A DNA stretch of 32,515 nucleotides from a virus. The stretch is from the IMG/VR virus record IMGVR_UViG_3300035698_029194, positions 1 to 32,515 of that record, one strand, 5' to 3'. This document shows, piece by piece, positions 1 through 32,515 of the stretch. The number at the start of each line of letters is the position of its first letter. Position 1 is the first letter of the stretch. The position numbers were made by a program, and so were the translations under genes. The notes below the pieces were generated by a model. It worked only from the letters and a program-made list of their open reading frames with translations. It was not told where the DNA came from and did no database searches.

Positions 1-933
1 CAAATCCCATATACCAATGTAACAACAGATGACTTTGATTACTCTTCTGCATTTACTTATGATGGCTCTTCTCTTTATGTGCAGTCTGGTATTACTCTAA
101 ATAATCCAGCATCAACAGCTTCTATTGATAGCACATTTACTATGTCCAAAGATGTAAAATTAGCTGGTGGTGGTTCAGGCATGTTATGGTTAATGAAAGA
201 TAGTGCCGATAATAATACCTACTACGGTGGAATTTCTTGTGAAATTGCTGACCCTACAAATGGTTCAGAAGATGGAACAATACATATAAGAGAAATGATT
301 GGTGGTTCACTGGTAAATGCGTTTAATCTTGTCGGTGGAAACATTGAAACTATCGGAGATTTAACACACGATGACTCTACTGCTTCTGACTTCTCCATTT
401 ATAATGCCGACCAAGATAAAGATATACTTGTTAAGATTAACGATGGTGGCACACCAAGAACAGCTATTCAAGTTCACGGTGATGAAGGTTCTGTAAGTTT
501 CCCTAGACAAAGTGGGGCTTCGGCTCACAGAAACGCAAACCAAACAATAGCTACTTCAACTTGGACGACTGTTGAAGTGAATACGGAATTTTTTGATACT
601 CTTGGGGAATTAGACTTAGTAACCAATAAAGGAAGATTTACCGCAAAAAAAGATGGTATTTATATGGCTAGTGGTTCTGTTAACTGGTTAAACACAAATG
701 CCAATGTTGAATATTATCTAGCAATAAGAAAAAATACTGCAGACTATACCGCTTGGCAACATTACGAAAGTTCTGCTACAAATGCGTTTTTACCATTATC
801 CACCTCCTCTTTATTTACATTATCTGTTGGAGATTACTTGGAATTAGTAGTCTTTCAAAATAGTGGAGGTAATGAAACAATAGAAGGGGTTTCAAAATGG
901 AGGGTTGGCTTCTCTATAGCCAAAATACATTAA
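1..933 (+). CDS. Virion protein with C-terminal C1q-like domain (5' truncated)
   Basis: The reading frame is open from the first base, so the N-terminus lies outside the window; GTG at 79 is an internal codon rather than a convincing start. The last ~130 residues follow the C1q/TNF-like pattern common in virus structural proteins: an opening with an ANQTIA-type segment, then RFTAKKDGIY, a strand containing YYLAIRKN, and the LSVGDYLELVV strand. The preceding part is Gly/Ser/Thr/Asp-rich and repetitive, typical of fibres or head decorations. Its position just before the connector genes suggests a head fibre or decoration rather than a tail fibre, but this is inference from synteny. The stop abuts the next ATG, so the genes are probably co-transcribed. 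Confidence 0.72.
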   Translation, partial: QIPYTNVTTDDFDYSSAFTYDGSSLYVQSGITLNNPASTASIDSTFTMSKDVKLAGGGSGMLWLMKDSADNNTYYGGISCEIADPTNGSEDGTIHIREMIGGSLVNAFNLVGGNIETIGDLTHDDSTASDFSIYNADQDKDILVKINDGGTPRTAIQVHGDEGSVSFPRQSGASAHRNANQTIATSTWTTVEVNTEFFDTLGELDLVTNKGRFTAKKDGIYMASGSVNWLNTNANVEYYLAIRKNTADYTAWQHYESSATNAFLPLSTSSLFTLSVGDYLELVVFQNSGGNETIEGVSKWRVGFSIAKIH

Positions 934-1170
934 ATGAAAATACTAAAAATAACAAAGTTTGATAAAGACATGATTGAGGTAACGCTGGAGGGCTACGAAC
1001 ACGCTAGACCTTGTTTCCCTGCTACAATAAGTAAAGAGAATCTGGAAACAGAACTTAAAGCATGGAAAGTAAATCAGGATTCAGTAGATGCAGAGAACGC
1101 TAATACAACTCCAGCTAAAGAAACACCGCTGACTAAAGAAATAACCGACCTAGTCGGAAAGGAGATATAA
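934..1170 (+). CDS. Small hypothetical protein, 78 aa
   Basis: ATG follows the previous TAA with no gap. The upstream sequence has no good Shine-Dalgarno (SD) match, so translation probably depends on coupling to the preceding gene. The first ~50 residues look folded (ILKITKFDKDMIEVTLEGYE), and the C-terminal tail is rich in Asn, Thr, Lys and Glu. I do not recognise the family. It lies in a run of very small genes between the C1q-like protein and the connectors; a head-associated accessory role is possible but unsupported. Confidence 0.6.
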   Translation: MKILKITKFDKDMIEVTLEGYEHARPCFPATISKENLETELKAWKVNQDSVDAENANTTPAKETPLTKEITDLVGKEI

Positions 1171-1171
1171 T

Positions 1172-1407
1172 ATGGACGTAACAATCAGAAATATTATGAA
1201 TATTTTGTTGATACCAATTATGTTAGAGATGATGCTGCCAACTATGATTCTGGTGGTAATGGTGGGCAGATGCGATTAGTTGTAACTGCAGCTGACAAGA
1301 TAATCATAAGGTCTAAGTTATTAGATTCTGAAACTCCAGCTAGCAATAACTATGCTAATGATACTCAGAGTAGAATTAGGATAAATAGAATAACTTATTC
1401 AACTTAA
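1172..1407 (+). pseudogene. Small gene with apparent one-base frameshift near its start
   Basis: A good SD (GGAGAT at 1161-1166) leads to ATG 1172, whose frame begins MDVTIRN and then stops after 34 codons. From about 1186 a different frame (the one of codon 1183-1185) carries clearly protein-like sequence up to TAA 1405-1407, including YYEYFVDTNYVRDD and RIRINRITYST. That frame has no start codon near the SD. One extra A in the AAA run at 1189-1191 would join MDVTIR to KYYEYFVDTN and give a ~78-codon protein. Alternatively one extra G at 1174-1175 would give MGRNNQKYYEYF. The first is favoured because two nearby genes begin MVDVTI. It may be a real inactivating mutation, a sequence error or recoding. 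Function unknown. Confidence 0.55.
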
Positions 1408-1418
1408 TTTTGAATAAG
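1394..1418 (+). other. Perfect 9-bp hairpin over a stop codon
   Basis: CTTATTCAA (1394-1402) and TTGAATAAG (1410-1418) are perfect inverted repeats around a 7-nt loop that contains the TAA stop of the frameshifted gene. No strong T-tract follows, so it is a weak intrinsic terminator at best. It could mark an mRNA processing point or limit coupling to the next gene, whose SD lies just downstream. Confidence 0.45.
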
Positions 1419-1448
1419 AAGAATATAATGATTAAGGAGATGGTAATA

Positions 1449-1643
1449 ATGGATAAGAAACAAGCAATGGATTTGTTGACACAAGTTTGTGCCAACTTTA
1501 GAGGAACTATTCAAGAGCATCAGGCTTTACAACAAGCTCTTAAAATAGTTTCAGAAGAAGAAGCAACAGTTAATATCGAAAAGTCTACATTAAGAAATAG
1601 TGGAATTGATGTAAATAAAAAAGGAGGCAAAAAAAATGGTTGA
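1449..1643 (+). CDS. Small hypothetical protein, 64 aa
   Basis: The ATG at 1449 is chosen over the upstream TTG (1410) and ATG (1428) because AAGGAGATGG lies at proper spacing before it; the earlier starts fall in or next to the 1394-1418 hairpin. The protein is short and polar, with a predicted helix (KQAMDLLTQVCANFRGTIQEHQALQQALKIV) that is best read as two segments, and a Lys/Gly-rich tail. No family recognised. Its last codons supply the SD (GGAGG) for the next gene, which it overlaps by 8 nt. Confidence 0.6.
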   Translation: MDKKQAMDLLTQVCANFRGTIQEHQALQQALKIVSEEEATVNIEKSTLRNSGIDVNKKGGKKNG

Positions 1644-1854
1644 TGTGACCATTAAAGACGTTCCTAGTGGAGCAGAAGATAGTGTAATGAATTTGGGGAT
1701 GGTTGCAATAGAGAGATTCATAAAAACAAGAGATGTGAAAGTAGAGAAAGAAGTTTCGGACAAGTTCACTACAGATATAAATACAATAAGAGAAGCGAAT
1801 GGTCTTGAAAAGAAATATCCTGACACAATAAAAGAAGAAGTATTAGAACCATAA
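1636..1854 (+). CDS. Small hypothetical protein, 72 aa, MVDVTI family start
   Basis: ATG 1636 is preceded by AAAGGAGG at good spacing. The protein starts MVDVTIKDVPSGAED and continues as a charged, mostly helical sequence. No known family recognised. The opening motif recurs in the next micro-gene and in the gene at 1172, suggesting small related proteins or a shared N-terminal signal. It sits in the head/connector block, so a minor virion or assembly role is possible. Confidence 0.6.
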   Translation: MVDVTIKDVPSGAEDSVMNLGMVAIERFIKTRDVKVEKEVSDKFTTDINTIREANGLEKKYPDTIKEEVLEP

Positions 1855-1869
1855 AACGGAGGTGAAATA

Positions 1870-1950
1870 ATGGTAGATGTAACAATAAATAAGAAAACAA
1901 TTATAAAAACAGAGAAAACAAAGCCAACGATAAAAGTGGAGCCAAAATAA
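1870..1950 (+). CDS. Micro-protein, 26 aa, MVDVTI start
   Basis: CGGAGGTG lies 5-6 nt before ATG 1870, a strong SD. The product starts MVDVTINKKTII and is Lys/Thr-rich, ending in VEPK. The N-terminal six residues match those of the preceding gene, and the two genes have similar SD-start contexts. It may be a truncated duplicate of that gene or a genuine micro-protein. No function can be assigned. Confidence 0.45.
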   Translation: MVDVTINKKTIIKTEKTKPTIKVEPK

Positions 1951-1968
1951 ATATATTTAAATAAAAGC
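1951..1968 (+). promoter_or_regulatory. Archaeal TATA-box promoter, copy 1
   Basis: ATATATTTAAATAAAAG, with TTTAAATA at 1956-1963, is nearly identical to sequences at 5191 and 12699. Archaeal transcription starts about 25 nt after the TATA box, i.e. near 1985. That is only ~10 nt before ATG 1996, and no clear SD is present, so the mRNA for the connector gene may be nearly leaderless. Confidence 0.7.
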
Positions 1969-1995
1969 AAAAGCAAGGGTTATTATAGTGATATC

Positions 1996-3216
1996 ATGTC
2001 TGTAAAAATTAGAGTTAGGAATCCAGAAGTATCTGATCTAGAGAGAACAAAATTAACTTCAGATGTTTCATCTGGAACAACAATAGATGTTGATAGTGTT
2101 ACTGGGTTCTCCGCAACCGATTATATTGTAGTTGGAGAACCAAAATCAGATTTTGCGGAAACAAAAAATATTTCAAGCATTTCGAGTTTAACAATAACTA
2201 TTAGTTCTGCAATTGCAAGAAGCCATTATGATGGAGATGGGGTATATAAAACCCTTTATAATCAAATAAAGATTTATAGATCAGATTCTAAGACTGGAAC
2301 ATTTTCAGCAATAGCTACAATTGATGCTGATTTTTCTGATCACGATGGAGAAACAGTGTATAGTGATGCGACAGGAACAACATCAAAATGGTATAAATCA
2401 AGTTTTTATAATTCTACTTCTATTCAAGAATCTGAACTATCCAGTGCTTCAAAAGGATCTGGACCTTACGCATACATAACTCCTGCTGAATTTAGATTAA
2501 GAACTGGTATAACAGCTAATGATTGTCCAGACTCTGCATTAGAAACATTTTTGAATCGTGCAACTAGCGAGATACGAGACAATATTTATATTTTAAGGAG
2601 AAGAGAAGTTATTTCAAAAACACTTGAGGGAAGTGAGAACAGATACTATTTTACACACTTATACTTAGCTGATGATAATCTTGATGGAGTTGTAGACAAA
2701 AACGATATGGAGGTTCTAGAAAGAAACTCTGATGGTTCAGTAGAAAATGATATAACAGACCAAGTAGACACTTTGAATCAATACGATGGTTACTTTACTT
2801 TGAACACTGGGTATCCTTCAGATGACACTTACAATATTTTTGTAACATATCGTTGGACAAGATATCCTTTTGCGGAAGTTACAGAAGACTTGGAAGAGCT
2901 TAATCTTTCACTTGCTATGCAATGGGTTATTGATTATATTAGAACAATAGCTTTTAAGAGAGGAGTAACTAGCCAAGGAACCTCTGGAATGAATATTAAT
3001 AGAAGCCCAGATGTTTTAAATGATTTATATAAACATTATGAAGAAGTTTCAAAAGATAGATATCGAAAAGTAAAGCCAATAAAGTTTGTTAAATATAGGG
3101 GGAATACTGGACTTACTCAAACTCCGGGAAGGAGAGTACAACCAATAAAAGTGGATAGTATGTATTCAGAAGAGGATCTTGATCAAAAACTATTTAGATA
3201 CCGGAGGAGAAATTAA
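1996..3216 (+). CDS. Putative head-tail connector with N-terminal FN3-like region
   Basis: The 406-residue protein has a beta-rich N-terminal half (about residues 1-150) with a fibronectin-III-like repeat (IKIYRSDSKTGTFSAIATI ... WYKSSFYNSTS). A mainly helical C-terminal half follows, starting YITPAEFRLRTGI and ALETFLNRATSEIRD. That pattern matches the helical adaptor (gp6/gp15-type) that plugs onto the portal in siphoviruses, and the gene precedes a head-closure and a neck protein. The C-terminus is basic (RYRRRN). The FN3-like extension makes it much longer than typical connectors (~100-150 aa). It probably acts at the head-tail joint; the call relies on order plus weak motif resemblance. 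Confidence 0.55.
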   Translation: MSVKIRVRNPEVSDLERTKLTSDVSSGTTIDVDSVTGFSATDYIVVGEPKSDFAETKNISSISSLTITISSAIARSHYDGDGVYKTLYNQIKIYRSDSKTGTFSAIATIDADFSDHDGETVYSDATGTTSKWYKSSFYNSTSIQESELSSASKGSGPYAYITPAEFRLRTGITANDCPDSALETFLNRATSEIRDNIYILRRREVISKTLEGSENRYYFTHLYLADDNLDGVVDKNDMEVLERNSDGSVENDITDQVDTLNQYDGYFTLNTGYPSDDTYNIFVTYRWTRYPFAEVTEDLEELNLSLAMQWVIDYIRTIAFKRGVTSQGTSGMNINRSPDVLNDLYKHYEEVSKDRYRKVKPIKFVKYRGNTGLTQTPGRRVQPIKVDSMYSEEDLDQKLFRYRRRN

Positions 3217-3602
3217 TGTCTTTAAACCCTAAAATAGATTTTGATTCATTTATTGAAGAATTTGGAACACGTGTTATTTGGAGAAAAAACACAGAAGAAT
3301 ATGATGCACAAACAGGTGAACCATTAAACAGTTTTACCGAGAGACCAATAAAAGCCATTATTTATAGTTTATCAAAAATGGAGAGAATAATGAATCCAGC
3401 AACCCTTGATGAACAAATAATAAATGCTAATTTTAAAGGAGATTCTGGCGTAGTAATAAACGATGAAATAAAGATTGGAACAGAAATATATAAGGTAAAG
3501 CGATTAATAGAGAATCCAACTATTTCTTTCCCAACAGAAAATATTAATAATACTACTGTCTTGAAAACATTCGAGTTAAGAAAAAGAGTAGAGAGTGCTT
3601 AA
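3216..3602 (+). CDS. Putative head-closure (stopper) protein
   Basis: Start ATG 3216 overlaps the previous stop (TAATG) and follows GGAGGAG. The 128 aa are beta-rich and match the pattern of SPP1 gp16/HK97-type head-tail adaptors: FGTRVIWRKNTEEYDAQTGE, IIYSLS, a central GDSGVVINDEIKIGTEIYKVKR strand pair (seen around residues 72-94), and a C-terminal strand. In siphoviruses this protein closes the head after packaging and binds the tail. Order (connector, stopper, gp10-like neck protein, terminator) supports the call. No domain is diagnostic on its own. Confidence 0.6.
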   Translation: MSLNPKIDFDSFIEEFGTRVIWRKNTEEYDAQTGEPLNSFTERPIKAIIYSLSKMERIMNPATLDEQIINANFKGDSGVVINDEIKIGTEIYKVKRLIENPTISFPTENINNTTVLKTFELRKRVESA

Positions 3603-3603
3603 A

Positions 3604-4995
3604 ATGGCTGATCCCGAAATAGAAAGGGGAATGAATAAGTGGCTAGAAAACTTTTTAGAAGAATTTTGTAAAGCTGTTGTTCTTGATGCGATGGAGAATG
3701 CTTCAGAGCACGGAGAATTAAGAAACTCTATAAAGTGGGAAAAAACAGGAGACTTGCAATACAGAATATATTCTGATCATCCTGCTGCAAAATTTATCGA
3801 GTATGGCACAAGAGCACACACAATAAGACCAAGGAATAAGAAATCTCTTGCCTTTAGTATTGGGGGAAGCGATGTCATGGTTAAGGGTGTTGAACATCCA
3901 GGATGTTTTTTAGATGGAAATGTTAATATAGAAACGATTGAAGGAAAGAAGAGAATATCGGAAATAAAAATCGGAGATTTAGTATTAACACATCTAAACA
4001 GATACAAAAAAGTAAAAAAAACATTAAGAGGTTCATTCAAAGAAAATGAAGAATATATAAGAATAGAAACACCTTTAGGTGGACATATTTCTGTAACACT
4101 TGAGCACAAGATTCTTTGTTTAGAAAATAATGAAAAAATTTGGAAAGACGCTAAGAATATAAAGAAAAATGATGTTTTGTTTATAAATATTTCTAGAAAA
4201 GAAAACAACAAAAAAAAAGTTAAATGTAAAATATGTGGTGTAAATTTTAAAAATCTTCAGACACACATCAGGGTTCATAATTTTACTAAAAAAATGTATC
4301 TTAAAAAATATCCCGACGATACGAAATATTTTGAAAGCAAAGAATCTTTTTCGAAAAAAGGTATTGCTGGTGCAAAAATTACATCAGAAATGTATAAGAA
4401 AGGGAAAATAAAAATATGGAATAAAGGATTGACTAAAGAAACAAGCATTAGTATTTTAAAAGGAACAATTAAAAGCAAAGAAACAATTAGAAGAAAAATA
4501 AAAAATGGGTGTTATTGGACTCAATTAGAGAAAGAAAGATATAAGAAAGCTATTGAAAAAACTAGAAAAAAAACAGTGGAACGAGCTCGTTTAGGCATAC
4601 ATAATTTTCAAGATCCCGAAGAACATAAAATTGCAATGAAAGCATTAGGTAAAAAACATAATGGTGGAACATATATTGAAATAAAAATGGAAAAGTATCT
4701 CAAAAAAATAAATAAAAAATTTGAGAAGCAATATCCTATAAAAAGAAAAGTAAAAACAAAGAATGGAAAAAACAGATATTTTTTTGTTGATTTTTTTATA
4801 CCTAAAGACAATTTGTTAATAGAGTGTGATGGTAAATATTGGCACAATTGGAAATCTGACAGAAAACGAGATAAAGAGATACTCTCGATTTTTCCCCACT
4901 ACAAAATAGCACATGTAACATTTGGTAAAAATATTAATTGGAAAATCTTTGATTTAAAAAGAATAAAAGAGGTGTCTTTGATTGAAAAAAAATAA
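3604..4995 (+). CDS. HK97 gp10-like neck protein N-part + N-intein + Vsr-like endonuclease
   Basis: Residues 1-100 are the N-extein, an HK97 gp10-type neck/tail-completion protein with the family motif IEYGTRAHTIRP and ending VKGVEHPG. The N-intein begins at Cys101 (3904): block A CFLDGNVNIET, then block B with VTLEHKILCL. From about residue 198 an endonuclease module follows: a C2H2-like finger (CKICG..HIRVH), NUMOD-like basic repeats (NKGLTKET), and a PD-(D/E)XK core with FVDFFIP and IECDGKYWH resembling Vsr/DUF559 nucleases. The ORF ends without a C-intein; that is encoded by the overlapping next ORF. ATG 3604 is preferred to GTG 3595 because it sits directly after the previous stop. The extein product after trans-splicing would be 122 aa, the normal gp10 size. 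Confidence 0.85.
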   Translation: MADPEIERGMNKWLENFLEEFCKAVVLDAMENASEHGELRNSIKWEKTGDLQYRIYSDHPAAKFIEYGTRAHTIRPRNKKSLAFSIGGSDVMVKGVEHPGCFLDGNVNIETIEGKKRISEIKIGDLVLTHLNRYKKVKKTLRGSFKENEEYIRIETPLGGHISVTLEHKILCLENNEKIWKDAKNIKKNDVLFINISRKENNKKKVKCKICGVNFKNLQTHIRVHNFTKKMYLKKYPDDTKYFESKESFSKKGIAGAKITSEMYKKGKIKIWNKGLTKETSISILKGTIKSKETIRRKIKNGCYWTQLEKERYKKAIEKTRKKTVERARLGIHNFQDPEEHKIAMKALGKKHNGGTYIEIKMEKYLKKINKKFEKQYPIKRKVKTKNGKNRYFFVDFFIPKDNLLIECDGKYWHNWKSDRKRDKEILSIFPHYKIAHVTFGKNINWKIFDLKRIKEVSLIEKK

Positions 4996-5119
4996 AATAA
5001 TACCAGTTTTTGTCGAAAAAATTGAAAAAAGAAAAATAAAGAAAAAGAGAGGAATACTTTATGATTTGGAAGTAGAAGATGACGGAAGTTATATCGCTGG
5101 AAATATTGTTGTACATAAT
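3904..5119 (+). mobile_element. Split intein with internal endonuclease (neck gene)
   Basis: The element runs from Cys1 of the N-intein to the terminal Asn of the C-intein, with Ser as the +1 nucleophile. Removing it joins HPG to SPPRPFM, which restores the conserved HPG-x-PRPFM motif of gp10 proteins. The split lies where inteins usually carry a homing endonuclease, and the endonuclease is fused to the N-half. Confidence 0.85.
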
Positions 5120-5188
5120 TCTCCTCCAAGACCATTCATGGAACCAAGTATTATTCTTAATTTACAGAGAAGAGAAAACAAACAATAA
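4982..5188 (+). CDS. C-intein + C-extein of the HK97 gp10-like neck protein
   Basis: TTG 4982 is the start, preceded by AGAGGTG (4968-4974) at 7 nt. It overlaps the end of the upstream ORF by 14 nt in the +1 frame. Residues 1-46 are a C-intein: block F LYDLEVEDDGSYIAGNIVVHN ends in the canonical His-Asn. Ser47 starts the C-extein SPPRPFMEPSI, the C-terminal motif of gp10 neck proteins. The two polypeptides would associate and splice in trans. An A8 run at the overlap (4985-4992) could alternatively allow slippage into one chain, but the SD argues for separate translation. Confidence 0.87.
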   Translation: MKKNKIIPVFVEKIEKRKIKKKRGILYDLEVEDDGSYIAGNIVVHNSPPRPFMEPSIILNLQRRENKQ

Positions 5189-5190
5189 AA

Positions 5191-5207
5191 ATATATTTAA
5201 ATAAAAG
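5191..5207 (+). promoter_or_regulatory. Archaeal TATA-box promoter, copy 2
   Basis: ATATATTTAAATAAAAG with TTTAAATA at 5196-5203, the same 17 bases as copy 1. Expected start of transcription is near 5225, giving a ~45-nt leader with AAGGAGCAGG before ATG 5270. It drives the tail gene block. Confidence 0.7.
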
Positions 5208-5269
5208 AAAACGGCTTCTATTTTTAACTCTAAGGAAGAGTTTCAATAAACTGCAAGGAGCAGGTATAA

Positions 5270-5941
5270 ATGAAGAGATTAAAGAATGCTATAATTAACG
5301 ATTTCCGTAAATTCTTAACAGATCCAGCCGAGAGAGGAACAACAACTTCTGATACATTTAGTGGTGATGGATCAACGACAGAATTTACTTTAACTAAAAG
5401 ATCCCTAATGTATGTAGACAGCATAACAATTGATGGGACAGCAAAAAAACTTAATAGAGATTATTATATTGATTTTGGTAGAAGCAAAACTTATGGAATA
5501 ATAACTTTTGTTTCAGCACCAAGCAATAGTACTGTAATAATTGTTTCTTATTATTATGGAGAAAACTGGATTTACCCTGGATTCCCTAGAAAAGATGCTA
5601 ATATGCCAAGGCTTGGTTTTAGAAGAATAGGTGGAGGAGCAAAAAGTGCTGGTGTTGGAGACCAAGTTGAGTTCATTGAACCAGTTTATAGAATTGGTAT
5701 TTGGGTTAGAAGTGGAGATCCTTACACAATAGATGGAGAAACCTATTCCGGAGATAAATTATTAGACTTTATTGAGAATGATATTTACAAAAAAATAGTT
5801 TCTATGCGTAGAGATCATTATGAACCATACAAAGTTACAACGATGCGAGTTGAAGATGGTGTAGATGTTGATTTTGATGAAGCATTTGAGCTTAATAGGA
5901 GGGAAATGAGAATATATTTCCATTATCAGAAAAGTTATTAA
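5270..5941 (+). CDS. Putative tail terminator / tail completion protein
   Basis: The gene lies between the gp10-like neck gene and the tail tube gene, the usual slot for the tail terminator. The 223 aa start basic and helical, then carry a beta module (FSGDGSTTEFTLTKRS ... IITFVSAPSNSTVIIVSYYYG, about residues 30-100) that also occurs in the hub protein at 10218. The C-terminal half (VEFIEPVYRIGIWV, then a helix, then MRIYFHYQKSY) has the alpha/beta layout of terminators. The extra beta module is unusual in this role. Assignment rests on synteny; start supported by SD AAGGAG. Confidence 0.5.
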   Translation: MKRLKNAIINDFRKFLTDPAERGTTTSDTFSGDGSTTEFTLTKRSLMYVDSITIDGTAKKLNRDYYIDFGRSKTYGIITFVSAPSNSTVIIVSYYYGENWIYPGFPRKDANMPRLGFRRIGGGAKSAGVGDQVEFIEPVYRIGIWVRSGDPYTIDGETYSGDKLLDFIENDIYKKIVSMRRDHYEPYKVTTMRVEDGVDVDFDEAFELNRREMRIYFHYQKSY

Positions 5942-5967
5942 GTGTTTAGGCTTAACAAAACACTTAA
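5938..5967 (+). terminator. 10-bp perfect hairpin over the stop codon
   Basis: TTAAGTGTTT (5938-5947) pairs with AAACACTTAA (5958-5967) across a 10-nt loop. The left arm includes the TAA stop of the preceding gene. It is AT-rich and no T-run follows directly, so it may be a 3'-end stabiliser or weak terminator ahead of the highly expressed tail tube gene. Confidence 0.4.
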
Positions 5968-6070
5968 AAAGTATTAAAGAAAAAGTAATGAAAGGAAAAT
6001 CGTCATGATAGTGATTGTTTTTTTAACAAAAGTAAAAAAAAGTAATAAAAAATAGGTAGGTGAATTAATA

Positions 6071-7096
6071 ATGACAAGTATTGGAGGTATAAAAGGTAGA
6101 GTTGCCTTTGTAAAGGAATCAGATTATGGTACAGATCCTGGATCAGGGTATGGAACTATTGGGATGATTCAAGGAAGTCCAGAAGTAACAGGAGATAATC
6201 AAACAATTCCTGTAAATGCTGCTGGAAGAATAAATTCGAGAAGAATATTAGCAGGTGCATTTAAATGTGGTGCATCAGTTGATTGGTTTGTTCAAGATGC
6301 GAATTTTTTAATTCTTAGTCTTGGGGCTTTTGATACAACAAGTCCCGTAACAAATACAAGCAATTATCAACACTATGGTGTTTCAGAGGATACAACATCA
6401 ACTGATACAACACCTGTTGAGTATGAGATAAATCCATTCACACTAAGTTTTGGATTAGAAGCAACAACAGATGATGTATTAACTGTTACTGGATGTAAAA
6501 CAAATTCATTAACATTAACACTGAACACAAATGAACCATTGAGAGCAAGTGCTACAATAATGGGACAAAAAATAAATTATGGTACTTCAGCACAAACAAT
6601 AACTGAAATCGGTTATGGTCCTTGGATGTATCACGATAAAGGAACATTAATGCTAGATGACGCAGCAGTTGCTGATTTAACTGAATTATCAGTAACAGTA
6701 GAGAATAACTTGAAAGAGGTTGTTGGAATATTACCAACAAGTAGCAAGAGATGCATAACAGATTTGTTGCAAGGTAATAGAACAGTTTCTGGCTCAGTTA
6801 CATTCAATTATGATACATACACAGAATTGAGCAAGTTTTTGGGTGATACAGATAATGCAACAAGTGTTGATGATGATGATGTAAAAAGTTTCGACATAAC
6901 AGTTTTATTAGACAATAGTGAAACAACAACAAGTGCAGATTACAGAGGAATATATTTAGAACTAAAAGATGTTAAGTTAGGAACATTAAGAAAAAGTATA
7001 CCAATGGATGGAAGCGTAGTACAAGAAACATATGAGTTCAAAGCAAGGAAAGTAAGAGCGTCATATTACGATACTACAGATACAGATCCATGGTAA
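6071..7096 (+). CDS. Major tail tube protein
   Basis: The 341-residue, Thr/Ser/Asp-rich beta protein has the hallmarks of the Phage_tube-type tail tube family: opening GRVAFVKESDYGTDP, a two-fold layout of antiparallel strands, LSVTVENNLKEVVG, and the RTVSGSVTFNYDT segment that aligns with the family's 'G.r.vsgs.t..y' motif. It forms the stacked hexameric rings of the tail. It sits directly before the tail chaperone and tape measure genes, as expected. ATG 6071 has SD TAGGTGAA. The ~130-nt gap before it holds the 5938 hairpin and AT-rich sequence, perhaps another promoter. Confidence 0.78.
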   Translation: MTSIGGIKGRVAFVKESDYGTDPGSGYGTIGMIQGSPEVTGDNQTIPVNAAGRINSRRILAGAFKCGASVDWFVQDANFLILSLGAFDTTSPVTNTSNYQHYGVSEDTTSTDTTPVEYEINPFTLSFGLEATTDDVLTVTGCKTNSLTLTLNTNEPLRASATIMGQKINYGTSAQTITEIGYGPWMYHDKGTLMLDDAAVADLTELSVTVENNLKEVVGILPTSSKRCITDLLQGNRTVSGSVTFNYDTYTELSKFLGDTDNATSVDDDDVKSFDITVLLDNSETTTSADYRGIYLELKDVKLGTLRKSIPMDGSVVQETYEFKARKVRASYYDTTDTDPW

Positions 7097-7122
7097 AATT
7101 AAAAAATATGGAGGAATGTTAA

Positions 7123-7470
7123 ATGGAAGAAAATTTGGTTGAGTTCAAGGCTCCTTCGGGAGACGAATACGAGTTTAGGAGATTAAAGTATCTCGAAAGA
7201 AATGATGTTTTGAGGAAAGGAAACAAAATAACAGCGAACATAAAGAAAGGCAAAGAACCAGAATTAAGCACAGAACCTGATCCATATGCTTTGCGAGAAG
7301 AGCAATTATGGAGATGTATAGTTAAGGCACCATGGTTAGGTGAAGGAAAAAAATGTTCGAGAGAAGACTTAAATAATATCAAGACAGAGGATATTGAAGG
7401 AATAGAAAAATTCGTTGATGGACTCAACTTCCCAAAGAGTGATGTTGAGGAAAAATCCGATGGGCAGTGA
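7123..7470 (+). CDS. Tail assembly chaperone, first ORF
   Basis: ATGGAGGA precedes ATG 7123. The 115-aa acidic/basic protein begins MEENLVEFKAPSGDEYEFRRL, typical of tail chaperones that recognise the tape measure protein. It sits between tube and tape measure genes, the diagnostic place of the gpG/gpGT pair of lambda-like viruses. It ends at TGA 7468-7470, overlapping the second ORF. A -1 shift around GGAAAAA at 7449-7455 would extend it into that ORF. Confidence 0.65.
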   Translation: MEENLVEFKAPSGDEYEFRRLKYLERNDVLRKGNKITANIKKGKEPELSTEPDPYALREEQLWRCIVKAPWLGEGKKCSREDLNNIKTEDIEGIEKFVDGLNFPKSDVEEKSDGQ

Positions 7471-7688
7471 GGGCAGAAGCCCAAATTGATGATCCAGAGT
7501 TAATAGAAATATTTAGACTCTATGGATTATCAACAAAATTTAAGTCATTGCCCAGAGCTGGTGGCATCTATGAACAAGATGCTTTACTAATGGATTATTT
7601 CTCAATAATCATGGATCAAGTGAACAAAGAAAAAAAGATAGAGATGGAAAAGACACGAACAAGCGCAAGATCAAGGAGTTTGAGATAA
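7467..7688 (+). CDS. Tail assembly chaperone, second ORF (probably reached by -1 frameshift)
   Basis: The nominal start GTG 7467 overlaps the previous TGA and has no SD. The frame is open upstream to 7449, where it reads GKIRWAVRAEAQIDDPEL, which looks like coding sequence before the GTG. This suggests expression as a fusion by -1 frameshifting, as in lambda gpGT. The 73 aa contain DPELIEIFRLYGL and SLPRAGGIYEQDALL, a pattern common in the T domain. It ends with a basic tail and is followed at once by the tape measure gene. Confidence 0.6.
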   Translation: MRAEAQIDDPELIEIFRLYGLSTKFKSLPRAGGIYEQDALLMDYFSIIMDQVNKEKKIEMEKTRTSARSRSLR

Positions 7689-7689
7689 A

Positions 7690-9510
7690 ATGCCAATAGA
7701 GCAAGATTTAATATTTAATATAAAAACTAAAGGTGGAGCCCAAGCTACTGGTGCTGTATCAGCTTCTAAAAAAGCATTAGAGAGCGGAGCAGCAAAAGCA
7801 TCTGCTGGATCTGCTGGATTATTATCTAGTCTTCTCGGTGGAGGAGGAGGAAAAGGTGGAGCCATGGGTGGAATGATGGCACCACTTCAATCAATTCTTG
7901 GTGTAGTTACCAAGCTTGGTGGAATAGTTTTACCATTACTTGGTATCGCTGCTGGATTCGCCTTAATTGTTATGGCAAGTAAAGCCCTTCAAAAAACACT
8001 TGGTAATATTGGAAAACTAATTCTTTTAGCTCTTAGACCAATAGGGGATATGCTTTCAATAATTTTTATGCCACTAATGATGCTAATAAAACCACTTGCC
8101 ATGTTTGTTAATGGATTATTCAGACCATTCATTAGAGAAGCAAGAAGAGCATTTATGTTGGGAATGAAATTCTTTAGACTAGCTGGACAAGCAGAAACTC
8201 CTGAGCTTGCTGAAGCTCTTAATTTAGAAGGATTAGGATCCATGTTTGATGGGATACAATTAATGCTTATGCCAGTAGTGAAAATTATTGCGATAGCAAT
8301 TGGTGAAGGATTAAAATTAGGTATAGATGTTATTCTTGCTCCAGCCCAATTACTTATAATGGCTCTCTCTGCAGTAGGAGACATGTTAATCGATAGTAGT
8401 ATTCCTGGAGTTGTTCAATTAGGAGAAGCATTAAAAGGATTGTCTACAGAAGGACAAAAATTTGTAGATCTTATTAAAACAGAAGCAAAAACAGGTATCG
8501 ATAATTCAGTTCAAGGAATGTTAGACTCTGTTGATGATTGGCATGCTAATGTTCTTGCCCATCAAGCAGCTCTTGAAGCTCTTTATCTTGACGCAGAAAA
8601 AGGAATTAATTTAATAAATAGCTTAGAAATTTCTGAGGAACAAGAGGCTGCGTTAGAAAAACAACTTGCAGAAAATATTTCTATTGGAAGCACTGAAGCA
8701 GCAGTACTTGCAACTACTGCTTGGAATTTAGCAGTAGAATCGATGAAAGACAAGCTTACTGGAGAAAGTGGACTTTCTGGTTCTTTTGATTCAATGCTTG
8801 ATAGAGTACAAACAAAAGTAGATTCTTTATTCCCTGCAGAATCCGAATCTACTACAGATGAATCTAGTACTACTGGATTTGATCTATTAACATTTTTTGG
8901 ACAATTACAAGATATGATGGCAATTCCAACTCTTGGTATTGGAAACCAAGGATTAGAAATAAAGGGATTTTTTGGTATTTTGGATGCACCTTTTGCTGCA
9001 TTAAAAGGTAGTTTAAATTCTCTTGTAGAAGGAACTGATCCAGTAAAAGGTGCATTTAAAAGTCTTAGAGAAAGATTAATTGAAGGAAGTCCAAGTTTGG
9101 AAGCATTTAAAAAAGCTACTGATAAAGCAACACGTCGAAGTGGTCTTGTTGATTTTAAAAAATGGATTGATAATTCTTCTTCATCACTTGAAAGCTTTAT
9201 AAATACTACTACCGATGGAATAAAAGCTATTGGTAATGCAGTAACAACATGTTTGAATGCAGCAAATAGAGCGGAAACAGCAGCAAACAATTCGTATCAT
9301 CCAACAAGAGGATATGCTTCTGGAACAAGTTTTGTTCCAGAGACTGGTCCATATATTTTGCATAAAGGGGAAACTGTTATTCCAGAGGGAGCAAATAGTT
9401 CTGGATCAACAATAAATTTCGGTGGTGTTACAATAAATGCAATAGATGCTGATGATGTAAAAAACAAGTTAGATGAATTAGTGAGAGACAACATGAGGAA
9501 ACTATCTTAG
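7690..9510 (+). CDS. Tape measure protein
   Basis: 606 residues, Ala/Gly/Leu-rich. Residues ~60-135 include several long hydrophobic segments (GGIVLPLLGIAAGFALIVMA, LILLALRPIGDMLSIIFM), and more follow at ~195-235. Such segments are expected in proteins that line the tail and insert in the host membrane. The middle is helical. The C-terminus carries YASGTSFVPETGPYILHKGE followed by TVIPEG, a motif typical of tape measure C-termini. It is the longest gene between tail chaperones and distal tail genes. The size corresponds to a short-to-medium tail by the usual length rule; ATG 7690 has AAGGAG upstream at wide spacing. Confidence 0.82.
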   Translation: MPIEQDLIFNIKTKGGAQATGAVSASKKALESGAAKASAGSAGLLSSLLGGGGGKGGAMGGMMAPLQSILGVVTKLGGIVLPLLGIAAGFALIVMASKALQKTLGNIGKLILLALRPIGDMLSIIFMPLMMLIKPLAMFVNGLFRPFIREARRAFMLGMKFFRLAGQAETPELAEALNLEGLGSMFDGIQLMLMPVVKIIAIAIGEGLKLGIDVILAPAQLLIMALSAVGDMLIDSSIPGVVQLGEALKGLSTEGQKFVDLIKTEAKTGIDNSVQGMLDSVDDWHANVLAHQAALEALYLDAEKGINLINSLEISEEQEAALEKQLAENISIGSTEAAVLATTAWNLAVESMKDKLTGESGLSGSFDSMLDRVQTKVDSLFPAESESTTDESSTTGFDLLTFFGQLQDMMAIPTLGIGNQGLEIKGFFGILDAPFAALKGSLNSLVEGTDPVKGAFKSLRERLIEGSPSLEAFKKATDKATRRSGLVDFKKWIDNSSSSLESFINTTTDGIKAIGNAVTTCLNAANRAETAANNSYHPTRGYASGTSFVPETGPYILHKGETVIPEGANSSGSTINFGGVTINAIDADDVKNKLDELVRDNMRKLS

Positions 9511-9520
9511 AGGTGATTAA

Positions 9521-10216
9521 ATGGGAGTACGAATATATGACACAACTGGAACATTTCCAAGTTTGAATAAAACTGGAGATGCATTATTTACTTTTGATCC
9601 AGAGCCAGAAACAATAAAATTCTCTTATAAAAAACAGAATGATTTTCAAGAAATACCTTTCGAATTTTTGCCAGAGAACTGGGATTCTTATTATCAAGTA
9701 AGATCAATAACTGTTGGCGGAAAAATTTCTAATACAAGCCTTTCTGGAACAGCAACAAGTGGAACAAATTCTACACTTGTAAATACAAATGCGATTTTCT
9801 CAAACTCAACATATACTGGAGGAACAATAACAATAACAAGCGGGACAGGAAATGGACAAACGAAAACAATTTCTTCAAATACAACAACAATCATAACTAT
9901 TACTGGAGCATGGAGTATAAATCCAGATGCAACAAGCAAATACTTAATAAAAGCTACAGATGTTAAGGAAAAAATGGAGAATCTTGATAAATTATCTTTT
10001 TATTATGCAATAGCAACGGGATACCCAACTGGCGGACAAGCAGAATTTACTAATAGTGCTGGAGAAAAAATCTATGCTCTAGAAATAGATTTTCCAGGAA
10101 GCAAAACAAAGCTTGTTTTTGTGGCATTCGAGGGAAATGATTTTTCTCTAGAAAAAGGTCTTTACATAAGTTTTACCTCAACTTTCCGAGAAGTATCAAG
10201 TGTATATGTGATGTAA
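9521..10216 (+). CDS. Distal tail-like protein with inserted beta module
   Basis: ATG 9521 follows AGGTGATTAA. The N-terminal ~70 residues and C-terminal ~70 residues form a discontinuous beta domain of the kind found in distal tail/baseplate proteins (FTFDPEPETIKFSYKK at the start, KLVFVAFEGNDFSLEKGLY near the end). Between them (about residues 72-145) lies a Thr/Ser/Gly-rich module, SGTATSGTNSTLVNTNAIF to INPDATSKYLI. This is a widespread adhesin-like insert in virus structural proteins, with the pattern 'GTAT.G...TLV ... TITSGTGNGQT'. Its place after the tape measure supports a distal tail role; the hub-like gene follows with a 1-nt gap. Confidence 0.58.
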   Translation: MGVRIYDTTGTFPSLNKTGDALFTFDPEPETIKFSYKKQNDFQEIPFEFLPENWDSYYQVRSITVGGKISNTSLSGTATSGTNSTLVNTNAIFSNSTYTGGTITITSGTGNGQTKTISSNTTTIITITGAWSINPDATSKYLIKATDVKEKMENLDKLSFYYAIATGYPTGGQAEFTNSAGEKIYALEIDFPGSKTKLVFVAFEGNDFSLEKGLYISFTSTFREVSSVYVM

Positions 10217-10217
10217 A

Positions 10218-12203
10218 ATGGCTGAACGGACACAATTAAGATACTATGTCGATATAGGTGGTTCTACAATAAGTAAAATACTTAGTGTTACATCTAAAAA
10301 AAGAATGACAAATCAGTCCGGAAGCTTTAATCTAAAAGTCCATGATCCAATCAACACCTTATATGACACTATTTCTTCTGGAGACGAGATAGAGATTTTT
10401 AGGCAATCAGATGACAAACAAGTATTCGGTGGATACATTGAACCAATTAAGAGAAACAAGAAAAAGTCTTATGAATTAACAATAACAGGTGGAGATTATA
10501 CAACAAAACTTAATCAGATACTTGTTCGTGCCCAAGTTTATAATGAAAGAGAATACAGTGTAATTATTCGTGACTTAATGAATACTTATATAATGGCAAC
10601 AGATGTTATTGATGACATGAATGAAACAACTGATTGGGTAGCAGCAGATGATTTTAGTAACTTGAGTGCTGAGAGTGGAGATGATGCCAATGATAATCCT
10701 ATTTCTAGACTAGGAAGTGCTTGCTTGAGTGTTGATTGCACTTATAGTGCTGGGGTGGGAACACTAACAAAAACAATGGGTAGTTCACTAACTTTAGCAG
10801 CAACAGACTATATTTGCATGTATTTATATATTGCTGATACAGATAATTTGGGAACCAATGTTGTTCTAAGATTTGGGCAAGACGCAAGCAATTATTATAC
10901 AATAACAAAAGCTAGTTCAGGATTATCAGATGGTTGGAACTATATTGAATTTGATGTTGCTGACAAAGTTAGTGGGGCAGGAAGTCCTTCTTTAACAGCA
11001 GTAGATTATTATCAAGTTCGTGTCGATATTGATAGTGGAGCAAGTTCAATTAACTTGTATTTCGATGACTTGAGAAGAACACCTCACACTTCAGCAGATT
11101 TTACTGTTTCAAATGTTTCAACAACAGAATACTATTCAGATATTTTGTTTAAGAACATGACGGCTTTTGAGTCAATAAAAAAGGTTGCTCAATTAAGACC
11201 AAATGATTACGATTTTTTCGTGGACTTAACAAAGGTTCTTAATTTCGGTATTTTTGGAACAACAGATAGTGGTGTTGATTTAATAAGAGGAACGAATATT
11301 TTGAAGGATGAGTTTTTTGATGATGATGAGAATCTTGTTAATGTTGTTACTGTTTATGGTGGCAGACAACTATACACATACGAAGATAGTTTCGATGGTG
11401 ATGGATCAACAGATACTTTTACACTAGGATACGAGCCTGTTGATACATATGTTGAGGTTGGTGGAGTAAAGCAATTAGGTTACCAAAAAGACATGGCAAC
11501 AACAACTTTTGACTATAGAATGGATCAAGAGAACAAGAATGTTATTTTTGAGAGTGGAAGTATCCCAGGAGCTGGAAGCGGGAATGTTGTGGTGAGATAC
11601 ACTTATTCTGTTCCAATAATTGTTCAGAATCAAGATGATGCAAGTATTACTTCTTATGGAAAGAGAGAAAAAAAGATTGAGAATCCTCACTTAAAAACAA
11701 GAGATGATGCTGCTGTAGTAGCATCAAATTATTTAGAGAGATACAAGGATCCAATAATAAATGGAAAAGTAACAAGTAAAATAGAGCCAACCATTGATGT
11801 TGGTGAAACAGTTGATGTAACAGATGCAAAATTTTTTGATGCTACTCAAACACTTACTGTAATTGAGATGTCAACAACATATATTGGTGGAACACCAAAA
11901 ACAGAATTTACACTTACAGATATTTTTAAGTCTACTGAAATGTATTTGAATGAATTATTTGAAAGAGTTAATGCATTAGAAGAAAAAGAGAAAGGAGAAT
12001 CAGAAGCTATCTCTAGATTAACTCCGTTCTTAGATGACTTAAATTTAACAGATAGTGGTAGCAATTTAGAAATAAAAACAAGAACTCCAACTGGAGGATT
12101 CATTTTTGGAAACGCAACAATAGGTTTACTTGATGATAGTCCTTTGGGAAATGCTGGAGCAGTTGCTTGGAGTACAGATCAAGCAACAAACAAGAGTGGG
12201 TGA
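10218..12203 (+). CDS. Baseplate hub / tail-associated protein with inserted carbohydrate-binding-like domain
   Basis: The 661-aa protein starts with a gp27/late-control-D-type beta domain (YYVDIGGSTISKILSV, EIEIFRQSDDKQVFGGYIE). About residues 140-295 form a jelly-roll domain with a CBM-like end (WNYIEFDVADK, DYYQVRVDIDSG, INLYFDDLRR). The hub fold resumes at SDILFKNMTAFESIKKVAQL. At about 390-470 there is a DGDGSTDTFTLGY beta module like that in the gene at 5270. The C-terminus has helix ELFERVNALEEKEK followed by an extended tail. Likely it caps the tail tip and may bind host glycans through the insert. The match to the hub family is structural-pattern based. Confidence 0.62.
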   Translation: MAERTQLRYYVDIGGSTISKILSVTSKKRMTNQSGSFNLKVHDPINTLYDTISSGDEIEIFRQSDDKQVFGGYIEPIKRNKKKSYELTITGGDYTTKLNQILVRAQVYNEREYSVIIRDLMNTYIMATDVIDDMNETTDWVAADDFSNLSAESGDDANDNPISRLGSACLSVDCTYSAGVGTLTKTMGSSLTLAATDYICMYLYIADTDNLGTNVVLRFGQDASNYYTITKASSGLSDGWNYIEFDVADKVSGAGSPSLTAVDYYQVRVDIDSGASSINLYFDDLRRTPHTSADFTVSNVSTTEYYSDILFKNMTAFESIKKVAQLRPNDYDFFVDLTKVLNFGIFGTTDSGVDLIRGTNILKDEFFDDDENLVNVVTVYGGRQLYTYEDSFDGDGSTDTFTLGYEPVDTYVEVGGVKQLGYQKDMATTTFDYRMDQENKNVIFESGSIPGAGSGNVVVRYTYSVPIIVQNQDDASITSYGKREKKIENPHLKTRDDAAVVASNYLERYKDPIINGKVTSKIEPTIDVGETVDVTDAKFFDATQTLTVIEMSTTYIGGTPKTEFTLTDIFKSTEMYLNELFERVNALEEKEKGESEAISRLTPFLDDLNLTDSGSNLEIKTRTPTGGFIFGNATIGLLDDSPLGNAGAVAWSTDQATNKSG

Positions 12204-12208
12204 AATAC

Positions 12209-12694
12209 ATGAATGAAAAAATGAGATTAAAGGGAAAATTCAAAATATATGGAGTTAGAACTCTAGAAGAGAGAGCAATTGGTAAAGGAGAACTATTAGT
12301 TGATAAAAAGAATTTAATAGTTACTGCTGGAAAAAACCTTGTTAGAGACAAATTGAATGGGGACGATACAACAACTTATTTACAGGGATTTGCGTTTGGG
12401 ACAGGAACAACCGCACCTGCTGTTGGAGATACAGATCTTGAGACAGTAGTAGCTTATAGTGGTGTGAATAAATATAAAGCATTTCAAACATACGCAAACT
12501 CAGATGCTTCAACAGAATACATCGGTTGGTTTGCTTCTACGGAACCAGTTACACAACCAGTTGATATCACAGAAGTCGGGTTGTTTTCTAGCACAGGAAC
12601 AAGTGGTGGAACAATGTATTGCAGACAAACATTTGATGCAATAACAAAAACAACTTCATTAGAGCTTCGTTTAGAATACACACTGGGGTTTTAA
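12209..12694 (+). CDS. Tail-tip/fibre-associated protein, 161 aa
   Basis: ATG 12209 is chosen because GGGTG precedes it at good spacing; the frame also extends upstream into the hub gene. Core sequence KNLVRDKLNGDD followed by FGTGTTAPAVGDTDLET matches a recurrent virus tail-fibre family with the pattern 'N.v.d.l.G ... GtGttap..sDt.L..E'. VDITEVGLFSS and LELRLEYTLGF complete the domain. Likely part of the tail tip or a fibre base. A TATA promoter follows its stop. Confidence 0.55.
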   Translation: MNEKMRLKGKFKIYGVRTLEERAIGKGELLVDKKNLIVTAGKNLVRDKLNGDDTTTYLQGFAFGTGTTAPAVGDTDLETVVAYSGVNKYKAFQTYANSDASTEYIGWFASTEPVTQPVDITEVGLFSSTGTSGGTMYCRQTFDAITKTTSLELRLEYTLGF

Positions 12695-12698
12695 TATA

Positions 12699-12714
12699 TA
12701 TATTTAAATAAAAG
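12699..12714 (+). promoter_or_regulatory. Archaeal TATA-box promoter, copy 3
   Basis: TATATTTAAATAAAAG, with TTTAAATA at 12703-12710, matches copies 1 and 2. Predicted start near 12732-12735. TTAGGAGGTATTTAATATG supplies an SD for the Cys-rich gene at 12748, so this transcript has a short leader. Confidence 0.7.
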
Positions 12715-12747
12715 AAATAAGAAACAAAATATTAGGAGGTATTTAAT

Positions 12748-13284
12748 ATGACAGAAGGTGTTTTTCCAAAATGTGATGGATGTTGTTTTTACGCAAGTGA
12801 AGCAAATATAGTTAATGTTGCAACCGAGACAGCACTAGAGAATGCAATGAATATTGCTAGTCTTCAGTTCTGCCAAACTGTTACAGACATTGATCATGAT
12901 TATTTGGTAGTAGATGTTATGTCTGATAATGGTGGATACAATAATACTATTTGTAATGCTGATTCAACCGCAGATTATAATGGTTCTGACTTAACAGGAG
13001 CTTATGAGAATACTGGACCAGCTTGTGATTGTGTTGTTACTGAAGACATTTGTTTTGATGGAGAAGTTGAGCAAGTATATTTAACAGCAGTGAATGCTGG
13101 AACAGGAACAATTCTTTATAATGTTGTGAATGCAACAGGTGGAGCAACTCTTTGCTCTGGACTAAGCTTGAATTGTCAATACTCTATGTCTTGTTGTGTA
13201 TGCTGTATCAGACTTGAATTTGCTTTTTGTACTGATGCTTTAAGCTGTTTGCGTAACTATGCTTTAGCGGTGGTAACAGTATGA
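12748..13284 (+). CDS. Cysteine-rich putative virion surface protein 1
   Basis: 178 residues with 16 Cys (~9%), including KCDGCC, ACDC and SCCVCC clusters. It has no signal peptide. The sequence otherwise reads like a soluble beta protein (DHDYLVVDVMSDNGGYNNT, TILYNVVNATGGATLC, NYALAVVT). It shares motifs and ends with the next gene, so the two are tandem paralogues. Position after the tail tip genes and its own late promoter suggest a structural, possibly receptor-binding role; Cys could bind metal or form disulphides. No known family recognised. Confidence 0.7.
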   Translation: MTEGVFPKCDGCCFYASEANIVNVATETALENAMNIASLQFCQTVTDIDHDYLVVDVMSDNGGYNNTICNADSTADYNGSDLTGAYENTGPACDCVVTEDICFDGEVEQVYLTAVNAGTGTILYNVVNATGGATLCSGLSLNCQYSMSCCVCCIRLEFAFCTDALSCLRNYALAVVTV

Positions 13285-14351
13285 CTGTTGAAAGTTGTTT
13301 TCCAAAAGATCCTTGCAACATATATTATGCTTCGGAATTTAATACAGCATACTATGTCGCAGAAAGTGGTTTGGAAACAGCAATGAATATTGCAGCACTT
13401 CAATAATCTGATAGTGTTAGTGATATAGACCACGACTATATGTTAGTGGATATTATGACAGATGCTACAGGATACAATAATACTGTTTGTGACACCGACA
13501 CTACTTCAAAATTTTGTGGAACTGCTTTAACAGGAAATTATAGGAATGCTTGTTGTAAAGCAAATGCTGTTGTTGGTTGTTTGGCTTATTGTTATGGATA
13601 TGTTTCTGGATGTACTGGAGGCTGGGTTATTTGTAAATCAGATTATGGTTTAAGAGTACATGTTTCCGAAGGAGGTTGTAATATGTCTGGGTATGCACAC
13701 GGTATTACTTGTATTGCTTCTGAAGATTTTGATGAAGCAAATGATTATCTTATTGAGTTTAAGATTTTGTGTTTCATTAATAGGTCTAGAGAAGGAAATG
13801 GTGGTGGTGACATCGCTTCTTTGCAAGTTTGTGGTTCTCATGATAATTATTCTTGTTGTATAACTGGAACCAATGACGTATTTGGTATTACTAATTGTTA
13901 TTGTTACAAAAAAGCCAGCACTAATTGTTGGGATTTTTATAAAAATGGGACTTGTCTTTGTCAAGTAACAATGAGTGCCTTTCCAAATATTATTTTTACT
14001 GGTTGCGGATATATTGAAAGTGGAACTCACTGTTCTAGGTCTGTTTATGCTTATGCTTGCATGAGTGATATTTGTGAACACTGTATTATTAGTTCAAAGG
14101 TAGTTACTGAAGATATTGATTTTGGAAGCGAAGTTTCTCAATTATATATTACTGATGAAGTTTGCGGAACAGGAACAACAACTTATAATGTTGTAAATCC
14201 TACTGGAGGAGCGTGCCTTTGCACTGGTTTAACAACAAAATGTAATTATGCTATGGATTGTTGCTTATGTTCTTTAAGATTTGAAATTGTTCAATGCGAT
14301 GATGATGTATCATGTGTAAAAAGTTATGCTATGGCTGTGGTTACAGCTTAA
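13281..14351 (+). pseudogene. Cysteine-rich putative virion surface protein 2, in-frame TAA
   Basis: ATG 13281 overlaps the previous stop and has GGTGGT upstream. The frame aligns with paralogue 1 (ETAMNIAALQ ... DIDHDYMLVDIMTD against ENAMNIASLQ ... DIDHDYLVVDVMSD), but codon 42 (13404-13406) is TAA where paralogue 1 has Phe. Beyond it the frame is open to 14351 with ~33 Cys in the downstream 303 codons. Relative to paralogue 1 there is a ~150-residue insertion (about 13560-14090) with CYGYVSGCTGGW and CYCYKKASTNCW. The end repeats YNVVNPTGGA and SYAMAVVTA. It is either a nonsense-broken gene, a sequence error or a readthrough product; ATG 13440 is an internal codon without an SD. Confidence 0.6.
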
Positions 14352-14364
14352 TGGAGGTAATAAA

Positions 14365-15360
14365 ATGACTGAAAAAGAAAAAGTATTCATAAAAATTGAT
14401 GGAGGAATAGGTAGATGTATTGCTGCTACTGGAGTAATAGAAGAGTATGCAAAAAATAATCCAGAGAAAGAAATAAATGTAGTTTCAAGTTTTGACTATG
14501 TTTTTAATGGATTACCAAGTATCAATAGAGTGTATCCATTTCCCGGAACAAAGTTTTTGTATGAGGATCACATAAAGAAAGGAATATTTATGGAGCCAGA
14601 ACCATATAATGATGTTTCTTATTATAGAGATGAAAAACATTTAGCAACAGTATTCAACAAACTCATTTCTGGAGAAGAAAAGTTTGTTCAACCTAAAATG
14701 GTTTTAACAGAAAACGAGAATGTGGATGCAAAATTATTTATTAAAAGTGAGACACAAAAAAATAAAAAGAAACCAGTTCTTATTCAAATGTGGGGAAGCA
14801 GTGGCGGATTCTCTGACGGAGAAAGCGGAGTTAAAGCGGATGAAACATATCGTAGTTTTGGAGAAAAGTTTGGAAAAGCCTTAATAAACAAGCTTTTAGC
14901 TAATGGTTTTCAACCCTATTGTGTCCAATTACCTAACCAAATAGCATTCAATGGGAGTAAAGTTTTCCATGATCAAAATGTTAGAAAACTTATTGCTACA
15001 ATTCCTCATGTTAGTGGTGTAATTGCTTGTGACAGTTTTCTTCATCACGCAAGTGCTTCTCTTGGAACACCTGTTAAAACAATAGCATTGTGGGGAGGAA
15101 CAAGTGAAAAAAATCTTGGATACAGCGAGCAAACAAATTTTAGAAGCAAGACTGTTGATGAAAACGAGCCAAATAGAGTTCCCCACGATAGATCGTATTA
15201 CATAAACAAGAACAAGGATTGTAATGAATTTAATTTAGGTTTAATAGATAAAATATTGGAGGTGCTGAAAGATGGCGAAAATAGTAGCGAGAAAGGATCT
15301 AAAAACGAAATCAAAGGAGGATCCGGAGAAAAAGAAGAAAAAATCGATGGTTCCAGATGA
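14365..15360 (+). CDS. GT9-like (heptosyltransferase-fold) glycosyltransferase
   Basis: GGAGG precedes ATG 14365; the frame extends upstream but without SD. N-terminus KVFIKIDGGIGRCIAATGVIEEY resembles the 'GD...a.p.l..L' start of GT9 enzymes. The nucleotide-sugar-binding half has GVIACDSFLHHASASLGTP and TIALWGGTSEKNLGY, the GT9 pattern 'vs.DSg..H.A.alg.P.v.lfG.t.p...gy'. It probably transfers a sugar to a virion protein or host surface. The adjacent Cys-rich surface proteins are possible acceptors (inference). The last ~26 residues overlap the next gene and are low-complexity, so they may be dispensable. Confidence 0.72.
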   Translation: MTEKEKVFIKIDGGIGRCIAATGVIEEYAKNNPEKEINVVSSFDYVFNGLPSINRVYPFPGTKFLYEDHIKKGIFMEPEPYNDVSYYRDEKHLATVFNKLISGEEKFVQPKMVLTENENVDAKLFIKSETQKNKKKPVLIQMWGSSGGFSDGESGVKADETYRSFGEKFGKALINKLLANGFQPYCVQLPNQIAFNGSKVFHDQNVRKLIATIPHVSGVIACDSFLHHASASLGTPVKTIALWGGTSEKNLGYSEQTNFRSKTVDENEPNRVPHDRSYYINKNKDCNEFNLGLIDKILEVLKDGENSSEKGSKNEIKGGSGEKEEKIDGSR

Positions 15361-15565
15361 TCCAGAACCACGTAAAGAAATAAGTTTAAATAGAAGAAAA
15401 AAGGTTCAAATTATAAGGAAAGTTTGGTCTGAACCAGATATATTAAGAGTTATTCAAAATACGAAACTAGCAATGGAAGAATATAAAAAACTTGATTTAG
15501 ACACAAAGGATCTTGACAAAAAACTTGAGAAGTTTAGGAATAGATTAACGGAGATAAAAAAATGA
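15272..15565 (+). CDS. Small basic hypothetical protein, 97 aa
   Basis: ATG 15272 follows TTGGAGGTG at 6-7 nt, a strong SD inside the preceding gene, so the two overlap by 89 nt. The first ~45 residues are extremely Lys/Glu/Pro-rich and disordered; the rest is a helix or coiled coil (KLDLDTKDLDKKLEKFRNRL). Its stop overlaps the next ATG (ATGA). No known family; coupling suggests it works with the downstream Cys-protease candidate. Confidence 0.6.
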   Translation: MAKIVARKDLKTKSKEDPEKKKKKSMVPDDPEPRKEISLNRRKKVQIIRKVWSEPDILRVIQNTKLAMEEYKKLDLDTKDLDKKLEKFRNRLTEIKK

Positions 15566-16560
15566 ATTTTTTTTCAAATATTTGGTTAGCAATGGATAAT
15601 TTTTTCTCAAGCAATGAGAAGGAAAGAATAAAAGAACTTGAGAAAAATAATAATTTATTAAATAGTTCTCTCGGACCCATTCAAAAAGAGAATGTTTTAC
15701 TTCTAGAAAAAGTTGGAGAACTAGATAAATTAAATAAACAGCTTGAAGATTTTTTAAAACACAACAATGCGTTTCCAAGTCTTCCATATCCTTTTTATAA
15801 AAACAAAAGTATTTACAAATATGGTTTTCACATTAGTAATGAAAAAGGTTCTTTTTATTTGAAACCATTTTCTGGCGGAAGCCACTTAACAATATCGTCT
15901 TTTTTAGAAGAAATAATAAAAATATCTAATGTAAAAGAAAGTGATGATCCATTAACAGGATTCAATAAAATATTGAATGTTGTTCAAGAAAACACTTCTT
16001 ATACTTTTGATCAAAATCAATGGGGAGAAAAACACTTTGAGAACTGGACACCAAGCATTATAGTTTGGGCAACAAAACAAGATGATTGTGAAAGTGTTGC
16101 TGGTCTTGTTATAAGTGCTTTCTCTTATTATCAATTAACAAGAAATGTTTGGAAAGATTCTTATTCTTTTGTTGGAACTGGTTTATACAATAAACAATAT
16201 GGACATGGATTCCCTTGTTTGTTTTATGGAAATTCAGAAGATATTTTAGAAGACTTATATATTGGAGAAGCAACATTATCAAATAAAAGGAATACAAAAA
16301 AATTAAAAGATTGTAAAAACTATTATTGGTGTAATTGGGGAAACCATAGTTTCATTGACGACTTTAAAGTTGATGAAGATTATGTTTGGTGGAATGAATC
16401 AAGTGCAAAACCATTACGGAGTGAGAAAAGAATGACTGGAAAAAGTATTACAAAAAAAGAGAGGAAACAATTCCTTGTTGAAAACAAGATCGAATTTGAG
16501 AGAAAAAAGAGTTCTATAGAAAGTTTTTGGAAGATGGGAAGCGATGAAAAACGGTGTTAA
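15562..16560 (+). CDS. Transglutaminase-like cysteine protease candidate (possible lysis enzyme)
   Basis: Residues ~20-72 are coiled coil (RIKELEKNNNLLNSS ... LDKLNKQLEDFLK). The C-terminal domain has ENWTPSIIVWATKQDDCESVAG, split here as ENWTPSIIVWA and TKQDDCESVAG. It resembles the W..P..(x)n-GDCE-x-A nucleophile motif of bacterial transglutaminase-like Cys proteinases, with Cys in DDCES. Candidate His are in YGHGFPCLF and GNHSFIDDF, with Asp nearby. The following genes encode small membrane proteins, so the cluster could be a lysis cassette in which this enzyme cleaves host envelope peptides. A virion-maturation protease is an alternative. Confidence 0.55.
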   Translation: MNFFSNIWLAMDNFFSSNEKERIKELEKNNNLLNSSLGPIQKENVLLLEKVGELDKLNKQLEDFLKHNNAFPSLPYPFYKNKSIYKYGFHISNEKGSFYLKPFSGGSHLTISSFLEEIIKISNVKESDDPLTGFNKILNVVQENTSYTFDQNQWGEKHFENWTPSIIVWATKQDDCESVAGLVISAFSYYQLTRNVWKDSYSFVGTGLYNKQYGHGFPCLFYGNSEDILEDLYIGEATLSNKRNTKKLKDCKNYYWCNWGNHSFIDDFKVDEDYVWWNESSAKPLRSEKRMTGKSITKKERKQFLVENKIEFERKKSSIESFWKMGSDEKRC

Positions 16561-16888
16561 ATTGGTAGATACAGAATTACAAGACATCCATGATAAATTG
16601 GATAAAATTGTAGATGTTACAATAGAGATCAGAGTATTAACAGCTGACCAAGAAAGACACTTAAAGAATCTTAATGGTTCTGTAGTTAGACATGAGAAAG
16701 AATTAATAAATGTTTATAAAAAGTTTGATAATCAAAAACAAGGTTGCATGGATATGTTTGGCAAACTCTCCAATAAACTAGATGGAAACACAAAAAACAT
16801 TAATATGTTTAAGGGAGCAATAGCCCTTGTTGGATTTGCATTAACAGTATTATCAGTTTTAACAGCAATAGGAATATTCACAGCTTAA
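16544..16888 (+). CDS. XhlA-like coiled-coil protein with C-terminal membrane segment
   Basis: 114 aa. Residues ~8-85 are helical/coiled coil (ELQDIHDKLDKIVDV ... RHEKELINVYKKF). The C-terminus is one transmembrane helix (GAIALVGFALTVLSVLTAIG). This layout matches XhlA/haemolysin-type and similar lysis-accessory proteins, though it is simple and may arise in unrelated proteins. It overlaps the preceding gene by 17 nt and is followed by two more membrane proteins. Confidence 0.55.
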   Translation: MKNGVKLVDTELQDIHDKLDKIVDVTIEIRVLTADQERHLKNLNGSVVRHEKELINVYKKFDNQKQGCMDMFGKLSNKLDGNTKNINMFKGAIALVGFALTVLSVLTAIGIFTA

Positions 16889-16901
16889 GGAGGTGTGAGG
16901 A

Positions 16902-17195
16902 ATGGATGTAATAATAATTGGTGTGGGAGCTTTGGCAGGTGCCGTAACAGCAGGGATTGGTTACCTAAAAAGTTTTAATATAGATGACAATGGAATAGTT
17001 TGGGAACACGAAGACTTTAAAGGTTGGAAGTTTCTAAAAACAACACTACTTGGTGGAGTAGTTGGTGGTTCAGTTGCTTCAACTGGTTGGACAACAGAAG
17101 CAGTACACGCATTACTATCTGGTATTGGTGCTACACTAATAGTCGAGAATACAGCAAAATGGATTTGGAGAGAAATCGATAATAGATTTCTATAA
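16902..17195 (+). CDS. Small membrane protein, holin candidate
   Basis: GGAGGTG precedes ATG 16902. Of 97 residues, the N-terminus (VIIIGVGALAGAVTAGIGYL) is a transmembrane helix. The middle is soluble (NIDDNGIVWEHEDFKGW), and a second hydrophobic region follows (TLLGGVVGGSVASTGW, LLSGIGATLIVENTA). Two Gly-rich helices, small size and late location fit a holin. There is no family-specific motif. Confidence 0.5.
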   Translation: MDVIIIGVGALAGAVTAGIGYLKSFNIDDNGIVWEHEDFKGWKFLKTTLLGGVVGGSVASTGWTTEAVHALLSGIGATLIVENTAKWIWREIDNRFL

Positions 17196-17239
17196 AATTC
17201 TTTGGTGATTGATGGCTAAACTTTTGGGGAAATGTCTTT

Positions 17240-17380
17240 ATGCTTTACAGCAATATCCTCTTTTATATACTTTTTTTAGTCATACTCATCTTAATTGGGT
17301 TTCTTTGGTATTATTATAAAAAATCAAAAGAAAAACCTTTTATACTTAGCATGTTCACAAAAAATGTCGAGAGGGGGTGA
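17240..17380 (+). CDS. Single-pass membrane micro-protein, 46 aa
   Basis: The frame from ATG 17240 to TGA 17380 encodes a strongly hydrophobic helix (ILFYILFLVILILIGFLWYYY) followed by a Lys-rich tail (KKSKEKPF), a clear membrane anchor with a positive C-terminal side. SD-like GGGGA lies 9 nt upstream. Its end supplies the SD (GAGGGGGTGA) for the next gene. A competing ATG at 17212 opens a less convincing 35-codon frame. Likely part of the lysis-like membrane gene group. Confidence 0.5.
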   Translation: MLYSNILFYILFLVILILIGFLWYYYKKSKEKPFILSMFTKNVERG

Positions 17381-17386
17381 AATAGT

Positions 17387-17572
17387 ATGTGGAAATTTGT
17401 TGAAGATATTGTAGAAAAAGCATCAGAAGCAACTTGGACTGTAGCAAAAGCATTAGGAGTTCTTGCTACTGCTGGATTAGTATTGTTATTCGCAAAAGTT
17501 GGCGTAGACGTAGCAATAGAAATATTCACCAAAGGTGTTGATGCAGTTAATTATGTCCTTGCATTATTGTAA
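17387..17572 (+). CDS. Small membrane protein, 61 aa
   Basis: A strong SD (GGGGGTGA) precedes ATG 17387. An amphipathic N-terminus (MWKFVEDIVEKASEATW) is followed by one hydrophobic helix (ALGVLATAGLVLLFAKVGV) and a shorter hydrophobic end. It is the last rightward gene before the terminator. A lysis or envelope-active role is possible; no family recognised. Confidence 0.6.
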   Translation: MWKFVEDIVEKASEATWTVAKALGVLATAGLVLLFAKVGVDVAIEIFTKGVDAVNYVLALL

Positions 17573-17652
17573 ATAATTCAAGACACTAATTGACGGGAGG
17601 GAAGGGCGGTAATTATTAATAAAGTTAAAAACAGTTAAAAAAAGAAAGTATA

Positions 17653-17686
17653 AAGGGCTGAAATATTAACCTCAGCCCTTCTTTTT
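17653..17686. terminator. Bidirectional hairpin terminator between converging operons
   Basis: AAGGGCTGA (17653-17661) pairs perfectly with TCAGCCCTT (17672-17680) across a 10-nt loop. On the + strand CTTTTTGTTTT follows. On the - strand the sequence after the stem has a CTTTCTTTTTTT run. It lies exactly between the rightward late block and the leftward replication block. Confidence 0.8.
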
Positions 17687-17693
17687 GTTTTAT

Positions 17694-17891
17694 TTACTCC
17701 TTTAACCTAACCTTTTTGCCTTCTTTTGGTATATATGTTACTTTTATGAATGCTTTTCCGCTTGGAGAAGAAACAAATTCATCTCTTAGGAACTCCCCAT
17801 CGGTTTCCTCAAGAAACTTGTTCTCTTCGTTTACAGCATCTTGTATCCCTGAACGAATATCAACCTCTATTATTTGAACTCTTTCTTTCAT
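17694..17891 (-). CDS. Small hypothetical protein, 65 aa
   Basis: AGGAGGTG is placed well before the ATG at 17891. The protein is acidic and compact (VQIIEVDIRSGIQDAVNEEN, then FIKVTYIPKEGKK). No family recognised. It is the last gene of the leftward block and shares spacing and SD strength with the two upstream small genes, probably one transcript. Confidence 0.62.
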   Translation of the reverse strand: MKERVQIIEVDIRSGIQDAVNEENKFLEETDGEFLRDEFVSSPSGKAFIKVTYIPKEGKKVRLKE

Positions 17892-17902
17892 TTCAACACC
17901 TC

Positions 17903-18112
17903 CTATAACCCGAGAAACTTATTCAAGGTTTCTGAACTCAACATTTTCTCTGTTTCTTCCAATATTTTTTCTTTCAATATTTCTCTTAACTTTGCCCTAG
18001 TTTTTGTTTGAATATCACTGAAAGGAATTAATACATCCCTTATTACTGACTCGTTTGTTATTTTTTTATTTGCTTGTAATGTTATTATCAAATCCTTTTC
18101 TTCTACTACCAT
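17903..18112 (-). CDS. Small hypothetical protein, 69 aa
   Basis: AGGAGGT precedes the ATG at 18112. The sequence has a beta-like start (EEKDLIITLQANK) and a long charged helix (TRAKLREILKEKILEETEKML). No family recognised and no membrane segment or Cys motif. The short spacing to its neighbours indicates co-transcription. Confidence 0.6.
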   Translation of the reverse strand: MVVEEKDLIITLQANKKITNESVIRDVLIPFSDIQTKTRAKLREILKEKILEETEKMLSSETLNKFLGL

Positions 18113-18124
18113 TTGTATTACCTC

Positions 18125-18331
18125 CTATTTTTTCTTTTTATTTGGTGGACTTCCCCAATTTTCACTATTACACATAGGACAAACTGGTTTTTTTACTGCG
18201 TGCATTAATAGATATATCCAACCAAAAATACCTAATGCCCAAAAACTAATAACGAGCAAAATAATGAAAGCAAGCCAATTTAGTTCTTTTTTTGGTGTTA
18301 CCATTTTTTCACAATTCATACAATATAACAT
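18125..18331 (-). CDS. Membrane-inserted zinc-ribbon protein (LITAF-like layout), 68 aa
   Basis: GGGAGGTGA precedes the ATG at 18331. The N-terminal CMNC and C-terminal CPMC form two halves of a possible zinc knuckle. Between them sits a hydrophobic region (LAFIILLVISFWALGIFGWIYLL). The C-x2-C, hydrophobic insert, C-x2-C layout matches LITAF-type proteins, in which zinc binding brings the hydrophobic part onto the membrane face. This is analogy only; homology would need a profile search. The C-terminus is poly-Lys. Confidence 0.6.
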   Translation of the reverse strand: MLYCMNCEKMVTPKKELNWLAFIILLVISFWALGIFGWIYLLMHAVKKPVCPMCNSENWGSPPNKKKK

Positions 18332-18344
18332 TCTTTCACCTCCC

Positions 18345-19775
18345 TTAAATATATTTCATAACATTCTTTTTTATTACCGCTTCGGATATTGCTTGTTTAT
18401 CATCCAGTGCCTGTAAAACTTTTTCCTCTATTGTATTTCTTGCAACAAGATCATAAACAAATACAGTATTCTTTTGCCCACTTCTGTGTGCACGACTAAG
18501 GGCTTGTTGTCTATCAGCGGGAACCCAAGGATTGTTAAGAAAAATAACGTGGTTAGCTTCTTGAAGATTCAAACCAACTCCTCCTGTCATTGTTTGTATA
18601 AGGAAAACTCTTTTGTTTGGATCCTCTTTAAAATACTTTAACTGATTTTCTCTATCCTTTATTTCTCCCCAAAGTCTTGAAAAATCAATATTTTCTTGTT
18701 CAAGCCTTCCAGCAAGATCCTTTAATGCTTTTGTAAAATCGCAGAACACAAGAATCTTATCGCTCCCTTGATTTATAATACTCTGTATTAGAGAAACACA
18801 TTCATCAGCTTTTGTGCTAGATTCTCCCATTGTTAATTGATCTCTCTGTATTTCAACATTCTTAGTGTTGCTCCACTTTAAACAAATTTCTCCATTACAT
18901 AAAACACGAAGCAAAACAAGTTCTCCCATGAAATTGTATTCCATGTCATTAGGATACAGTTTTGCCATATCCTTTTTTTCCTCAACAATGCTTTTTATTT
19001 TCTCATAAAACATTTTTTCTTTATTGTTAAGATCAATCCAAATACGCTCTTCAACAACTTTGGGAAGATCCTTTAAAACTTCTTCTCTTGTTCTTCTAAT
19101 ATAGAATGGCTTTATTTTTTCTTTTAATTGTTCAAGATTCTTGTGATCAACAACTTTCTCGAAAAAGTTTCCACCCATGTTAAATAATTTGGTAACCAAA
19201 AAATCCTCTTTAAATCTTTTGTATCCACCAAGAACAAGAGGATTAAGAAACTCAAAAATAGAGAACAAGTCTCCGACCATATTTCTTATTGGTGTTCCAG
19301 TCAAAATTATTTTTCTTTTTGTTTTCAACATTTTTGCATACTTTGATGTTTTACTAAAAGAATTTTTTATTCTTTGAACCTCGTCAAGAACAACAACATC
19401 CCATTTATGGTCAAAGGGGTGATCATCGAATCTCAATAACTCATAATTAATAATTTTTATTCTTTCTCTTCCTTTCCAAAGTTCTTCCCGTTTCTTTTTT
19501 GCCCCCTCAATTATTGCTGCACGCATGTGAGAAAACTTTTCTATTTCTTCAAGCCATTGCTTCTTTAAAGAGTTAGGACAAACAATTAAAACATGAGTTG
19601 CTTTACCTTTTTCTTTTAAAACATTTAATCCGGCGATAGTCATTATTGTATTATGCATGTATATATCATTACCAAGATAACTATGGTATTTTTCAACTTC
19701 TAAATCATAAACAAAAGCTTCAGAATCAATTTCTTCTATCGATACTATTTTTTCATTAGTAATTATCTTAGTCAT
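18345..19775 (-). CDS. C-intein + C-part of SNF2-type helicase
   Basis: The ATG at 19775 is preferred over GTG 19784 because AGGTG sits 7 nt before it; it overlaps the upstream ORF as ATGACTAA. Residues 1-42 are a C-intein ending VYDLEVEKYHSYLGNDIYMHN. Thr43 starts the C-extein TIMTIAGLNVL, the continuation of Walker A. SNF2 motifs follow: LDEVQRIKN (II), LTGTPIRN (III), FLIQTMTGGVGLNL (V), ALSRAHRSGQKN (VI). The joined helicase would be about 550 aa. A role in remodelling or branch migration at virus forks is likely. Confidence 0.88.
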   Translation of the reverse strand: MTKIITNEKIVSIEEIDSEAFVYDLEVEKYHSYLGNDIYMHNTIMTIAGLNVLKEKGKATHVLIVCPNSLKKQWLEEIEKFSHMRAAIIEGAKKKREELWKGRERIKIINYELLRFDDHPFDHKWDVVVLDEVQRIKNSFSKTSKYAKMLKTKRKIILTGTPIRNMVGDLFSIFEFLNPLVLGGYKRFKEDFLVTKLFNMGGNFFEKVVDHKNLEQLKEKIKPFYIRRTREEVLKDLPKVVEERIWIDLNNKEKMFYEKIKSIVEEKKDMAKLYPNDMEYNFMGELVLLRVLCNGEICLKWSNTKNVEIQRDQLTMGESSTKADECVSLIQSIINQGSDKILVFCDFTKALKDLAGRLEQENIDFSRLWGEIKDRENQLKYFKEDPNKRVFLIQTMTGGVGLNLQEANHVIFLNNPWVPADRQQALSRAHRSGQKNTVFVYDLVARNTIEEKVLQALDDKQAISEAVIKKNVMKYI

Positions 19776-20772
19776 GAATAGCACCTTTTATTAAGTTCTG
19801 TATTAGTTTAATATTCTTTTCTATTTCAATATTAGAAAAATAAAAAATTCTCCAACCTCTTTCTCTAAGAAAACTTATTTTTTTTGTATCTCTTGTACCT
19901 ACTTCTATACCAATTTTTCTTTTTTGTATACCAAAATCAATCTTATATCCTACAGGATATCTTTTCGGATTTTTAATTTTGTTTATTCTTGATGAAAAAT
20001 TTGTTTTTACACAACATTGATATTCAAAACCCAGAGGTTTAAAAATACTATTAGCTTTTTCCTCTGTTTTACTTATTATACCATTACCACCTTTACTATT
20101 TCCTTTTGATCCATCTAAAGGAAGTTTACCATATTTTTTAAGATTAGTTTTTCTCCACTTTTTTATGGCATTATTCTTCTTCATACCTTTTTTCGTTGCT
20201 ACACTTATTTTTTCTCTCAAATTATTTGATTTTTCCATACCATAGAATTCTAAATAACTTTTGCCTTTCTTAGTACTATCATGTGTCTTTGACCATTTTA
20301 TTCGAGATTTAGAAATATTTTTCCTATGTTCTATTGTAAATCTTTTTCCTTTCTTTGTCTTACTAATTTTATTTCTTCTTTCCTTTTCTTTCTTTTTTGT
20401 TTTTGCAACCCCACCCATAATTAGTCTAGAACCAAGAACAAAATCTCCGACAGACAATTTTGAAGATTCCACCCAATTATTTCTTGAAAACAATTTATGT
20501 TTTTTAGTTACAATTATTTCTTTTCCAGATTCAAATTTTATTTTTAGAATCTTTTCCTTTATTTTTTGTCTAAATAATCTTTTTACATTTCCTGTAACTA
20601 CGTTTCCTTTTGAATCTATAGACTCTATTTTTATTTGTTTTTTTGGTATTACCCAAATTTCTCCATTCTCCTCTCTTTCACCATTAAAATTTTCATCAAA
20701 TAATTCTTTTATTTGGATTTTCTTTTTCTCTCCTTTGTTACGGCATCTAATAATAGTACTCCCACTACAACA
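19650..20772 (-). mobile_element. Split intein with internal endonuclease (helicase gene)
   Basis: The element spans from the TGT of Cys1 (20772-20770) to the AAT of the terminal Asn (19652-19650). The +1 residue is Thr. Excision joins GVGK to TIMTIAG and so rebuilds Walker A. P-loop Lys/Thr is a known favoured intein site. The ORF break lies directly after the endonuclease domain. Confidence 0.86.
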
Positions 20773-21120
20773 TTTCCCAACTCCCATATCATGGAATAAT
20801 GCAAAAGAATCGTGATTAATTATTGCATTTGCTCCTTCTCTCTGAAAATCATAAAGGGGGAACTTTAAACCAAAATCACTTATTTGTTCTTTTGGTTTCA
20901 AAAACATTTCTGCATAACTATTATCCAAAATATAATCAATTCCCTTTTCTACAAGAATTGGAATAAAGTGTTCTTGCAAATCAGATAAACCTATTGTCCA
21001 CACTTGTTTTCTAGGATTCCATCTTCTATTGTCTGTGTATTCCTTAATGATGTGAACAATTTTTGGATCGTATGGGAAACGGATTGTTACCGCTCCTTCC
21101 TCATAACTTATTGAAATCAT
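19768..21120 (-). CDS. N-part of SNF2-type helicase + N-intein + endonuclease
   Basis: Residues 1-116 are the N-extein: an N-terminal beta domain, a Q-motif-like FPLYDFQREGANAI, and HDMGVGK (Walker A up to Lys). Intein block A starts at Cys117 (20772) as CCSGSTII; block B contains VTKKHKLFSRNNW. From about residue 230 comes a basic NUMOD-like region (RFTIEHRKNISKSR, LREKISVATKKG). Then a PD-(D/E)XK-type domain with KIDFGIQ and IGIEVGT, and an end (ERGWRIFYFS) reminiscent of Vsr/DUF559. It terminates before any C-intein, and the next ORF supplies one. Start ATG 21120 has TTGGTGATTAA and a TATA box upstream. Confidence 0.87.
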   Translation of the reverse strand: MISISYEEGAVTIRFPYDPKIVHIIKEYTDNRRWNPRKQVWTIGLSDLQEHFIPILVEKGIDYILDNSYAEMFLKPKEQISDFGLKFPLYDFQREGANAIINHDSFALFHDMGVGKCCSGSTIIRCRNKGEKKKIQIKELFDENFNGEREENGEIWVIPKKQIKIESIDSKGNVVTGNVKRLFRQKIKEKILKIKFESGKEIIVTKKHKLFSRNNWVESSKLSVGDFVLGSRLIMGGVAKTKKKEKERRNKISKTKKGKRFTIEHRKNISKSRIKWSKTHDSTKKGKSYLEFYGMEKSNNLREKISVATKKGMKKNNAIKKWRKTNLKKYGKLPLDGSKGNSKGGNGIISKTEEKANSIFKPLGFEYQCCVKTNFSSRINKIKNPKRYPVGYKIDFGIQKRKIGIEVGTRDTKKISFLRERGWRIFYFSNIEIEKNIKLIQNLIKGAIHD

Positions 21121-21149
21121 TTAATCACCAATAATATCATTGTTAAAAA

Positions 21150-21164
21150 AGCTTTTAAATATAA
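21150..21164 (-). promoter_or_regulatory. TATA-box promoter before the helicase gene
   Basis: On the - strand the sequence TTATATTTAAAAGCT lies in the short gap between the ERCC4 gene stop and the helicase ATG. The TATA box would place the start about 12 nt before ATG 21120, allowing extra transcription of the helicase and small genes. Confidence 0.55.
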
Positions 21165-21167
21165 CTT

Positions 21168-21815
21168 TTAGGTAAATACTTTTTTTAGTGCTTTACACTC
21201 CTTTTCATATAACCCTTTTACCTTAAACTTGTTCAAAGAAAGTGCGTTTTGCACCTCAATAAAGCTTGGATAGACCTCTTTTATCTTTTTAGCCCTAACA
21301 ATTGATATTCTTGGAACACAAGTTAGAACACTTAAATAAATATCTTCGCCAGTTTGTTGTCGCCTAAGAATCTCTTGCATAACATTTTTTCCATCATTTG
21401 TTTTCTCAATAATTTTTTTAATAATTTTTGCATATTGTTGAAGATTATCAACATGAAGTATTTTAACATTGTGTCTGACAGCAACACTTGCTAGCATCCC
21501 AAGTCGTTGCTCTAAAGTGAAGTGCTTCATTCCAGTAAAGTGAAGGTTTGCAAAACTACCATGAATAATTAAATACTTGTTATCATAATTATTATCCATG
21601 TCAATTAATTGTTCTCTCAAGTGTCCACTTCTCATACTTTGAACAAAATCACCAACCTCTTTCCTCTCAAAAACTATTGTCTTGTCCTTGTCTTCATACA
21701 AAGCATCTCCTATTTTTAGATTCTTTGTTTCACATGTTACACCAACTTTTTCAAAAATATTGAAAAGCTTTGGATGGTGAACAAATTCATTCTTGTCTAC
21801 TTGTAGATTTTCCAA
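21168..21815 (-). CDS. ERCC4/XPF-family nuclease
   Basis: The start is TTG 21815, with GAGAGGTG 6 nt upstream, overlapping the primase end by 19 nt. ERKEVGDF at residues 50-57 is the ERKxxxD catalytic motif of XPF/Mus81 nucleases. The C-terminus (YLSVLTCVPRISIVRAKKI onward) is a helix-hairpin-helix DNA-binding pair. No helicase domain is present, as in short archaeal/viral forms. It would cut branched DNA made during replication or recombination, beside primase, Cas4-like nuclease and SNF2 helicase. Confidence 0.83.
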   Translation of the reverse strand: MENLQVDKNEFVHHPKLFNIFEKVGVTCETKNLKIGDALYEDKDKTIVFERKEVGDFVQSMRSGHLREQLIDMDNNYDNKYLIIHGSFANLHFTGMKHFTLEQRLGMLASVAVRHNVKILHVDNLQQYAKIIKKIIEKTNDGKNVMQEILRRQQTGEDIYLSVLTCVPRISIVRAKKIKEVYPSFIEVQNALSLNKFKVKGLYEKECKALKKVFT

Positions 21816-22861
21816 TTCTTACACCTCTCTTCTCCTGGATGTGGACAAAGTCCATTCCTTTTTAAATTCTCGCAAGAAGGAAACAATGCTTTGCTTCTTC
21901 CGTGACTAGTATAAAGTCTCTTAGGCAAATCTTCTCCAGAACCATTATGTCCTGGAGAACGAAGTCTTGTGCAACGATGAATAAATTCTTCATTGCTCAA
22001 GTATTTTCTCAAGATATCAATTGTTTCACTTAACAAGTATCCTTTATCTCTAAAATAACAAATAGCGTGTCTTCCCTTGTCGTATCCCATGTGATCCTCT
22101 TGAAGCCATATTGCTACACAATCAGGAAGACCTTTTAAAAAAACATCATTATCTATTTTTATTTTTGTATCACCAGTCATCTCTGGTATATTATATTCCT
22201 CTACTTTTTCTGAATCAAAACTTTTTATACTGAATCCTTTTTCTCCATAAAAAATATATACTGGATTCTTTTCTCTGTCCTTTGCTTTCTTTTTTATTTC
22301 CTCATACGACATTTTTTCAAGCATCTCGCTTGTGACTGGAATACACCATCGTCTTCTCTTAACATTCCATGTTCCTGGAAGAGTAGCATGCTGATCTATT
22401 TTTCCAATACATTTCTCATCAAGGTTTGCTTTCTTTCCATCACCAATAAGGAATCCCATTTTTTTGGATATAAATTCTTGAGCTCCCCTTATTGCTGATC
22501 TAGGATTCTTTAATCCTTTAAAGTCTTCTGTAGCTAAATACAAGTGAAATCCAGCACCAGAGAAAAGAATAAAGTGCTTATAGTTTTTTTCTTGTAAAAT
22601 ATCGTGCATTTTTTTGCAATCACTTAAACAAGTTTCTGGATTATCGAAATCAAAAAATAGTTTATCCACTAAAAGATTTTTCTCATCTTCCTCAGGGTTT
22701 CCAATATAATTGTATATACTTGTAAAAACCCTTTCCAATCCATTATAGTTTTCTACTTCTCTGGTAAATTCTTCAAGATTATTCACAACTCTCCTGTGCG
22801 GGAAAGTTTGCCTAGGAAACTTATTGAATGCACACATTATGTTTCCTGGATACCAGTTCAT
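21797..22861 (-). CDS. Archaeo-eukaryotic primase with PriL-like C-terminus
   Basis: 354 aa; ATG overlaps the upstream stop (ATGA). PriS catalytic elements: FFDFDNPE (DFD 71-73), FSGAGFHLYL (101-110, the S-x-x-x-H loop), and IDQHATLPGTWNVKRR with Asp156. The C-terminal ~60 residues carry Cys297, 330, 339 and 347 (FPSCENL, GLCPHPGEERC), a layout like the Fe-S or zinc region of PriL. So one polypeptide may combine catalytic and regulatory parts. It would lay primers for the family B polymerase upstream in the operon. Confidence 0.8.
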   Translation of the reverse strand: MNWYPGNIMCAFNKFPRQTFPHRRVVNNLEEFTREVENYNGLERVFTSIYNYIGNPEEDEKNLLVDKLFFDFDNPETCLSDCKKMHDILQEKNYKHFILFSGAGFHLYLATEDFKGLKNPRSAIRGAQEFISKKMGFLIGDGKKANLDEKCIGKIDQHATLPGTWNVKRRRWCIPVTSEMLEKMSYEEIKKKAKDREKNPVYIFYGEKGFSIKSFDSEKVEEYNIPEMTGDTKIKIDNDVFLKGLPDCVAIWLQEDHMGYDKGRHAICYFRDKGYLLSETIDILRKYLSNEEFIHRCTRLRSPGHNGSGEDLPKRLYTSHGRSKALFPSCENLKRNGLCPHPGEERCKNWKIYK

Positions 22862-23610
22862 AAATTATCAACGCCATAACAAAGTGGTTGATATTCACAC
22901 CCATTACAATTCCAATCGCTTTTGCACATCTTAAATTCTCCTGTCTCTAGTTCTCCCTCAATAAGTTTTCTAACTCTATCATATTTTTTTAATGCACTTT
23001 TTACTGATATAGGTTTTACTTTCTCGATAACTGGATTATTTTCACTTGGTGGATTAGAAGTATAAAAGTGTCCCCAGTACTCTGGTATCTGGTCAGGATT
23101 ATTCACGCACCACAAGTGGTAATAAGTTGCTAACTGAAACCTATCATTAGAAGTTAGTTTCTCTTTTGGTTTACCAGTCTTATAATCAATTATAATGTAG
23201 GAGTTTCCATCACTATATACTGCATCAACTATACCAGTTATTCTTCTCTCGAAATCATAGAACTTTCCTTCAGCAGAAACTGGTCTGGCATAGATTCCTT
23301 TTTTTCCATCCGGAAGCTTAATAAATATTTGCTTATTAAACTCAACAAAATTATCTAAGTGCTCCTTATGCATCTCATAAACTTCTTTATCAAAAAGCTT
23401 TTTTTGATCCTCTAGATCATCCAAAGTTAGTTTTCCGCTTGGCAAGTTCTTATTATATATCTCAATATTTTTGTGTATCATTGTACCTTTTATGAGCCAA
23501 GGAATAGTTACTTGTTTTGGTCTTCTTTGAATATACATATACTTGTATTTCCTCGGACAACTAAGATATGCTCCTACTGCTGATGGTGATAATCTAATTT
23601 CTTTTTTCAT
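22858..23610 (-). CDS. Cas4/RecB-like exonuclease, probable Fe-S
   Basis: 250 aa, start ATG 23610 after GGAGGGAG. PDDEXK_1 layout: LSPSAVGAYLSCPRKYKY with Cys18, His46 in GTMIHKNIE, Asp129 in GIVDA, and IIDYKTGKP with Asp142 and Lys144. The C-terminal Cys235, 238 and 244 (CNGCEYQPLC) with Cys18 fit the 4Fe-4S cluster of Cas4/AddB nucleases. It would resect DNA ends in recombination-dependent replication. No Cas1/Cas2 or CRISPR array is near, so a CRISPR role is not indicated. Confidence 0.82.
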   Translation of the reverse strand: MKKEIRLSPSAVGAYLSCPRKYKYMYIQRRPKQVTIPWLIKGTMIHKNIEIYNKNLPSGKLTLDDLEDQKKLFDKEVYEMHKEHLDNFVEFNKQIFIKLPDGKKGIYARPVSAEGKFYDFERRITGIVDAVYSDGNSYIIIDYKTGKPKEKLTSNDRFQLATYYHLWCVNNPDQIPEYWGHFYTSNPPSENNPVIEKVKPISVKSALKKYDRVRKLIEGELETGEFKMCKSDWNCNGCEYQPLCYGVDNL

Positions 23611-24458
23611 TATTTCTCCCTCCTAACACCTTGTTCTTCTTCAAACTTGTCTTCTTGAAAACAACCAGTGCAACTTCTCGACGTTTCAATAGATAATTCT
23701 TTTAATTCCATTTCTTTTCTTCTTTCCCTAACCTCAAAAATTGATAAAGGACTTATTAAGTTTCTTTGCCTACAAGGCATCAAGCATCCGTCTGAAGCCA
23801 CTACTGGACAAGACCAGTACTTACATCTCCAGTTCTGTGTTATTCCAAAGTTTGGTATTGCATCCAAATAATCTCTGCTATTAATTACTTTGTATTTCTT
23901 CTTTTTCTCCTTTATTTCTGAAACGATTCTTTTCAATGAATCTGAATCTTCTGCTGAAAACTTTTCTTTATCAATAACTGCTTTTCTGTCTCTCCAAAAA
24001 GAACTATGATATGGAGGGCAAGTATTCTTTATCTCTATTTTCACACCAGAAACAATATCTATTTTAGATAAAAACTTTAATCCATCCAATAGTTTTTCAT
24101 GATACTTCTTTCCAATAATTATTGAAACCTCGATTTTCTTATTAAGTCTTCTAAAATAATTTTTGTTATCAAGAAGGATCTTCAATGGTATTCTAATTAT
24201 ACAGTTCAATCCGCCTTGTGATAATAATTCAAATGAATAAAAATCATCACTATTGAGAACACTAATTTCTACGGCAGACTCAATATTCTTGTATTCACAA
24301 TACTTGGAAAGCTTTTTTACATCACTTCTCCAACCATCAAAAATTATTTTCTTCACTCCCTTTGTTTTCAAAATGTTTATTACATTTTTTTCAGCTTCTG
24401 TATCGAGACTGCGTCCCTCATCTAATATTATTCTACAAGTTTTCCAGTGGCTAAACAT
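23610..24458 (-). CDS. Radical-SAM-like protein lacking the N-terminal cluster motif, SPASM-type C-terminus
   Basis: 282 aa. The middle has barrel-like strands (KKIIFDGWRSD, LNCIIRIPLKILL, VSIIIGKKYHEKLL), reminiscent of radical SAM enzymes after the GGEP region. The C-terminus has CKYWSCPVVASDGCLMPC and later CTGC, matching SPASM auxiliary Fe-S domains. The N-terminal CxxxCxxC is absent; only Cys8 is present there. So it is either a degenerate, non-SAM family member or an N-truncated one. It is coupled to the Cas4-like gene (TAATG) and to the 63-aa gene. Function unknown; a scaffold or tRNA/peptide-modification remnant is possible. Confidence 0.55.
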   Translation of the reverse strand: MFSHWKTCRIILDEGRSLDTEAEKNVINILKTKGVKKIIFDGWRSDVKKLSKYCEYKNIESAVEISVLNSDDFYSFELLSQGGLNCIIRIPLKILLDNKNYFRRLNKKIEVSIIIGKKYHEKLLDGLKFLSKIDIVSGVKIEIKNTCPPYHSSFWRDRKAVIDKEKFSAEDSDSLKRIVSEIKEKKKKYKVINSRDYLDAIPNFGITQNWRCKYWSCPVVASDGCLMPCRQRNLISPLSIFEVRERRKEMELKELSIETSRSCTGCFQEDKFEEEQGVRREK

Positions 24459-24649
24459 TATATCACCTTAGTTTTCCTTTTTATCATTGGATACCCATTC
24501 CTTTTATTAGTTACAACAACACACCCTTTAGGGATGCCACAAAATCCTTCTCTCTTTTCTTTTAGAAAAAAATATATTCTACCATTATTATTCTTTTTTT
24601 CGTGCAAAAAATATTCTTTTTCCTTTTCATCAACAAAAATATATCCCAA
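24458..24649 (-). CDS. Small hypothetical protein, 63 aa
   Basis: TTG 24649 is the start, 8 nt after GGAGG and downstream of a TATA box. The sequence is basic with a beta-like centre (EYFLHEKKNNNGRIYFFLKEK) and a C-terminus IPKGCVVVTNKRNGYPMIKR. This resembles small archaeal proteins with a 'GRiyfF.k ... iP.GyeVv.nkrtG.P.lk' pattern, although I cannot name the family with certainty. Its stop overlaps the next ATG (TAATG). Confidence 0.55.
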   Translation of the reverse strand: MGYIFVDEKEKEYFLHEKKNNNGRIYFFLKEKREGFCGIPKGCVVVTNKRNGYPMIKRKTKVI

Positions 24650-24684
24650 AACTTATTCCTCCATTATATTATATATTAAAAACC

Positions 24685-24696
24685 CTTTTAAATATT
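24685..24696 (-). promoter_or_regulatory. TATA-box promoter after the polymerase gene
   Basis: The - strand reads AATATTTAAAAG immediately after the polymerase stop. A start ~25 nt downstream would fall near 24663, just before GGAGG and TTG 24649. It would separate expression of the downstream genes from the polymerase. Confidence 0.5.
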
Positions 24697-24697
24697 A

Positions 24698-26869
24698 TCA
24701 CCAAAACGCATGATTGTTCTTTCTAACACCTCCAATTATCATTAAAACTTTGTCCACTTTCATTGCAACAAGTCTTTCAACCATTCTATCATAATTTACA
24801 ACTATTCCTTTGGGAAGACCTTCGCCATCCGGAACAGATATCACATCACTCTCATTATTTTTAATATAAAAATATTTTATTTTTGTTCCCTCAATAATTT
24901 TTGGAAAATATTTTTTGTTCCAAAATCTGGCACCACGAACATGAATAGAATTTGATTTATATGATTTCATCGGTTTCTTTATTGACATTGGTAAACCAAT
25001 TCTATCAGGGGGAATTGTCTTTATTTCTTTCTCAAATTCTGAAATATAGTTTTGTATATCCTCAATTGATTTATTATTTTTTAGAATCATTTCAAATACA
25101 TTCTTTAAAAAGTTTCTAGCAATTCTTGGGGTATCCGAACGCACAGATTCAACACCAGTGTATTGCATTTCATCAACATCTTTTCCCTCATCATTAATTA
25201 CATACAAAACATATCTCTTTTTTCTTTCAAAGAACATTGCTCTCCTAGCTATTATTTCTTGTTTAAAATTAAATGAATCTGGTTTTGCATCAAGCTCTTT
25301 CTCGAAATCCTTCATCTTTCCATTAACAAGAATTTGGATTCTGGAACATTCTTTTTTAGCATCATCAAGATTATCAACTTTCAGAGAAATAAAAATGGAA
25401 TCTGTATCATTATAAATTATTTTAAATCCCTCTTCTGTTAGTTTTTTATTAGTATACTTTATTATTTTTTGCCCTGTTTTTGTTACTTTTTCAGCAAGAC
25501 TAACATCATAAAATCTGCTACCAACAAATCCAAGATATCCATACAAACTATTACAAAGAATCTTATAAGCCCATTGAGTTAAAAAATCTCTTTGGCTTCT
25601 TGTTTTCTTGTATAAATCCTTATACTTTTTTCTTGTTACTAACAGTTCTTCGAGTATTTCTGGAACCAATCCCTTTTTCTTTTCCCCTTCTTTTATCTCT
25701 GGACTAATATTCAAAGCTAGTATAATTGAGGGATACAACGCTGTGGCATCCAAATCAATAACCCATTCGTGAACACCAACCACTGGTTCTCCAACAAATG
25801 CACCAACATACTTTTTTCTTTTTGCGTTCTTTGGTTTGGTTCTACCTACCACACCCTTGCCCTTTAGTTTACAAAGTATCATGTTATCAAAAACTTTAGA
25901 ATTATAAAGTGTGTCCTCAAAAGAAACTCTTCCAACTCTCCTTATTCCATCAGCAAGCTTAATAAATTGTAGTTTCTCCTCAAGTCTTACAACAAGCTCA
26001 ACATCTTTTCTATTATACTCAATATACTTGTGCACATCATTCTTCCATAGTTCTCCTAAGGAACCATCGTATTTAGTTTTTCCCTCACCGAGTTCATCGT
26101 GAGCAACATTATCAAGAGAATAACTTTCCTTCTCATTCTGTATTCTGTGTTTATAATGTTCGAGATAATCTAGTGAAGATAATCCAGCAAATCTGTAAAC
26201 ATCTTTGTGATCATCGTATGATACTTCTCCAACTGGACTCAATTTGTTTTTTAAATTGAACTTGTTTAATCTATTGTGCATGTATGGTAAATCATAATAA
26301 TTTGTATTCCAACCAGTAACAACATCAAAACTTTTGCTCTCCCAAAATTTAATAAAATTATTTAACATATCTTTTTCTGAATCAAAAATAAATATTTTTT
26401 CCTTATTATCAAAATGTTTTTTTTCTTTCTCATGCCATGCAAAAGTATATGTTTTTTTATCCCAAGAATCATAAATACTTATTGCTGTTATTGGAAACTT
26501 AGCTTGGTGAACATTAGGTATGGCTTTTGTTTCCTCATCAATCAAGTTCTCAATGTCTATAAATGCTATTCTAAATTTACATTCTTGTATTGGTGTTTTA
26601 TAAAAATTGTCTATTAAGAATCTATTGTGATACAAAATATCTGCTTCATAAGTGTGCTTATATTTTTCTCTCTCTTTCCTAACATCACTTGGGTGATTTA
26701 CAAAAACTTTTTCTAAATCACTTTCTTTGCAAAAAAGTTCATTAGATTTATTTGATCCAAAAAAATACGGTTTGAAATCTGTAACATACTTATACTTTTT
26801 TTCGTCACCCTCGTAATACCAAACATGAAAATCTTTTCCACTTGGGTGTATACTAATTATATTATCCAT
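24698..26869 (-). CDS. polB: Family B DNA polymerase with 3'-5' exonuclease
   Basis: 723 aa from ATG 26869, which overlaps the upstream TGA; GTG 26878 is also in frame but lies inside the SD. Exo I IAFIDIEN (D105, E107), Exo II GWNTNYYDLP (N188, D193) and Exo III YNRKD (Y285, D289) are intact. Polymerase motifs: A DLDATALYPSI (D372), B KILCNSLYGYLG (K436), C YNDTDS (D488, D490), followed by KKRYVLYV. So proofreading and polymerase sites are complete. It is shorter than cellular PolB (~780 aa) but usual for viruses. It ends NNHAFW. It would work with the clamp-loader subunit at 31217 and the primase. Confidence 0.95.
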   Translation of the reverse strand: MDNIISIHPSGKDFHVWYYEGDEKKYKYVTDFKPYFFGSNKSNELFCKESDLEKVFVNHPSDVRKEREKYKHTYEADILYHNRFLIDNFYKTPIQECKFRIAFIDIENLIDEETKAIPNVHQAKFPITAISIYDSWDKKTYTFAWHEKEKKHFDNKEKIFIFDSEKDMLNNFIKFWESKSFDVVTGWNTNYYDLPYMHNRLNKFNLKNKLSPVGEVSYDDHKDVYRFAGLSSLDYLEHYKHRIQNEKESYSLDNVAHDELGEGKTKYDGSLGELWKNDVHKYIEYNRKDVELVVRLEEKLQFIKLADGIRRVGRVSFEDTLYNSKVFDNMILCKLKGKGVVGRTKPKNAKRKKYVGAFVGEPVVGVHEWVIDLDATALYPSIILALNISPEIKEGEKKKGLVPEILEELLVTRKKYKDLYKKTRSQRDFLTQWAYKILCNSLYGYLGFVGSRFYDVSLAEKVTKTGQKIIKYTNKKLTEEGFKIIYNDTDSIFISLKVDNLDDAKKECSRIQILVNGKMKDFEKELDAKPDSFNFKQEIIARRAMFFERKKRYVLYVINDEGKDVDEMQYTGVESVRSDTPRIARNFLKNVFEMILKNNKSIEDIQNYISEFEKEIKTIPPDRIGLPMSIKKPMKSYKSNSIHVRGARFWNKKYFPKIIEGTKIKYFYIKNNESDVISVPDGEGLPKGIVVNYDRMVERLVAMKVDKVLMIIGGVRKNNHAFW

Positions 26870-27453
26870 CACCACCACTCCCCTTCAAAAATAACTATTT
26901 CATTGTATTTATCTTTTATTTTTATTACCTCATCTGGTATGCAAAAATGTTTTCCAGATCGTGCATAATAGCTTGGGTGATTAACACACACACCAATATC
27001 TCCCTTGTCTTTGTCATCAACTTTTAAGTGATAATCTTTCAATATTTCTTGAACAGATTTACCAAGGAAAAAAATTGTTTTTGTTTCCTCATTTACTAAG
27101 TCTGATAAAAGATTAAAATAAATTTTCTCAAAGCTCTTCATGACTTCTGGAGTTGGATTAACAAATTTTTTACCTGTCCTATCTGTTAAAACAAGAGGGC
27201 AAACATTTATTACAGCACAGTTCTTGTATCCTCCCAAATAATATATCCACTTGTCCAAAATCTTTCCACTAATTCCGGAGAAAGGTTCCCCAGTTATTCC
27301 CGCTTTAATACATGGTGCTTCTCCAACAAAAATAAATTTGGGATTAATACTACCCTTATGGATAACTATTTTTTCTCCCTTATGGTTTGGGTTCTTTTTA
27401 GTATCCTCAACATATCTTTTTTTTATTGTTTCCCATTCTTCACCAGTATTCAT
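26869..27453 (-). CDS. Uracil-DNA glycosylase superfamily protein (family 4/5-like)
   Basis: Motif 1 FVGEAPCIKAGITGEPFSG (about residues 42-60) is followed by GKILDKWI, as in family 4/5 UDGs (GEAPG..E...G.PFvG). VINVCPL and VNHPSYYAR match the later motifs, including the HP pair. The residue after GEAP is Cys instead of Gly, and the N-terminal Cys pair of the Fe-S cluster in family 4 is missing. It could remove uracil, or could act on other base changes if the DNA is modified. Start ATG 27453 has AAGGGGA upstream; it overlaps its upstream gene by 14 nt and the polymerase ATG by 3. Confidence 0.78.
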   Translation of the reverse strand: MNTGEEWETIKKRYVEDTKKNPNHKGEKIVIHKGSINPKFIFVGEAPCIKAGITGEPFSGISGKILDKWIYYLGGYKNCAVINVCPLVLTDRTGKKFVNPTPEVMKSFEKIYFNLLSDLVNEETKTIFFLGKSVQEILKDYHLKVDDKDKGDIGVCVNHPSYYARSGKHFCIPDEVIKIKDKYNEIVIFEGEWW

Positions 27454-28201
27454 GTGTTCCCCTTCTTCTAAGTTTTTTATAGTTTGTTCTGATCTTTCCT
27501 ATACCATTTTTATCAACAAAAGATTTAACAACATCTGGATGCTTTTCTTCCATTGCTTCAGAAAATATTGTCGAACGCTTATAGTCTTCTGAGTTTCCAC
27601 CAACATCATTCCTTCTCAATGGAACTGTTTCAAAAGAATAATCAAAAAATGTTCCAATAGCGTGACCATTTTTTCTTAATCTAATATTCATGTCAGTATC
27701 CTCATGAAGTCTAATATTCTCATCAAAATTACCAACTGTTATTGCTTTGTCAACATTAATTAGAAAGAATGTTGCAACACTTCCCTTGTCCAAAAAACTA
27801 GATTCATCTCTTACGAATCTTGTAATAAAAGAAAATGCCAATCCAAGTAATGCTATATTGTTTTCTTTTGCAAATTCAAACATGTCATCAAAAGTTTCTT
27901 TGATATTTTCATTCCTAATATATTTTTTGTTCTCTCTTTTTCTTATTCCCATTACGTCATCATCAATCATGAAGATAAATTTTTTTCTAGCATTAAAGAA
28001 ATGCTCTGTAATAAATTTTCTTGCAAATCCTATGCCTCTATCATCATCAGGAAGAACTATAACATTAAATTCATTGTTCTCATAAAGTTCCCTGTCTTGT
28101 GGTTCGATGAAAACAAAAACATTTTTCATTCCCTTTAATAGTTTGAATGTTTTTCCATCCGGTCTTCCTTTACTAGGAATACATATTGCATAATTACTCA
28201 A
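27440..28201 (-). CDS. TET-associated-type (GT-A) glycosyltransferase
   Basis: TTG 28201 is the start, with GGGAGGAG ~8 nt upstream. IPSKGRPDG at residues 8-16, a GIGFARKFITE segment and the DDD at 80-82 (FIFMIDDDVMGI) match the TAGT family of virus GT-A enzymes. A later acidic motif (RLHEDTDMNIRLRKNG) is probably also catalytic. TAGT proteins are known from genomic context to decorate hydroxylated DNA bases. Here the neighbours are a GT-B enzyme, a radical SAM enzyme and a UDG, so DNA modification is a reasonable idea; surface glycan work is the alternative. No TET/JBP or hydroxymethylase gene is in the window. Confidence 0.68.
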   Translation of the reverse strand: MSNYAICIPSKGRPDGKTFKLLKGMKNVFVFIEPQDRELYENNEFNVIVLPDDDRGIGFARKFITEHFFNARKKFIFMIDDDVMGIRKRENKKYIRNENIKETFDDMFEFAKENNIALLGLAFSFITRFVRDESSFLDKGSVATFFLINVDKAITVGNFDENIRLHEDTDMNIRLRKNGHAIGTFFDYSFETVPLRRNDVGGNSEDYKRSTIFSEAMEEKHPDVVKSFVDKNGIGKIRTNYKKLRRRGTHEYW

Positions 28202-29354
28202 GAAGAATCTCCTCCCAATTTTTCTCAGACCACTTTGGGAAGTTCTTTAATTGTTTTTCACACAATTCTTTCCTCTCACTTATGCTTAAACCTCTAACCC
28301 ATTTGAGTGCTGTTTCAACCTCACTAGAATTACTAACAAGTAATCTCTCATCAATTAGATTCTCTACTCCATACATATCTTTTTCAGCTATTACAAGACT
28401 CCCACTACGCAATGCCATTATTGGTCTTGTTGGAATAAGACCAAGATGCTTTGTTGATTCTGATCCTCCCCAAAAAGTGCAGAGACCATTGTTAAAATAT
28501 TTGTATGCATCTCCGTGCTTTCCAAGTGCTCCAAGCCAATTCGCTTTTATTCTTGCCTTTGTTTCATCTTTCCATCTTCCAATAACAGCTGTTGAATATG
28601 GAACATTAGAGAAAAACTTTTCAATCATTGAAGCCCTTGAATTTGCTTTTGTTCCTCCACCTTTGTTACTATCGTTTTCTCCACCAATCCAAACAAGATC
28701 ATAATCTGGTTTTTCTTTTGGTTCAAATCTTGGATCAATATCTGAATATCCAAGACACATATACTTGTAACTTATTTTGTCTCCATATTTTTCGTACTTA
28801 AATTCTTTTGGGAACGCATCTACATTTTGGAAGTGATGCAATATAAAAATATCTTTGTCCAATAGTTTTTCTTTTGTTCCAAAATACTTAACAAAAAGTT
28901 TTCTCATGTTATTGTCATTAAGATCCTTTACGTTTTCCCAAGTATCCTCTGGATTAAATCTACTGAAAGGAAACTCTAAATGTCCATGCTGATAATAAAT
29001 TATCCTTCCATTAAATTCACTCATTAATTTAAAGTTTTGATCAATATAGTTTCCTTCTGAACCAGAGAACATTGTATTAGTAGCTCCGTTCTCAATAACT
29101 AAAACATCTGATTCATTCAGCTTGCTCCTATCATTTTTTAATTTTGAGAACCAATTATCATCCATCAAGAAACCAGATGTCTTCATTAACTCCTTGTCTG
29201 ATTTTTTTATTTCAGAAACAATATTAACTTCGTGACCTTGTTCTAACCAATCATGAAGTAACCCACTTCTTATTTCTGTTCCGAGCATACTAATACTTCC
29301 AGTTGATAAATTAAATTCAACTGGTGCACCAAACCTTGCGAAAGCTATTTTCAT
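28194..29354 (-). CDS. GT-B-fold glycosyltransferase
   Basis: The second in-frame ATG (29354) is chosen because AGGAG lies 9 nt before it, while the ATG at 29363 abuts that SD. N-terminal MKIAFARFGAPVEF plus TEIRSGLLHDWLEQGHEV is the usual GT-B Rossmann start. The C-terminal half has TRPIMALRSGSLVIAEKD and DERLLVSNSSEVETAL, matching the nucleotide-sugar-binding region of GT4-type enzymes. It overlaps the TAGT-like gene by 8 nt, so the two glycosyltransferases are tightly coupled and may act in sequence on one acceptor (inference). Confidence 0.72.
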   Translation of the reverse strand: MKIAFARFGAPVEFNLSTGSISMLGTEIRSGLLHDWLEQGHEVNIVSEIKKSDKELMKTSGFLMDDNWFSKLKNDRSKLNESDVLVIENGATNTMFSGSEGNYIDQNFKLMSEFNGRIIYYQHGHLEFPFSRFNPEDTWENVKDLNDNNMRKLFVKYFGTKEKLLDKDIFILHHFQNVDAFPKEFKYEKYGDKISYKYMCLGYSDIDPRFEPKEKPDYDLVWIGGENDSNKGGGTKANSRASMIEKFFSNVPYSTAVIGRWKDETKARIKANWLGALGKHGDAYKYFNNGLCTFWGGSESTKHLGLIPTRPIMALRSGSLVIAEKDMYGVENLIDERLLVSNSSEVETALKWVRGLSISERKELCEKQLKNFPKWSEKNWEEILLE

Positions 29355-29366
29355 TCCAATCATCTC

Positions 29367-30857
29367 CTAGTTTTTGCTTAAATCAAACCCATAATCTCTT
29401 TGCCAAAGTATTTCATAAGGCATGGGATTGTATTTGTAAATAACATTATCATCTTTGTCAGATCCACAAGGTGAAACTTTTCCATTAAAATAATTGTTCG
29501 GTCCTTTTGGAGTTCTAGTACTATTCCATTGTTGACGCATGAACAACATGATATCACTATTAACCCTTTGCCCCTCACACATCCCAGACACTTCAATACT
29601 ATCATTGGTTAATGCTTTTTCATTCATCCACCTACTATCCTCTTTATTTTGAACTTGGTCAAATGTTATTAACTCGTCCTCATACTTCTCATTAATTACA
29701 TCATCAACACTATTCTTTTTCCAAAAGTTTCTTCTAGCTTGAACCAAAAACTCTGTCCATTGTGTTCTTGTGTAATTACTTAGATCCTTGTGCCAACTCG
29801 TATTCTGTTCATAATCCGGTAACCCACAACAACTTCCACTCATGTTAAGTTCTTTAAAATCTGGATCCGAACAAGCAAACTGAACATCATTATCCAAACA
29901 CCATTTATATATTTTTCTAATATATGGTTCTTTAACATCCCTATTCAAACGCAAGTATCCCCCTCTTGTAGATGGAGAAAGTTTTTTACTATACTCTACA
30001 ATATCGAATCCAATAGTTTTACTTATCCAGTTCTGCATTCTCTTTATTTGTGGATTTGCTCTTCTATCAACGCAATACCATTCTGTTGAAATACTATTTA
30101 CTTTTGCTTTCTTTGCTCTCTCAAGTAATTCATCTAGAGTCAAGTCACTTGTTCCCATCATGAATGGACGCAATCTTATCATGGTGTAGTATCCCATTTT
30201 TCTAAAAAGCTCGAGTGCTTCGAATCTTTTCTCTGGAGTGGGAGCACCATACTCTATTTCTTTTGCGTGTTCCTCATTCATTGTAATAATACTATACATA
30301 AAAGCATAATTCTTGTTCTCCTTATTCTTTTCAAACAAATCAATTAATCTATCATTTGGATAAAATTTGCTACAGAAACGCACTGGATACTTTGTTTCAT
30401 TAAACAATTTAATGTATTCCTCCCCCTTATGATACTTGTTCTCGAATACACTATCAAATGGATCAGCCATGCTTCCCCATTGCAAAACCTTTCTCAAACT
30501 ATAAAACCCTTTCCACTTGGGATCGTTTGGTCTGTTACCTAAAAGGGTTTCCTTAAACCTTTTAAAATCTGTTGTCTTAAGTTCCATTCCAGTCTTACTT
30601 TTTGTTACTGCTGGATTGTTAGATTTTTGATTATAAGCAAAACAATAACAACAACTGTTTCCACAAAAATTATACTGGTCAAAAGTATTGGGCATTGAAC
30701 AATCTGGATACTCACTACTTATTCTTGGTGCTGAATAAAAACAACTTTTGAAAAGTTCTCTATTCTTATTTGTATCTATCCATCTCTGGAACTTTTCTTC
30801 TCCAAAACCCTCTGTTGATTTAACCTCACCAAAACCTTGTTTCGCTTTCAAAGACAT
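29367..30857 (-). CDS. SplB-like radical SAM enzyme
   Basis: 496 aa, start ATG 30857 with GGGGGGAG upstream. The cluster motif is FCGNSCCYCFAYN (Cys65, 69, 72; CxxxCxxC). VLQWGSMADPFDSVFE matches the 'gt.tDpyqp.E' element of the SplB/COG1533 group, named for spore photoproduct lyase. STEWYCVD and the helical C-terminal region complete the barrel. Extra Cys occur at 39, 53 and later (CSDPDF, GSCCGL, SGMCEG, SPCGSD), possibly more clusters. In a virus it may repair DNA photolesions or chemically modify a base. It overlaps its upstream gene by 32 nt and precedes the GT genes closely. Confidence 0.75.
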   Translation of the reverse strand: MSLKAKQGFGEVKSTEGFGEEKFQRWIDTNKNRELFKSCFYSAPRISSEYPDCSMPNTFDQYNFCGNSCCYCFAYNQKSNNPAVTKSKTGMELKTTDFKRFKETLLGNRPNDPKWKGFYSLRKVLQWGSMADPFDSVFENKYHKGEEYIKLFNETKYPVRFCSKFYPNDRLIDLFEKNKENKNYAFMYSIITMNEEHAKEIEYGAPTPEKRFEALELFRKMGYYTMIRLRPFMMGTSDLTLDELLERAKKAKVNSISTEWYCVDRRANPQIKRMQNWISKTIGFDIVEYSKKLSPSTRGGYLRLNRDVKEPYIRKIYKWCLDNDVQFACSDPDFKELNMSGSCCGLPDYEQNTSWHKDLSNYTRTQWTEFLVQARRNFWKKNSVDDVINEKYEDELITFDQVQNKEDSRWMNEKALTNDSIEVSGMCEGQRVNSDIMLFMRQQWNSTRTPKGPNNYFNGKVSPCGSDKDDNVIYKYNPMPYEILWQRDYGFDLSKN

Positions 30858-31215
30858 ATTCTCCCCCCTTTACCTTGAATACAGTTTTGTTCCCTGCACT
30901 CTCTTCCTTAATTATTCCTTTCTCGAGTAGCTTCAAGAAAAGCATTAATGGTTCTAGTTTATGAACATTAGGTTCCTTAAACTGAAGCAAATCAAAGTGT
31001 TTTAAAAAGCTTCTGAAGAATCCCTCATCATTAAAAAACAGTTTCGCTGTTCTATAATAAGGTATTTCTTTCTCCTTAAACTTACTCCTAAAATCCTCTG
31101 GAGTGAAAACAGTTTTCTCCATCTTGTGTCTCTCCGTTGTATCAGTTATTGATTCAACTTTCTCAACCTTGTTCTTTAATTCCTTAGCTTTATTTTCTAT
31201 ACTTCCAAAATTCAT
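30826..31215 (-). CDS. Hypothetical protein, 129 aa
   Basis: Its ATG follows GAGTGGTGG and lies 1 nt after the previous stop. The N-terminal ~35 residues are coiled coil (ENKAKELKNKVEKVES). The rest looks helical with a winged-helix-like end (LEPLMLFLKLLEKGIIKEES, then VFKVKGGEYVFE). Located between the clamp-loader subunit and radical SAM genes; DNA binding is possible but not shown. Ends in TRFW. Confidence 0.6.
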   Translation of the reverse strand: MNFGSIENKAKELKNKVEKVESITDTTERHKMEKTVFTPEDFRSKFKEKEIPYYRTAKLFFNDEGFFRSFLKHFDLLQFKEPNVHKLEPLMLFLKLLEKGIIKEESAGNKTVFKVKGGEYVFESETRFW

Positions 31216-31216
31216 T

Positions 31217-31672
31217 CTACCACCACTCCGAGTTATTAACTAATTTTGTTTGCTCAAACTTTTTTATTTTGTATCCAAGTTTTTTCATTTCGTTTCTTCC
31301 ATACCCAAACTTTCTAGCAAGACTCTCTTTCTCTGTTTTGCTCAATATATTAAGTGATTCTTTTGCTCTCTTAATACTCATCTTATAATATTTAGCTATG
31401 TCAGTAACGAAAAATAATGGTTCTTCCTTTTTCATCTTTTTTATATATGTCCACTTGACGAATTTTTTGGGTAATAATTTTTGTGCAAAGTAATACCACA
31501 TATCCGTTGGAAGTGTGAACGAATAATTATTAAGAATCTCCGCTTCTTTCTCAAACCCATTTATGCAATGAACCCACCTATTAAGAAGTAATGGATTCGT
31601 TTCCTTTAATTGCTCTGCATCAAACACTTCCTTGTTTGTTAAACCATTTACGATATCAAAAAAACTACTCAT
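31217..31672 (-). CDS. Clamp-loader small subunit (T4 gp62-like)
   Basis: ATG 31672 is preferred over the in-frame 31756 because GGTGGT sits just before it and the tiny gene upstream ends there. The 151 aa match the Phage_clamp_A pattern: SFFDIVNGLTNKEVF, NPLLLNRWVHCI (family 'yNpF..Nr.lS'), LLPKKFVKWTYIKK ('kkRf.kW.k'), and the C-terminal IAKYYKMSIKRAKESLNIL ('i..YygyS..rA.e.l'). It would be the non-ATPase clamp-loader subunit that opens the sliding clamp for the polymerase. The ATPase and clamp genes probably lie right of the window. Confidence 0.72.
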   Translation of the reverse strand: MSSFFDIVNGLTNKEVFDAEQLKETNPLLLNRWVHCINGFEKEAEILNNYSFTLPTDMWYYFAQKLLPKKFVKWTYIKKMKKEEPLFFVTDIAKYYKMSIKRAKESLNILSKTEKESLARKFGYGRNEMKKLGYKIKKFEQTKLVNNSEWW

Positions 31673-31673
31673 T

Positions 31674-31802
31674 TTACCACCACTCATGCTCCACAACTTT
31701 TTTTCCGTCTTCTCCAATTTTTTTGAAGCAAGTTGAGCCATACCCACGATCAACACTAACTGGATCAGTTAGTTTTCTTTTGCATCTTAAACATTTAGTC
31801 AT
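31674..31802 (-). CDS. DUF6011-like zinc-binding micro-protein, 42 aa
   Basis: ATG 31802 overlaps the endonuclease stop (ATGACTAA). The 42 residues hold CLRCKRKLTDPVSVDRGYGS and TCFKKI, the DUF6011 pattern 'C..CgrpLtdp.S...G.Gp.C'. Three Cys (4, 7, 25) can bind zinc, perhaps with His39. It ends EWW, where the Trp codons form the SD of the next gene. Such proteins are common in tailed viruses; function unknown. Confidence 0.75.
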   Translation of the reverse strand: MTKCLRCKRKLTDPVSVDRGYGSTCFKKIGEDGKKVVEHEWW

Positions 31803-32515
31803 TCAATTCACCATTTAAAAATTCTTGTTCATTAATTCTAACAAAATTACAATCAAGTTCTTCTGTTATCTCTTGTTGTCTTATTATATCTTTTTTTATA
31901 AGTTTATTACGTGATGTATAGTGATGAGATTCATCTACTTCATACGCAGTATTAGTTGTTTTACAATATCCATCTAAAAAATATCCACAAATACGATATT
32001 GTCTTTCTATTTTTATTTTGATTTTTTTCTCTATGTTATCAAGTATTTGTTTTTCATTCTTTCCTATTGTTCCCCAAAATAATATTCCGTGTTTTATATT
32101 ATAATTAATTTTTGCTTCTCTAAGTTTTCTTCTGTGGGTTTTTGAAAGAGGTCTTCCTGAACGTGATATTGACATATTCTTTCTAGCTTCCTTACCCATC
32201 TTTTTTCCTTTATGTGCTTCACTTAATTTTCTTCTAGTTTCTTTAGAAAATTTTCTTCCTTTCATGGCTAAAGACATTCTCCTTCTTCCTTCTTTTGAAA
32301 TCTTTCTTCCTTTACTAGCCCGACTTATTTTCCTTTTTGTTTCTTCTGAATGTTTTTTCCCTAACCGATAATTTCTCTTTTTAATTCTTGTTTCTTCTGA
32401 ACACACTCTATTGGTGTTACTCAAAATAAGTGCCTTTCTTCGTTCTTCTGTAAAAGCCAATCTCATTTTTCTTTTTGTTTCTTCTGAATGTTTTTTTCCT
32501 TTTTGTGACAAACTC
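31795..32515 (-). CDS. NUMOD3-repeat Vsr-like homing endonuclease (N-terminus outside window)
   Basis: The frame is open past the right edge, so the N-terminus is missing. About seven tandem NUMOD3-type units (e.g. GKKHSEETKRKM, GKKHSEETKRKI, KGRKFSKETRRKL, SGRPLSKTHRRKL), each 16-20 residues, form an extended DNA-reading array. The C-terminal nuclease has RQYRICGYFLDGYC and TAYEVDESHHY, an E-D-x-H-type Vsr-like active site, then CNFVRINEQEF. No intein block is seen, and the next ORF is not a C-intein. It may be free-standing, intron-borne, or the end of another N-intein fusion. Confidence 0.78.
   Translation of the reverse strand, partial: SLSQKGKKHSEETKRKMRLAFTEERRKALILSNTNRVCSEETRIKKRNYRLGKKHSEETKRKISRASKGRKISKEGRRRMSLAMKGRKFSKETRRKLSEAHKGKKMGKEARKNMSISRSGRPLSKTHRRKLREAKINYNIKHGILFWGTIGKNEKQILDNIEKKIKIKIERQYRICGYFLDGYCKTTNTAYEVDESHHYTSRNKLIKKDIIRQQEITEELDCNFVRINEQEFLNGELND

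What the first reader, a model, noticed from the sequence alone, without database searches (positions are those of the whole stretch)
18345..21120. Second split intein with the same architecture, inside Walker A of an SNF2 helicase
The helicase is cut exactly between Lys and Thr of GVGK/TIMT. Again the first ORF carries N-intein plus a PD-(D/E)XK nuclease, and the second has its own SD and encodes C-intein plus C-extein. The ATPase cannot work until splicing occurs, so helicase activity depends on both pieces meeting. Two such elements in one genome, in unrelated genes, suggest an active mobile class.
Basis: partly seen in the sequence, partly recalled or inferred. Interest (0 to 1): 0.92.

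Follow-up and report, generated by a model that had tools for sequence, protein, structure and literature searches.

The report
Split intein with nuclease in helicase
An uncultivated virus makes one of its helicases in two pieces that must be stitched together by a split intein whose first half also carries a (probably worn-out) homing nuclease; this is a new arrangement of a known kind of element rather than a new kind.

Summary
On the minus strand an SNF2 helicase is cut between Lys and Thr of Walker A (DMGVGK/TIMT). ORF 1 (21120-19768) is N-extein, intein N-half, linker and a C-terminal PD-(D/E)XK-like domain. ORF 2 (ATG 19775 to 18345) overlaps ORF 1 by 8 nt, has its own SD, and encodes a 42-residue intein C-half plus C-extein. 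All class 1 splicing residues are present, both halves complete one Hint fold in a model, and the joined extein matches intact SNF2 proteins. A gp10-like neck gene (3595-5188) has the same layout. Best reading: a natural trans-splicing intein, a variant of the 'fractured gene' arrangement in which the Vsr/DUF559-like homing nuclease is fused to the N-half instead of free-standing. Corrections: the site is an intein hotspot (76 contigs, 59 distinct inteins, all continuous, mostly class 3-like with LAGLIDADG motifs); this one is split and class 1, nearest to bacterial SNF2 inteins. The two window inteins are not detectably related, so one shared 'mobile class' is not shown. The SNF2 nuclease lacks the segment with the probable catalytic His, so it may no longer home. 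Trans-splicing is inferred, not tested. By-product: related nucleases lie out of frame inside continuous phage inteins.

The parts
20773..21120 (-). SNF2 helicase N-extein, residues 1-116, ending in Walker A ...DMGVGK
20425..20772 (-). intein N-half (C1, block B TxxH in VTKKH), about 116 residues
   Evidence: Pfam Intein_splicing 38.1 bits; predicted Hint fold; homologous to bacterial SNF2 inteins L176/L177
20098..20424 (-). basic, partly NUMOD3-like linker between intein N-half and nuclease core (assigned by eye)
   Evidence: low-confidence helices
19771..20097 (-). PD-(D/E)XK-like (Vsr/DUF559-like) domain; conserved D and E kept, DGxSH segment missing
19768..19775 (-). overlap ATGACTAA: start of C-half and stop of N-half; C-half in +1 frame
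19781..19788 (-). Shine-Dalgarno AAAGGTGC, 5 nt before ATG
19650..19775 (-). intein C-half, 42 residues, ...VYDLEVEKYHSYLGNDIYMHN
   Evidence: Hint fold completed in model
18345..19649 (-). SNF2 helicase C-extein from TIMT (+1 Thr) to stop
   Evidence: SNF2-rel_dom 1e-42, Helicase_C 8e-18
3595..3903 (+). companion element: HK97-gp10-like neck protein N-extein, ending ...GVEHPG
   Evidence: HK97-gp10_like 28.4 bits; intact relative HPGTRARPF in Gordonia phage Soos
3904..4191 (+). companion intein N-half (C1, VTLEH)
4192..4992 (+). companion nuclease part: CxxC..H..H zinc-finger-like module and Vsr/DUF559-like domain with VDF...IECDGKYWH...D
4982..5188 (+). companion C-half: TTG start, 46-residue intein C-half (...VVHN), C-extein SPPRPFMEPS...; SD AGAGGTGT upstream

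Best explanation
This is a naturally split (trans-splicing) class 1 intein in the Walker A motif of a viral SNF2 helicase. One mRNA is translated as two overlapping ORFs. The ribosome ends the first (N-extein, intein N-half, nuclease domain) at TAA and starts the second (intein C-half, C-extein) at the overlapping ATG, helped by an SD. The halves associate into one Hint fold and splice GVGK to TIMT, which restores Walker A and joins the two parts of the ATPase. The nuclease domain, attached to the excised N-half, belongs to the Vsr/DUF559-like type of phage homing nucleases and probably once drove homing into intein-free alleles; in this gene it is probably impaired. Shown from sequence: the architecture, overlap, SD, intact splicing residues, exact extein fit, homology of the N-half to continuous bacterial inteins at the same site, modelled Hint complementation. 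Inferred: expression, trans-splicing, past homing, nuclease impairment.
For: Both halves match Pfam Intein_splicing in complementary profile ranges (7-119 and 118-155). C1, TxxH, block F D/H, HN and +1 Thr are present. The joined extein fits intact SNF2 across the junction. Bacterial SNF2 inteins at the same K/T site are homologous (N-half E 2e-18 and 2e-14; C-half phmmer E 2e-4 to 2e-3). The split lies where LAGLIDADG domains sit in relatives. A model of the notional fused intein gives one Hint fold from residues 1-116 and 335-374 (pLDDT about 80-90), Z 22.0 to TvoVMA (154 aligned, rmsd 1.9) and Z 17.4 to gp41-1. SD before the C-half in both elements; the two SD strengths together are unlikely by chance (0.065 x 0.009, if independent). 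Two unrelated inteins share the same break (stop-start overlap, +1 frame), which argues against two sequencing errors.
Against: No second virus with the same split helicase was found, so conservation of the split cannot be shown. SD strength for SNF2 alone is only moderate. The modelled protein was joined artificially, and its alignment was shallow (7 rows) and contained continuous inteins. No expression or splicing data. The nuclease fold has modest confidence (pLDDT about 54-76).
Confidence: 0.82

Rival explanations
1. One continuous intein made through +1 recoding (programmed frameshift) at the overlap; the C-half is not a separate chain.
For: Reading GACT as one step gives an open 374-residue intein without stops. 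Both elements need the same +1 shift.
Against: No recognisable slippery site at the SNF2 overlap. The SD is 5 nt from an ATG, a spacing suited to initiation; the SD strengths match other gene starts of this virus.
Confidence: 0.07
2. Assembly or sequencing error, or a recent frameshift, in an ordinary continuous nuclease-bearing intein.
For: All other inteins found at this site are continuous (59 distinct; 64 of 66 matches continuous, the other two cut by a contig end). Broken inteins do occur: L110 has a second intein with an in-frame TAG. The neck overlap contains an A8 run.
Against: Two independent events in one contig, each placing a start codon with an SD in the overlap at the canonical split point, would be needed. 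The SNF2 overlap has no homopolymer longer than A4. The helicase and the neck protein would lose their ends.
Confidence: 0.09
3. The split gene is a decayed pseudogene: the virus does without this helicase and the halves never join.
For: The nuclease lacks a conserved segment.
Against: Both exteins are open over full length with intact helicase motifs, and all splicing residues are kept; the only lesion seen is in the nuclease.
Confidence: 0.05

Closest known systems
Fractured genes with split inteins gp41-1, gp41-8, NrdJ-1, IMPDH-1 and EDxHD/Vsr-like homing endonucleases (Dassa et al. 2009, doi 10.1093/nar/gkp095; known here from citations in PMC12350094, PMC6892783, PMC10448857 and memory, text not held)
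   Same: Split intein in a DNA-metabolism gene of a virus, adjacent halves, Vsr-like nuclease encoded between the halves.
   Different: There, from memory, the nuclease is a free-standing ORF between the halves; here it is fused in frame to the intein N-half and the C-half ORF overlaps its stop codon. Different gene and insertion site.
Split PolB intein with an HNH nuclease ORF in Pseudomonas phage MIJ3 (PMC6892783)
   Same: Phage split intein with a nuclease between the halves.
   Different: HNH nuclease in its own ORF (orf154) between orf153 and orf155; PolB, not SNF2.
Continuous inteins at the same SNF2 Walker A K/T site in phages (L107, L116, L120, L079, L004 and others)
   Same: Identical insertion site, same extein family.
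   Different: Single ORF, LAGLIDADG motifs, and 55 of 59 carry a class 3-like W/C/T signature by regular expression; the window intein does not.
Bacterial SNF2 inteins in an Anaerolinea MAG (L176), Actinomadura sp. DC4 (L177) and viral contig L154
   Same: Same site, homologous N-half (34%, 28%, 26%), C1 and HN/T.
   Different: Continuous; L177 is a 169-residue mini-intein, L154 carries LAGLIDADG-like sequence, none has a Vsr-like nuclease.

Membership tests
Intein (class 1) | N-terminal nucleophile C/S, block B TxxH, C-terminal HN, +1 C/S/T | tested here: met
   C1, VTKKH, YMHN, +1 Thr read from sequence; Pfam Intein_splicing over cut-off for the N-half
Intein (class 1) | Hint (horseshoe) fold | tested here: met
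   Model of the notional fused intein: Z 22.0 to 4o1s, 154 aligned, rmsd 1.9; by prediction only
Naturally split intein | Halves encoded by separate ORFs, each fused to one extein half | tested here: met
   ORFs 21120-19768 and 19775-18345 with SD
Naturally split intein | Protein trans-splicing of the two chains | not testable with these tools
   needs co-expression or proteomics
Fractured gene arrangement (Dassa 2009) | Free-standing homing endonuclease ORF between the intein halves | tested here: not met
   The nuclease is in frame with the N-half with no stop between them; internal starts were not excluded
EDxHD/Vsr-like homing endonuclease | Vsr/DUF559-like PD-(D/E)XK core | tested here: met
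   phmmer 2.3e-5 to 3.9e-5 to ORFs (L122, L018, L019) of which L122 and L018 score 46-48 bits for DUF559 (cut-off 20.6); direct Pfam score below cut-off (15.6)
EDxHD/Vsr-like homing endonuclease | Catalytic His and the D after it in the DGxxH segment | tested here: not met
   SNF2 domain lacks the DGxSH segment that L122, L081, L018 and the neck nuclease have
EDxHD/Vsr-like homing endonuclease | Cleavage of the intein-free allele | not testable with these tools
   needs an in vitro cleavage assay

The most novel reading that the evidence does not exclude
Split inteins with the homing nuclease fused to the N-half and a separately translated C-half are a distinct, recurrent architecture in a virus lineage, arising repeatedly at the nuclease insertion point so that nuclease and splicing halves are co-released, and helicase and virion assembly both depend on trans-splicing.
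Probability: 0.3. Interest if true: 0.65.

Novelty: new variant of a known kind. Interest (0 to 1): 0.55.

Why it matters
Split inteins are widely used tools, and how a continuous nuclease-bearing intein becomes split is open. Here the break lies directly after the nuclease, at the start of the C-half, twice in one virus in unrelated genes, with an SD and stop-start overlap each time. That is what an early stage of splitting should look like, before the nuclease becomes free-standing. The same helicase site holds dozens of continuous inteins for comparison, so steps can be tested directly. The two pairs are also candidates for orthogonal splicing tools.

Tried and rejected
Queries with the C-half, N-half and PolB found no relatives in viral contigs; the N-half found none in phages at E 0.01; the element has no near match in plasmids. 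Pattern YDxEVx..HNTI found only continuous inteins at other sites. MT837719 (H1), which seemed to match from residue 5, is an uninterrupted SNF2. Intron rather than intein: no Rfam family over the window and the intein blocks are clear. Common origin of the two split inteins: no BLASTP support, though very remote homology of Hint folds is certain. Derivation by a single shift from the nested-nuclease layout (L018, L081, L122): frames do not fit (nuclease is +1 to the intein there, the C-half is +1 to the nuclease here). The neck half folded without an alignment gave a useless model (pLDDT 36). Fold search gave mainly Hint matches, so the nuclease core was not tested on its own by structure.

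Full report
What is there. The window is a 32.5 kb linear virus record with a tail/neck region on the plus strand and replication genes on the minus strand (PolB, UDG, ERCC4 nuclease, PD-(D/E)XK nuclease, SNF2). The SNF2 gene consists of two ORFs. ORF 1, 21120-19768, 450 aa: N-extein residues 1-116 ending in DMGVGK, then CCSGSTII..., a Pfam Intein_splicing match over cut-off (38.1 vs 35.8 bits, profile 7-119), a basic linker and a C-terminal nuclease-like domain. ORF 2 starts at ATG 19775, ends at 18345, begins with 42 residues that match the end of the same Pfam profile (118-155) and ends this part in YMHN, then TIMTIAGL and the rest of an SNF2 ATPase. The ORFs overlap in ATGACTAA; ORF 2 is in the +1 frame.

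Is the cut exact? Joining residue 116 to the Thr after HN gives INHDSFALFHDMGVGKTIMTIAGLNVL. It aligns without a gap over residues 112-121 to 89 of 97 SNF2 proteins among fetched loci, with G.GK[TS] in 76; intact relatives read LADDMGLGKT. The companion element does the same in a gp10-like protein: GVEHPG/SPPRPFMEP against HPGTRARPFLR of Gordonia phage Soos.

Is it really split? Duplex energy with the anti-SD: median -6.6 kcal/mol for 31 start codons of this virus; -6.2 for the SNF2 C-half ATG (6.5% of 843 random start codons do as well); -9.6 for the neck C-half TTG (0.9%). Both C-halves overlap the stop of the N-half ORF. Two errors or decay events with these properties in one contig are unlikely. 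A frameshifted single chain cannot be excluded by sequence.

Do the halves make one intein? A notional fused intein (reading GACT as one step) was folded with relatives. Residues 1-116 and 335-374 form one Hint domain with pLDDT about 80-90; best matches are inteins (2cw7 Z 23.0, 157 aligned, rmsd 2.4; TvoVMA 4o1s Z 22.0, 154 aligned, rmsd 1.9; split inteins gp41-1 6qaz Z 17.4, NpuDnaE 4kl5 Z 18.1). All class 1 residues are present.

The insertion site is a hotspot. Three scans for the Walker A junctions in IMG/VR, together with one annotated phage genome and the genome scan, gave 76 contigs with 59 distinct inteins at exactly this K/T site, all in one ORF; in the last scan 64 of 66 helicase matches are continuous and the other two are cut by a contig end. 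55 of 59 have a Cys in block F and Thr before HN, i.e. look class 3, many without Cys1 (regular expressions only). Many more phage SNF2 genes have no intein. A genome scan found two bacterial inteins at the site homologous to the window N-half: Anaerolinea MAG (34%, 2e-18) and Actinomadura (28%, 2e-14), both continuous, the latter a mini-intein of 169 aa; viral contig L154 is similar (BLASTP 1e-12). So the window intein belongs with these class 1 inteins and entered the site separately from the common phage class 3-like ones (inference). It is the only split one seen.

The nuclease. Pfam gives only a sub-threshold DUF559 match (0.015-0.054). phmmer against the fetched loci links it to ORFs in L122, L018 and L019 (2e-5 to 4e-5) and weakly L081 (0.02); L122, L018 and L081 are DUF559 at 46-50 bits. 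The alignment keeps the Asp and Glu of the core but lacks the DGxSH segment, present in these relatives and, as DGKYWH, in the neck nuclease. I infer that the SNF2 nuclease has lost or weakened activity while the neck one may be active.

One mobile class? The two elements share layout but no detectable sequence similarity (BLASTP E >= 11). The shared layout is more simply explained by the split arising at the nuclease insertion point in two separate inteins, or by remote common descent that cannot be shown here.

Known relatives. Dassa et al. 2009 described 'fractured genes' with split inteins and EDxHD/Vsr-like nucleases (cited in PMC12350094, PMC6892783, PMC10448857; the paper was not held and its details are from memory). 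MIJ3 has a split PolB intein with a separate HNH ORF (PMC6892783). The window differs by the in-frame fusion of the nuclease to the N-half and the overlapping C-half ORF. Hence: new variant of a known kind.

By-product. In L018/L019 (Vibrio phages), L081 and L122 the related nuclease lies in the +1 frame inside a continuous intein at helicase motif II. Between L018 and L019, 35 of 42 differences fall in nuclease codon position 3; 7 residues differ in the nuclease frame and 35 in the intein frame: the nested frame is the one under constraint. Out-of-frame HNH insertions are known (ShiLan, PMC11855218), but that report finds no splicing domain; here both frames score over Pfam cut-offs for L018 and L122.

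Noticed in passing
L018:3548-4315 inside intein L018:3274-4341 (also L019); L081:3327-4004 inside L081:3053-4015; L122:2285-3103 inside L122:2023-3156: Vsr/DUF559-like nucleases with Cys-rich N-termini are encoded in the +1 frame nested inside continuous inteins at helicase motif II; the nuclease frame is the conserved one (7 vs 35 residue changes between L018 and L019). Dual coding reaches into the intein C-end.
   Followed up: partly
L110:10440-10442 (minus strand): A viral SNF2 gene with a continuous Walker A intein has a second LAGLIDADG-like intein at motif VI (AEDR/C...HN/CYRIGQ) interrupted by an in-frame TAG: recent nonsense mutation, or TAG recoding.
   Followed up: partly
SNF2 genes of IMG/VR contigs, e.g. 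L079, L180, L203, L228, L245: Many same-site phage inteins start with A, G, F, E, M, Q or V and have block F Cys and Thr before HN: a large set of probable class 3 inteins in SNF2.
   Followed up: partly
window 31795-32514 (minus): ORF cut by the contig end: four NUMOD3 motifs plus a DUF559/MTES_1575-like nuclease, probably another homing endonuclease; no intein match next to it.
   Followed up: partly
window 12748-14351: Two tandem proteins unusually rich in Cys with related C-terminal parts, near the tail genes; no function assigned.
   Followed up: no
window 21168-21815: ERCC4-type nuclease with helix-hairpin-helix-like tail next to SNF2, which suggests an archaeal host; not tested.
   Followed up: no
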